Positions 1 through 50,006 of a stretch of 50,006 nucleotides of DNA are shown here, in pieces. The notes beneath the pieces were generated by a model. It ran no database searches. It saw only the letters and a list, made by a program, of their open reading frames with translations, and had not been told where the DNA came from. Location of the stretch: NCBI GenBank assembly GCA_013298775.1, contig JAAFIV010000032.1, positions 1 through 50,006 on the forward strand. Reading direction: 5' to 3'. The stretch comes from Ignavibacteria bacterium. Its GTDB lineage: Bacteria; Bacteroidota; Ignavibacteria; Kapaibacteriales; UBA4661. Made by a program: the position numbers and the translations under genes. The first letter of the stretch is position 1. The number at the start of each line of letters is the position of its first letter.

Positions 1-1596
1 ATTTCCTTCAATGCCACGGGACTGACGGGTTCTCCGAGCGAAGCAGGTACCTTCACCGCCAGCATCCGTGCGACGAATAGCCAAGGCACTGTCAGCGCAA
101 ATGTAACAATAACCGTCGCACCGCCTGTGCCACAAATAACGAGCATTTCTCCCGCGACAGGCACATTTGGCTCTACCGTTACCATCACGGGCTTCAACCT
201 TGGGACGGTAACGGGGATAAGCGTCGGCGGCGTTCCAGTACAGAGCTTTTCGGTAGTTGGCAATAGTATTGTAGCGGTCTTGGGCGCACCTGGCAATGGA
301 AGCGGCGTGTCGATTTCAACCTCGCTTGGTACGGCGGTCAGCGGTGGCTTTACCTACGAGCAGCCGTCAGCTCCCGTGATAGATTTGTCAGGTGGTTCAG
401 GTGGAAGTGGCTCAAGCGGCGGCGGTTCTTCCTCTGGTGGCGCACCAACGGTATTGATTCCCAACATTCCCACTGGCGACAGCAATGCAGGATTCTTCCT
501 GCCCGGACAGAACATTCCCATTTACGCGAACATCAGCATCACACCCATTTCCGCTAATGGCACCGCAACGAGCTTCGCAACACCCCTTCAGATTACTGGG
601 GTCAGCTCCACAGGCGCGTCTTTGCTCATTCCCGCATTCGCTCTTCTGCCTGGCGTGCAACGTTTGACCGTGCAGGTCGGAACCTTCACTGTTTCGACGA
701 CCTTTGCGATTGTTCGTGCGCCCGCGCCCACCATTACGGGGCTTTCGGTACGCTCGACCACCGCAAGCGGCGAAGGCTTTGCGACGATCGTGAGCGGCAC
801 AGGCTTCTTCCGCAATGGTTATGCACGGATTTTTGTCAATGACATCGAAAGTCTGCTCGGCAGTGCTGTTCTCTCCTCAACGCAAGCACAGGTGCATATT
901 CCCGCAGAAGTGAACCTACGACGCGGCACAGCAAGTATCCGCATTCAAAACTTCGACGGACAAAGCACCAGCGCGAGCGTGGAGATTATCGGTCGCAATG
1001 CACCGCTTATCCTCAGCGCAACGCCAAAGTGGACGAATGGAAATTTATCGTTTATCGTGCGCGGCGTGGCGTTTAGCCCGCGCCTAACGGCAGTGCTGGG
1101 ACGCAGGAATGTACAAGTTATCAATGCCAGCGATGTGGAATTTGAAGTATTGGTGCCAGGCGATTTCAATACGGGCGGTTCGCCGACGATACTGCTCTTC
1201 ATCACCAATCCTGACGGACAACGCTACGGATTTTTGATTGCCAATGAACTCTTCCAGGCTCCTGGCACGGCGGTTATTGGGAATAGCACAAAAGGCGCAG
1301 AAAGCAGCACCGAAGCGGCATTCAGCGAGGTGAGCGACGAAACAGGCGTAGAAACGACATCGCTTCTTCGCGCATATCCCAACCCAGCAACGGAGACGGT
1401 TTCGGTGGAAGTGCCGCAGAGCTTGAAAGCGCGTCGGTACTCGGTGGTCAATACGCTCGGCGAAGAAGTGCTACACGGCACAGTGCAGGGCGATGAAGCA
1501 CTGACGCTGGATGTACGGCGTTTGGTGAAGGGCTTGTACACGGTGCGCGTGGTGGGCGCGTCGCGGGTGCGGGCGGCACAGGTGATTGTGCGGTAG
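1..1596 (+). CDS. IPT/TIG-domain cell-surface protein with T9SS C-terminal sorting domain (5' end outside the window)
   Basis: The reading frame is open from base 1, so only the last 531 residues are visible and the true start lies to the left. Visible parts in order: end of an Ig-like or cadherin-like domain (VTITVAPP), an IPT/TIG domain starting ITSISPATGTFGSTVTITG, a Gly/Ser linker near positions 370-450, a second IPT-like region, and a C-terminal sorting domain from YPNPATETVSV to the last residues QVIVR. IPT domains are Ig-fold modules of surface proteins. A YPNP start followed by a beta-rich tail is the usual T9SS type A signal, so export across the outer membrane and surface attachment or release is inferred. 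The ligand is unknown. A strong terminator follows the stop codon. Confidence 0.9.
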   Translation: MSFNATGLTGSPSEAGTFTASIRATNSQGTVSANVTITVAPPVPQITSISPATGTFGSTVTITGFNLGTVTGISVGGVPVQSFSVVGNSIVAVLGAPGNGSGVSISTSLGTAVSGGFTYEQPSAPVIDLSGGSGGSGSSGGGSSSGGAPTVLIPNIPTGDSNAGFFLPGQNIPIYANISITPISANGTATSFATPLQITGVSSTGASLLIPAFALLPGVQRLTVQVGTFTVSTTFAIVRAPAPTITGLSVRSTTASGEGFATIVSGTGFFRNGYARIFVNDIESLLGSAVLSSTQAQVHIPAEVNLRRGTASIRIQNFDGQSTSASVEIIGRNAPLILSATPKWTNGNLSFIVRGVAFSPRLTAVLGRRNVQVINASDVEFEVLVPGDFNTGGSPTILLFITNPDGQRYGFLIANELFQAPGTAVIGNSTKGAESSTEAAFSEVSDETGVETTSLLRAYPNPATETVSVEVPQSLKARRYSVVNTLGEEVLHGTVQGDEALTLDVRRLVKGLYTVRVVGASRVRAAQVIVR

Positions 1597-1663
1597 AGAG
1601 TATCACGACGATTGCGTTACAATAGGCACGTATTTTGAATGGGGAGACGCAAAAACACCAAGA

Positions 1664-1716
1664 AGATGCCTTGAGAGCCGCAGAAATGCTTGCTCTCAAG
1701 GCATTTTTATTTTTGC
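1664..1716 (+). terminator. Rho-independent terminator after the IPT/TIG gene
   Basis: A perfect 13-bp stem (ATGCCTTGAGAGC at 1666-1678 against GCTCTCAAGGCAT at 1692-1704) is followed at once by TTTTTATTTTT. It lies about 70 bases after the stop codon and about 90 before ligA, separating the two transcription units. Confidence 0.85.
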
Positions 1717-1753
1717 TTCGGACATACTTTTTCGTAGTTTATTGCTTTCTTGA

Positions 1754-3898
<2,145 letters not shown>

Positions 3899-3980
3899 TC
3901 CGCTTTTCTGCCTCACGGAGCAAGGTTTTTCCTGCTGAATTATTTTACACGAAAAAGTCTCCCATTTTTTTACGCCCGCT

Positions 3981-5444
3981 ATGCCCACACGTCGAGATTT
4001 TATGAAGGTTGCAGCTGAAACTGCCGTCGGAACGAGCATTTGCGCGATTCTTGCGGAAGATGTTTTTGCAATGGCGGTACAGCATGCCTTTGAAGCAGAT
4101 TCTTCAAAAGCCAGTACCCATGCGGCGTTTGGGCTAGATGGCTTGCATGGCGAAGCAGCAAAAAAGAAGATGTTTTTCGGCTCGGCAACCTCTGAAGACC
4201 GCATCATTTCTGATATTCCTTATCGCACTGCGCTTGTGAAAGAATGTGGAATTATTGTGCCAGAATACGAAATGAAATGGGACATCATGCGTCCTTCTGC
4301 CACAACCTACAATTTTGCCGATGCAGATTTTATGATAAACTTTGCTCGGCAAAATGGCTTGGCGGTGCGCGGACACACGCTCTGCTGGCATCGGGCGTTG
4401 CCGTCGTGGTTTGCTTCTACCGTCAATAGCCGCAATGCCGCGCAGTTCCTCACTGAGCATATCGCCACCGTCTGCGGACGCTACAAAGGGCGCATTCACT
4501 CGTGGGATGTAGTCAATGAAGCTATCGAACCCACCGACCGCCAAACGAATGGGCTTCGCAACAGTCCTTGGTTTCAGCTCTTGGGCGAATCGTACATTGA
4601 AACAGCATTTCGCGCCGCACATCAGGCAGACCCCGCAGCAATACTGGTTTATAACGAATACGGTGTTGAATTTGACGACACCATTCGTACCGATGCCATT
4701 GTGAATCTGCTCCGCCGCTTGAAAGCTCGCAACGTGCCTCTGCACGCGCTTGGTGTGCAGGGGCATATCCGCGCAGCCGACAAAGCAAAGTTTGCCGCAA
4801 ATATGCAGCGTTTTCGCACCTTTCTTCGAGAGGTTGCCACGCTTGGTTTGAGCATCATCATTACCGAGCTTGATTGCGATGATACGGGGCTTGCAAGCAG
4901 CATCACTACACGCGATGAAGGCGTTGGCGGGATGTACGGCGATTACTGCTCGGTGGTAATGAACGAGCCTGCGGTCATTGGCATAATCACGTGGGGATTG
5001 ACCGACAAATACACCGCGCTGAACAGCACCAATCCTCGCTCCGACCGCTTGCCACAGCGTCCTCTGCCACTCGATGCGAATATGGTACGCAAAAATGCGT
5101 GGTACGCGCTTGAATACTGGTTCAAGAACACCATGCAACGCCCGCGCCAGACCATTACAAGCGTTGCAGAGGAGCGCGTTGCACCCATTCAACGCTTACG
5201 CTGCATTCCGAATACGCAACAAAGCGAGTGCGAAATACAATTTACGCTGGAGCGCAGCGAGGACGTACTGTTGCGCCTTGTGGATGTGCGTGGGCAAGAT
5301 GTCCAGATTCTCGCGCAAGCGCGGTTTGAAGCCGGTGAGCATCGTTTTATGCTGAATTACGCTGCCTTTCCCATCGGAACGTATTTGTGTATTCTGCAAA
5401 GCCCGTCATTTCTTGTTTCTGAGAAGATTCTCCTGCAAAAATGA
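3981..5444 (+). CDS. Secreted GH10 endo-1,4-beta-xylanase with Tat-like signal and T9SS-like tail
   Basis: A glycoside hydrolase family 10 enzyme expected to cleave internal beta-1,4 bonds of xylan with retention. The barrel spans about residues 60-385. HTLCWH (132-137) is a conserved substrate-binding motif, the acid/base is E180 in WDVVNEA, and the nucleophile is E296 in ITELD. The N-terminus, RRDFMK at 4-9 followed by a weakly hydrophobic stretch, looks like a twin-arginine signal. The last ~90 residues form a beta-rich domain with VDVRGQ and FPIGTYLCIL, ending SEKILLQK, which resembles a T9SS sorting domain. No SusC/SusD or other carbohydrate genes are nearby, so it is not in a visible polysaccharide-utilisation locus. 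The Tat plus T9SS pairing is unusual. Confidence 0.93.
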   Translation: MPTRRDFMKVAAETAVGTSICAILAEDVFAMAVQHAFEADSSKASTHAAFGLDGLHGEAAKKKMFFGSATSEDRIISDIPYRTALVKECGIIVPEYEMKWDIMRPSATTYNFADADFMINFARQNGLAVRGHTLCWHRALPSWFASTVNSRNAAQFLTEHIATVCGRYKGRIHSWDVVNEAIEPTDRQTNGLRNSPWFQLLGESYIETAFRAAHQADPAAILVYNEYGVEFDDTIRTDAIVNLLRRLKARNVPLHALGVQGHIRAADKAKFAANMQRFRTFLREVATLGLSIIITELDCDDTGLASSITTRDEGVGGMYGDYCSVVMNEPAVIGIITWGLTDKYTALNSTNPRSDRLPQRPLPLDANMVRKNAWYALEYWFKNTMQRPRQTITSVAEERVAPIQRLRCIPNTQQSECEIQFTLERSEDVLLRLVDVRGQDVQILAQARFEAGEHRFMLNYAAFPIGTYLCILQSPSFLVSEKILLQK

Positions 5445-5561
5445 GCTACAACATTCTTCCCTGAAATTTCCGACAATCTTCGTATATTCGCCGCATCGGT
5501 TCACGCTTTTGCTCTCTCTTTTGCTCGCTTTCTTTTGCTTTTTTTTATTGATGTGATAACA

Positions 5562-5921
5562 ATGTACGATACCTTAGGTTTAGACTGGGATGGTGTCATT
5601 TCGCACTTTCCCGAAGAATTGAACATTTTAGCCGCAAAATTCTCTCGTGTGGCTGTCATTACGCTCAATCGTACTATCACGCTGGAGCGAGTAATGGCGG
5701 CATTCGCAGGTGTGCAAGCTGAGTTTATTCTCGAACATTGCCCCGATGATAAACGCGATGAATATGCCGCGTGGAAAGCTGAAGCCTGCCGTCGCCACAA
5801 GGTTTCACTGATGATTGATGATGATGGCTACGTGGTGATGGAATGCCGCTCGCTCGGTATTCCCACGCTTGCGGTCAATGCTGGCTTTGTGCAAGCGGTG
5901 TTGCGGGATTCTAAATTTTAG
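5562..5921 (+). CDS. Small HAD-like hypothetical protein
   Basis: A 119-residue protein beginning MYDTLGLDWDGV. The ATG at 5562 is chosen over a TTG at 5535 because the upstream codons are low-complexity and T-rich. LDWDGVI near the N-terminus resembles the HAD motif DxDG, though the usual nucleophile position holds L-D-W-D. The segment LMIDDDGYVVMECRSLGIPTL resembles the late acidic HAD motif that holds Mg2+. The usual cap and lysine motif are not clear, so phosphatase activity is uncertain; it may be a minimal or inactive HAD domain. It lies 36 bases upstream of the pseudouridine synthase gene on the same strand and is probably co-transcribed with it. Confidence 0.65.
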   Translation: MYDTLGLDWDGVISHFPEELNILAAKFSRVAVITLNRTITLERVMAAFAGVQAEFILEHCPDDKRDEYAAWKAEACRRHKVSLMIDDDGYVVMECRSLGIPTLAVNAGFVQAVLRDSKF

Positions 5922-5957
5922 TTTTTTGATTGCCCTTTTTCTTTGCATATTTTTTAT

Positions 5958-6803
5958 ATGAAATCATATCCTTTACAACAGCTCCACAAGCAAGTACGTA
6001 AGCCACATTCAGCTCAATCAGCGTCAGCAAAACATACTTCCCTCAAGCCAGAGATATTGTTTGAAGATGAGCATATCGTGGTTCTTTCCAAACCAGCAGG
6101 ACTTTTGTCGCTTCCAGACCGCTTCGATACTACTCTTCCGAACCTTCGCACGATGATGGTGGAAAAATACGGCGAGATTTTTATTGTGCATCGGATTGAC
6201 CGCGACACAAGCGGCATTATGATGGTCTGCAAGACCGCAGAGGCGCATAAAATCTTGAGCGAGCAGTTTGAAACCCGCGAAGTGCGGAAGATATATCATG
6301 CCGTGGTGCAAGGGCGCGTTGAGCAGGAAGAAATGGCGATAGATATTCCGCTCCAAGCAGACCCGCAGCGTCCCGGGCTGATGTCGCCGTCGGTGCGTGG
6401 GAAGGAATCACTCACGCAGGTACGAGTGCTGAAGCGGTTTCGTCTGGCAACCTTGCTGGAATGCGAGTTGATAACGGGTCGGCAGCACCAAATCCGCGTC
6501 CACTGCGCGGCGATTGGTCATCCGCTTTTGATTGATGCAGATTACAGCGAGAATACCGAGTTTATGCTCTCAAGCGTAAAGCGAAAATATAACGTGGGAA
6601 AACATCAGGAAGAAAAGCCGCTTATGAGCCGCACAACGCTCCACGCCTCGCGTTTGGAGTTTCGGCATCCTGCCACGCACGAAACCATGAGCTTTGAAAA
6701 TCCCTACCCAAAAGATTTTAAGGCACTCTTGCAAACATTAGAAAAATACTCGCCCTATCGCACCACCACGCTGCAAACTACGTCGTGGGAAGAATTTTTG
6801 TGA
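5958..6803 (+). CDS. RluA-family RNA pseudouridine synthase
   Basis: Isomerises uridine to pseudouridine in rRNA or tRNA. The key motif HRIDRDTSGIMM carries the catalytic aspartate (HRxDRDTSG). The later motif TGRQHQIRVH is also typical of RluA. An N-terminal segment of about 35 basic residues precedes FEDEHIVVLSKPAGLL, the normal start of the catalytic fold; there is no S4 domain. Start set at ATG 5958 rather than an upstream TTG. The exact target (RluA, RluC or RluD type) cannot be told from sequence alone. Its stop codon lies 40 bases before the mobile element at 6844. Confidence 0.92.
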   Translation: MKSYPLQQLHKQVRKPHSAQSASAKHTSLKPEILFEDEHIVVLSKPAGLLSLPDRFDTTLPNLRTMMVEKYGEIFIVHRIDRDTSGIMMVCKTAEAHKILSEQFETREVRKIYHAVVQGRVEQEEMAIDIPLQADPQRPGLMSPSVRGKESLTQVRVLKRFRLATLLECELITGRQHQIRVHCAAIGHPLLIDADYSENTEFMLSSVKRKYNVGKHQEEKPLMSRTTLHASRLEFRHPATHETMSFENPYPKDFKALLQTLEKYSPYRTTTLQTTSWEEFL

Positions 6804-6843
6804 ACGTATTTATGAGAATTTTCATAAATACTTTGCTCTATTC

Positions 6844-7025
6844 TTGAAGTTTAGATAAAATTCTGCAACCCTCATAAAACCTTGCGTCCACGATTACCCT
6901 CACCCAACCCTCTCCCAGAGGGAGAGGGCTTCAGAAGCGTTTGATTTTCTTTGTTTTAGCTCCTTCTCCCTCTGGGAGAAGGCGGGGGATGAGGGCAAAA
7001 GCGCATGATTTTATCTAAACTTCAA
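6844..7025. mobile_element. 182-bp MITE-like element with 18-bp terminal inverted repeats and 7-bp target duplication (family E core)
   Basis: The ends are perfect inverted repeats, TTGAAGTTTAGATAAAAT at 6844-6861 and its complement at 7008-7025. They are flanked by a perfect direct duplication TCTATTC at 6837-6843 and 7026-7032. The right-hand duplication contains the ruvX stop codon (complement at 7027-7029). The interior (about 6897-6997) is a second palindrome with CCCTCACCC, CCCTCTCCC and GGGAGAGGG blocks, shared with 8812-8902 and with the addA coding region near 29500. There is no coding capacity, so mobilisation in trans is inferred. Confidence 0.8.
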
Positions 7026-7026
7026 T

Positions 7027-7530
7027 CTATTCCAATTCCCGCAGAAATTCCCGCAAAATAATGGCTGCGGCGAGTTCGTCGGCATGACCTTTTGTTTGCC
7101 GATAGCGTTTTTTCTTGCCGCTTGCAATCATGCTCTGACGCGCTTCGCGGCTGGAATATGCCTCGTCAATCACCAGGACAGGCACGGCACTCGCACTTTG
7201 TAAATCCGTAATAAATCGTGCTATTTCCTGCATCATCGGTGTAACGCCGTCGTCGTGCTGAAGCGGCATCCCGACAAGGATTGCGCCGCATCGCTCGCTT
7301 TGGCACGCACGAAGAATTTCCTCAATCAACGTCGGCGAATTGTGAAAAATGCCACGCGGCGAAGCCAGAATATGTAGCTCATCGGCAACAGCAAATCCGA
7401 CGCGCTTTTTACCGTAATCCACTGCCGCAATGCGCTTTCCTGCAAGCATGGAGCGTAGTTCTGGTGTGATGCGCGTGAGGGTAGGAATGGTGGGGCTTTC
7501 AGAAGATTCTGGATTCATATTTTTTCTCAA
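7027..7530 (-). CDS. ruvX: Putative pre-16S rRNA nuclease / Holliday junction resolvase, YqgF/RuvX family
   Basis: RNase H-fold nuclease of the YqgF family, linked to 16S rRNA 5' end maturation and proposed as a resolvase. Of 167 residues, the N-terminal ~28 form a Ser/Pro/Thr-rich extension; the fold starts at KRIAAVDYGKKRVGFAVAD, whose aspartate is the first catalytic residue. ILVGMPLQHDD follows, then VIDEAYSS and the C-terminal HADELAAAIIL acidic motifs. The first ATG (7530) is used; an in-frame ATG at 7518 would also serve. It is the last gene of a likely unit regulator-MazG-ruvX, and its stop codon lies inside the target duplication of the adjacent mobile element. Confidence 0.88.
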   Translation of the reverse strand: MRKNMNPESSESPTIPTLTRITPELRSMLAGKRIAAVDYGKKRVGFAVADELHILASPRGIFHNSPTLIEEILRACQSERCGAILVGMPLQHDDGVTPMMQEIARFITDLQSASAVPVLVIDEAYSSREARQSMIASGKKKRYRQTKGHADELAAAIILREFLRELE

Positions 7531-7552
7531 TACCTTTCTTCAATACCTTTCT

Positions 7553-7945
7553 TCAATACTCTTCCCCGCGCTCTTCCAGCAAGCGGCGTTTTTCCTCAAT
7601 CCGATGAAGTTTTCCCACCACTGCTGAGGCGAGGTCAATTCCACGTGCATTTGCGTAGTTCATCAGCGCGATGCAGACATCCGCCGCTTCGTCAGATAGA
7701 GCGTCATTGCTGATTGTTTTACCTTTCCAGCGTTTCTTTTCGAGGTTGGCTAATTCACCTGCTTCGCCGCAGAGTTCCAACGAAAAAAACTCCGCCGGAC
7801 GCTGCGTAAATTTTGCTTCCTGATACGCATGAAATCGCGCTTGGATATTCCCCAATGCCGCATGAATAGGCGTGTAGAAGGCATCGTCGGAAAGCTCAAA
7901 TGTGCTTTTGCTCAATGAAGGTGCGGCGGTATTATTCATCGTCAT
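7553..7945 (-). CDS. MazG-like nucleotide pyrophosphohydrolase
   Basis: A 130-residue all-alpha NTP-PPase. The MazG metal-binding pattern is visible as ELCGEAGELANLEKK followed by LSDEAADVCIALMNYA (ExxE then ExxD). Such proteins hydrolyse (d)NTPs to monophosphates and pyrophosphate as house-cleaning enzymes; the preferred nucleotide is unknown. The start at 7945 overlaps the end of the upstream response-regulator gene by 14 bases; an ATG at 7939 gives an 8-base overlap. Either arrangement implies translational coupling. ruvX follows after 22 bases. Confidence 0.85.
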   Translation of the reverse strand: MTMNNTAAPSLSKSTFELSDDAFYTPIHAALGNIQARFHAYQEAKFTQRPAEFFSLELCGEAGELANLEKKRWKGKTISNDALSDEAADVCIALMNYANARGIDLASAVVGKLHRIEEKRRLLEERGEEY

Positions 7946-8639
7946 CCTCGCTCGTATCGCTGTCGGTATCGGGTTCGCGCATCACATAGCCCACGCCACG
8001 AATGCTGCGGATAAGACGCTGCTTGCCTTCGTCGTTAATTTTCCCACGCAAACGCTTCACATACACATCAATAATGTTGGATTCGGTATCGAAACTGTAA
8101 CTCCAGACGTGTTGCTGAATCAGGCTTCTGCTGAGGACGCGCCCTTTATTGCGAATCAGATACTCCAAGAGCGAATACTCTTTTGTGGTCAGGTCAATTT
8201 CCTTGCCGCCCCGATAGGCGCGGTGCGTAACGGTGTCGAGCGATAAATCTCCACACGTGAGCATCGTCGTTTTTTCCGTGCTGGTGCGCCGCAGCAAGGA
8301 ACGAACCCGTGCGGCGAGTTCTTCAAAGTGGAATGGTTTTGTCAAATAATCGTCTGCACCCAAGTCCAGCCCCGTTACGCGGTCTTGCGTGGAGGCTCGC
8401 GCCGTCAGCATCAGAACGGGCGTAGCAGAGCCAGAACTCCGCAGTTCTCGCAGCACTTGAAGCCCATCTTTTTTGGGAAGCATTACGTCTAAAATAATGG
8501 CATCGTATTGAGTTTCTGTCGCCATCTGCACGCCCAATTCTCCATCACCAGCAACATCTACCGCATACATTTCTTCACTCAATCCCTTGCGAATAAAACT
8601 GGCAACTTTTTTTTCGTCTTCAATGACAAGAATACGCAT
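7932..8639 (-). CDS. OmpR/PhoB-family response regulator
   Basis: A two-component transcription factor with an N-terminal receiver domain (MRILVIEDE start, phospho-acceptor D51 in ILDVML, TPVLMLTA, switch lysine in LTKPF) and a C-terminal winged helix (LTTKEYSLLEYLIRNKGRVLSR through VYVKRLRGKI and RGVGYVM). Sequence style is closest to the CusR/CopR metal-responsive type, an inference. The tail is very acidic (DTDSDTSEDDDE). The start at 8639 (MRIL) fits the family better than the codon at 8648. No sensor kinase is adjacent, so the partner is elsewhere. It heads the unit regulator-MazG-ruvX. Confidence 0.93.
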   Translation of the reverse strand: MRILVIEDEKKVASFIRKGLSEEMYAVDVAGDGELGVQMATETQYDAIILDVMLPKKDGLQVLRELRSSGSATPVLMLTARASTQDRVTGLDLGADDYLTKPFHFEELAARVRSLLRRTSTEKTTMLTCGDLSLDTVTHRAYRGGKEIDLTTKEYSLLEYLIRNKGRVLSRSLIQQHVWSYSFDTESNIIDVYVKRLRGKINDEGKQRLIRSIRGVGYVMREPDTDSDTSEDDDE

Positions 8640-8648
8640 ACTGAACAC

Positions 8649-8967
8649 TCACAAACAAAGTGGAAAAAACAGCAAGCACAAAATTAGAGCTTTTCACGGG
8701 AAATACAAGAAATAAAAAATGGCGCAGAACCTTGATTCTACGCCATTGTTTCTCAACATTTTCCTGCGAAAATTTGTGTATTCATTCATCTTACGCACAC
8801 ACCCCTCACCCAACCCTCTCCCAGAGGGAGAGGGCTTCAGACCTAGTTTTCATCAACCCTCGCCCTCTGGGAGAGGGTCTCGCGCAGCGAGGGGTGAGGG
8901 CAAATGTGAGGGTATGCGTAGGGTGAGTTATTCATACTTCAGCCCTCATATTTCATCCTTATCTTCC
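8649..8967. other. Gene-free stretch holding a family E palindrome
   Basis: Between the response regulator start and the M3 peptidase stop. Most of it is the inverted repeat listed at 8777-8937. The rest is AT-rich, and 8941-8962 contains AGCCCTCATATTTCATCCTT, nearly repeated at 17083-17104. A promoter for the regulator should lie just above 8640 but no clear box was seen. Confidence 0.6.
8777..8937. repeat. Family E palindromic repeat, copy 2
   Basis: The core (8812-8902) has CCCCTCACCC and CCCTCTCCCAGAGGGAGAGGG on the left, CCCTCTGGGAGAGGG in the middle and GGGGTGAGGG on the right, pairing as nested stems. It matches the interior of the 6844 element. Its flanks form a further imperfect inverted repeat (GTATTCATTCATCTTACGC near 8779 against GCGTAGGGTGAGTTATTCATAC near 8916), different from the 18-bp ends at 6844, so the same core occurs with different outer arms. 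Confidence 0.75.
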
Positions 8968-10665
8968 CTAGCTTTCCTGCGCATTCAGCCACGATGCGGC
9001 TTCCTGCACAATTCCGCGCAAGGTTGTTTCTTCAAAGGGCGATTCCAAGCGGGCTTCTTTCACAATTTCTAAAAATGGCTTGCTACCGCCGATTTCGCAG
9101 ATGTGAATATAATCCTGCAAGACGCTTGCATCCTGCTGTTGTTGGCGTTTCCAGAATTGCAATGCGCAGAGTTGGGCAAGAGCGTAATCAATGTAGTAAA
9201 ACGGATACAAATATACGTGCAACTGCGTTTGCCAGAGCGCACCGGATTCATTGAAAGGCGCGTTGTCGTATTTTCGCCAGGGCAAATACACGCCTTCGAC
9301 CCGCTTCCACTCTGCTTTGCGCTCGTCGGGACTTGCTTTCGGATTGGCATAAATCCAGTGTTGGAACTCATCCACCGCGCAGCCGTAGGGCAAGAACGTC
9401 AGAGCTTCTTCGAGATGCGTGTAGTGGAATTGCGCCGTTTTCGCACCAAAAAATTTGTCCATCCAGCCCCAGGTGAGAAATTCCATGCTCATTGAGTGAA
9501 TTTCGCAGGCTTCCATCGTGGGCCAGTAATAATCCAGAAGCGGCTGATTGCGGCTTGAATACACCTGAAAAGCGTGTCCTGCCTCGTGTGTGAGAACGCG
9601 AATGTCGTCCGCCGTGCCATTGAAATTGGAGAAAATAAACGGAACGCCAAATTGTGGAAAATTCGTGCAGTAGCCGCCCCGCGCCTTGTTTGGGCGAGTG
9701 GTCAAATCCATGTAGCCACCTTCAATCATCATGCGGAAAAACTCGCCCGTGCGTGGCGAAAGCTCGGTGTACATCGTCTCCGCGTCCGTAATGATGCCGC
9801 TTTCCTCTGCCGAGGGTTGCGGATTTCCATCGGGATAATTCAATGCCTCATCGTAGGAATAGAACGTGTCCACGCCCAAACGCCGCGCTTGCTTGTTGTG
9901 TTGCTCGTGCGCAAGCGGCACCACAACTTCTCGCACCGCAGCACGGAACTTCGCAACATCGGCAGCAGAGTAGTCAATGCGCCCCATTTGCATATAGCGA
10001 AATTGGATAAAGTCCGCAAAGCCCGTGAGTCGCGCGATTTCGGAGCGAATGCTTACAAGCTGGTCGAAAATGGTATCCAATTCCTCTGCAACGCCCATAA
10101 GTGCGTGCTGTTGAGCTTGGGATGCTTCGCGGCGCGTTGTGCGGTCGGGTTCTTCGGCAAATTTCCGAATGCCCGAAAGATTATATTTTTCGCCGCGAAA
10201 TTCAATTTCTAATTCCGCCAGCAAGGACGTGTATTTCTGCCCAAGATTTGCCTCCTCCACCAGTAACGGCTTGATTTCTGGCACAAATGTTTTTGCTGAA
10301 TCTTCCAAACGCCGCAAGAATAAAGCTCCGAAGCGTTGCTCCACGTGCGAGCGAAACGTCGAGGCAAGCAAACGCTTGGAAAATTCCTCGTTCCATTCGG
10401 TGACGCTTGGGCTATTTTCCGTGTAAAATTGCTTTTCCTCTTTGGCAGCTTCATCTTTCACGTTTTGCGTAAAGCGTGTTTCGGCAAGGTTTTCCATCGT
10501 CGTGTATTCGGTGCGCAGACGATTCCACGCTTGCACAAGGTCAAGCACAGTTTCTGGACGTTGCGCAGACTCGCATTCCTGCCAGAGTGCTTCGTAGCTG
10601 GTCTTGAGGTGGTCGAGATTGGGGCGTTTGTACGGGAGTTCGGAAAATTTGATGTAGTCAGGCAT
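8968..10665 (-). CDS. M3-family oligoendopeptidase (PepF-like zinc metallopeptidase)
   Basis: A 565-residue cytoplasmic zinc peptidase that degrades oligopeptides. The zinc-binding HEAGH is at 360-364 (VLTHEAGHAFQVY). The third ligand should be E388 in the following ACEIHSMSMEF segment. An all-helical N-terminal half and the ARGGYCTNFP segment are typical of M3 oligoendopeptidases. No signal peptide is visible. The gene stands alone: upstream are a family D repeat and the gdh terminator; downstream is the family E palindrome. Confidence 0.93.
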   Translation of the reverse strand: MPDYIKFSELPYKRPNLDHLKTSYEALWQECESAQRPETVLDLVQAWNRLRTEYTTMENLAETRFTQNVKDEAAKEEKQFYTENSPSVTEWNEEFSKRLLASTFRSHVEQRFGALFLRRLEDSAKTFVPEIKPLLVEEANLGQKYTSLLAELEIEFRGEKYNLSGIRKFAEEPDRTTRREASQAQQHALMGVAEELDTIFDQLVSIRSEIARLTGFADFIQFRYMQMGRIDYSAADVAKFRAAVREVVVPLAHEQHNKQARRLGVDTFYSYDEALNYPDGNPQPSAEESGIITDAETMYTELSPRTGEFFRMMIEGGYMDLTTRPNKARGGYCTNFPQFGVPFIFSNFNGTADDIRVLTHEAGHAFQVYSSRNQPLLDYYWPTMEACEIHSMSMEFLTWGWMDKFFGAKTAQFHYTHLEEALTFLPYGCAVDEFQHWIYANPKASPDERKAEWKRVEGVYLPWRKYDNAPFNESGALWQTQLHVYLYPFYYIDYALAQLCALQFWKRQQQQDASVLQDYIHICEIGGSKPFLEIVKEARLESPFEETTLRGIVQEAASWLNAQES

Positions 10666-10718
10666 GGTGAAAGAGGATAAATACTGGTGAAAGATTTGTT
10701 ATGTCAGGTCGTGCTTCG

Positions 10719-10824
10719 GGAACGCGGATTTGAGGATTCAAAGGATATTGAGGATAAAAAACAATAAGAAAAAAATAAGAAAAAGTCCTCAAAATCCTGA
10801 TAGTCTGGGCTTCATCCGCGTTCC
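10719..10824. repeat. Family D palindromic repeat, copy 1
   Basis: Bounded by GGAACGCGGAT at the left and ATCCGCGTTCC at the right. The interior contains TGAGGA units and GTCCTCAAAATCCTGATAG. The same ends and interior recur at 35070-35155. It lies between the gdh terminator and the M3 peptidase start; no coding capacity. Confidence 0.8.
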
Positions 10825-10863
10825 TTAAGGAAAGACCCGACCAGCTACGGAAAAATAGCTCAT

Positions 10864-10908
10864 TGCAAAAAAAGCGTTCTGCACATATCGCACAGAACGC
10901 TTTTTGCA
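10864..10908 (-). terminator. Terminator after gdh (palindromic, works on either strand)
   Basis: Stem TGCAAAAAAAGCGTTCTG (10864-10881) against CAGAACGCTTTTTGCA (10893-10908), with an 11-base loop. The A-rich left arm gives a U tract for transcripts coming from gdh on the minus strand, whose stop is 44 bases away. Confidence 0.75.
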
Positions 10909-10951
10909 GAATTTTCAAACACAATGCTTTGAAAATACGCTTTTCCGTGCA

Positions 10952-12502
10952 TTACGGGAATAAGCCCAACTGACGATAGGTGGTCGCAACTTTGTCAATC
11001 GCTGAGGCAAATGCTGCTGTGCGAAGGTCGCTGATGTCCTTGTGCATACGGTAGTATTCCTTGATTTCCTCGTAGGAACTCATCATTGTGTCTTCCAAGC
11101 CAGAGTTTACGAGGTCTTCCTCGCCCGCACCGCGAATCATCAGGTCGCGCTCAGATTGGCGGAAATTGCGACCAACCAAGTCTTCAATCGAAGACACCAT
11201 GCGGGATTGCGTATTTTCCTCGAAGCGGCGTTCCATGCGTCCGAAGCGCACGTGCGAGATATTTTTCAACCACTCGAAGTACGAAACCGTTACGCCACCT
11301 GCGTTCAGGTACATATCGGGGATAATCAAAATGCCTTTTTTGAGGAGAATGTCCTCAGCGTCCGCCGTAACAGGACCATTCGCGCCTTCTGCAATAATTT
11401 TCGCTTTGATGCGCGGTGCATTTTCAGAGGTAATTTGGCTTTCCAACGCCGCTGGAATCAAAATGTCGCACTCTAGTTCCAATGCGGCTTTGCTGTCTTT
11501 CATTGTCTTTGCTTTTGGATAGCCCGTGATGGTTTTGTGCGCAATGCGATATTGGTCTAATTCCTCAATATTGATGCCTTTTTCATTGATAACCGCGCCA
11601 TCCCATTCGATAACGCCTGTAATGAGCGCACCTTGCTCTTGCAAAAACTTCGCCGCGTAGTAGCCTACGTTTCCAAAACCTTGTACAATCACGCTTTTGC
11701 CTTCCAAGCCCGGTGTGAGCTTCAGGAGTTTCATATCGTGCTTGTCGGCGGTTGCTTGGCGCAAACCAAACATTACGCCGCGTCCCGTCGCTTCGCGGCG
11801 ACCACGCACACCGCCTTGTGCAATCGGCTTACCCGTTACGCAACCAAGCGCGTTGATGTCGCGTCCGCCGTGGAATGCCATGTAGGTATCAGCAATCCAC
11901 GCCATTTCGCGCTCGCCCGTGCCGTAATCTGGCGCAGGTACGTCCACTGCGGGTCCGATAAAGTTTTTGCCAATAAGCTCGGACGTGTAGCGACGTGTGA
12001 TGCGCTCTAATTCGTCATCGGTGTAATCGCGCGGATTGATTTTAATACCGCCCTTCGCGCCGCCAAACGGCACGTGGACAATCGCGCATTTGTAGGTCAT
12101 AAGCGCAGCCAGAGCCATGACTTCGTCTTGGTCCACCATCGTTGAATAGCGGATACCGCCTTTGGTGGGCAGTTTGTGATGGCTGTGTTCGCACCGCCAC
12201 GCTTCAATCACCTGAATTTCGCCCTTGATGCGCACAGGGAATTGAAAATAATAGACCGAATTACACGCTTTAATCTGCTCCGCCAGACCGCGTGGGAGCT
12301 TGAGAGCCTTCGCCGCTTTATCGAAATTCTGCGCCACCGATTTGAAAAACGGCGCGGGAACGTGTACGCTGCCGATGGCATTTGTACCATTGGTCGCGGC
12401 TTTAATGACGGGTTTTGCGACGGACGCAGCCGCAGGTTTTGCGGCGGTTTTAGGTTTTGCTGTCGGCTTTGCTATCGGCTTTGCCGTAGTTTTTGTTGCC
12501 AT
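10952..12502 (-). CDS. gdhA: Glutamate dehydrogenase (Glu/Leu/Phe/Val dehydrogenase family)
   Basis: Interconverts glutamate with 2-oxoglutarate and ammonia using NAD(P). The substrate-binding dimerisation domain carries KGGIRYS and the catalytic lysine region [17 protein letters not shown]. The Rossmann domain has [10 protein letters not shown]. Using ATG 12502 (MATKTTAK) the protein has 516 residues, longer than the usual ~410-450. The excess is mostly an N-terminal tail of about 40 residues built from Ala-Lys-Pro-Thr repeats, resembling histone H1-like tails, plus inserts. The remaining sequence looks fully functional. Cofactor preference cannot be told by eye. A terminator follows. Confidence 0.94.
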
Positions 12503-12597
12503 AATCCACACTCCTGAAATCAAAACTAATGAATGAAAAGAATACCGTTTATTAGTCGTAAAAAGTCTTGCGAATTCGATGAAATCTATGTTTAAAG

Positions 12598-13461
12598 CTA
12601 CGCTTGCATTATTTCTTCTTCAAAAAGCGATAGTGCTTGAGTGGGCGATCCCTTGTGAGAAAATTGTTCTTGTACAAGAGCAAAATATTCTGGTAAAAGC
12701 TCAATACCAACGCCTTTGCGTCCCATTCTATGCGCTACGGTGAGCGTCGTTCCTGAACCCATGAACGGGTCAAGTACCGTGTCGCCTTGCTCGGTGAAGA
12801 GTTTCATAAACCATTCGGGCAATTCTTCGGGAAATGCTGCGCTGTGGTTTTTGTTGTTGCACTCGGTCGCTAAATGCAGAACATTCGTCGGGAAGGCTTT
12901 GTCGCGTCCCAGCCAGTTAGAAACATTTTTCCCGAATCCGCTTCCGACCTTGGAATTATCCCGTACTTTGTCGGTTTCGCTCAAGTTTTTCAAGCGTGAT
13001 TTCGCCCAGTCGCCCACTGGAACCATCACCGCCTCTTGATACATCGAAAATTTCTTCGTTTTGTTGAACTGCAAAAGGCGTTCCCACGCGTCGCGGAAGC
13101 GATTGGGCCACTTTCCTGGAAACGAATTTTTCTTGTGCCAAATAAATTCTTCCGTCCAGAGCCAGCCTTGTGCGCGGAGTGCCATGATAAGCTCCATCAC
13201 GTAGGTACTGCGTTCGCCCTCGACAACTTTTTCTTTGATGTTCAAAATAAACGTACCTGTTGGCTTCAAGACGCGCAGAAGTTCGGCGGAAATGGGCAAG
13301 AACCATTCAACATATTCGTCTGGCGAAATGCCGCCGTAGGTGGTTTTACGCTGGTCTGCGTAGGGTGGCGAAGTAACGATTAAATCAACTGAATTATCTT
13401 CTAACTGGCGTAAACACTCACGTGCGTCGCCTTCAATCATTATCGGTGAAAAGTGCATCAT
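12598..13461 (-). CDS. Beta-class DNA methyltransferase of a type II restriction-modification system
   Basis: Transfers a methyl group from S-adenosylmethionine to an exocyclic amino group in DNA (N4-cytosine or N6-adenine). Motif IV TSPPY (catalytic SPPY at 31-34) comes before motif [10 protein letters not shown] (231-239), the beta-class order. There is no visible separate target domain; the middle (100-200) probably supplies recognition. It starts 5 bases after the restriction endonuclease gene stop, so the two form a pair. TSPPY occurs in both N4C and N6A enzymes, so the modified base is open. It protects the host genome against its partner nuclease. Confidence 0.92.
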
Positions 13462-13466
13462 AGCGT

Positions 13467-14228
13467 TTAAGCTCCTTCTTGTGCGGCATTCAGGGTATTT
13501 GCACCAGAATTAAACATGATAAGTTTATTCCAATCAATTTTCCCGTTTGCATCGCAGAAATCTTTTCCAAATTCAATCGTAAAGGCAGTGATTTTCTCGT
13601 CAAACATTTGTGAAAATTCATTATTTCGCTCACGAGCCTTGTGTGCAAGCGGCTCAATGAGATTGATGTACAAATCTTCCGAGCCGGAAATAAAATGCCA
13701 AAAACGCTGCCCGCAATACTTGAAATACTCGTCTTTATCGGGATTGTCGTCTTTGCCGTAGCAGCAGCCATTCACCGCCACAACGTGGATTTTCGCGTTG
13801 CTTGTGCGCAAAATACGCTTTGCCGTTGTAAAATCACGCAGCATATTTTTGATTTGTCCGCTATTGCCCCAATTCGGTCCCGACTTGATTGCGACAATGT
13901 ACCGAATGCCTTCAGAATCAAACTCAACATCTATGCCCTGAATCCCTGATTTTCTGCCGTCGAAGACTCTGCCGTTGATGAAAATTGCCAAGCCTTCCAA
14001 CCAATTTCCAAAAATCGTTTCTTCATTTGAGGACACGTGCGCATCCAAAACTGCACGGACAATATCCGTCGCACCGTGAAGGTTTTTCGCACGAAAGAGA
14101 TACGGGTTTTTCTTACGAAGCACGTTCTTCAAGCGCAGTTTTTCAAGGCTTTCAATCTTGCGCTGGTGGAATTCGCTGATGTTTTGCTCAACGTATTGGC
14201 GGACTTCGTCAAGGTCGAGAGGGCTCAT
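13467..14228 (-). CDS. Type II restriction endonuclease (PmeII-like family)
   Basis: A 253-residue nuclease recognised by recall of the PmeII-type family and by pairing with the adjacent methyltransferase. Recognisable stretches are KKNPYLFRAKN (39-49), IFGNWLEGLAIFI (72-84), and the likely PD-(D/E)XK-type core GIDVEF (D100, E102) followed by YIVAIKSGPNWGNS (K115). The residue two before the lysine is Ala rather than Asp or Glu, so catalysis may rely on other acidic residues. A conserved-looking GCCYGK lies further on. The recognition site is unknown. The gene starts 17 bases after the hisS stop, with the methyltransferase behind it; no controller gene is seen. Confidence 0.85.
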   Translation of the reverse strand: MSPLDLDEVRQYVEQNISEFHQRKIESLEKLRLKNVLRKKNPYLFRAKNLHGATDIVRAVLDAHVSSNEETIFGNWLEGLAIFINGRVFDGRKSGIQGIDVEFDSEGIRYIVAIKSGPNWGNSGQIKNMLRDFTTAKRILRTSNAKIHVVAVNGCCYGKDDNPDKDEYFKYCGQRFWHFISGSEDLYINLIEPLAHKARERNNEFSQMFDEKITAFTIEFGKDFCDANGKIDWNKLIMFNSGANTLNAAQEGA

Positions 14229-14245
14229 AAATACTGGCGTTTAAG

Positions 14246-15505
14246 TTATTTCTTCAAAAGTTCTTGTAATGCCGATATATCCTGAAGCCCAATCTCCACC
14301 TGTTCTCCCGTCGCCATTGTTTTCAAAATGACTTTGTTATTCAAGCGTTCTTGCTCGCCGATAATTGCCACAAAGCGAGACTTTGTGCGGTCTGCGTCGC
14401 GCATTTGTGCTTTGAAGGAACGGCGTAGCGCGTCGGTTGTTGCCGAAAAGCCGTGTTCGCGTAGTGTTTGTGCGAGTTTCATGGCAAGTGGCGAGGAATC
14501 ATCGTCGAGGGCAATCACGTACACGTCGCATGAAATCTCGTTTGTGGGTAATTTCCCTTCTTCTTCCAACAACAGCAGTAATCGCTCAATACCAAAGGCG
14601 AAGCCGATTCCGGGCGTTTTTTTGCCGCCCAGTTGCTCAAAAAGCCCGTCGTATCTACCGCCGCCGCCGATAGCATTTTGCGAACCCAAGCGCGTGGTGA
14701 CAAATTCAAATGCCGTATGGCAATAATAGTCCAAACCCCTCACCAAACGTGGATTCACGCTAAAGGGAATGCCGAGTGCAGTGAGCAAATGTTGTACACG
14801 TTCAAAGTACGCACGGCTGCTTTCGTCTAAGTAATCAATGAGGATTGGTGCGCCTTTCACGGCTGGAGCATCTTCGGGATGCTTGGAGTCCAAGATACGA
14901 AGCGGGTTGCGCTCCAAGCGGCTTTTGCTATCGTCCGACATTGAATCAATAAAGGGCGCGAAATGCGCTTGCAACGCAGCACGGTAATGCGCACGGCTTT
15001 CGGTATTGCCAAGTGAGTTTATTTGCAATTCAAACGCGGTCAAGCCAATTTCCCGCAGAATATTCGCTGCAAGCGCGATAGCTTCTGCATCGGCTTCGGG
15101 TTTGTCCGAACCGAGTATTTCTGCATCGAATTGGTGAAATTGCCGCAAACGCCCTTTTTGCGGGCGTTCCTGACGAAACATCGCGCCCATGTACCACAGG
15201 CGCACAAGCGGATTTTTCTCAACAAGCGTATTTTCAATCACAGCGCGAACAATGCTGGCAGTGGCTTCAGGACGCAGTGTAAGCGAGTTTTGCCCTTGGT
15301 CGAGAAAGGTGTACATTTCCTTGCCAACGATGTCGGTTGTTTCGCCGATACCGCGCGAGAAAAGTTCTGTGGATTCAAAAAGGGGAGTGCGAATTTCTTG
15401 AAAACCGAAGGAGGTTGCGACGCGCCGAAACGTGCTTTCCAGCGTGTGCCAGGCGTGAATGTCGCTTGGGAGGGTGTCTTTTGTGCCGCGTATTGCTTGA
15501 ATCAT
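14246..15505 (-). CDS. hisS: Histidyl-tRNA synthetase
   Basis: Charges tRNA(His) with histidine; a class II synthetase of 419 residues, normal length. Visible motifs: GTKDTLP at the N-terminus, the motif 2 region around LRPEATASIVRA and MFRQERPQKGRLRQFHQFD, the histidine-specific LVRGLDYY, the AIGGGGRYDGL loop, motif 3 GIGFAFGIERLLLLLE, and a C-terminal anticodon-binding domain (VYVIAL onwards). Downstream on the same strand, only 17 bases away, is the restriction endonuclease gene, so the R-M genes are probably read from the hisS transcript. Confidence 0.97.
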   Translation of the reverse strand: MIQAIRGTKDTLPSDIHAWHTLESTFRRVATSFGFQEIRTPLFESTELFSRGIGETTDIVGKEMYTFLDQGQNSLTLRPEATASIVRAVIENTLVEKNPLVRLWYMGAMFRQERPQKGRLRQFHQFDAEILGSDKPEADAEAIALAANILREIGLTAFELQINSLGNTESRAHYRAALQAHFAPFIDSMSDDSKSRLERNPLRILDSKHPEDAPAVKGAPILIDYLDESSRAYFERVQHLLTALGIPFSVNPRLVRGLDYYCHTAFEFVTTRLGSQNAIGGGGRYDGLFEQLGGKKTPGIGFAFGIERLLLLLEEEGKLPTNEISCDVYVIALDDDSSPLAMKLAQTLREHGFSATTDALRRSFKAQMRDADRTKSRFVAIIGEQERLNNKVILKTMATGEQVEIGLQDISALQELLKK

Positions 15506-15563
15506 TGTGAAGGATAAAATCTGCGTAAATCTGTCAAAATATTACTATCAAATTATTCCAAGA

Positions 15564-16403
15564 TTATTGTTCGCCAAGTTTTCGTCGTAATTCTTGGATA
15601 ATTCTCTGTTGTTCTTCGAGTTGTTGGTCTTTCTGCTCAATCTCCTGCAAGGCTTGTTCTAGTTGTAGCCTTTGTGGTCCCAAGACCGCATTGATGCTTC
15701 GCCACGCCTCTTGCTCAATGTCGAGTTGCTCGCGCTCTTTCGGCTCTGTGCCGACGTAGTGCAAAATGTCCGTCATAAGGCGCACCCCTTCGACATCAGG
15801 TTCGTGGAGAAATTCCTTTAGTGTCGTTGTCTCGCCGGTGAAGTGTCGTTGCTCAAAAATGCTGAGGAGTTTATCCAAGCGAGATTGGTAGCGGTCGGTG
15901 ATTCTGCCGACCTGAACAACAAAACTATCATGCGTTAGTTTTTCAATAAATTCGCTTTTTGCGGCAATGATGCTATTGGTAACGAGGTCTCGATACTGGC
16001 GTTCTACCTTGATACACGCACTTTCAATGCCCAGAAGTGGAAAGCCCAAAATGTAAATTGTTGTAATTGGCAATGCTACTTCTTGCTCATTGACGGTATC
16101 TTCTTTTTTGTACTGTGCCGCTAGATATTGGCGAAAGCGCATGAGGTCGAGCAGATTTCGGGCTTTCTGAATTTCAATCAGGACTTTTTTTACTTCCCCA
16201 GTGGCAGTGTGTATTGTCGCAATAAAATCCAGCCGAAAAATGGAAATCCCGACTAATTCCTGTGTGTAGGTGAATTCTTGCGGCAATACCTGTACGCTTT
16301 CAATCACCTCATCCATGAGCGTTCCGATAAAGAATTTCACAACTTTATCATTTTCCATGAGCCGCTTGAAGACGACATCGTATATCGGATTTGCAATAAC
16401 CAT
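15564..16403 (-). CDS. Rpn / PD-(D/E)XK nuclease-family transposase-like protein
   Basis: A 279-residue protein of the Rpn/PDDEXK_2 type, often annotated as a PD-(D/E)XK nuclease family transposase and linked to RecA-independent recombination. The start MVIANPIYDVVFKRLM (ATG 16403) matches the family, which begins with a PxxDxxFKxLF pattern, better than the longer frame. The core RLDFIATI followed by VLIEIQKA supplies the D...ExQ/K triad. The C-terminal 25 residues are a Glu/Gln-rich coiled coil. No terminal repeats flank it, so it does not look like a complete insertion sequence. Confidence 0.87.
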   Translation of the reverse strand: MVIANPIYDVVFKRLMENDKVVKFFIGTLMDEVIESVQVLPQEFTYTQELVGISIFRLDFIATIHTATGEVKKVLIEIQKARNLLDLMRFRQYLAAQYKKEDTVNEQEVALPITTIYILGFPLLGIESACIKVERQYRDLVTNSIIAAKSEFIEKLTHDSFVVQVGRITDRYQSRLDKLLSIFEQRHFTGETTTLKEFLHEPDVEGVRLMTDILHYVGTEPKEREQLDIEQEAWRSINAVLGPQRLQLEQALQEIEQKDQQLEEQQRIIQELRRKLGEQ

Positions 16404-16527
16404 ACGCTGGAGAAAGGATGAAATCTGAATTGTGAGGGATGAAGTTTGGAGAACGTTTGTGTGCAAGCGGGTGTAAGGGCATTGTGCTTTCCCATTTCAT
16501 ATGTCAGCCCCCAATCCTCATCCTTTC

Positions 16528-16998
16528 CTACATATCCAGCTTTTGCGATTCTTCCTGGCTAATCATGTCAATAATTTCACCCGCCGACGCTGCTCCTAAG
16601 AGGCGTTCGCGGAATTCATCGCTGTTCATAAGGCGCGAAATGCGTGAAAGCAAGCGGAGATGCGTTCCGACAGCATGCTCTTGTCCCAGAAGCATGAAGA
16701 TAATGTTCACGGGTTTGTTGTCAAGGGCTTGGTATTCAACAGGTTCATCCAGCGTAATGAGTGCGCCGATGGGCTGCATCACTGCATCGGTTTTCGCGTG
16801 TGGGAAGGCAAAACCTTTCCCTACTCCTGTGGACATGATATTTTCTCGCTCAAAGATAAGCGTTTCCACTTTGTTGGTGTCCGCAATACCACCTCGGTCG
16901 CGCAGCATATCAATCATAAAATGCAATGCGTCGCTTTTGGTGGGCAAGTGCTGATGCACCGCTACGGAGGTTGTTTGCAAAACATCGGTGATGCGCAT
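16528..16998 (-). CDS. PTS EIIA domain protein of the PtsN (EIIA-Ntr) type
   Basis: A 156-residue stand-alone EIIA domain. The phosphorylatable histidine is H67 in GFAFPHAKTDAV, preceded by the family stretch RENIMSTGVGKG. Such proteins usually receive phosphate from HPr-like partners and act as regulators of nitrogen or potassium metabolism rather than of sugar import. No EI, HPr, sugar permease or rpoN gene is present in the window, so a regulatory role is inferred. The terminal ATG at 16998 is the only good start. An intergenic stretch rich in GATGAAG-like heptads lies upstream. Confidence 0.9.
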   Translation of the reverse strand: MRITDVLQTTSVAVHQHLPTKSDALHFMIDMLRDRGGIADTNKVETLIFERENIMSTGVGKGFAFPHAKTDAVMQPIGALITLDEPVEYQALDNKPVNIIFMLLGQEHAVGTHLRLLSRISRLMNSDEFRERLLGAASAGEIIDMISQEESQKLDM

Positions 16999-17118
16999 AG
17001 TCGGAAAGGATGAAGGTTGAAGGTTGAGGGATGAAGTGTGAAATGGAAGGTTAAAAATATGTGAGGCAATACATTTTTGTTTCAGCCCTCATATTTCATC
17101 CTTGAAGCGTCTTCGCCC

Positions 17119-17697
17119 TTACTTTCTTCCGTATAAACCTGTCAGTGTGGTCTTCGCAATTGTATTTTGGTAGATGTAAAAGCCTACAAGTGCTGCGGTT
17201 GCACCTTGTGGAATGTCGAGTTTATCTACTTTCAAGGCATGAAGCGTAAAGATGTAGCGATGCGGTTTGTCGCCAATGGGAGGACACGGACCTCCGTAGC
17301 CTTTTGCGCCAAAGTCCGTCGTATTTTGGACGCTTCCGGCAGGTGCAAGGTTGAGGTCGGGATTGCCTGCGTTTGCGGCAAGCGAATCTGTTCCCGCCGG
17401 AATGTTATACACCACCCAATGCCACCAACCGCTTCCTGTGGGCGCGTCGGGGTCGTAGCAGGTGAGCGCGAAACTTTTTGCATCTTTCGGCGCACTTTTC
17501 CATGAAAGAGCAGGCGAGACGTTTTTTCCTGTGCAGCCAAAGCCCGAAAAAACTTGTTCCATGCCGAGCGTACTGCCTTTTTTGAACGATGAACTTGCGA
17601 GTTGAAATTGCGCCAATGCGTGAACATAATTGCCAACAAGAAGGAACGCAACAATGGTGAGGAGTTGAGGAAAGCGCGATGGTGTAGCGTGTTTCAT
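17119..17697 (-). CDS. Secreted YbhB/YbcL-type phosphatidylethanolamine-binding (Raf kinase inhibitor-like) protein
   Basis: A PEBP-family protein with the ligand-pocket motifs DPDAPTGSGWWHWVVYNIP and GYGGPCPPIGDKPHRYIFTLHAL. The N-terminus (MKHATPSRF then a hydrophobic stretch LLTIVAFLLVGNYVHALA) is a signal peptide, so the mature protein is periplasmic. The start at 17697 is preferred because it places the basic residues directly before the hydrophobic core; 17715 is also in frame. Bacterial members have no agreed biochemical role. It stands alone. Confidence 0.9.
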   Translation of the reverse strand: MKHATPSRFPQLLTIVAFLLVGNYVHALAQFQLASSSFKKGSTLGMEQVFSGFGCTGKNVSPALSWKSAPKDAKSFALTCYDPDAPTGSGWWHWVVYNIPAGTDSLAANAGNPDLNLAPAGSVQNTTDFGAKGYGGPCPPIGDKPHRYIFTLHALKVDKLDIPQGATAALVGFYIYQNTIAKTTLTGLYGRK

Positions 17698-17715
17698 GGG
17701 TGGTACGAGCGACAA

Positions 17716-18327
17716 AAGTTAAATAATCATGAATTTCACATTTCTGTATTTTTACTCTACGGACTCTACGGTGATTCTCTGAATTTGGCTGTGCGCGTGG
17801 CGGTTACTTCTTTGCATATGTTATCATATATTATCAGGTACAGCCGCGCAAACATAGTAAAAAGTTTCCATTCTACCGCCGTTGTGTGGTACTTTTTTTT
17901 CTTTTTTCGTGCAATTTCTCTTACCACACAGATGGGGTTTTCTGAAGCAGAGAGATTTTTTTTTCTTCCCCGCAGAGAAACTAGATTTTTGGTTTAAAAT
18001 ATTGTATCTTCACGCGCGTCATTTTATCGTATATCGTCGTTGTTATGCTCGTGAAAGAGCGTCTGTGTGTTTAGTGCTATCAAGATTTGCATTCTCCCGA
18101 TGGTCTATGCCGTTTTTCATGCGAGAATGTTTGTGTGTTGCCATGAGTCAGTGTTGTACTACATCTGAGCATTCATGCGCCTTCTGTGCATTTTCATTCT
18201 GCCTAATATCCTCACATTACACAGCGTTCTCTGCGACCATGTTCGTTAGATATTCTTTAAATTTCCACGTTTTCAAATTTGCCATTGTAATCTCTCATTC
18301 TTTCACCATTTATCGTGAGTTATCATT
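17716..18327. other. 610-base gene-free leader region upstream of the acyl-CoA ligase gene
   Basis: AT-rich, with long T tracts on the + strand and no convincing gene. A 179-codon frame crosses it and runs into the ligase gene, but its Cys/Phe-rich product and overlap make it implausible. No strong hairpin was found. TATCTTC near 18004 could be a -7-like box for a long 5' leader, but no matching upstream box is evident. Confidence 0.5.
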
Positions 18328-20013
18328 ATGTCGCAGCAAACTGTTGATAAAATCTGGCTTCCACAGTACCCGAAAGGTGTTCCCGTCGAAATCAGTCCCG
18401 ACCACTACCCCTCGCTTGTAGCGTTCTTAGACGACCGCATAAAAGAATATGGCAATAAGCCCGCATACGAGAATTTGGGCGTGATTATGACCTACAACGA
18501 AGTGGATGCGCTCGCGAAAAATTTCGCGGCATATTTACAAAAAAGAGGTCTGAAAAAAGGCGATAGGATTGCTGTACAAATGCCAAACATGATACAGTAT
18601 GCCATCGCGGTTATGGGCGCACTCCGAGCGGGCTTGACGATTGTCAATACCAATCCGCTCTACACGCCGCAAGAAATGAAGCATCAGTTCAATGATTCTG
18701 GTGCGGTCGCGCTCGTGATTGTGGCGAATTTTGCTGCAAATTTGGAAAGCATTTTGAAAGATGTTCCAAACCTCAAAACCATCATCATTACTGAAGTTGC
18801 GGACATTGTGCCGGGCTTAAAAGGTTGGGTAATGAACATGGCTCTGAAGCACGTCAAGAAAATGGTTCCGGCGTACAACATTCCAAGTGCTATCAAGTTC
18901 AACACCGCTCTCAGCGAAGGTGCGAAATTGAAGCATACCACGCCCGATGTCAAAAGCTCAGACTTAGCATTTTTGCAATACACCGGTGGTACAACAGGCG
19001 TTTCCAAAGGCGCGATGCTCACCCACCGCAACATCCTTGCAAATATGGAAATGCTTATGGCATGGATTTCCTTCAAATTTAATAAAGACCAAGAACAAAT
19101 TCTGATTACTGCGCTCCCTTTGTACCACATCTTCGCACTCACGTTCAATTTCTTTGGTCCAATGAGTTATGGCGCGAAAAACGTTCTTATCACGAATCCA
19201 CGCGACATGGACGGCTTCGTCGCAGAATTGAAGCGTCATAAATTTACCGTCATAAGCGGCGTAAATACGCTCTTCAATGGTCTTTTGAATAATGCTGAAT
19301 TCAAGAATGTTGATTTCTCGCGCTTGGTCATTAGCATTGGTGGTGGTATGGCGGTGCAAGATATTGTTGCGGAAAAATGGGAAACGACGACAGGCTGCGT
19401 CTTGAACGAGGCGTATGGTCTCACCGAAACCTCGCCTGGACTGACCGCAAACCCGATGGACGGCTCACACCGTCGCGGCTATATTGGTCTGCCGCTTTCC
19501 AGCACCGAACTTGGCATTTTCGATGACGACAACAAGATGGTTCCGCTTGGCGAGCGTGGTGAAATCTGGGCGCGTGGTCCGCAGATAATGAAAGGCTATT
19601 GGCAGCGCGACGACGAAACCGAAAAAGTAATGCACGGCGACTGGTTCAAAACAGGCGATATTGGCGTGATGGACGAAAAAGGTTTCATTAAAATCGTGGA
19701 CAGAAAGAAAGAAATGATTCTTGTTTCGGGCTTTAATGTGTATCCGAATGAGGTGGAAAACGTTGTGGCAATGCACCCGAAAGTGCTGGAAGTCGGCGTG
19801 ATTGGTGTGCCGGACGATAAATCGCAAGAAGCGGTAAAAGCCGTGATTGTGAAAAAAGACCAAAGCCTCACCGCCGATGAAGTCAAGGAATTCTGCAAGC
19901 AGCATTTGACGGGCTACAAAGTACCGAAGCACGTGGAATTCCGCACGGAATTACCGAAATCGAACGTTGGAAAAATTCTCCGCCGCCTCTTGAAAGATGG
20001 TGCGCAGCCGTAA
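18328..20013 (+). CDS. Long-chain fatty acid-CoA ligase (AMP-binding family, FadD-like)
   Basis: Activates fatty acids to acyl-CoA through an acyl-adenylate, the entry step to beta-oxidation or lipid remodelling. The 561-residue length is typical. Motifs: AMP/ATP loop LQYTGGTTGVSKGAML, adenine-binding EAYGLTETSP, the hinge WFKTGDIG followed by DRKKEMILVSGFNVYP, and the C-terminal catalytic lysine in PKSNVGKILRR. The N-terminus DKIWLPQYPKGVP and SLVAFLDDRIKEY is typical of FadD. The ATG at 18328 has no Shine-Dalgarno. The gene is monocistronic, closed by a terminator at 20044. Confidence 0.94.
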   Translation: MSQQTVDKIWLPQYPKGVPVEISPDHYPSLVAFLDDRIKEYGNKPAYENLGVIMTYNEVDALAKNFAAYLQKRGLKKGDRIAVQMPNMIQYAIAVMGALRAGLTIVNTNPLYTPQEMKHQFNDSGAVALVIVANFAANLESILKDVPNLKTIIITEVADIVPGLKGWVMNMALKHVKKMVPAYNIPSAIKFNTALSEGAKLKHTTPDVKSSDLAFLQYTGGTTGVSKGAMLTHRNILANMEMLMAWISFKFNKDQEQILITALPLYHIFALTFNFFGPMSYGAKNVLITNPRDMDGFVAELKRHKFTVISGVNTLFNGLLNNAEFKNVDFSRLVISIGGGMAVQDIVAEKWETTTGCVLNEAYGLTETSPGLTANPMDGSHRRGYIGLPLSSTELGIFDDDNKMVPLGERGEIWARGPQIMKGYWQRDDETEKVMHGDWFKTGDIGVMDEKGFIKIVDRKKEMILVSGFNVYPNEVENVVAMHPKVLEVGVIGVPDDKSQEAVKAVIVKKDQSLTADEVKEFCKQHLTGYKVPKHVEFRTELPKSNVGKILRRLLKDGAQP

Positions 20014-20043
20014 TTGCGCGGGTTTGACAATCTTTTTACAAAC

Positions 20044-20090
20044 AAAGCTGTGAAGCAAGCATTTACGCCCTTCACAGCTTTTATTTTTCT
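20044..20090 (+). terminator. Rho-independent terminator after the acyl-CoA ligase gene
   Basis: Stem AAAGCTGTGAA (20044-20054) against TTCACAGCTTT (20071-20081), followed by TATTTTTCT. It lies 30 bases past the stop codon. Confidence 0.8.
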
Positions 20091-20111
20091 CATTTTCTGC
20101 TTTTTTGGGAT

Positions 20112-20321
20112 ATGCGTACTTTTCAAAACATAACGCTGATTTTGGGCTTACTCATGCTCGCGGTAGGCGCGTGGTTGCGGCGGAATCAGGACACTCATGC
20201 GCGAGGCTCGAAGCTCTTTTGGTGGGGTTTTGCGTTGATATTGGTGGGACTAATTCTTGATTTTACCGTTACTCAACAATTTACAAGCGGCTTTTGGGAA
20301 GGTTGGAATGGAAGACCGTAA
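20112..20321 (+). CDS. Small two-helix membrane protein, unknown function
   Basis: A 69-residue protein with two hydrophobic segments (ITLILGLLMLAVGAW near 7-21 and LFWWGFALILVGLILDF near 35-51) separated by a short basic loop (RRNQDTHARGSK). This suggests a helical hairpin in the inner membrane. No family recognised. It is placed between a terminator and a family A palindrome that begins 12 bases after its stop, so it is probably transcribed alone. A real gene is supported by clean boundaries and membrane-protein composition only. Confidence 0.65.
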   Translation: MRTFQNITLILGLLMLAVGAWLRRNQDTHARGSKLFWWGFALILVGLILDFTVTQQFTSGFWEGWNGRP

Positions 20322-20332
20322 TCTTCACCTTT

Positions 20333-20408
20333 GGTAGCACAGACACTCCTGTCTGTGCCTCTTCATAACCCGCGAAAACTCGCAGACAAGAGTGTTACAC
20401 GCTCCTAC
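20333..20408. repeat. Family A palindromic repeat, divergent copy
   Basis: Left arm GGTAGCACAGACACTCCTGTCTGTG, here in two parts: GGTAGCACAGAC then ACTCCTGTCTGTG. The right arm is CGCAGACAAGAGTG followed by ACACGCTCCTAC. The arms pair imperfectly. It starts 12 bases after the preceding stop codon. Confidence 0.6.
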
Positions 20409-20458
20409 GGAAAAGCGTGTTTCCATATTGTATCTGGAACCATTCTGAAGCAAGCAAT

Positions 20459-21178
20459 ATGACCACAACACCAGCAATTATCGCTCATCTGGAGAGTTTG
20501 AGCAATGACGCACATCGTGCAGGAATGGTGCGTTTTGGCATTGAAACGCGCCGCGCTTTTGGTATTGCTATTCCTACACTGCGTAATATCGCAAAAGAAA
20601 CAAAAACTGCCTGCAAAGCGTATAAAATCTCGCTTCACGAACTTGCATGCGAACTGTGGGAAACAGGATTTCACGAAGCGCGTATTGTCGCAATCTTGCT
20701 AGAACACCCTAGCACAATGAGCGCAGAGCAGGCAGAATCGTGGGTGTACGACCTTGATTCATGGGATGTTTGTGACCAACTCTCTGGCAATCTTCTCTGG
20801 AAACTCCCCGAGCGCGACGAACTTCTTGAATGTTGGTGCGCTGCCGAGCCAGAATTTGTGCGCCGTGCAGGGATTGTCCTCATTGCACACATTGCCGTTC
20901 ACGATAAAAAACTGCCTGATGAGCGCATCATTGCCTATTTCCCGCTTTTGGAGCAATATGCTTATGATGAACGCAACTTCGTGAAAAAGGCGGTAAACTG
21001 GGCGTTGCGGCAAATTGGCAAGCGCAATCCCGCACTGCGTGATGAAGCAATCGCCTGTGCAGAGCGCATCAATGCTCAAGACTCAGCCTCAGCGCGGTGG
21101 ATTGCCAAAGACGCTTTGCGTGAGTTGCAGGGATATGAATTTCGTTCACGCAAAGTGTCTCGAAAAGGTTTTTCGTAG
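20459..21178 (+). CDS. DNA alkylation repair protein, AlkD-like
   Basis: A 239-residue all-helical protein of the AlkC/AlkD HEAT-like repeat family, whose AlkD members excise positively charged alkylated bases such as 3-methyladenine without flipping them. Matching stretches are RFGIETRRAFGIAIPTLRNIAK at the N-terminus, the DNA-binding region SWVYDLDSWDVCDQ, and FVKKAVNWALRQIGKRN. A tail RSRKVSRKGFS is basic. The ATG at 20459 begins MTTTPAII; the upstream in-frame codon at 20417 lies too close to the family A repeat. The glycosylase assignment is from family resemblance. Confidence 0.88.
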   Translation: MTTTPAIIAHLESLSNDAHRAGMVRFGIETRRAFGIAIPTLRNIAKETKTACKAYKISLHELACELWETGFHEARIVAILLEHPSTMSAEQAESWVYDLDSWDVCDQLSGNLLWKLPERDELLECWCAAEPEFVRRAGIVLIAHIAVHDKKLPDERIIAYFPLLEQYAYDERNFVKKAVNWALRQIGKRNPALRDEAIACAERINAQDSASARWIAKDALRELQGYEFRSRKVSRKGFS

Positions 21179-21193
21179 CGGTTCCTTGCCAGT

Positions 21194-21240
21194 ACCCGCC
21201 GGACGGCTACTGCTCTTGTGATAACAGCCGCCCGGGCGGG
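21194..21240. terminator. GC-rich hairpin between convergent genes
   Basis: CCCGCCGGACGGCT (from 21195) pairs with AGCCGCCCGGGCGGG (ending 21240) with a few mismatches. It lies between the alkD-like stop and the stop of the convergent lipoprotein gene. There is no U tract, so termination is only a guess. Confidence 0.4.
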
Positions 21241-21253
21241 GAAACTTCACTCT

Positions 21254-21856
21254 CTAGTCTGCAAGGTGGAATGCGGCTTTCACGGCATTGTAGTTGGAAA
21301 TATCAACAAACTCTTTCAATGCTGCTGTTGTGGTTGCGGGGATAGCAACGACGCGGTAATTCTGGTTTCTTGATGGGCGAACCGGTACAACACCATTAGG
21401 GCTATTGATGTAAATTTCTATCTGTCCCAACTGATATTGCGTATCAACTACTTGAAAAACACCATTCTCAGAATACGTAATCGGAAGTTGCTGCCAAATA
21501 ACAGCACTAGCAGAAGGAGCTTGCATTTGCGAATAGACGAGAACGACACCCGTTGCCATAATATCCGCCGTAATATTTGAGACATTGAACAATCCCGATT
21601 GCAAATACGCTCCCGGCGAGCCAGCACCTTGCGCCCGCCATTGCGAGGGCATAACGGTCAAATTCACCGTGCGGGCTGTGGGCGCGGCAGTACCACCGCC
21701 TGTGCCTGGAGGTCCTTGTGGTCCGACGGGTCCTGGAGGTCCTTGTGGTCCGACGGGTCCGGCGGGACCTTGCACCGCACAACTTGCTAAGGTAAGAAAT
21801 ACGGCAACACAAGAAGCAATGAGGCTTTGCAAAGCGCGGCGTTTCAGGGTGTTCAT
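21254..21856 (-). CDS. Collagen-like lipoprotein
   Basis: A 200-residue exported protein. The signal peptide ends in the lipobox LASC (C26), so it is probably lipid-anchored. Directly after comes a short collagen-like run of Gly-X-Y triplets rich in GPQGPPG (about 30-52), coded by near-identical DNA repeats, then a Gly/Thr/Ala linker and a beta-rich domain of about 135 residues. The start at 21856 (MNTLKRRA) gives a clean signal peptide, whereas the longer frame does not. The collagen stalk probably holds the C-terminal domain away from the membrane; its function is unknown. Similar proteins are common in Bacteroidota. Confidence 0.85.
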   Translation of the reverse strand: MNTLKRRALQSLIASCVAVFLTLASCAVQGPAGPVGPQGPPGPVGPQGPPGTGGGTAAPTARTVNLTVMPSQWRAQGAGSPGAYLQSGLFNVSNITADIMATGVVLVYSQMQAPSASAVIWQQLPITYSENGVFQVVDTQYQLGQIEIYINSPNGVVPVRPSRNQNYRVVAIPATTTAALKEFVDISNYNAVKAAFHLAD

Positions 21857-21900
21857 AGAATTCTCCGAAAAAAGGTAAAAATGACTGTGAAATAAAGCGT

Positions 21901-21931
21901 GGGAATATACAACAAATTTGCATGCTACAAA
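21901..21931 (-). promoter_or_regulatory. Possible Bacteroidota-type promoter for the collagen-like lipoprotein gene
   Basis: Read on the minus strand, TTTG (21928-21931) and TATATTCCC (21901-21909) are separated by 18 bases, resembling the -33 TTTG / -7 TAnnTTTG layout with an imperfect -7. It lies 45 bases upstream of the start codon. Confidence 0.35.
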
Positions 21932-22033
21932 CGGCGAGAAATTCACCATTGCAAGCAAAATATGATGTGCATTTACCAAGATATTATTACCAAGAAAGAG
22001 AACGGAGAGGACAGGAAAGTTACATCAGGTGAG

Positions 22034-22092
22034 CAAAAAAAAAAACAGCCCCGCACCGCGCGCGCTACCTCAATACTTGTGCGGGGTCTGTT
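22034..22092 (-). terminator. Rho-independent terminator on the minus strand
   Basis: On the minus strand, ACAGACCCCGCAC pairs with GTGCGGGGCTGT (one bulge) and is followed by a run of eleven Ts. It terminates transcripts from the small gene at 22231-22572. Confidence 0.75.
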
Positions 22093-22230
22093 GTATGCAG
22101 GTTTTCACCAGGAAGAGAAGTATGTTCTGATGCGCAAAAGCACTCTTTTCGGCAGGGAATAGTGCGTGCGCTTTATGTTGTTACGGTATATTTTCTGCGA
22201 TACAATTTCTGCGATTCATTTTTGCGGTGA

Positions 22231-22572
22231 TTATGCCGCAAGAGTGCGTAAATACTGCTTTTCCAAGTGGAGTGCCTGAATTACTCCCTCAGAAAGCTCG
22301 TGCCATTCTAAAAAAAGATGAATAGTCAAAATGGAATGCCCTTCCTTGAAAGAGAGGCGTAGTTGCTGACTAAACTCAATGTACTGTGCCTCGACAATAT
22401 CCTCCAAAGCAATCATTTTCATGATACTGCCAGGATTTTGTGCGTCGAACACGTAGTCGGCGTGGCGTAAAATCAAGAGTTCGAGCGACTCCGCGTAATG
22501 GCATGATGAAAAGAATCCTTTCATCCGATACTCCTTCCATAAGTAATGATTCCACAACGAAAATGGCGACAT
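22231..22572 (-). CDS. Hypothetical protein
   Basis: A 113-residue protein that I do not recognise. It is rich in Leu, Glu and His, has no signal peptide or membrane segment, and looks like a small soluble alpha/beta protein. A second start at 22524 (MKGFFSS) is possible. Support for being real: it is the only long frame here, it is followed by a good terminator on the same strand, and it faces away from the LytTR gene across a 609-base regulatory-looking region. Confidence 0.5.
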   Translation of the reverse strand: MSPFSLWNHYLWKEYRMKGFFSSCHYAESLELLILRHADYVFDAQNPGSIMKMIALEDIVEAQYIEFSQQLRLSFKEGHSILTIHLFLEWHELSEGVIQALHLEKQYLRTLAA

Positions 22573-22785
22573 GGTATTTCTTGGTTAGCTATTGATTGTT
22601 TTTCCAAGAATCCGTATCTTACGAATCTTCTTTCAAAAATTCTTCGACCGATTCTCATCTACGACAAGGACATTGTAACGACACGAACTTTGACTACACC
22701 AATTATCTAGCACAAATTATCTGTTACAAAAATACGCACACCAAAAGTGGTTTTGGAAAAAAAGTCCTTTTCGGTCGAAAATACT

Positions 22786-22890
22786 ACCGAATTCTCCCAG
22801 TTCACGAATTGTGGTCAAAAACTGCTATCAATTTTGAGAGAAATTGAAAAATCCGGGAGAATTCGGTAGTAAAAACGACCGAATTCTCCC
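22786..22890. promoter_or_regulatory. Three-copy ACCGAATTCTCCC array able to form alternative hairpins
   Basis: ACCGAATTCTCCC occurs at 22786-22798 and 22878-22890, and its complement GGGAGAATTCGGT at 22855-22867. The middle copy can pair with either neighbour: a tight 13-bp hairpin with a 10-base loop, or a 17-bp stem with a longer loop (TACTACCGAATTCTCCC at 22782 with 22855-22871). It could be an operator array or a switching RNA leader. Confidence 0.6.
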
Positions 22891-23107
22891 AAAGTGAGAT
22901 TTTATGCACCTTGCAAAGAGTGACTGCCTCGAAAGTTCACGTTTTACGCGCCTTGCAGGGCATGAAATTTTCAGATTCAGAGCAGGCTAAAGTAATTTTT
23001 ATCTTCAGCTAAATTTTCTCAGGCACTTTTCCACCAATTTTTACCAAACGTTGCCAACAATTCAAGAGTTTTTTCGTGAATATTTCGTGCGCTTTTCTTG
23101 TTGTACT

Positions 23108-23139
23108 TTTTTACCATTGAAACTTTTTACCATTGAAAC
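23108..23139. repeat. 16-bp perfect tandem duplication upstream of the LytTR gene
   Basis: TTTTTACCATTGAAAC occurs twice in a row (23108-23123, 23124-23139), 42 bases before the LytTR start. LytTR-domain proteins bind direct repeats, so an autoregulatory site is possible but unproven. Confidence 0.55.
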
Positions 23140-23181
23140 TCTTCACCACCTTGTTTTCTCTGTTCGACTAACCTATTTGAT

Positions 23182-24207
23182 ATGACAAGCAATAAATTCG
23201 ATATTCTTTGTATTGAACCGAAGCGAATCTATGCTCTCAGCTTGAAGCAAGATTTGAAGCGGGAGCGCGTCTTGTTTAGTAGCTTTTCGCACACGGCAGT
23301 TTTAGAAGAAGCACCAGAAATTATCCTTCAAAGCTCGCCACATTTGGTGTTTCTCAGTATCAATTTTCCGATGTCGGAACTCACAAAATTCTTGGACGAT
23401 TTCAGCCCACGCACGCGTCGTTTCGCACTTATTTTTGTGGAATCCACGCCAGAACATATTCATAAAATGCGCCCAACCCTGCACCAACAGACGCAGCGAG
23501 CGAATTTCTCTGCCCAGCATCAAGCAGGATATTTGTTCGTGGGTGGGTTTGGCAATAAAATGCTTGTGGATGCCGTAAACGTTGCTCGCGAGTGGTTGCA
23601 GCATCATATTCATTCTCGACAAAAAGAAGATTTGGCGCGGTCTCTGGAGCAATATCTATCGCATCCGTACATTATTGCCCAGCAGCGAATGTTGCCAGAG
23701 TTTCGCAACACGGGCGAACAGTCGCAAAAGCTCTATATCCTCAATAATGAACTTTGCTATCCGTTGAATCAAGAAGAAGAGCTGCGTATATCGCTCGACC
23801 GCATTGTGCATGTCGAAGGCGATAACAAATATTGCTGGTTGCATTTTTTCGACGAGGAAGTTGGTTTAACAAAGCGGCATCTCATAAAAAAAATCATCCT
23901 CGACCAATTAGACGAGCATATTTTTGTACGCACGCACCAATCGCATTGGGTAAATATCGCTTACATTCGCGCTTTTGCCGCAGAAACGGTTGAATTGCTC
24001 ACAGGTGCCGTCGTTCCTTGCTCGCGCCGAGAGCGGGTGAACGTAGAAGCGATGATTCGCACAACGTCGCCACAGCTTTTTGCTGCATTATTACTCAAAA
24101 ATTCTTTATCGGATTCTCCTACATTCTTGCAGCAAAGCGGCTTTTGGGATAGTCCGTCAGAGACTTCACAAGAAAAACTTCTTGATGTAAAAAGCCCCAA
24201 AGCCTGA
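23182..24207 (+). CDS. LytTR-domain transcription regulator with receiver-like N-terminus
   Basis: A 341-residue regulator. The C-terminal half is a LytTR DNA-binding domain: LDRIVHVEGDNKYCWLHF, LTKRHLIKKI, HIFVRTHQSHWVNIAYIRAF, and PCSRRERVNV are in the expected order (about 205-295). The N-terminal ~125 residues (FDILCIEPKRIYALSLKQDL, LVFLSINFP, LIFVES, GYLFVGGFGNKMLVDAV) have the strand/helix pattern of a receiver, but the phospho-acceptor position reads LSINFP with no Asp, so it is probably not phosphorylated in the usual way. A ~45-residue Ser-rich tail follows. It overlaps the next gene by one base (TGATG), so both are translationally coupled. Confidence 0.85.
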   Translation: MTSNKFDILCIEPKRIYALSLKQDLKRERVLFSSFSHTAVLEEAPEIILQSSPHLVFLSINFPMSELTKFLDDFSPRTRRFALIFVESTPEHIHKMRPTLHQQTQRANFSAQHQAGYLFVGGFGNKMLVDAVNVAREWLQHHIHSRQKEDLARSLEQYLSHPYIIAQQRMLPEFRNTGEQSQKLYILNNELCYPLNQEEELRISLDRIVHVEGDNKYCWLHFFDEEVGLTKRHLIKKIILDQLDEHIFVRTHQSHWVNIAYIRAFAAETVELLTGAVVPCSRRERVNVEAMIRTTSPQLFAALLLKNSLSDSPTFLQQSGFWDSPSETSQEKLLDVKSPKA

Positions 24208-24500
24208 TGAATACTCGCTCCATCACCCATTCCATCTCTTCCTGTCGCGTTGGGTGCGGCGCGTGTTGTATTGCCCCTTCCATATCCTCGCCCATACCCG
24301 GAATGCCGCATGGAAAGCCAGCCGGAGTACGGTGTATTCAATTAACAGACGATAATCGTTGCAAACTTTTTGGCAAACCAGAACGTCCTGCCGTGTGTGG
24401 AACTCTCCGCCCGCACGAGGAAATGTGTGGTTCCTCGAATGAAGAAGCATTTGCGCGGCTTACAGCATGGGAAGAAGCCACACAACCCCAAAAAGTATAA
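24207..24500 (+). CDS. YkgJ-type cysteine-cluster protein
   Basis: A 97-residue protein with the CxxCxxCC-like cluster of the YkgJ/UPF0153 family (CRVGCGACC) near residue 13, then RCIQL, DNRCKLFGKPERPAVC and a late EMCGSS. The seven or so conserved cysteines suggest binding of Zn or an Fe-S cluster; no biochemical role is established for the family. It starts in the stop codon of the LytTR gene and is followed at once by a heptanucleotide tandem array. Confidence 0.85.
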   Translation: MNTRSITHSISSCRVGCGACCIAPSISSPIPGMPHGKPAGVRCIQLTDDNRCKLFGKPERPAVCGTLRPHEEMCGSSNEEAFARLTAWEEATQPQKV

Positions 24501-24502
24501 AA

Positions 24503-24551
24503 TATGAAGTATGAAGTATGAAGTATGAAGTATGAAGTATGAAATATGAAG
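24503..24551. repeat. Heptanucleotide tandem array (TATGAAG)7
   Basis: Six exact units and one variant (TATGAAA) run head to tail from 24503 to 24551, directly after the YkgJ-like stop codon. Degenerate relatives (GGATGAA, TATGAGG) lie near 16420, 17005 and 27190. Confidence 0.85.
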
Positions 24552-24631
24552 TACAAAGCAAGCGTTTAAGCGGATTTTGGGGTTGATACTGTATTGTTTA
24601 TCTTTCATATTTTCTCAAGTGAATACATCTC

Positions 24632-25456
24632 ATGAAGCACTCCCACTACGACGAGCTTCCCTCCACCAACGACAAAGCGAAAGAACTTCTTCGCTTGAAC
24701 ACCGCACCATTACTCGCCGTTACCGCCGACGTGCAAACACGCGGACGCGGGCGCAATGGCAAAGTATGGATTGGCGAACACGAAGCAAATGTCTATTGTT
24801 CCGTTGGGATGCGCCATTTTACGCCACTTTCAGAGCAGCGTTTAGTAGCGTTTCAAATTATTGGTTGTTTGGCGGCAAAAGCAGCATTGCAAGAAATAAG
24901 TAATCAAACGAGTAATCAAACGAGTAATCAAACGAGTAATCAAACGAGTAATCAAACGAGTAATCAAGCGGGTTTCAAGGCAGAATTTCTTTTGAAATAT
25001 CCCAACGATGTGTATCTTGTTGTGCCGAACGTCACGCCCGTACAACGGCGGAAAGTATGCGGTGTGCTTGTCGAGCATGAATTTATCGGCTCTTCGTGCG
25101 TTTCAAGCGTGATTGGCATTGGTATCAACGTGCGGCAAAAAGCCTTTCCCGAAGACTTGCAAACAAAGGCAACCTCGCTGCTCCGCGAGGGGATTGACAC
25201 CAGCACCGACCACGTGCGGCACGCTCTCTTGCGCTACGTCCAGCTTTTCCTCAAACAAAGCAATGACGCGCTTTTCACAGCATGGCGCGATGAACTTCAC
25301 TTAGAAGGCGAATACATTCATATCGCTCAAGAGCAAGGATTATGGCGTGTGGAAAGCATACAAGATGATGGGCGTTTGCGCGTCATTCATACCGAGACGC
25401 AGCATCACCGCTTTGTTGATAACGGCGATTCTATCCTCCGCGCAGATTGGCAGTGA
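24632..25456 (+). CDS. birA: Biotin-[acetyl-CoA-carboxylase] ligase BirA with a tandem-repeat insertion
   Basis: Attaches biotin to the carboxyl-carrier protein of acetyl-CoA carboxylase. Of 274 residues, the catalytic domain shows STNDKAKELL, the biotin/AMP loop RGRGRNGKVWIG, LKYPNDVYL (the KWPND motif, with Tyr for Trp), VCGVLVE and IGIGINVRQ. A C-terminal cap domain follows. No N-terminal helix-turn-helix, so it is a monofunctional ligase and not the biotin-operon repressor. Residues 90-113 are six repeats of SNQT/SNQA, coded by six 12-bp units, inserted in the loop just before the KYPND motif. The enzyme is essential in most bacteria, so the insertion is presumably tolerated. Confidence 0.93.
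   Translation: MKHSHYDELPSTNDKAKELLRLNTAPLLAVTADVQTRGRGRNGKVWIGEHEANVYCSVGMRHFTPLSEQRLVAFQIIGCLAAKAALQEISNQTSNQTSNQTSNQTSNQTSNQAGFKAEFLLKYPNDVYLVVPNVTPVQRRKVCGVLVEHEFIGSSCVSSVIGIGINVRQKAFPEDLQTKATSLLREGIDTSTDHVRHALLRYVQLFLKQSNDALFTAWRDELHLEGEYIHIAQEQGLWRVESIQDDGRLRVIHTETQHHRFVDNGDSILRADWQ
24899..24970. repeat. 12-bp tandem repeat inside birA
   Basis: Five identical AGTAATCAAACG units plus one AGTAATCAAGCG, 72 bp in total, keeping the frame and adding 24 residues. The identity of the units points to recent slippage expansion. Confidence 0.95.
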
Positions 25457-25514
25457 GGAAAAGATGAAATCTGCAGCATTAAGCAAATAATTTTTGAATT
25501 TTCACAATATCACC

Positions 25515-27641
25515 ATGACCTTTCGCAACCTCGCCATTTACCTTGTCGCGCTTGTATTCGCGCCACTTTTCCTTGTTCCTGCGCTGAAGGCAAAGCATAT
25601 TGATTTCGCGCTTTCGCCGCAGAAACTTGTGCTAAAACAAGGCGCAGAGGGTAGGCTCACGCTCACCTTCACCATTGAACAAGGCTGGTACACTTACGGC
25701 ATGATTCCTCGCTTGGATAAGGATGGTCTTGGTCCGAAGGCAACGGAAATCACGCTCAAAAGCAATAAAATCGCTACGTTGGAGAAAATTATTGCCGCGA
25801 AACCCAAGCAAAAATTTGACCAAGGTTTTCAGATGGAGATTGAGTATTACGAAGGCAAAGTCATTTTCACGATTCCCATAAAAGCAAGATTGGACGCGCC
25901 TTTGGGGAAATATCCGCTCACGCTGAATGTGGAGTACATGGTCTGCAATGCGCAAACCTGTTTGCCGCCCGACGATAAAGAATTTGCCTTCAGCGTGGAA
26001 ATTATTGGTGAAGGCGCAAGCTCGCAAATGCAAGTTCCCATGCCGCCGAACAACATCATGCCCGCCCACGACACTGCCGTTCCGACAGCAACTGTGCAAA
26101 TAATTCCAAAAGATACGTCTGCTTCAAACAATCAAGCAACCAAGCAATCAAGCGACCAACAATCAAGCGACCAGCAATCAAGCGACCAGCAACCAAGTAA
26201 CCAAACTCCAAACAACCAACAACAAAGCACTGAATCCCAACGAGAAATCGCTGCAAAGCGGAGCGAGGGAATTTGGGCGTATTTGTGGTTCGCAATGGGC
26301 GCGGGCGCGACGGCATTGCTCACGCCGTGCGTGTTTCCGATGGTGCCAATTACCATATCTTTCTTCACCAAACGCGCTGAGAAGAAGCGTTCACGCGGCA
26401 TTCGGGATTCGCTGGTGTACGCACTGGGCATTATGTTCACGTTTACGGCATTGGGTGTAATTTTGTCGCTGCTTTTTGGCGCGACTGGCATTTCCGATTT
26501 TGCCGCAAACCCTTGGGTAAATCTTGCGTTGGCGGGTTTGTTCATTGTCTTGGCGTTCAATTTATTCGGCTCATTTGAAATTCCCTTGCCAACGGGTTTG
26601 CTGAATAAAATGAACAATGCCGCAGGTAACGGAGACAGTATTGGTGCGGTCTTGCTGATGGCAATTACCTTTTCGATTACGTCCTTTACCTGCACTGTTC
26701 CGTTTGTCGGCGCGGCACTGATTTCCGCATCATCGGGCGAATGGTTTTATCCGATTGTCGGCATGATTGGCTTTAGTGGCGTGTTTGCGTTTCCCTTTGT
26801 GCTGCTCGCGCTCTTCCCCGCAGCAATGGCGCGGCTTCCAAAGGCGGGCGGCTGGATGAATAACGTGAAAGTGGTGATGGGATTTCTGGAAATTGCCGCC
26901 GCAATGAAGTTTATCAGTAATAGCGATTTGGTCTGGGCGTGGGGTATTCTCTCGCGTGAGGTCTTTTTAGCAATTTGGATTGGCTGCTGCCTGATGATTA
27001 TGCTCTACGTTCTCGGCGTATTCCGCTTCGCGCATGATTCGCCCGTTGCGAGTATTGGTGCGCCTCGTGCGGTTGTTGCACTCCTTTTTGCCTCGCTCAC
27101 CTTCTACCTCGTGGCTGGACTCTTCGGCAAAAAACTCGGCGAACTTGATGCCTTCTTGCCTCCAAGCAATTATGAGGAAATCATTGGGAAGGATGAGGGC
27201 GGAAATATGAGGGATGAAGCACTGTACCAAGTAACCAAGCACCAAGCACTAAGCACCAAGCAACCAAGCAACCAAGCACCAAGCAACCACCAATCCTGGC
27301 TCACAAGCTACGAAGCGGGGTTGGCGGCAGCAAAGCAAACGGGAAAGCCCGTATTTATTGATTTTACGGGATTCACCTGTACGAACTGCCGTTGGATGGA
27401 GGCGAATGTGTTTGGAATCCCTGAAGTGCAAGGTTTGATGCGGGATATGGTCAAAGTGCAGCTCTACACCGACCGCAAAACAGAACCGTATTTGTCCAAC
27501 AAAAAACGCCAGTTGGAGCAGTTCGGCACGATTGAACTTCCCTTGTACGTGCTACTCAAACCCGACGGTACCGTGCTTGCAACAAAAGCATTCACGCGGG
27601 ATAGAGCCGAATTTGTGAATTTTTTGAAAAAGGCGTTGTAA
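25515..27641 (+). CDS. dsbD: Thiol:disulfide interchange protein DsbD
   Basis: Moves electrons from cytoplasmic thioredoxin across the inner membrane to periplasmic thiol proteins. Using ATG 25515, the order is: signal peptide; N-terminal alpha domain with cysteines C144 and C149 (VCNAQTCLPP); a Gln/Ser-rich repeat linker (~205-243); eight-helix membrane domain with the redox pair C272 (LTPCVFPMVP) and C393 (SFTCTVPF); a second low-complexity linker (~558-593); and a C-terminal thioredoxin-like domain with C622-T-N-C625. All six redox cysteines are present. Both linkers are built from short DNA repeats (three 15-bp units at 26145-26189; CAAGCAC-like heptads at 27229-27290). Confidence 0.93.
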   Translation: MTFRNLAIYLVALVFAPLFLVPALKAKHIDFALSPQKLVLKQGAEGRLTLTFTIEQGWYTYGMIPRLDKDGLGPKATEITLKSNKIATLEKIIAAKPKQKFDQGFQMEIEYYEGKVIFTIPIKARLDAPLGKYPLTLNVEYMVCNAQTCLPPDDKEFAFSVEIIGEGASSQMQVPMPPNNIMPAHDTAVPTATVQIIPKDTSASNNQATKQSSDQQSSDQQSSDQQPSNQTPNNQQQSTESQREIAAKRSEGIWAYLWFAMGAGATALLTPCVFPMVPITISFFTKRAEKKRSRGIRDSLVYALGIMFTFTALGVILSLLFGATGISDFAANPWVNLALAGLFIVLAFNLFGSFEIPLPTGLLNKMNNAAGNGDSIGAVLLMAITFSITSFTCTVPFVGAALISASSGEWFYPIVGMIGFSGVFAFPFVLLALFPAAMARLPKAGGWMNNVKVVMGFLEIAAAMKFISNSDLVWAWGILSREVFLAIWIGCCLMIMLYVLGVFRFAHDSPVASIGAPRAVVALLFASLTFYLVAGLFGKKLGELDAFLPPSNYEEIIGKDEGGNMRDEALYQVTKHQALSTKQPSNQAPSNHQSWLTSYEAGLAAAKQTGKPVFIDFTGFTCTNCRWMEANVFGIPEVQGLMRDMVKVQLYTDRKTEPYLSNKKRQLEQFGTIELPLYVLLKPDGTVLATKAFTRDRAEFVNFLKKAL
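26145..26189. repeat. 15-bp tandem repeat in the first dsbD linker
   Basis: CAATCAAGCGACCAA once and CAATCAAGCGACCAG twice, head to tail, coding for repeated SSDQQ. Similar but degenerate CAAxCAA phrases extend from about 26128 to 26227. Confidence 0.9.
27229..27291. repeat. ACCAAGC heptad array in the second dsbD linker
   Basis: About nine units of ACCAAGC, ACTAAGC or AACCAAGC follow one another in frame, coding for the Gln/Pro/Asn-rich linker before the thioredoxin domain. Upstream at 27185-27225 lies GGATGAG...GGGATGAAG, like the non-coding heptads elsewhere in the window. Confidence 0.85.
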
Positions 27642-27734
27642 AATATACGTTTCTTGATTTTGAGTATGGAAAATCCCTGCAAAGCACGTATTTTCGAGCT
27701 TTGTTGCCATTTTTTTACTTTTTCTTGTACTGCT

Positions 27735-28790
27735 ATGAACATTCGTACTGCTTTCCTGCTTGCTGCGGCAAGCTGTATTTTGCTCTTGCAAAGCCCGTCA
27801 TTCCTTGCTGCGCAGGATGTTGTGATTAACAAAGTTTTTAATGGAGGTGATGTTGCCGATACAGTTGAATTACTCGTAATCAAAAATAATCTTGATATGC
27901 GAGGCATGATATTGCGAGATTTTACTCCAGAATTAGAGGATAGCCGAAGTGGCGCATACATCTTTCAAAATACTGCATTTTGGCAACGAGTAAAGGCTGG
28001 AACGTTGATTGTATGCGTCGCCGCAGGGAATATTCCTCCACAACTTCAAGATACGGTCTTAACAATCAGCCTCGGAAATCCCACGTACTTTCAGCCATCG
28101 GATACTCTCAGAACATTTAATGTAGCGGGGCAAGATATGGTGATGATAAAGCAGTTTGGCGCAAGTGTTCGCGGTACTTCAGGCAATATTCATGCTTTTG
28201 CTTACGGGCTTCCAGATTCTGCAAGTGTTCGTGCTATTTCTCCTAAACTTTGGATTCCGACAACGCGCACTGGAGCGCAAATAAACCTTACTCCTTCGGG
28301 TAATGCTGTGTACGCTTTTGCAACGTCTCCAACCCAGTCGCTTCGTGATTTCAACGGCACAGGAACAGGGTTTGTGGATGTCTGGCGTTTGGGTGCTGGT
28401 ACTGGTTTTGGGCGAGGAAATACGCCGAACAATCAACGCTTCATCGACTCCCTCCGCAGAAATAGCGCGACAAGTGTTCAATTTTCGCCAATCTTTATTT
28501 CAACCAAGATTTTTCCAAACCCTGCATCAGAATATATCAATGTACAGATTTCTTCTGCCGATATTCCTATGGATAAATCGCAACAGGAAACGATAATTTC
28601 TTGCGTAGATATGCTTGGAAAGCGCGTCAAAACTGTATCGAGAAAAAATACTGCGTCTCCAACATTTGGACAGAATTTCTTTTATGCCGAATACAATGTT
28701 TCATGTGAGGATTTGCCACGCGGCGTATATTTCTTGGAAGTACGAATGCAAGGCGGTCTTCTTGCGCGGGAAAAGTTTGTGAAAATGTAG
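27735..28790 (+). CDS. T9SS-exported protein, possibly with a lamin-tail-like domain
   Basis: A 351-residue exported protein. ATG 27735 gives a clear signal peptide (MNIRTAF, then a hydrophobic run to LAAQ). The next ~150 residues start DVVINKVFNGGDVADTVELLV and continue with LRDFTPEL, the beginning expected of a lamin-tail (LTD) fold. The last ~75 residues are a T9SS sorting domain starting KIFPNPASEYINVQIS and ending with GVYFLEVRMQGGLLAREKFVKM. Export through the outer membrane is inferred from this tail. The function is unknown. A family-typical DMRGMILRDF patch supports LTD, but this needs a profile search. Confidence 0.8.
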   Translation: MNIRTAFLLAAASCILLLQSPSFLAAQDVVINKVFNGGDVADTVELLVIKNNLDMRGMILRDFTPELEDSRSGAYIFQNTAFWQRVKAGTLIVCVAAGNIPPQLQDTVLTISLGNPTYFQPSDTLRTFNVAGQDMVMIKQFGASVRGTSGNIHAFAYGLPDSASVRAISPKLWIPTTRTGAQINLTPSGNAVYAFATSPTQSLRDFNGTGTGFVDVWRLGAGTGFGRGNTPNNQRFIDSLRRNSATSVQFSPIFISTKIFPNPASEYINVQISSADIPMDKSQQETIISCVDMLGKRVKTVSRKNTASPTFGQNFFYAEYNVSCEDLPRGVYFLEVRMQGGLLAREKFVKM

Positions 28791-28980
28791 GAAAATCCAT
28801 AGCGATAATAAATAGTGGATAATTCTTCAATCCCTGCGGTAAATTCAGGATTCGGAATGAGGATTGGTGCGGTCTTCATACTGAACCTGTCGAAGGGAGT
28901 GTCACTTCGCCTGAAATCGTATCAGCAATTTTTTCGCACGAATGTCCTTTTCTTGTCGCAATATCCTTGTCGCAATACCA

Positions 28981-31900
28981 ATGTCCCATTCCACACCATC
29001 TTCATCGAACTTTACCCGCGAACAGCGCATTGCGCAAAGTGCCGACCGCCATTTGGCAGTAACGGCGGGCGCGGGCGCGGGTAAAACGAGCGTTCTTGTG
29101 CAACGCTATTTGCATCTGCTTTTTAGCCCGCATATTATGGCAAATGTCCGCGATATTGTTGCCATCACCTTTACACGCAAGGCGGCGGCGGAAATGAAAC
29201 AGCGCATTGCGGAGGAAATTGAGAAAAAACTCGCCGACGAAAGCAAACGCGCCAACTGGGGACGCTACAAGTTCGTGCGAGAACGCTTTTCAGGAGCCCG
29301 TATTTCCACGATTCATAGCTATTGCGCCCAGCTTTTGCGGGAGTTCCCGATTGAAGCGGGGGTGAATCCGAACTTTGTAGAAATTGAAGAATACGACCTT
29401 GCGATACTCAAAGAACAAGCAATCAACGAGGTTTTGGAGGCATGGCTGGAGGAAGAACAACCAAAAAAGAAGAAAGGAAAAGCCGAAAATGCTGTCCCTC
29501 ACCCAACCCTCTCCCAAGAGGAGAGGGCTTTGGAGAAGATTTTGGAGATGCCTGCCTCACCAATGACGAATGACCAATCAACCAACGACTTAGAATCTCA
29601 AACCCCGCGCCATATCAAGGCTCGTCGAGTGTGGACATTTTTTGGAAAGAAGAATATTTTTGCAATTCTTTCCACGCTTCTTGCCAACCGCGAGCGGTTT
29701 AATTCCTTGCAAAACGTGTACGAAAACACCAGCAACGACGCGCTCTTGAAGAAATGCGAGCAAACATTTTTGACGAGAATGTACACCAGTGCAGAAGAAT
29801 ACTGCACCGCGCTAGATAACGCCATGACTGCGCTCAATCTCGAAACCATGTCGCCCGCAACACGACTGCGTTTTGAAACATTGTCATCGTCAATGGGAAT
29901 TTTTCGCAAGCAAACCCGCGAGGCATTGCAACTGCTTGATGCGCAGGGCGATTCTGAGAATACAAGCGCGTTGGCAAAAGAAAACCGCGCGTGGCAAAAT
30001 GCTCTGGAATGGTCGCAAATGCTTGTCTCGGCGACGCAAGGCGAGAAAACCTGCGCTGCAAATGGCGGAATTAGCGGCACCTACACGAAAAGCGAGAAAT
30101 ATTTTCACGACAAAGAAACATTTTCGCGGTGGAATGAGGAAGCGCGGGGCACCTTTGCGCGGCTTGGTCCCTTGCTTGGCGTGATGGAGCAGCACGACGA
30201 CGACCGCGTTGTCATTGAAATTTCCCGCACGCTCATGGACATCGCCGAAGACGCATGGGGACTGGTTCAGGAGGAAAAAGACCGTGTTGGCGGCTTGGAT
30301 TTCGACGACCTCCAACTGAAAGCGGATGAACTGCTGGAAAATCCCGATGTGTGCCTCGCAATCCGCTCCAATACTCGTTTCTTGATGATTGATGAATTTC
30401 AAGATACCGATGAATTGCAATACCGTATTGCACGGAAAATTATTGGTGTTTTGGGTGAAAATATTCTTGCTGAATTGGACGCAACGCGAGATTCTACCGC
30501 ATCTTCATCCTCAACCAATTTCTTCATCGTCGGCGACCCCAAACAAAGCATTTACCGTTTTCGCGGCGCGGATGTGCGCGTCTTCACGAAAGCAAAGCGT
30601 GATATTGAACGGTACAACAGCATTTTACTCAAGCACAACGCGCTTTCCACGACCTTTGCCGCCCCCGATGAAGAAATTCCCGCCGAGACGCAGCATAGCT
30701 CCGAAACACAACACAGCTCCGAAGCAGCAGGTGTTATCGGGCTTCGCGCCACGTTTCGCCTGTTGCCAGAGATTGCCGCTTTTGTGAATGTGGTCTCGGG
30801 AGACCAGTTTCGGCGCGGCACGACGGAATTTGATGTGGAATACGATGATATTATCTGCGGTGCAGCAGCTTCAACCGTGCGCGGCTCAGTAACGATGCTG
30901 CTTCCACGTGTTGAAAAAGGTGAGCAAAATAAAAGTTCATCGTTGGAGGAATTTGCAAATGCAGAACTTGACGAACAAAGTGGAGAAGCAAGCATTGATG
31001 CGACTTCCAACAAAGTAAGCGAAGCACGTTTGCTCGCAGAATACATTCGTTCTATTGCGGGCAACGATGCTTCCGAGCCAGTAATGGTGCGCTCTTCTAG
31101 CGGTGTGCGTCCCGCAACGTATAGCGACGTGATGATTCTCGTGCGCAGTCGCACAGGTACGGACGCGCTTCTTGCCGCGCTACGCCGCGCAGAAGTACCG
31201 TTTTTGCTAAACGCGGGGCGTGGATTTTACGAGCGGCAGGAAATTTTAGACATTCGCTCATTTTTGCTTTTTTTGCAAAATACGAATGATGACATCGCGC
31301 TTGCAGCCGTGCTGCGTTCACCCTTTTTCGCGCTGTCGGATACGGAATTGTATCGCATTAGCCGCACTGAGGTAGATGTGAGCGCAGAGACCAGTTCCAA
31401 CGCGCTCTGGCAGCGTTTTCAGGCGTATTTTTTGAATGACCAACCGTCGGACAATGCACATCGCGCACACCAGATTTTATCACGCCTTCTGCCCTTAGCC
31501 GCGCAATTATCCATTCCGACGCTTATTCGCAGTATTTTGGAGCAAACCTCGTGGCGCGCCATGCTGGCTGCCGATGAGCGGTTTGAGCAAATTGAAGCAA
31601 ACCTAGAAAAACTACTCGGCATCGCCAGACGCTATGAAAATAGGGGCTTTCGGAACTTGTACGATTTCGCAGAGGAATTGCGCCGTTTGGCAAATTATGC
31701 GTTCTCCGAAGGCGAAGCGGACACGGAAACGGGAAAAAACGCCGTGCGAATCATGACCATTCACGGCGCGAAGGGCTTGGAAGCACCTATTGTCGCGCTC
31801 TTCAACACGAATGCGAGTGCTTCAGGTGGTGGCGACAGCGTGTCGCTTTCCTTCGATGCTGAACTCGGAATGTCCTTCACGATGCTGCGTTCGCGCGAGG

Positions 31901-33159
31901 ACGGAACGGTGATGCAATACAAAACGCCGCTCCACCTCATGGCTTCGCAGCAAGACGCGCTCGCTGAGGAAGCAGAACTGAAGCGGCTTCTGTACGTCGC
32001 GCTCACGCGGGCGAAAGACCATCTCGTTATTTCGGGCAAATGCGAGCAGAAAAAAGATGGGACAATGGGCGTTCCGAAAGGCTTTTTGCGCATGATAATT
32101 GAAAGTCTGAACGCTGAGGAATTGAACTTGCTCAACGAACCGTATATTCCGCTTCCAAAGCACGATTTGACGCTGCTTGAAGGCAATACCACGCGCGGAG
32201 CGGCGGTGGAATATCAGATGCAAATTATTCGTGCGCTAGAGCAGTTGCCTCGCCCAAAAGCAGCTTCAGAGCTTGCTTCAGAACGTGCTTCGAGCGCAGA
32301 TTCGGCGCAAGACAGCGTAAGTGAATCATTGGAACAAAACCGACGCAAGCCGCTTCCTTCCTTGCTTCTCGGTACATTGGATACAGTTATCGAAGGCGAT
32401 GTCTATTCCGCTTCGCAGCTACACGTTTTTGAGCGCGACGCTTTGGAATACCAGCATTTATACCGCTTGGGCTTGCCTCCGGCGGACAGCGATGGCGTGA
32501 TTATTGGGCGCGGAGCGGGCATAGATGATGACGCGGATGGCACGATTGGCGCGAGCGCAGGAACGTGTATTCATGCGGTCTTGGAGCATTTGCCCTTGTG
32601 GTACACGCCAGAAGGAACGGTTTTGGGGCAGGAATATCAGCGCACACTCGACCGCGTGCTGCCGAGCCGTGTGGCGTTTATTTCGCCTGCGCTGTTGGCA
32701 CGGATTCAGCGCGAAACGCAAGCAATCGCCACAACGCCACTGCTGAAGCGGTTTTCAGCGTCATTGAATGCCGCTCATTTTGAATATTCAGTACAAATGC
32801 CGATAGATGCTGATTTCCTCATTGGTTCATTCGACGTATTGCTCCAAACCCCGCAAGGAGACTGGGAAGTATGGGATTGGAAAACGAATCAGGCAAAAAC
32901 TTCGCGCGATATGGAAGTGCTGCTCCGTGAATACCGCTTGCAGCTTGAGGTGTACGCCTTTATGCTGGCACATCTTTTTCCTGAACAAAACGTTTTTCGC
33001 ACACGGCTTCTCTTCTCGCAAATAGCCACATCGGCAACGAAAGATGAAGACTGGACGCGGGTTCTGGAGTTTACACGCCTAGATATTGAAGCGATTGAGA
33101 AGAAAATTCGCCGGTATATTGGGGAAATTCGGGCGCAGAGTTATGGGTTGGCACCTTAG
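28981..33159 (+). CDS. AddA-like UvrD-family helicase-nuclease
   Basis: A large (1392-residue) superfamily 1A helicase with a C-terminal RecB-type nuclease, expected to process double-strand DNA ends for recombination. Walker A is AGAGAGKTS (29-37), Walker B FLMIDEFQDTD (DEFQ from 471), then VGDPKQSIYRFRGADV, the UvrD C-domain MTIHGAKGLEAPIV, and LKRLLYVALTRAKDHLVISG. The nuclease has H1198 (GTCIHAVLEHL), D1285 (GSFDVLL) and D1299-x-K1301 (WDWKTNQ). Residues ~160-205 hold an insertion made of a family E palindromic core (29491-29533) and heptad repeats (29559-29590). No addB-like partner is adjacent. ATG 28981 is preferred to 28942 because the fold begins soon after it. Confidence 0.92.
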   Translation: MSHSTPSSSNFTREQRIAQSADRHLAVTAGAGAGKTSVLVQRYLHLLFSPHIMANVRDIVAITFTRKAAAEMKQRIAEEIEKKLADESKRANWGRYKFVRERFSGARISTIHSYCAQLLREFPIEAGVNPNFVEIEEYDLAILKEQAINEVLEAWLEEEQPKKKKGKAENAVPHPTLSQEERALEKILEMPASPMTNDQSTNDLESQTPRHIKARRVWTFFGKKNIFAILSTLLANRERFNSLQNVYENTSNDALLKKCEQTFLTRMYTSAEEYCTALDNAMTALNLETMSPATRLRFETLSSSMGIFRKQTREALQLLDAQGDSENTSALAKENRAWQNALEWSQMLVSATQGEKTCAANGGISGTYTKSEKYFHDKETFSRWNEEARGTFARLGPLLGVMEQHDDDRVVIEISRTLMDIAEDAWGLVQEEKDRVGGLDFDDLQLKADELLENPDVCLAIRSNTRFLMIDEFQDTDELQYRIARKIIGVLGENILAELDATRDSTASSSSTNFFIVGDPKQSIYRFRGADVRVFTKAKRDIERYNSILLKHNALSTTFAAPDEEIPAETQHSSETQHSSEAAGVIGLRATFRLLPEIAAFVNVVSGDQFRRGTTEFDVEYDDIICGAAASTVRGSVTMLLPRVEKGEQNKSSSLEEFANAELDEQSGEASIDATSNKVSEARLLAEYIRSIAGNDASEPVMVRSSSGVRPATYSDVMILVRSRTGTDALLAALRRAEVPFLLNAGRGFYERQEILDIRSFLLFLQNTNDDIALAAVLRSPFFALSDTELYRISRTEVDVSAETSSNALWQRFQAYFLNDQPSDNAHRAHQILSRLLPLAAQLSIPTLIRSILEQTSWRAMLAADERFEQIEANLEKLLGIARRYENRGFRNLYDFAEELRRLANYAFSEGEADTETGKNAVRIMTIHGAKGLEAPIVALFNTNASASGGGDSVSLSFDAELGMSFTMLRSREDGTVMQYKTPLHLMASQQDALAEEAELKRLLYVALTRAKDHLVISGKCEQKKDGTMGVPKGFLRMIIESLNAEELNLLNEPYIPLPKHDLTLLEGNTTRGAAVEYQMQIIRALEQLPRPKAASELASERASSADSAQDSVSESLEQNRRKPLPSLLLGTLDTVIEGDVYSASQLHVFERDALEYQHLYRLGLPPADSDGVIIGRGAGIDDDADGTIGASAGTCIHAVLEHLPLWYTPEGTVLGQEYQRTLDRVLPSRVAFISPALLARIQRETQAIATTPLLKRFSASLNAAHFEYSVQMPIDADFLIGSFDVLLQTPQGDWEVWDWKTNQAKTSRDMEVLLREYRLQLEVYAFMLAHLFPEQNVFRTRLLFSQIATSATKDEDWTRVLEFTRLDIEAIEKKIRRYIGEIRAQSYGLAP
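29491..29533. repeat. Family E palindromic core inside the addA-like coding sequence
   Basis: GTCCCTCACCCAACCCTCTC followed by CCAAGAGGAGAGGG matches the left half of the family E core at 6897 and 8812, and pairs with itself. It is read in frame as VPHPTLSQEERAL. Some 25 bases further, 29559-29590 has heptad-like ACCAATG/ACGAATG/ACCAATC units. Confidence 0.85.
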
Positions 33160-33180
33160 TACACGACAAAATTTCTTTCA

Positions 33181-33260
33181 TAGCGGCACAGACATTCTTG
33201 TCTGTGAGTGTTAGTGCGGGTTTCAGGCGAACAATACAGACAAGAATGTCTGTGCCACTA
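33181..33260. repeat. Family A palindromic repeat, copy 2
   Basis: Left arm GGCACAGACATTCTTGTCTG, right arm CAGACAAGAATGTCTGTGCC, interior GAGTGTTAGTGCGGGTTTCA. The arms are perfectly complementary over 20 bp. Pairing extends outward with TTTCTTTCATAG and TAATGAAGAGAAA. It begins 22 bases after the addA-like stop codon. Confidence 0.9.
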
Positions 33261-33314
33261 ATGAAGAGAAATCGCGCATTTATTTCGACATCGTTCCTAA
33301 GCATTGACTGACCA

Positions 33315-33351
33315 TTAACATTTCCTTAACAGCTCTTAACCTTCCTTTAAC
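33315..33351 (+). promoter_or_regulatory. Pho-box-like array: four TTAAC repeats at 10-11 base spacing
   Basis: TTAAC occurs at 33315, 33326, 33336 and 33347, always in the same orientation and about one helical turn apart. Three are TTAACA and one TTAACC. This matches the layout bound by PhoB/PhoP-type response regulators (TTAACA direct repeats with an 11-bp period). It lies 22 bases upstream of a -7-type box. Confidence 0.7.
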
Positions 33352-33373
33352 ATCCTGTTTGCAAAAGTTGCCG

Positions 33374-33381
33374 TACTTTTG
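33374..33381 (+). promoter_or_regulatory. Putative -7 promoter box TACTTTTG
   Basis: An exact match to the Bacteroidota -7 consensus TAnnTTTG. No -33 TTG at normal distance; the Pho-box-like array occupies that region, as in activator-dependent promoters. About 107 bases upstream of the start at 33489. Confidence 0.5.
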
Positions 33382-33488
33382 TACTGTCAAACATCAACCT
33401 GTTCGCAGACGTTCTTGTACCTGCTCTTGCAGCCTTTTGCGATGTTTGGCATTTACCTTTTTTCCTTTTTTCACTTTTTCCTTGTTGT

Positions 33489-34169
33489 ATGAAATACGTT
33501 CTCTCACGTTTCGCACGTCGTAGAATTGACGTTGCAAAGACTTTTTTACTTTGTTTCTGCTTGGCAATTTCGTGTGTGCAGAAAGGATTCGCGCAAGAAA
33601 ACAATATCGGCAACGATAGCCATCTTGCGGCTGAAGAGCGCATGGCAACACGCCTTTCGCCTGTTGAAGAAAAACAACACCGATTCTATCTGAATCTTGG
33701 TCTAACGCCCGGAACGGGATATTCTGGACGCGAGGGCGTGGGTATGTTTCAAGAAACATCACTCAATTTCACGAGCTATACCGCATGGGGCTTTGTTGGG
33801 GAAGTCGGTGTGACTGGTCGTCCATTGCAAGGATGGGGCGGACGTGTGATGGCAGGATATGAAGTCATGCGCTTGGCGGGCTGGCATATTTTCCCCTACG
33901 TGCAAGGTGCGATACAAGCTCCAGCAAGTTTTAGTCCATTGACACCAGCACCGTTCAATCAGCCACGCTTTAGTGCTGGCGCGGGATTGGGGACTGATTA
34001 TGAAATACCTGGAACGCGTCTCATGCTTGGTTTGCGGGCAGGATATAATTTTGCGTTTATGCCCGAATTTACCTTGCCAGATTTTATGGGCGGCACACGC
34101 ACATTGCCAGCAGGGGTTATTTCTTCGCCAGACGTGCAACTTCGTTTTGGGTTACGTATTGGCGAGTAA
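33489..34169 (+). CDS. Putative outer-membrane beta-barrel protein
   Basis: A 226-residue exported protein. The N-terminus (MKYVLSRFARRR then LLCFCLAISCVQKGFAQ) is a signal peptide ending at about 36. The mature part alternates polar and hydrophobic/aromatic residues in strand-like runs (RFYLNLGLTPGTGY, WGFVGEVGVTG, GRVMAGYEVMRL, HIFPYVQGAIQAP, FSAGAGLGTDYEI, MLGLRAGYNFAF) and ends with VQLRFGLRIGE, as in OmpA/OmpW-sized eight-strand barrels. No family recognised. A Pho-box-like array and -7 box upstream suggest induction under phosphate limitation. Downstream is the convergent SDR gene, 21 bases away. Confidence 0.7.
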   Translation: MKYVLSRFARRRIDVAKTFLLCFCLAISCVQKGFAQENNIGNDSHLAAEERMATRLSPVEEKQHRFYLNLGLTPGTGYSGREGVGMFQETSLNFTSYTAWGFVGEVGVTGRPLQGWGGRVMAGYEVMRLAGWHIFPYVQGAIQAPASFSPLTPAPFNQPRFSAGAGLGTDYEIPGTRLMLGLRAGYNFAFMPEFTLPDFMGGTRTLPAGVISSPDVQLRFGLRIGE

Positions 34170-34190
34170 ACCATACGATTCCCTTCCGCT

Positions 34191-34901
34191 TTACCACACA
34201 ATTTCTTTTCTGTCTTGAAAAAATCTGCCCGTGAGAGAGTGAGCCGCCTCCACCGCAAGCCAGAGAGCCGTATCTGCGCCTTGTTGGATGCTTCGTGGTG
34301 CGCCCCTGCCTCCCATGTCGGTTTGTACCCATCCGGGACACATTGCATTGACGGAAACACCCTGAGATGCGAGCGCGGATGCGAGTTGGAGGGTGATTGC
34401 ATTCATCGTGGTTTTTGAAATACAGTAGGCAGGGGCAAAATCGCTGATGCCGCGTGAAATCTGCCCGCCAGAGCTAGAAACATTGATGATGCGCCCACCG
34501 CGCTGCATGAGCGGCACGAATGTTTGCGTTACCAAAAGTGCGCCAATGGCATTCGTCTGGAGAGTAGCATTGATAAGGCTTTCAGGGGTTTGCAACATAC
34601 TTTGCGAATGGTCGAGCAGGATTCCAGCATTATTCACAAGCACATCCAAGCGATTTGTTTTTTTTGCAACAAGTCGGAACGCCTCACGAATACTTGCGCT
34701 ATCAGCAACATCCATTGGCAAAAATGTACACAGAAATTTTTCGCGTGCAAGCTGTGATGCAGCTTCAGAGCCAGAATGCGGGTTGCGAGCGGCAAGAAAA
34801 ACATGAAAACCTCGCGCGCATAGTCCCCGTGCGATTTCCAAGCCAATTCCCTTATTCGCGCCTGTTACCAGTGCTGTTTTGTTTTGTGATACAGTTTCCA
34901 T
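34191..34901 (-). CDS. Short-chain dehydrogenase/reductase (SDR family)
   Basis: A 236-residue classical SDR. The NAD(P)-binding TGANKGIGLEIA is at the N-terminus, NNAG follows, and the active-site pair is YCISK (YxxxK) after a conserved serine (INVSSSGG). CPGWVQTDMGG matches the plant carbonyl-reductase-like group. The preceding RNPH and the basic residue after the first helix suggest NADPH, but this is uncertain. The substrate is unknown. Convergent with the barrel gene; upstream lies the repeat cluster at 35070-35428. Confidence 0.92.
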   Translation of the reverse strand: METVSQNKTALVTGANKGIGLEIARGLCARGFHVFLAARNPHSGSEAASQLAREKFLCTFLPMDVADSASIREAFRLVAKKTNRLDVLVNNAGILLDHSQSMLQTPESLINATLQTNAIGALLVTQTFVPLMQRGGRIINVSSSGGQISRGISDFAPAYCISKTTMNAITLQLASALASQGVSVNAMCPGWVQTDMGGRGAPRSIQQGADTALWLAVEAAHSLTGRFFQDRKEIVW

Positions 34902-35069
34902 ACATGCTTGAATTCAAAAGCACATTTGTCAAAAAGCGTGTTGTTATGCGTCTTGCAGAGATTGTTTGCTCAGTATTGGGGCGATGTTTAATATCGGATT
35001 CTTACATTATGCAGTGATAATAAATACATGATTCTTACATTATGCAATGATACTACACAATGTGAGAAA

Positions 35070-35155
35070 GGAACGCGGATGTGAGGACGAAGAGGATGGT
35101 GAGGACGGCAAAAAGTCCTCAATATCCTGAGAGTCTGGGACTTCATCCGCGTTCC
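35070..35155. repeat. Family D palindromic repeat, copy 2
   Basis: Same outer arms as copy 1: GGAACGCGGAT at 35070-35080 and ATCCGCGTTCC at 35145-35155. Interior again has GAGGA units and GTCCTCAATATCCTGAGAG. It is about 20 bases shorter than copy 1. Confidence 0.85.
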
Positions 35156-35164
35156 AATAATCAT

Positions 35165-35428
35165 TAGACATTAGACTTTATTCCGAATAGACTTTTTTAC
35201 TAAACAAGGCAGCATGCTGCCTTGCTCCAAAACTCTAAAAACCTTATTCGAGATAAACTCTATTATACAGATTAGCTGTTTTTGCTCTTCAAATAGTGGC
35301 TTGAGACTTCTTGTCTGTGAGCATTGGTACGGGGTTCAGGCGACAAACACAGACAAGAAGTCTCAAGCCACTGAAGCCAGTATTTACGCCATTCCCAGCC
35401 CTTCAGAGCTTAATCTGTATAATGTCTA
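35165..35428. mobile_element. Element with 18-bp ends and family B hairpin core, interrupted by a family C element
   Basis: The right end TAATCTGTATAATGTCTA (35411-35428) is intact. The left end is split: TAGACATTA at 35165-35173 and TACAGATTA at 35266-35274, with a second ATTA at 35262-35265. Deleting 35174-35265 restores TAGACATTATACAGATTA, the exact complement of the right end. The B hairpin is at 35295-35372 (GGCTTGAGACTTCTTG against CAAGAAGTCTCAAGCC). It is in the opposite orientation to the copy at 38669-38838. Confidence 0.85.
35174..35261. mobile_element. Family C element nested in the preceding element, with ATTA target duplication
   Basis: An 88-bp insert between ATTA (35170-35173) and ATTA (35262-35265). 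Ends are imperfect inverted repeats: GACTTTATTCCGAATAG at the left, and CTTATTCGAGATAAACTCT at the right. The centre is a perfect 20-bp palindrome CAAGGCAGCATGCTGCCTTG (35205-35224), shared with 49697-49720. Confidence 0.85.
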
Positions 35429-35452
35429 TTACGTATTTCAAGAATCACGTAT

Positions 35453-36367
35453 TTAACTGTCTTCCTGATTCATCATCTCCACAATAGCCGTACTGATTTC
35501 TTGCAATGCTGCTACTTCCCAATCGTTATCGCGCTTGGTGTAGGCAAAAACGAGATTGCGAATCATGCGGAGTAAAATTGCAATGTTCGAGACACGACCC
35601 AGCATGCTGGCTTCGTAGGTAAAACCTGCTCCCTGAATAAAGCGTTTGCAATCATCTCGCGAAAGAAACGCGCCTTTATTGAAGGTATCAATAAAAATAT
35701 CCAACTCTGGATGATAAACGATAAAATGCGCCGGCATTCCCACACCTTGCAAACTTACACCCGTGCGCTCGGCAACAAGCAAATACACGGCGCAGAGCGA
35801 AATTGGAATGCCGCGTTTTCCTTGCAATAGTGTAAAAAGGTAGGAATTATCGGGGTCGTGGTATTCCTTGTCTTCCGCTCCGTAGAAGGCTTCTTCTTCA
35901 AAAAATGCTTGATTGATACTGAGCAGCAAATTTAACTCATTGTGAACCGATGACTTCATGAAGAGCGCGTGAATCCTGAGCGCGATTGTATCAAGTTGCT
36001 GTTTAATAATTTCTGGTGCTGTTTCTGGATAGCCAAAACGCGAAAGAAGAATAACGGCTTTCTCAAGGTCAATATCTTCGCCTGTATCACCAGATTCTTT
36101 CACCATTTCCAACAATTCCAACAGTGCATCTTGTTGAAAACTTTGAATAACCAGCACCAATGAATGCAGAATATGTTCGTCTTCGGTTGTTTTCCCCGCC
36201 TCCCAAATGCTCCGCAAACAAGGGACAATGCCGCCTCCATAGCTTTTTAATTTTTGACGCACAGCGCGGCACACCGTTTCATCGGTATCATCCAAAAGGC
36301 TGATGAGTGCTTGAAATTCAGCCAATGGAACGTGTGGAGGGAGTATATCAAGAAAGGGAGTATTCAT
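35453..36367 (-). CDS. SirB1 / transglutaminase-like family protein
   Basis: A 304-residue protein. The C-terminal half has the SirB1 signature: LLQGKRGIPISLCAVYLLVAERTG, GVGMPAHFIVYH and DIFIDTFNKGAFLSRDDC. The cysteine in ISLC and the histidine in PAHF are possible relics of a transglutaminase-type active site; most relatives read PGHF. The N-terminal ~130 residues form helical repeats (HEAT-like) with LISLLDDTDETVCRAVRQKL. The start at 36367 (MNTPFLDILPPH) is preferred. The family's role is not established; some relatives sit near tRNA or rRNA modification genes, which is not the case here. Confidence 0.85.
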   Translation of the reverse strand: MNTPFLDILPPHVPLAEFQALISLLDDTDETVCRAVRQKLKSYGGGIVPCLRSIWEAGKTTEDEHILHSLVLVIQSFQQDALLELLEMVKESGDTGEDIDLEKAVILLSRFGYPETAPEIIKQQLDTIALRIHALFMKSSVHNELNLLLSINQAFFEEEAFYGAEDKEYHDPDNSYLFTLLQGKRGIPISLCAVYLLVAERTGVSLQGVGMPAHFIVYHPELDIFIDTFNKGAFLSRDDCKRFIQGAGFTYEASMLGRVSNIAILLRMIRNLVFAYTKRDNDWEVAALQEISTAIVEMMNQEDS

Positions 36368-36485
36368 GCGGAGTGTAGGGCGAAATTTGACTGCAAATGA
36401 AGGACACATTCACAAAAAGATGGCACATAAGCATATTCACAATGGAAACAGCCGCGATAAACAATCGCCGCAGCAGCGATATTGC

Positions 36486-37478
36486 CTACTCTTGCTGCCA
36501 AACAAAAGCAATGCGCTTCTCGTCGGGGCTAAGAACGATGCGCTTGATAGAGCCTTCGGGTAAAACAGTAGAAAAATCTGCAATCTCGCGCCACGCGCTA
36601 TCCTTGCGTGCGTGCCGAGCGTAGATTTTACGCCCTTTTCCCCAGAGAACCGTACCATTTTGCGTCCAAGTATAATCTTCTGTTCCAGCAGGAAGCGAGA
36701 AAATCTGGCTCACAATGCGATTCTTGAGATTCACGCGCTTCAGTGTCCACAAAGAATCATTGGTTCGATGAACGTAGCTGAAGGCAGTTTGCGAGAGCGA
36801 AATACTCGAGGGAATACGCCGAAAGCAGCGTCCACACTTGGTTTCAATGGTGTCCAAACGTGGCAGAGAATCTTCTATTTGTGCTAATTGTACGCTCGGT
36901 GCTTCGTTGCGTTTTGGAGAAATGATAAACAACGCAAGGTTTGATGCGCCCACCCACGCATAATACCCAATGCGCGGCACACTCGGCAACACCAAACGAG
37001 GATTCACGCCTTTGGCATCGAATCGCCACAAACGCTGCGTAGAATCTTGCTCTACACGCACCACTGAAACGCTTTGCCCGTCGTCAGGGGTAATCATCGG
37101 TGAAAACTCGCTTTCGGACGTGTTCGTAAACTGAGTAATGCTAGAATCCTTGACGAAATACTTGTAAATATCGTGCTGTTTCGTTGGATTGTTTTCCCCG
37201 CGAATGGAAGAAAAAAGCACCGCACGATTATCGGTTGTAAACCAAGGCTGATTGTCGTATCCCGCATGGCGACTGATGTTCACGGGAGGAGCAAAACTAA
37301 ATTTACCACTACTCTTTTTCACATCGGCAAGGTAAATTTCCGTTTCTTTAATCGCATCCTGCGCTCGCAAGAGCGTAGGAACGTGTGCGAGAATCAGACA
37401 ACTACAAAACAACGAAGCACTCAAAAGCAGCATAAATGCTCGTTTGGAGAAGAAGAAAGGAGGAAAAATTGTAATCAT
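36486..37478 (-). CDS. Exported TolB-like (WD40/PD40) beta-propeller protein
   Basis: A 330-residue protein. The N-terminus has a hydrophobic signal (AFMLLLSASLFCSCLILAHV). Repeated blade motifs resemble PD40 repeats: PPVNISRHAGYDNQPWFTTD, SESEFSPMITPDDGQSVSVV and SIKRIVLSPDEKRIAFVWQQ. Such propellers scaffold protein contacts in the periplasm. The first ATG (37478) is used; ATG at 37436 would shorten the leader. No Tol-Pal genes are near. The function is unknown. Confidence 0.8.
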   Translation of the reverse strand: MITIFPPFFFSKRAFMLLLSASLFCSCLILAHVPTLLRAQDAIKETEIYLADVKKSSGKFSFAPPVNISRHAGYDNQPWFTTDNRAVLFSSIRGENNPTKQHDIYKYFVKDSSITQFTNTSESEFSPMITPDDGQSVSVVRVEQDSTQRLWRFDAKGVNPRLVLPSVPRIGYYAWVGASNLALFIISPKRNEAPSVQLAQIEDSLPRLDTIETKCGRCFRRIPSSISLSQTAFSYVHRTNDSLWTLKRVNLKNRIVSQIFSLPAGTEDYTWTQNGTVLWGKGRKIYARHARKDSAWREIADFSTVLPEGSIKRIVLSPDEKRIAFVWQQE

Positions 37479-37600
37479 AATATTGTGGAAATATGTTCTG
37501 CTTTCAAAAGGAGCAGAAAAAACTCTCTCGGTGTTTTCACCCCAAACGCCTGAATCTATGCGACTGCCGTTCTTTGTTTATTCGAGAGAGGAATTGTTCT

Positions 37601-37782
37601 TGGACATTAGACGAATTAGTCGTTTTGATGGTGCAAGCAGCTTGAAAGCCGCATACAATCTCAATGGTAGCGCAGACACTCTTGTCTGCGCCGTATTGCC
37701 GTCAAAGCGGCATGAATACTGATGCAGACAAGAGTGCCTGCACTACCGAAGCCCGCAGGACGCTTAATCTGCATAATGTCTA
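37601..37782. mobile_element. Diverged 182-bp element with family A-type core, overlapping the NRDE gene end
   Basis: Right end TAATCTGCATAATGTCTA (37765-37782) differs by one base from the ends at 35411 and 38821. The left end GACATTAGACGAATTA (37603-37618) is more diverged. The core is a palindrome at 37666-37747 (GGTAGCGCAGACACTCTTGT against ACAAGAGTGCCTGCACTACC). The right end is translated as the last codons and stop of the NRDE gene. Confidence 0.7.
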
Positions 37783-38624
37783 TTGGATGCAAACTCAAAG
37801 TGAAAATACTGCTCTTTTGGTGTAAATGCAGCATTATTTTTTCCATCAGGCGACAAATACAAATATTCCCTAAAATGTACCTTGTTTGCGCGGTCAATGA
37901 GGAGAATACTCGTGCAGCGCGTCCCGTATTTTTTATCAGGCGTTTCAATAAACATTGATGACAGAACCCGCTCCCACTCAAGGCTTACGCCTGTTTTCGG
38001 TAATTGTTCATCCGTCGGCTTTACGCCGTCGCGCATCATGGCGAGCAGCGCGTGGCTGAGTTGTTCTGGCGTGTGTGCCTGCTCTGAAGACCGCTCCAAT
38101 GCTTGTTGTAAGAGTTCTTTCCCACGCTCCAACTTATACCAAGGCGTATCCAAGAGAGCATTGCTCACACCATGAATGCCTGATGGAATCTTGTGTATAG
38201 AGCGATTATAGGTTTCGGACGTGTAATTAGAATACCAAAAAAGGTCGGCAGCACCGGCAGCAAAATCGCCCCAAAGAATGTTAAAACCGTTGTAGAGTGT
38301 GCCTTTGCGTTCCAGAAGTGCCGCAAAATCAGACATTGGTGCTTCGGGATGCGTCAGGAATTTATGCGTTAGTTCGCCGCGAGAAGGAGCGTCGGGATTG
38401 ATATTGGCAATATCGCGGAAATTGGTGAGCGCAGTAAAACGCCCTTCTCGCGTGATTCCAAGCCATGTTCCACCAGCTTCCAAATCTAATCCGCCAAGGA
38501 CATTGGGGTAATAATGCCAGAAGTGGGCTTCGTGCGAAGGGCGAGCAGTAAATTCATCCCGATTTGCTGCCAAGACGAGTTTATATGCGGGATGCGCGTC
38601 GAGAGCGAAAAGGATTAAACACAT
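37764..38624 (-). CDS. NRDE (TANGO2-like) family protein
   Basis: A 286-residue protein with the family hallmark LAANRDEF (NRDE) near residue 20, preceded by MCLILFALDAHPAYKL. The Cys at position 2 would be the N-terminal nucleophile if the protein matures like Ntn hydrolases. GGTWLGITREGRFTALTNFR and CTSILLID are also typical. ATG 38624 is chosen so that Cys2 follows Met1. TANGO2-type proteins have been linked to heme handling; bacterial roles are unclear. The last codons (NRHYAD and stop) are supplied by the end of the adjacent repeat element. Confidence 0.9.
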   Translation of the reverse strand: MCLILFALDAHPAYKLVLAANRDEFTARPSHEAHFWHYYPNVLGGLDLEAGGTWLGITREGRFTALTNFRDIANINPDAPSRGELTHKFLTHPEAPMSDFAALLERKGTLYNGFNILWGDFAAGAADLFWYSNYTSETYNRSIHKIPSGIHGVSNALLDTPWYKLERGKELLQQALERSSEQAHTPEQLSHALLAMMRDGVKPTDEQLPKTGVSLEWERVLSSMFIETPDKKYGTRCTSILLIDRANKVHFREYLYLSPDGKNNAAFTPKEQYFHFEFASNRHYAD

Positions 38625-38668
38625 TGGCGAATGGACAAAAAAACAAAACAATGCGAGAGAGTTTCAAT

Positions 38669-38838
38669 TAGACATTATACAGATTAAGCTCTGAGAGACT
38701 GGAAATGGCATAAATACTGGCTTCAGTGGCTTGAGACTTCTTGTCTGTGTTTGCCGCCTGAAACCCCCACCAACACTCACAGACAAGAAGTCTCAAGCCA
38801 CTATTGAAGAACAAAATCACTAATCTGTATAATGTCTA
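38669..38838. mobile_element. 170-bp element with perfect 18-bp terminal inverted repeats and family B core
   Basis: TAGACATTATACAGATTA (38669-38686) and its perfect complement (38821-38838). The core hairpin is at 38725-38802, with arms GGCTTGAGACTTCTTG and CAAGAAGTCTCAAGCC. The ends start with TA and no longer flanking duplication is visible, compatible with TA-target insertion. The right end abuts the stop codon of the FtsB/L-like gene. Confidence 0.85.
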
Positions 38839-39201
38839 TTACTCCGAGCGGGGCGCGGTACGCTCTGGAATGCGCTCTGGTGCTGCTGTTGCGGGAATCA
38901 AACCCAAACGTGCTTTGGCAACACTGGTGATGCGCTCTGGCGATTGCAAACGAATAATTTCAGAGCGATACAGCTCGTTTTGGTGCGTGAGGCGTTGGTG
39001 TTCTTTTTTCATTTTATCAATGTCTTCCGTGATTTTTCCAACGCGCAAAACATTGTTCACAAACACCACAATAAACACCGCGCTTGCCGCCAGAATGCCG
39101 AAAATAAGCCATCTGCGGGGCAGTAAGCGTTGCCCGACGCTTGTCTGTCCGAGCGGCGTAGTAGGTTGCTGTTGAGGGGGATTGGACGAACGTGTTGCCA
39201 T
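38839..39201 (-). CDS. FtsB/FtsL/DivIC-like septum formation protein
   Basis: A 120-residue bitopic membrane protein. A Pro/Gln-rich cytoplasmic N-terminus is followed by a membrane segment (WLIFGILAASAVFIVVFVNNV, about 31-51), a coiled coil (DIDKMKKEHQRLTHQNELYRSEIIRL), and SPERITSVAKARLGLIP, the usual FtsL/FtsB membrane-distal motif. Such proteins bridge FtsQ and FtsW/FtsI in the divisome. It begins 5 bases after the rseP stop, so it is co-transcribed with it. Its stop codon TAA is directly followed by the end of the 38669 element. FtsL versus FtsB cannot be told apart by eye. Confidence 0.85.
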   Translation of the reverse strand: MATRSSNPPQQQPTTPLGQTSVGQRLLPRRWLIFGILAASAVFIVVFVNNVLRVGKITEDIDKMKKEHQRLTHQNELYRSEIIRLQSPERITSVAKARLGLIPATAAPERIPERTAPRSE

Positions 39202-39206
39202 TATCG

Positions 39207-40583
39207 TTACCGCGTCAAATCGTTGTAAAACACAAACGCCATAAAGCCTAGAAGCAGCACAATTCCTGCTTGCTGAACGCCCATTTTAATTTTTACGGGA
39301 ATTTCGCGGCGAATAATGGTTTCAATCAAAATAAAGAGAATATGCCCGCCGTCGAGCGCGGGAAAGGGGAGAATGTTCATAACGGCAAGAATCACCGAGA
39401 GAATACCCATGAAGCGCAGAAGCGAGGTCAAACCTAAGTCGGCGGACTGTTTGCTCATTTTTGCAATTTGAATCGGACCACCCACAGACTGCTTAAATGG
39501 CACTTTCCCCTTGAAAAGCTGCGTCATTGCGCCGATGTACATTTGCAAGGTGCCGACCATTTCTTGCGTTCCGACGCGGAAGGACTCGAAAAAGCCATAG
39601 CGTTCTTTTTGCAACGCGCCATTGTACACGCCGCCAATCTGTACGCCAATACGACCATCCACGTCAGGCGTAATCAAGCCCGACATCCGCGCTGTACCGC
39701 GTTTCCACTCAATGGTCATTTCCTTGCCTTTGTTGCCTTTTATCTGCTCGACAAACTGCGCGGTGGAAGCAATCGCAACGCCATTCAACGATGTAACGGT
39801 GTCGCCCGAGAGCAAGCCCAGTTTTCCTGCGGGTTTCAGGGTTTCTACGCCAGAAATCATTACGGATGTTCCGAGCGGCGAAAGTCCTATGGGTTGCTGT
39901 GCAGAGATAGCATCGGCGAGGGTTTTGCCAGAAATGCGCAGGGGAAATTGCGAAGAATTGCGCTCAATCGTAACGATGCGGTCGTCGCCTAATTCCTTTG
40001 TGAGCAGTGCCATTGCGCTGAACCACGAGTCAGGTTTTTCGCCATTGACGGCAATAATTTTATCGCCCGCTTTGAAACCAACCGCTTCGCCAAGCGTGTT
40101 TTTCTCGACGTGCGCAATCGTGGTTGTTTCCACGACGGTTTTCCCTTCAAACATTGCAATCCCAGTAAATATGCCGATTGCAAGGAGAATGTTCATAATC
40201 ACGCCCGCCGCCATCACAAAAATTTTCTGCGCGGCATTTTTCGAGCGGAACTCGTAGGATTTGGGTTCGCTTTCCAAAAACTCTGTATCCATGCTTTCAT
40301 CAATCATGCCAGAGATTTTTACGTAGCCGCCAATGGGCAACATAGCAATTCGATAATCCGTGAAGCCCGCATCAACAGCGCGTTGCTCGTCTTCTTCGGG
40401 AAGCGAGCCGAAGGTAAATCCCGTAATTTTGTTAAAGCCCAAAACGCGATTGCCCATACCGACGGCAAAGGTTTCGGCTCGCATCCCCGTAAGGCGTGCA
40501 GCAAGGAAGTGTCCCAGTTCGTGGACAGTAACGAGTACGCCTAAAACGACGATGAAAATGAGAATTGTTGAGAGAAGTTCCAT
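39207..40583 (-). CDS. rseP: RIP-type zinc metalloprotease RseP
   Basis: A site-2 intramembrane protease of 458 residues that cleaves membrane-anchored anti-sigma factors or signal peptide remnants. HELGH lies in the first membrane helix (H21-H25), two PDZ-like domains follow (LGEAVGFKAGDKIIAVNGEKP and GKLGLLSGDTVTSLNGVA), and the LDG motif is in PFPALDGGHILF near the C-terminus. ATG 40583 (MELLST) is chosen; the longer frame translates a family A repeat. It follows dxr, from which a family A hairpin separates it, and precedes the FtsB/L-like gene. Confidence 0.95.
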   Translation of the reverse strand: MELLSTILIFIVVLGVLVTVHELGHFLAARLTGMRAETFAVGMGNRVLGFNKITGFTFGSLPEEDEQRAVDAGFTDYRIAMLPIGGYVKISGMIDESMDTEFLESEPKSYEFRSKNAAQKIFVMAAGVIMNILLAIGIFTGIAMFEGKTVVETTTIAHVEKNTLGEAVGFKAGDKIIAVNGEKPDSWFSAMALLTKELGDDRIVTIERNSSQFPLRISGKTLADAISAQQPIGLSPLGTSVMISGVETLKPAGKLGLLSGDTVTSLNGVAIASTAQFVEQIKGNKGKEMTIEWKRGTARMSGLITPDVDGRIGVQIGGVYNGALQKERYGFFESFRVGTQEMVGTLQMYIGAMTQLFKGKVPFKQSVGGPIQIAKMSKQSADLGLTSLLRFMGILSVILAVMNILPFPALDGGHILFILIETIIRREIPVKIKMGVQQAGIVLLLGFMAFVFYNDLTR

Positions 40584-40639
40584 GATGTGAAGAAGAAAAA
40601 ACGAAGGAATAATAAAAAATGTGCGCAATAAAAATTCAC

Positions 40640-40718
40640 AGTGGCACAGACATTCCTGTCTGTGTTTCCCACTCAAACATTACACCAATACTCACAGACA
40701 AGAATGTCTGTGCCACTA
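40640..40718. repeat. Family A palindromic repeat between dxr and rseP
   Basis: Arms GTGGCACAGACATTCCTGTC (40641-40660) and GACAAGAATGTCTGTGCCAC (40698-40717); interior GTTTCCCACTCAAACATTAC. If dxr and rseP are one transcript, this hairpin is transcribed between them. Confidence 0.9.
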
Positions 40719-40770
40719 TTGGCTCTAGTATTGGCTCTAGTTTTTCAGCTCAAAATCAAAAAAAATCACT

Positions 40771-41985
40771 TCACACCACCACCGACTGCGCAAACGCATC
40801 CGCGAGCGAAATCGCCAAAGCGCGTGTTTCCTTGTCCACCGCTACAATGTCGTTCAGCGTTGGCGTGGCGATGAAGGGAATGCGCTCCAAGCACGTTTCA
40901 ATCATGCTTGGAATGCCCAGAAAGCCGATGATTCCTTGCAAAAACTTACTCACGGCAATTTCATTTGCGGCATTGACCACTGCTGGAGCCGTGCCGCCTT
41001 GCTTCATTGCCTCAAACGCCAAGCGGAGGCAGGGAAAGCGCGATAAATCGGGCGAAAAAAAGGAAAGATTCTGCAAAGCGCATATATCCATGCGTGTATC
41101 GTCGTTGGGGAAGCGGTGCGGTACGCTGAGGGCGTAGGAAATTGGAATTTTCATGTCCGGCAAGCCAAGCTGCGCTTTCACCGAACCGTCGCAAAATTGC
41201 ACCATTGAATGAATAATGCTTTGCGGATGCACCACGACTTCGATTTTCTCTGCTGGAACGCCAAAAAGCCAGTACGCCTCAATTACCTCAAAGCCTTTAT
41301 TCATCAGCGTTGCAGAGTCAATTGTAATTTTATTGCCCATTGACCAATTCGGATGCTTTAAGGCTTGCACAGGCGTAACGTCGTGCAATCGCTCCAGCGA
41401 CCACTCGCGGAAAGGTCCGCCAGAAGCGGTCAGAATCAGCTTTTCAATTTCACTGGCAAATTCACCGACCAAACATTGTTGAATCGCGCTATGTTCGCTA
41501 TCCACAGGAAGAATTTCCACGCCGTGCTTTGCCGCTTCGGGCATAATCACGCAGCCCGCGCTCACGAGCGTTTCCTTGTTTGCAAGGGCAATCGTGGTTT
41601 TCTTTTGGATAGCCGCATAATTCGGCAACACACCGCTAAATCCTACCAGTGCCGACATGATAATATCCGCACTATCGGCAGCGGCAGCACAAACACCTTC
41701 ATCGCCGCATAAAACCTCGCCTTTGAAGGCACTCACGCGCTTAAATTCTTTGTATGCTGTTTCGTCTGCCAATACCACGCCTTTGGGCTGGAAAATGTGT
41801 GCGTAACGGCGTAATTGCGCGTCCAAAAGGTCGTAGCGTGTATTCACGGTCAGCCAGCCGAGCGAGAATTCATCAGCTCTGCGGGCAATGACTTCCATTG
41901 TTTGTACGCCAATCGAACCCGTCGAGCCGAGAACCGTGATGGTGCGTGGTTGTGCAGTGCTTGTACCGTTTGTGGTGTGCGTCAT
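40771..41985 (-). CDS. dxr: 1-deoxy-D-xylulose 5-phosphate reductoisomerase
   Basis: Converts DXP to 2-C-methyl-D-erythritol 4-phosphate with NADPH, the committed step of the MEP isoprenoid pathway. Of 404 residues, the N-terminal NADPH-binding motif is VLGSTGSIGVQTMEVI, ALANKETLVSAG and PVDSEHSAIQQCL hold the substrate and metal sites, and EAYWLFG and ALSVPHRFPNDD are typical. The start MTHTTNGTSTAQPRTITVLG is used, leaving a short polar tail before the fold. dxr next to rseP is a conserved bacterial arrangement. Confidence 0.96.
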   Translation of the reverse strand: MTHTTNGTSTAQPRTITVLGSTGSIGVQTMEVIARRADEFSLGWLTVNTRYDLLDAQLRRYAHIFQPKGVVLADETAYKEFKRVSAFKGEVLCGDEGVCAAAADSADIIMSALVGFSGVLPNYAAIQKKTTIALANKETLVSAGCVIMPEAAKHGVEILPVDSEHSAIQQCLVGEFASEIEKLILTASGGPFREWSLERLHDVTPVQALKHPNWSMGNKITIDSATLMNKGFEVIEAYWLFGVPAEKIEVVVHPQSIIHSMVQFCDGSVKAQLGLPDMKIPISYALSVPHRFPNDDTRMDICALQNLSFFSPDLSRFPCLRLAFEAMKQGGTAPAVVNAANEIAVSKFLQGIIGFLGIPSMIETCLERIPFIATPTLNDIVAVDKETRALAISLADAFAQSVVV

Positions 41986-42095
41986 ACGTCGGAGCGAGTG
42001 TTTGTGGCGTTTATACGGAAAAATGCTTCTTGAATGTAATGCTAATGGAACTGCTCATGTTTTAGCATCAATAATGCGAATTAAAAGATAGTTTT

Positions 42096-42227
42096 TGACA
42101 CTGATTAAAATGATTGAACCGATAAAACTGATAACTGATTGAAGAATAATGATTTGAAAAGATTTCTTTTATATCATTTCACATCATGTATCTGTGAAAA
42201 TCATTTTTATCAGTTAAGTCAGTGTCA
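42096..42227. repeat. 132-bp imperfect inverted repeat between rng and dxr
   Basis: TGACACTGATTAAAATGATT (42096-42115) pairs with AATCATTTTTATCAGTTAAG and the final TCAGTGTCA (42219-42227), with bulges. The interior is AT-rich with further GATAAAACTGATAACTGATT-type repeats. Single copy in this window; no coding capacity. Confidence 0.65.
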
Positions 42228-42263
42228 TAAGAATCAACGACTTAGCATAATTTTTAATTGGCA

Positions 42264-44030
42264 TCAATACTCATCCGTAATATCACGCTGACGACGCGGC
42301 GAGAAGAAGCGGAACTCATCATGGCGCAAGTGTTCGTCTTGGTGGATGCGGATTTTTACGAAATACTTAAACATCATTCGAGCCAGCTTAGAAACCGCAC
42401 CAATACTGAGGTCGCGGGCAATAGTTGGATGCACCTTCAGCACGAGCGTAAACTCTCGCTCTTGCGACGGCACGTTTTGTACCAAATGCTGCGTAGCTCG
42501 TGGTGGCTGGGCTTGTGGCTTTTTACCTTGTTTTGGATTGTGATTGCCCTGTGCGGGCGTTTCGGGAGTTTTGACCGAGCGCGTCGTCGTTACAAAGCGT
42601 TTCAGCCAGCGTTCAATGCTACTCACAATCGTTGAAGAAGACGGAATACTACCTGTTCCATTGCAGGTCGGGCAGGTTTGATTTACCACTTGCAAGATAT
42701 TCTGCCGGACGCGCTTTCGCGTGATTTGCAATAATCCAAGCTGTGTAATCGGATAGACCGTCACCTGTGCGCGGTCGGCGCGGGTGGAGCGGTAAATTTC
42801 TTCTACCACGCGGCGGCGATTCTGCTCCATCATCATATCAATACAATCCACCACAATCATTCCGCCAATATCGCGAAGGCGAATCTGCCGCGCCACCTCG
42901 CGTGCCGCTTCAACGTTGATGCGCAGCGCGTTATTTTCCTGTTCGCGGTCGGCGGCAAAGCGTCCAGAATTCACATCCACAACGGTCATTGCTTCGGTGT
43001 AGTCCCACACCAAGTATCCGCCGTAGGGCAAAGGAACGGTGCGGCTTGTAGAGCGTTCGATTTCTGTTTGCAAGCCAAACGCCTCGAAAATAGGCTCTTT
43101 TGCAGCATAGAGCTTGATTTTATGCGCAATATCAGGCGCAGCCCAATCGGCATACTCGCGCAAATCGCGGTAGAGCTGCTCGGAATCCACAATCACGTGC
43201 ATCACATCGGCGGTGAAAATATCGCGGATAAGTGAGCGTGCCAAACTCATGTCTTTATGCAGCAAGGTTGGCTCTGCATCTACCTCCACAACACCAACCT
43301 CGACACGCCGCCACTTGGAAACGAGGTCTTGCAAGTCGCGTTTTAATACTTCGTCATCATGCTCGGCAGCTTCGGTGCGAACAATACAGCCCACATCCGA
43401 CGGCAAGATAGATTTTGCCATAGCGCGAAGGCGTTTGCGCTCTTTGAAATCCCAGATTTTCTTGGAAACACCAATCGAATTTGCAAAAGGAAGCAAGACC
43501 AGATGCCGTCCGGGTAGGGAAATTTTCGTGGTAACGCGCAAGCCTTTCGAGGCGTATGCTTCGCGTGTAACCTGCACGAGGATCGCTTGCCCAATCTCCA
43601 AGCCGATGGTTACTTCGCCGACGCGCCGCGTGAAAAAGGTAGGCAAATACTGCGAACCGCCATAATTCCGGCGACGGCGCAGTGCCATCGCTGCTGGCTC
43701 GCTCAAATCCTCATCGCGTATGCTGCTGGCAAAGCGCGACGAACCGTCGTTGCGGTCGTCATCGTCGTCGTCGTTGTTGCTGTCTTCTTCTTGGTCTTCG
43801 GGCAAATCGCCCACGTCGGAAAAGTGCAAGAATGCGTCTTGCTCTAAGCCAATATCTACAAAAGCAGCATTCATGCCCTGTACAATGCGCTGCACTCGCC
43901 CAACGTAGATATTACCAACATGACGTTCTTTTTCGGGCAATTCCCAAAATAATTCCGCCAAACGCCCATTTTCCGTGATGGCAACGCGAATTTCGTTTAA
44001 GGACGTATTGATTAAAATTTCTTTTCTCAT
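42264..44030 (-). CDS. rng: Ribonuclease E/G family protein
   Basis: Endonuclease for rRNA maturation and mRNA decay. 588 residues. The N-terminal S1 domain (HVGNIYVGRVQRIVQGMNAAFVDIG) is interrupted by an acidic insert (DLPEDQEEDSNNDDDDDD and following). The RNase H-like and DNase I-like catalytic parts carry YGGYLVWDYTEAMTVVDVNSG and DIGGMIVVDCIDM with metal-binding aspartates, then RADRAQVTVYPITQLGLLQITRKR. The Zn-link is CPTCNGTG. About 90 further residues form a Pro/Gln/Lys-rich region and a small C-terminal domain. RNase G versus a short RNase E is not decided here; no long RNase E scaffold is present. Confidence 0.94.
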   Translation of the reverse strand: MRKEILINTSLNEIRVAITENGRLAELFWELPEKERHVGNIYVGRVQRIVQGMNAAFVDIGLEQDAFLHFSDVGDLPEDQEEDSNNDDDDDDRNDGSSRFASSIRDEDLSEPAAMALRRRRNYGGSQYLPTFFTRRVGEVTIGLEIGQAILVQVTREAYASKGLRVTTKISLPGRHLVLLPFANSIGVSKKIWDFKERKRLRAMAKSILPSDVGCIVRTEAAEHDDEVLKRDLQDLVSKWRRVEVGVVEVDAEPTLLHKDMSLARSLIRDIFTADVMHVIVDSEQLYRDLREYADWAAPDIAHKIKLYAAKEPIFEAFGLQTEIERSTSRTVPLPYGGYLVWDYTEAMTVVDVNSGRFAADREQENNALRINVEAAREVARQIRLRDIGGMIVVDCIDMMMEQNRRRVVEEIYRSTRADRAQVTVYPITQLGLLQITRKRVRQNILQVVNQTCPTCNGTGSIPSSSTIVSSIERWLKRFVTTTRSVKTPETPAQGNHNPKQGKKPQAQPPRATQHLVQNVPSQEREFTLVLKVHPTIARDLSIGAVSKLARMMFKYFVKIRIHQDEHLRHDEFRFFSPRRQRDITDEY

Positions 44031-44118
44031 TCAGTGTTCTCAGTCTAAAAATACGGTCAAGGATAAGGGAAAATTCATAGTTTTTGTTGGAGTACGTTGA
44101 AAGGAATCTTGAACGCAC

Positions 44119-44199
44119 TAGTGGCACAGACATTCTTTTCTGTGAGTATTGGTGCGAGATTCAGGCGACGAACACAGACAAGAATGTCTGTGCCACTAT
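44119..44199. repeat. Family A palindromic repeat, copy upstream of rng
   Basis: Left arm GTGGCACAGACATTCTTTTC, right arm GACAAGAATGTCTGTGCCAC; interior GAGTATTGGTGCGAGATTCA. One arm has a single T for G change that leaves one unpaired position. Confidence 0.9.
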
Positions 44200-44335
44200 C
44201 TGTTTTTTTGTCAATATCACGCACTATTTTCAACCGAATCCAACAAGAACCAAATTCACACGATATGCGGTGCGGTGGGAGTGAAATTGATTCATAAAGC
44301 ACGTAAACTACGGAAATTGCCGCTCTTGCCCAAAA

Positions 44336-44405
44336 GAAAACAAAGGAATAACGCCGTTTCCTGACAGATGAGTGTGCCAGCAAATCGGCATTATTCCTTT
44401 GTTTT
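44336..44405 (-). terminator. Bidirectional terminator-like palindrome after glgA
   Basis: CAAAGGAATAACGCCG (44341-44356) pairs with CGGCATTATTCCTTTG (44386-44401), one mismatch, flanked by AAAA on the left and TTTT on the right. It can end transcripts from glgA on the minus strand, 55 bases past its stop. Confidence 0.7.
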
Positions 44406-44459
44406 GATAATCACGCTGAGTGAGCAGAAACTCTTGTTTGCGCTACAAAAAATCGTTGT

Positions 44460-45938
44460 TTAATACGGAATTTTTTCCAACGCCCAGTAAAATACGTCAA
44501 TATAGCGTTGTGCCGAGAGCAGCGACGAATGATTCGCCATCATACCATTACGAATGACGCTCATCCAGTGGTCTTTGTTGAAGTAGGCTTCAATAGCGCG
44601 ATGCAGCGCGTAGCCCATTTCTCCAGCATTGTAATCATCGAACACAAAGCCGTTTCCTTCGCGTGAGGAGTAGTCGTATTCATGGACAGTATCTGCCAAT
44701 CCACCAACATTTCGCACAACAGGCACTGTGCCGTATTTGAGGCTATACATTTGGTTCAAGCCGCATGGTTCAAAGAGCGATGGCATGAGGTAAATGTCGG
44801 ATGCAGCTTCTACGCGGTGTGAGAGGTTGTCGTTGTAACCAATGTACACGAGTGCGCGGTCGCCAAACTTTTGACGAATATAGCGGAAATAGTCTTCGTA
44901 TTGGTCAGCACCAGAGCCAACAAGCGCGAAGCGGACGGGATATTGCTGCAAAATTCGCTCAAGCGCATTTTCGATAAGCGGAATACCCTTTTGGTCGGTG
45001 AGGCGAGAAACCATGCCGATTATCGGCATATCTTGTTTCATATCGTTTTCGTGAACGCCCCAGTCTTTCAGGAAATTATATTTGTTGGTGAGCTTGCCAT
45101 GAAGGTCATTCACCGAGTAATTTGCATAGATTTTATCATCAACTTCGGGATTCCACACGGAATAATCTACGCCATTCAAAATACCCAAAAAATCCCCACC
45201 ACGAGCATTGATGATGCTTTGCAGCCCGTAGCCTTCTTTCGTATAGCGCACTTCTGAGGCGTAGCGCGGGCTGACGGTCGTGATTTTATCTGCGAACCAC
45301 AAGCCAATTTGCATAGAATTCACCACGCCGTGCGATTCAAACCACGAACCTTGATAAAATTCATTCATGCCAAACCCCGCAAACGGCATGGCGCGGCGCG
45401 GGTCGAACTGTCCTTGAAAAACCATGTTGTGAATTGCGTACACGCCTGCGGTGCGTCCGAAAAATTCCGTCATGCGATAATGAATTTTCAGCATCGGCAT
45501 TGTAAATGCGGTGTGGTAGTCATTCGCAAAGATAATATCAGGGCGGAACCCCAGTGTTTTTGCCGTCTCGAAGACAGCGCGACTGAGAAAAATAAAGCGG
45601 CGGTCGTTGTCGCCAAAGCCATCGGGATTGCCGTACACTCCCCAACGGTCGTAGTAATCAGCATTCTCAAGGAAATATACCTGCACATTGTTCGTACCGG
45701 GCAGCGTGGCTTTCCATAGGCGTGCATATTCCGTCCACCAATCCATTGGCACTGGCACGATAATATCTGTGCGCTGTAAGTTCCATTTGTGAACGTCGAT
45801 ATTCGCATACTTTGGCATAACAATAATCACGTTATGACCCAGTTTTTCCCAATCTTTCGGCAATGCGCCGCAAACATCCCCCAACCCGCCCACTTTCGCA
45901 AACGGGAACACTTCGGCAGAGGTAAGCAGAATATTCAT
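44460..45938 (-). CDS. glgA: Glycogen synthase (GT5 family)
   Basis: Extends alpha-1,4 glucan chains from ADP-glucose (or a related donor). With ATG 45938 the protein has 492 residues, starting MNILLTSAEVFPFAKVGGLG with the substrate-binding KVGGL (K15). ANDYHTA, HNMVFQGQF, and the C-terminal motif EPCGLNQMYSLKYGTVPVV followed by RNVGGLADTV, are typical of GT5. No other glycogen genes are in the window. The insert-free length and full motif set indicate a functional enzyme. Confidence 0.95.
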   Translation of the reverse strand: MNILLTSAEVFPFAKVGGLGDVCGALPKDWEKLGHNVIIVMPKYANIDVHKWNLQRTDIIVPVPMDWWTEYARLWKATLPGTNNVQVYFLENADYYDRWGVYGNPDGFGDNDRRFIFLSRAVFETAKTLGFRPDIIFANDYHTAFTMPMLKIHYRMTEFFGRTAGVYAIHNMVFQGQFDPRRAMPFAGFGMNEFYQGSWFESHGVVNSMQIGLWFADKITTVSPRYASEVRYTKEGYGLQSIINARGGDFLGILNGVDYSVWNPEVDDKIYANYSVNDLHGKLTNKYNFLKDWGVHENDMKQDMPIIGMVSRLTDQKGIPLIENALERILQQYPVRFALVGSGADQYEDYFRYIRQKFGDRALVYIGYNDNLSHRVEAASDIYLMPSLFEPCGLNQMYSLKYGTVPVVRNVGGLADTVHEYDYSSREGNGFVFDDYNAGEMGYALHRAIEAYFNKDHWMSVIRNGMMANHSSLLSAQRYIDVFYWALEKIPY

Positions 45939-46158
45939 TATGGCTTTCGGAATGTGATAAAATGTAGATGGATTTCCTGTCAATGGATTACATGTTTTTT
46001 ACGAAGAGCATTGTAAGAAATGCCAAAACGAGGAGCAATTTACGAAAAAATTTTCAGAGAAATTGCGTATTTTCACGGCGGAAAAGCATTTGAGCTTTTT
46101 GTCATTCTTTTCGCTAATTTTGGAATTATATCTTTCCCCACTTCTTTTTGGAGCATCT

Positions 46159-47115
46159 ATGAAAAAACTCATACAATTATTTCGTTCTACACAAGCAACG
46201 AAGCGTCCTTCCGTGCTGTCGCACCCAGACAAGGCATCAAACACAATGGCAAAGAATTACTCCACAACACGTGTTCGTGCGGTATTGCGGCAAGAGTGGC
46301 GTGCAACGATTCTTGTTGTGTCGGTAACGATAAGCATTGCGCTTGGTGCGGTAAGCTGCTCTGGTGGTATCAATCTCTTCGACACAGGCACGGATGCGCA
46401 GTTGGGCAAGCAAATGGATGAGCAGATTCGTCAAAATCCGAAGGAATATCCAATCCTGAACAATCCTGCTGTTAAGCAATACGTTCAAAATATGATTAAC
46501 GATATTATTCGCTCCGAGCATGTGCAGTATCGCGGCACCTTTCCCTACCAAGCCGAAGTGATTGCCGACGACAAAACTATCAATGCTTTTTGTACGCCCG
46601 GCGGCTATATCTACGTTTACACAGGGCTGATGAAAGCGGTGGATAATGAGGCAACATTGGCGGGCGTTTTGGGACACGAAATCGCGCATGCAGAGCGTCG
46701 GCATGGCACTTCGCGCATGACGAAAGCGTATGGCTTGCAAATGATTCTCTCGGTCGCTCTTGGGCAGAATCCAAGCCAGCTTGCGACCATTGGCGCGAAT
46801 CTTTTTAGCGGTCTCGCGCTTCTCAAAAACAGCCGTTTGGACGAAGATGATGCCGATAATTATTCGTTCAAATACCTGCAAGGAACGAAGTGGTACCCAG
46901 GTTCTATCAAATTTTTCTTTGAAAAAGTAGGCGGACAGCGCGGACAGGGCGACGGTATTGGCACAACCGTAGAACGCTTGCTCTCGTCACACCCATTGCC
47001 CCAAGACCGCATAGATGCTACAAATAAGCGCATCGAAGAAGCAAAACTGCCGCCGCCGAATGAGTCAAATCTGCACGGTTCCGCGTATCAGCAGTTCAAG
47101 CGTACCTTACCCTGA
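46159..47115 (+). CDS. M48-family zinc metalloprotease, probably lipid-anchored or periplasmic
   Basis: A Zn peptidase with HEIAH (H173, E174, H177 counted from ATG 46159) inside LAGVLGHEIAHAERRHG, then DEDDADNYSFKYL with the third ligand. FCTPGGYIYVYTGLM matches the BepA/LoiP-like group that works in outer-membrane protein quality control. The lipobox-like ALGAVSC sits near residue 70 from ATG 46159; a start at 46246 (MAKNYSTTRV) would put it at a normal place for a lipoprotein signal and may be the true start. Monocistronic, divergent from glgA, followed by a family A repeat. Confidence 0.87.
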   Translation: MKKLIQLFRSTQATKRPSVLSHPDKASNTMAKNYSTTRVRAVLRQEWRATILVVSVTISIALGAVSCSGGINLFDTGTDAQLGKQMDEQIRQNPKEYPILNNPAVKQYVQNMINDIIRSEHVQYRGTFPYQAEVIADDKTINAFCTPGGYIYVYTGLMKAVDNEATLAGVLGHEIAHAERRHGTSRMTKAYGLQMILSVALGQNPSQLATIGANLFSGLALLKNSRLDEDDADNYSFKYLQGTKWYPGSIKFFFEKVGGQRGQGDGIGTTVERLLSSHPLPQDRIDATNKRIEEAKLPPPNESNLHGSAYQQFKRTLP

Positions 47116-47159
47116 GAAACGGCTTTCAGTGATTTTAATTGGAAAGAAGCCTTACCCAT

Positions 47160-47238
47160 TAGTGGCACAGACATTCTTGTCTGTGAGTGTTAGTGCGGGA
47201 TTCAGGTGGAAAACACAGACAAGAATGTCTGTGCCACT
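47160..47238. repeat. Family A palindromic repeat, copy after the M48 gene
   Basis: Arms AGTGGCACAGACATTCTTGT (47161-47180) and ACAAGAATGTCTGTGCCACT (47219-47238), complementary over all 20 positions; interior GAGTGTTAGTGCGGGATTCA. It begins 45 bases after the stop codon. Confidence 0.92.
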
Positions 47239-47395
47239 CTTGTTTCTTACTTTTTTAACCCAATACTGTACTTGATTTCCAACTGAAATCATTTAGTACC
47301 TGAGAAACACGATAGTATCTGAAGTGTGAATATCTGAAAATATCAAAGTATTCCGCGAAAAGCCTCGCAAATACTCATTCTATGAGATGTAATGT

Positions 47396-47428
47396 GTGAG
47401 ACTCTCCTTGTGTGTGTGAGAGTCTCAC
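47396..47428. promoter_or_regulatory. Perfect 11-bp hairpin upstream of the M20 peptidase gene
   Basis: GTGAGACTCTC (47396-47406) and GAGAGTCTCAC (47418-47428) with an 11-base loop of GT repeats, 58 bases before the start codon. No U tract follows, so an operator or 5' leader structure is more likely than a terminator. The rest of 47239-47395 holds nothing clear. Confidence 0.5.
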
Positions 47429-47486
47429 GTTCTTCAATCACGTTCTATTTCCTACCCAATATTCTTACAAACATCCTTACAAAAAT

Positions 47487-48617
47487 ATGACAAGTGTAAG
47501 CACCCAAACACCAGTTTCCAAGCGGCTTGCAGACCCGCGCATTATTGAACTTTTCCGCGAAATCACGGTCATTCCGGGCTTGTCTGGGCGTGAGCGAAAA
47601 ATGGCGGATTATATCCATTCATTCGCAAAGCGTTTGGGGATAGAAATCCATGAAGACAGCACCAATACTGCATGGAATGGCGATGCTGGAAACATTCTCT
47701 GCCCCATTGCGGGCGGCGGCGACTTTGTGATGACCGCCCATATGGATACGCCCCGTCCAACGATTGACACAAAAGTTGTGGTGGATGACGAAAAAATCAG
47801 CTCCGACGGCACAACCGCGCTTGGTGTGGACAATCGTGCTGGCGTAACGGTATTGCTCTACACATTGGAAAAAATTGTCCGCGAAAAAATCCCCACACGC
47901 GGCTTCACGCTTGGCTTCACAACGTGCGAAGAAACCACGCTGGATGGGTCAATCAACATTCCGCTTGGCGAAAATATCACCAAAGCCTTTGTGTTTGATT
48001 CTTCCATGCGTCCGGGCAATGTCGTGTGCGAATCCTGCGGCGCGATAGCCTTCACCGCTCGCTTTGCGGGCAAAGCTGCGCATTCGGGGATTGCACCAGA
48101 GAAGGGCATCAATGCTCTGCTCGCGGCAGCAAAAGCGGTGAGCGCAATGCCGATTGGTCGCGTGGATGGCACGACGACGGTAAACGTTGGCACAATGCAA
48201 GCGGGCGAAGCCGTGAACGTGATTCCAGCAGAAGCCGTCATTGAGGGCGAGGTGCGCTCAATGGATTTAGGCAAAGTTGAGGAGCTTGTCGCACGTATTC
48301 ACGCGCTCTGCAAGGCTTCTGCCGACGAGCTTGGCGCGGGACTTTCTTTCACGCAACGCTGGGACTTTACGCCTTTTCGCATCGTGCCAGAGGATGCAGT
48401 GTACAAGGAAATTCACCACGCTATTGAAAAAATAGGTTTGAAGGCAGTTCCACAAATTTCATGGGGCGGAAGCGATGCAAATTCCTTCAACAAACGCGGC
48501 ATCAAAGCAGTAAACATCGGCATTGGCGAGCAAAATCCTCACGCAAATACTGAGTTTATCTACCTTGAAGATCTTCAAGCGAGTGCTGATATTGCGCTGG
48601 AGTTGGTGCGTCTGTAA
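47487..48617 (+). CDS. M20-family peptidase (PepT-like)
   Basis: A 376-residue binuclear zinc aminopeptidase of the M20 family, peptidase T-like. Metal and catalytic motifs: MTAHMDTPRP (His and Asp), LGVDNRAGVTVLLYTLE (bridging Asp), CEETTLDGS (catalytic Glu and Glu ligand), FDSS, and the last His in GEQNPHANTEFIYLEDL. The dimerisation domain (AHSGIAPEKGINALLAAAKAV) is inserted as usual. ATG 47487 (MTSVSTQ) fits. It probably removes N-terminal residues from tripeptides or small peptides in the cytoplasm. queG follows after 36 bases, likely co-transcribed. Confidence 0.93.
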   Translation: MTSVSTQTPVSKRLADPRIIELFREITVIPGLSGRERKMADYIHSFAKRLGIEIHEDSTNTAWNGDAGNILCPIAGGGDFVMTAHMDTPRPTIDTKVVVDDEKISSDGTTALGVDNRAGVTVLLYTLEKIVREKIPTRGFTLGFTTCEETTLDGSINIPLGENITKAFVFDSSMRPGNVVCESCGAIAFTARFAGKAAHSGIAPEKGINALLAAAKAVSAMPIGRVDGTTTVNVGTMQAGEAVNVIPAEAVIEGEVRSMDLGKVEELVARIHALCKASADELGAGLSFTQRWDFTPFRIVPEDAVYKEIHHAIEKIGLKAVPQISWGGSDANSFNKRGIKAVNIGIGEQNPHANTEFIYLEDLQASADIALELVRL

Positions 48618-48653
48618 TTTTATCCACATCACTGCGCTCTTTCTCAAAAAACT

Positions 48654-49631
48654 ATGACCCAAAAGCCGCACCAATACTTGCTTCAAGAGAAAATTGAGCA
48701 AACCGCTCATATCAAAGCATTCGCCAAAGAGTGCGGCTTTTCGCTTGTCGGCATTGCCGAAGCGGTGCCGTTGGAGCAAGAAATGGTGCGCTTTTCGGAG
48801 TGGTTGAGTAAAGGGTTTCATGCGGGCTTGGGCTACATGGAGCGCAATCAGGAAAAACGGTACGATGTGCGGAATATTTTACCAGAAACGCGCTCGGTGC
48901 TGGTCGTTGCGCAAAACTACTACACTCCGCATCAACACTTGCCTCCAGAGCATGAAAGGTATGAAGAATACGGCAAAATTTCGCGCTATGCCTGGGGCGA
49001 TGATTATCACGACGTAATCCCGCCAAAACTGGAGCGCATTGCTGATGAAATCAAGCGTTTGCAAGCGGAGGCACACACAAAAGTTTATACCGATACGGGC
49101 GCGATTTTGGAAAAACAGTGGGCAGTGCGAGCAGGAATCGGCTGGCAGGGCAAGCACAGCAATATCATTTCGCGGGAGATTGGCTCGTGGTTTTTTTTGG
49201 GAATTATTTTAACGACGGCAGAATTCCTCTACGACGCACCAGTACAGGATTTCTGCGGTACGTGTACTGCCTGTCTGGAAGCCTGTCCGACAGGCGCAAT
49301 CGTACAACCGCACGTCGTGGATGCGAACAAGTGCATTCCGTATTGGACAATCGAAACAAAACCAGAGAGAGAATTTCCGCCAGAAGTCGCACAAAATCTT
49401 GATTCGTGGCTCTTTGGCTGCGACACCTGCCAAGATGTTTGTCCTTGGAATCGTTTTCAACGCGACACCGACGAAGCACATTTCCACGCCCGCAACGCAG
49501 AAACCGCACTACACCTTGATTCCGTGCTTGATTTGCAGCAAGAAGAGTTCTCGGAACGTTTTCGGAAAAGTCCTTTAAAACGTAGTAAAATGGCAGGTTT
49601 GAAGCGAAATGCCGAAGCATTAAAAAAATAG
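48654..49631 (+). CDS. queG: Epoxyqueuosine reductase QueG
   Basis: Last step of queuosine synthesis: cobalamin-dependent reduction of epoxyqueuosine to queuosine in the tRNA anticodon. 325 residues. The N-terminal domain has KGFHAGLGYMERN and RYDVRNILPETRSVLVVAQNY; AVRAGIGWQGKHSNII precedes two [4Fe-4S] clusters, CGTCTACLEACPTGAI and CDTCQDVCPWNRF. The C-terminal HEAT extension of long QueG forms is absent; the protein ends RNAEALKK. The stop codon TAG is the first triplet of a family C terminal sequence (TAGAATTTATTCCGAATA). Confidence 0.94.
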   Translation: MTQKPHQYLLQEKIEQTAHIKAFAKECGFSLVGIAEAVPLEQEMVRFSEWLSKGFHAGLGYMERNQEKRYDVRNILPETRSVLVVAQNYYTPHQHLPPEHERYEEYGKISRYAWGDDYHDVIPPKLERIADEIKRLQAEAHTKVYTDTGAILEKQWAVRAGIGWQGKHSNIISREIGSWFFLGIILTTAEFLYDAPVQDFCGTCTACLEACPTGAIVQPHVVDANKCIPYWTIETKPEREFPPEVAQNLDSWLFGCDTCQDVCPWNRFQRDTDEAHFHARNAETALHLDSVLDLQQEEFSERFRKSPLKRSKMAGLKRNAEALKK

Positions 49632-49760
49632 AATTTATTCCGAATAAGTTTTGTAATACCGTTTCGATTGTAAAATGAATACTTTCAATTCTCCGAAGCA
49701 AGGCAGTATGGTGCCTTGCTAAAATCAAAGTATTCAAAATACAGTAGAAACGGTATTAGA
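49629..49760. repeat. Family C-type element starting at the queG stop codon
   Basis: Left end TAGAATTTATTCCGAATA (49629-49646) matches the family C end at 35172-35189. Inside are nested palindromes: TAATACCGTTTC near 49651 against GAAACGGTATTA ending 49759, GAATACTTT against AAAGTATTC, and the core AGCAAGGCAGTATGGTGCCTTGCT (49697-49720). The matching right end of family C was not found. Confidence 0.75.
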
Positions 49761-49801
49761 AATCAGCTTCAATACTGGGCTACCAAAATAAAACAAACAA
49801 T

Positions 49802-49857
49802 AGTGGCTTGAGACTTCTTGTCTGTGTTTTTCACCTGAACCCCGCACTAATACTCAC
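49802..49857. repeat. Truncated family B hairpin
   Basis: AGTGGCTTGAGACTTCTTGT (from 49803) and the interior with CCTGAACCCCGCACTAATACTCAC are present, but the right arm CAAGAAGTCTCAAGCC is missing. Sequence switches directly to the 3' flank of the next gene, so this is a half element. Confidence 0.8.
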
Positions 49858-49878
49858 CGCACCAACACCCCTTCTTCA

Positions 49879-50006
49879 TTACCTCACGACATTGACCCTA
49901 ACGGTCTTGACCACGCCCGCCGCCTGCAAACGCAGCGTGTACGCGCCATTCGGCAGCGTCCGTTGGAGGGCAGCTTCTAGGCGGTATTCCCCCGCCGCTT
50001 GCTCTT
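49879..50006 (-). CDS. T9SS C-terminal sorting domain of a truncated cargo gene (cut by the window end)
   Basis: On the minus strand the frame is open from the right edge to a TAA at 49879-49881. The 41 visible residues begin EQAAGEYRLEAALQRTLPNG and end AYTLRLQAAGVVKTVRVNVVR, the last two strands of a T9SS type A sorting domain (GxYxLRL, then a basic end). This frame is too short for a simple length filter. The product and function of the full protein lie outside the window. It is preceded on the plus strand by the half family B repeat. Confidence 0.8.
   Translation of the reverse strand, partial: EQAAGEYRLEAALQRTLPNGAYTLRLQAAGVVKTVRVNVVR

Follow-up and report, generated by a model that had tools for sequence, protein, structure and literature searches.

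In a published review (PMC10969869), bacterial MITEs are short, non-coding elements with inverted ends and target duplications, which are present in many copies and apparently depend on the transposase of a larger element. The BoxC/PIT/TMECO motif, with the consensus CCCTCNCCCN3-6GGGNGAGGGN3GGGNGAGGG (PMC4666352), consists of a C-stem, a loop and two G-stems and occurs as an inverted-tandem pair at five sites in E. coli K-12; according to that report, the motif is not associated with transposons and its surroundings hold no remnants of transposases. The proteins covered by the NCBIfam model NF041680 are entered at NCBI as putative transposases only, and a literature search for NF041680 returned no paper.

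The window, that is, the whole stretch of 50,006 nucleotides that was analyzed (Ignavibacteria bacterium, contig JAAFIV010000032.1), contains a 182-bp element next to ruvX that shares the listed properties of bacterial MITEs but has its own end sequence and a BoxC-type core that is common to other end types. In the reading that we hold with good confidence, an NF041680-type DDE transposase acting in trans inserted this element, and the core travelled as its passenger. The transposase would have come from an insertion sequence whose ~16-bp ends are the same, and the insertion would have taken place where a pseudouridine synthase gene and ruvX converge with their 3′-ends, through a 7-bp staggered cut, the filling-in of which would have duplicated the target and thereby kept the ruvX stop codon. 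The passenger between the ends would be a double hairpin of the BoxC/PIT/TMECO type, which is also carried inside other end sets of this genome. What is new here is the likely partner family and, more so, the apparent role of the BoxC-type motif as a passenger of several kinds of transposon end. Two BoxC-type copies are shown by duplications together with empty sites to be insertions, and for one of them a likely enzyme family can be named, so that the spread of the motif becomes directly testable.

An insertion between two convergent genes

The element occupies positions 6844–7025 and lies between two convergent gene ends, because the RNA pseudouridine synthase gene (5943–6803, plus strand; PF00849, E = 1.3e-32) stops at 6803 and ruvX (7027–7530; PF03652, E = 9.4e-31) is located on the minus strand, with its stop codon TAG at 7027–7029. 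It is bounded by perfect 18-bp terminal inverted repeats, namely TTGAAGTTTAGATAAAAT at 6844–6861 on the plus strand and its exact reverse complement at 7008–7025 (minus strand), and is flanked by TCTATTC at 6837–6843 and 7026–7032. A sequence-only reading of this DNA had proposed these ends and flanks and had placed the ruvX stop codon within the right duplication; both statements are exact in coordinates and letters, and the element-free relative described below has the same ruvX end. The element encodes no open reading frame of at least 60 amino acids and thus, as a MITE, carries no transposase gene; the absence of a mobilizing enzyme from the window, also part of that reading, was confirmed. 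A search of the window against Rfam yielded no family reaching its gathering score.

Within the element, the minus strand at 6897–6928 reads CCCTCTCCCTCTGGGAGAGGGTTGGGTGAGGG, which has the BoxC/PIT/TMECO layout with a second loop of two bases instead of three, and a second, inverted stem-loop (CCTTCTCCC..GGGAGAAGG..GATGAGGG; inverted repeat I1) lies at 6962–6996 on the plus strand. The published 3-base second loop, absent from the window copy, is present in other copies of the genome, for example at C1:162558–162590. By its sequence, the core can be assigned to the BoxC/PIT/TMECO motif as a close variant, with the same C-stem, loop and two G-stems and the same inverted-tandem arrangement as the E. 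coli pairs. The sequence-only reading had described a palindromic core resembling a generic intergenic repeat; the palindrome stands, and the term “generic” is refined to this BoxC/PIT/TMECO variant, which also occurs inside other ends.

The genome of origin is a draft assembly of 5.19 Mb in 95 contigs. A search for the 18-mer end with up to two mismatches produced 72 matches (37 + 35) and none for the same pattern read backwards, indicating that the ends are not a product of chance, and a BLAST search with the element yielded 62 matches. Among the loci examined, 35 distinct copies with paired ends were recognized, comprising 18 of 170–174 bp, 13 with the 182-bp length of the ruvX element and four long ones of 369–438 bp; two further pairs of element length (208 and 310 bp) were excluded as chance pairings with poor ends. 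Perfect duplications flank 26 of the 35 (12 of 6 bp, nine of 5 bp, four of 7 bp and one of 9 bp), and the remaining nine have no exact duplication of at least 3 bp, some of them being near-matches by eye. When flanks were mispaired, duplications of at least 5 bp arose in ~0.24% of trials for the 35 copies and in 1.1% for the 26 copies with a strict core. The search for further copies proposed in advance therefore returned many, with flanking duplications of their own; the 7-bp duplication stated earlier holds at ruvX but is not a fixed length, since 5 and 6 bp are more common across the genome. End pairs up to 2.5 kb apart at these own-genome loci consisted of the 170–438-bp copies and some poor-ended pairs attributed to chance, and included no autonomous element. 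The joined site is spanned by an open reading frame of at least 100 amino acids in 11 of the 26 copies with duplications; this uncontrolled count was not used as evidence on the avoidance of genes. The four long copies (L088, L089, L102 and L103) have cores with additional hairpins, and exact 6-bp duplications flank two of them (L102 and L103).

The closest relative found, G005, whose ruvX is 96% identical over residues 5–167, lacks the element. Its locus (...GATGCTTTGCCCTATTCCAATTCCC) has the same ruvX end and a single target copy, CCTATTC, in place of the TCTATTC of the window; the sequence that separates the pseudouridine synthase stop from the target has diverged and is ~12 bp shorter, and only its last bases before the target align, by eye. 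An empty site in a relative had been named beforehand as the decisive check on transposition, and this site, together with the many copies bearing their own duplications, upholds that explanation. The element beside ruvX is a genuine MITE whose insertion history can be read from the two genomes. Other copies exist elsewhere in G005 and also in G009, a member of another genus of the family, in which the best are 82–83% identical. The element matched 16 of the 61 genomes searched, many of the matches being confined to the core, and duplications also flank copies in G005, G002, G009 and G007.

BoxC-type cores inside other transposon ends

The core pattern, with a second loop of 2–4 bases, matched the own genome 125 times, and the reversed control did not match at all. 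The contexts of 107 of the 125 matches were examined, and 74 of them lie between recognizable transposon ends of four sets, here designated families A to D. The ends of the ruvX element (family A) enclose 26 of these cores. Family C ends (CTCACCTTACGCA) enclose 39, 22 of which have a 7-bp duplication when a one-base slip of the end is allowed, compared with 0.1% for at least 7 bp in the mispaired control. Family D ends (GCAGGGCTGTTAAGTTC) enclose seven; four of these have duplications of 9 bp with the ends as written and of 11 bp with the slip, against a control value of 4.5%, which is high because some of the flanks resemble one another. Family B ends (GAGTGTGCAA..TTTTGTGTA) enclose two, with duplications of 8 and 10 bp.

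A family C copy with the same kind of core is the second MITE of the window (8786–8928). It is flanked by TATTCAT at 8779–8785 and 8929–8935, a duplication scored automatically as 5 bp and read by eye as 7 bp, and its site is empty in G005, where TCTTCAT is found. For one family D copy, only a single flank was matched in G005, and for one family B copy only the core. In the own genome, four family D loci (L228, L275, L276 and L281) combine the GCAGGGCTGTTAAGTTC ends with 9-bp duplications and a BoxC-type core. Contigs C52 and C25 overlap by 126 bp, at the end of the former (L105) and the start of the latter (L099); if the two adjoin, a family D copy flanked on either side by TTTGGGAGA apparently interrupts a family A copy.

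Rule-based classification divided the cores into subtypes that cut across the ends: alpha was found within families A (nine) and B (two), gamma within A (14) and D (two), and beta within C (36) and D (five), with three A and three C cores left out by the rules. From this table, we infer that cores have moved between end types. Among the matches listed in our searches of the literature, open-licence papers on BoxC-type motifs and MITEs made no link between the two, and those on the end motif and the MITEs of this group did not describe a BoxC-type core common to several end types.

The wider pattern allows two accounts. BoxC-type cores may spread by a mechanism of their own and have been captured independently by several MITEs, so that transposition would not be their usual route, an account to which we assign slightly less than an even chance. 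It is favored by the 33 of 107 contexts in which no ends were recognized, a number in which three elements appear twice, once for each strand, and at least two (L024 and L099) are truncated by contig ends: 31 of the 33 have enough flank for a test, and no duplication of at least 6 bp was found among these, with 1.2 expected from the control. Similarly, the three E. coli K-12 BoxC pairs examined, out of five tandem pairs in the published table, all lack such ends and duplications, and they speak against a general rule that BoxC motifs reside inside transposon ends. On the other hand, 74 of the 107 contexts do lie between recognizable ends, the edges of the two insertions with empty sites fall at the transposon ends and not at the core, and the bare cores could derive from old elements whose ends were lost. 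The real bare cores and the bare E. coli pairs are therefore either decayed MITEs or the mark of another way of spreading. As the second account, we tentatively consider that the BoxC double hairpin is an exchangeable passenger of unrelated end sets served by different transposases, which it would switch by recombination in the core, and that its wide presence in bacteria would be the outcome of transposition and later loss of the ends, not of selection for triplex DNA; we regard this full version as possible, at clearly less than an even chance.

A candidate transposase of the NF041680 kind

The sequence-only reading had also suggested looking for a transposase gene with the same ends, and the outcome differs between genomes: broken NF041680-type genes with such ends occur in relatives, but the own draft assembly, in which the NF041680 profile has no match at E = 1e-3, contains only a 46-bp remnant of a related element (C15:36258–36303, 89% identical). 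No transposase was thus found in the host itself, although one may lie in an assembly gap. Among 123 genomes of the order, six have NF041680 matches, none of them above the cut-off. In G001, end motifs at contig edges pointed to longer elements with different interiors. On contig C269 of G002, where the left end alone is present, TTGAAGTTTAGATAAA is followed by a broken gene with a match to PF13546 (DDE_5) that exceeds the gathering score (E = 6.8e-9) and one to NF041680 that falls below the curated cut-off (E = 2.1e-36). In G009, a 1558-bp element (C275:239–1796) has both ends (TTGAAGTTTAGACAAA and TTGAAGTTTATATCAA) around a broken gene and no exact flanking duplication. In G007, one side is represented by two ends, and an open C-terminal half lies on other contigs; G001 has three contig-edge pieces with one end and four with the other; in several of the edge pieces of these two genomes, MITE-type ends stand beside NF041680/DDE_5 coding sequence. 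The ends of the ruvX element are therefore common to transposase-encoding elements in these four relatives, with genes that are broken in G002 and G009 and divided among contig edges in G001 and G007; no intact transposase gene was found between such ends. A scan of named genomes identified three loci with elements of this kind: JALONG010000063.1 (Candidatus Kapaibacterium sp. Prado071; G007 C65), JANYIG010000175.1 (Candidatus Kapaibacterium sp.; G009 C275) and JAAFHM010000028.1 (Ignavibacteria bacterium; G002 C269). The 48 pattern matches in viral contigs included none encoding a relative of the transposase C-terminus. In G001, a 257-bp element with TTGAAGTTTAGATAAA ends and an unrelated interior occupies positions 293–549 of contig C405 (L119); its right end coincides with that of the contig, and a BoxC-type core is absent by the strict pattern.

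The comparison was extended to 20 NF041680-type elements from named plasmids; their annotations read NF041680, IS4, “transposase” or hypothetical, or are absent. The ends of these elements were sought as inverted repeats around the gene without use of the present motif, in a ranking that added the length of the exact duplication and is thus biased towards ends with duplications; a Rippkaea element (L201) was excluded from the set, since the sequence around it makes up a single long inverted repeat. In nine of the 20, the ends correspond to YTGRAGTTTAGAY or vary closely from it, and an exact duplication of 6–7 bp is present: 7 bp in Allocoleopsis, Nostoc C052 (in simple sequence), Nostoc NIES-3756, N. 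carneum and Nostoc ATCC 53789 pNsp_b, and 6 bp in Acaryochloris, Nostoc CENA543, Cyanobacterium HL-69 and Ca. Chlorohelix. Five others (Brasilonema, two Calothrix, Nodularia and Aulosira) have related ends without an exact duplication, and the Deinococcus and Nocardia elements have a 5-bp duplication and different ends, a longer end without duplication being possible there. Ends were resolved for these 16 of the 20 elements, the other four being those of Streptomyces, whose ends differ from the YTGRAGTTTAGAY type, Gloeothece, Nostoc UHCC 0926 and Nostoc ATCC 53789 pNsp_e. When one end of each element was compared with the MITE end over 16 bases, the number identical was 15 in Ca. Chlorohelix, 13 in Acaryochloris, 10–12 in the other cyanobacteria and 5–6 in Deinococcus and Nocardia. 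The Allocoleopsis protein scores 594.3 bits against NF041680 and that of Ca. Chlorohelix 426.8 bits, below the cut-off of 440; the Kapaibacterium proteins, whose halves are 25–27% identical to the latter, also remain below the curated cut-off. The Allocoleopsis franciscana element (L200, plasmid pMIC7113.03), with its 7-bp duplication, is situated between cas4/cas1 and cas6, which are CRISPR genes.

The YTGRAGTTTAGAY end motif of the resolved cyanobacterial and Chloroflexota members, which goes together with 6–7-bp duplications, relates them to the MITE, which differs from them in lacking a transposase gene; duplications are 5–7 bp and once 9 bp for the MITE and 6–7 bp for the nine plasmid elements with the motif, and none is readable for the autonomous Kapaibacterium elements. 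NF041680 proteins can in this way be linked to a conserved end motif and to a duplication length. From the common ends and the duplication length, we infer that an NF041680 transposase probably acts on the ends of the ruvX element.

It is improbable that the MITE was instead moved by another transposase recognizing similar ends, for example of the IS701 or IS4 groups. In favor of such an origin, no intact partner was found in its own assembly, and the NF041680 proteins themselves score weakly, below the cut-offs, against the IS701 and IS4 profiles; however, the elements of G002 and G009 with these ends have NF041680-type sequence between or adjoining them, and unrelated NF041680 elements have a related end motif and a similar duplication length. 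IS701 elements generate 4-bp target duplications, in contrast to the 5–7 bp, and one of 9 bp, found here, and a derivative of the IS701 family was rejected on this point. REP elements, moved by RAYT (IS200-type) transposases, consist of a short palindrome and are not known to have a target duplication; an element of this type is ruled out by the long inverted ends and the duplications. ISDol1 was considered for its duplication length and set aside, as the one paper found to name it is silent on the point, and no ISfinder family is claimed for the element.

That the feature is simply a BoxC-like hairpin serving the host as a bidirectional terminator between convergent genes, its end symmetry having arisen for folding, is very improbable: the predicted fold of the minus-strand RNA is very strong (z −10.8) and the position between convergent genes is suitable, but as a full account it is contradicted by the empty site and by the scattered copies that bear duplications of their own. 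Under the preferred reading, that of a transposed MITE with a BoxC-type passenger, the hairpin may nevertheless end transcription of both neighbors after insertion. Previous studies cited in PMC4666352 found BoxC/PIT elements to be without terminator activity, whereas a terminator role is presumed for a similar repeat in PMC2869309.
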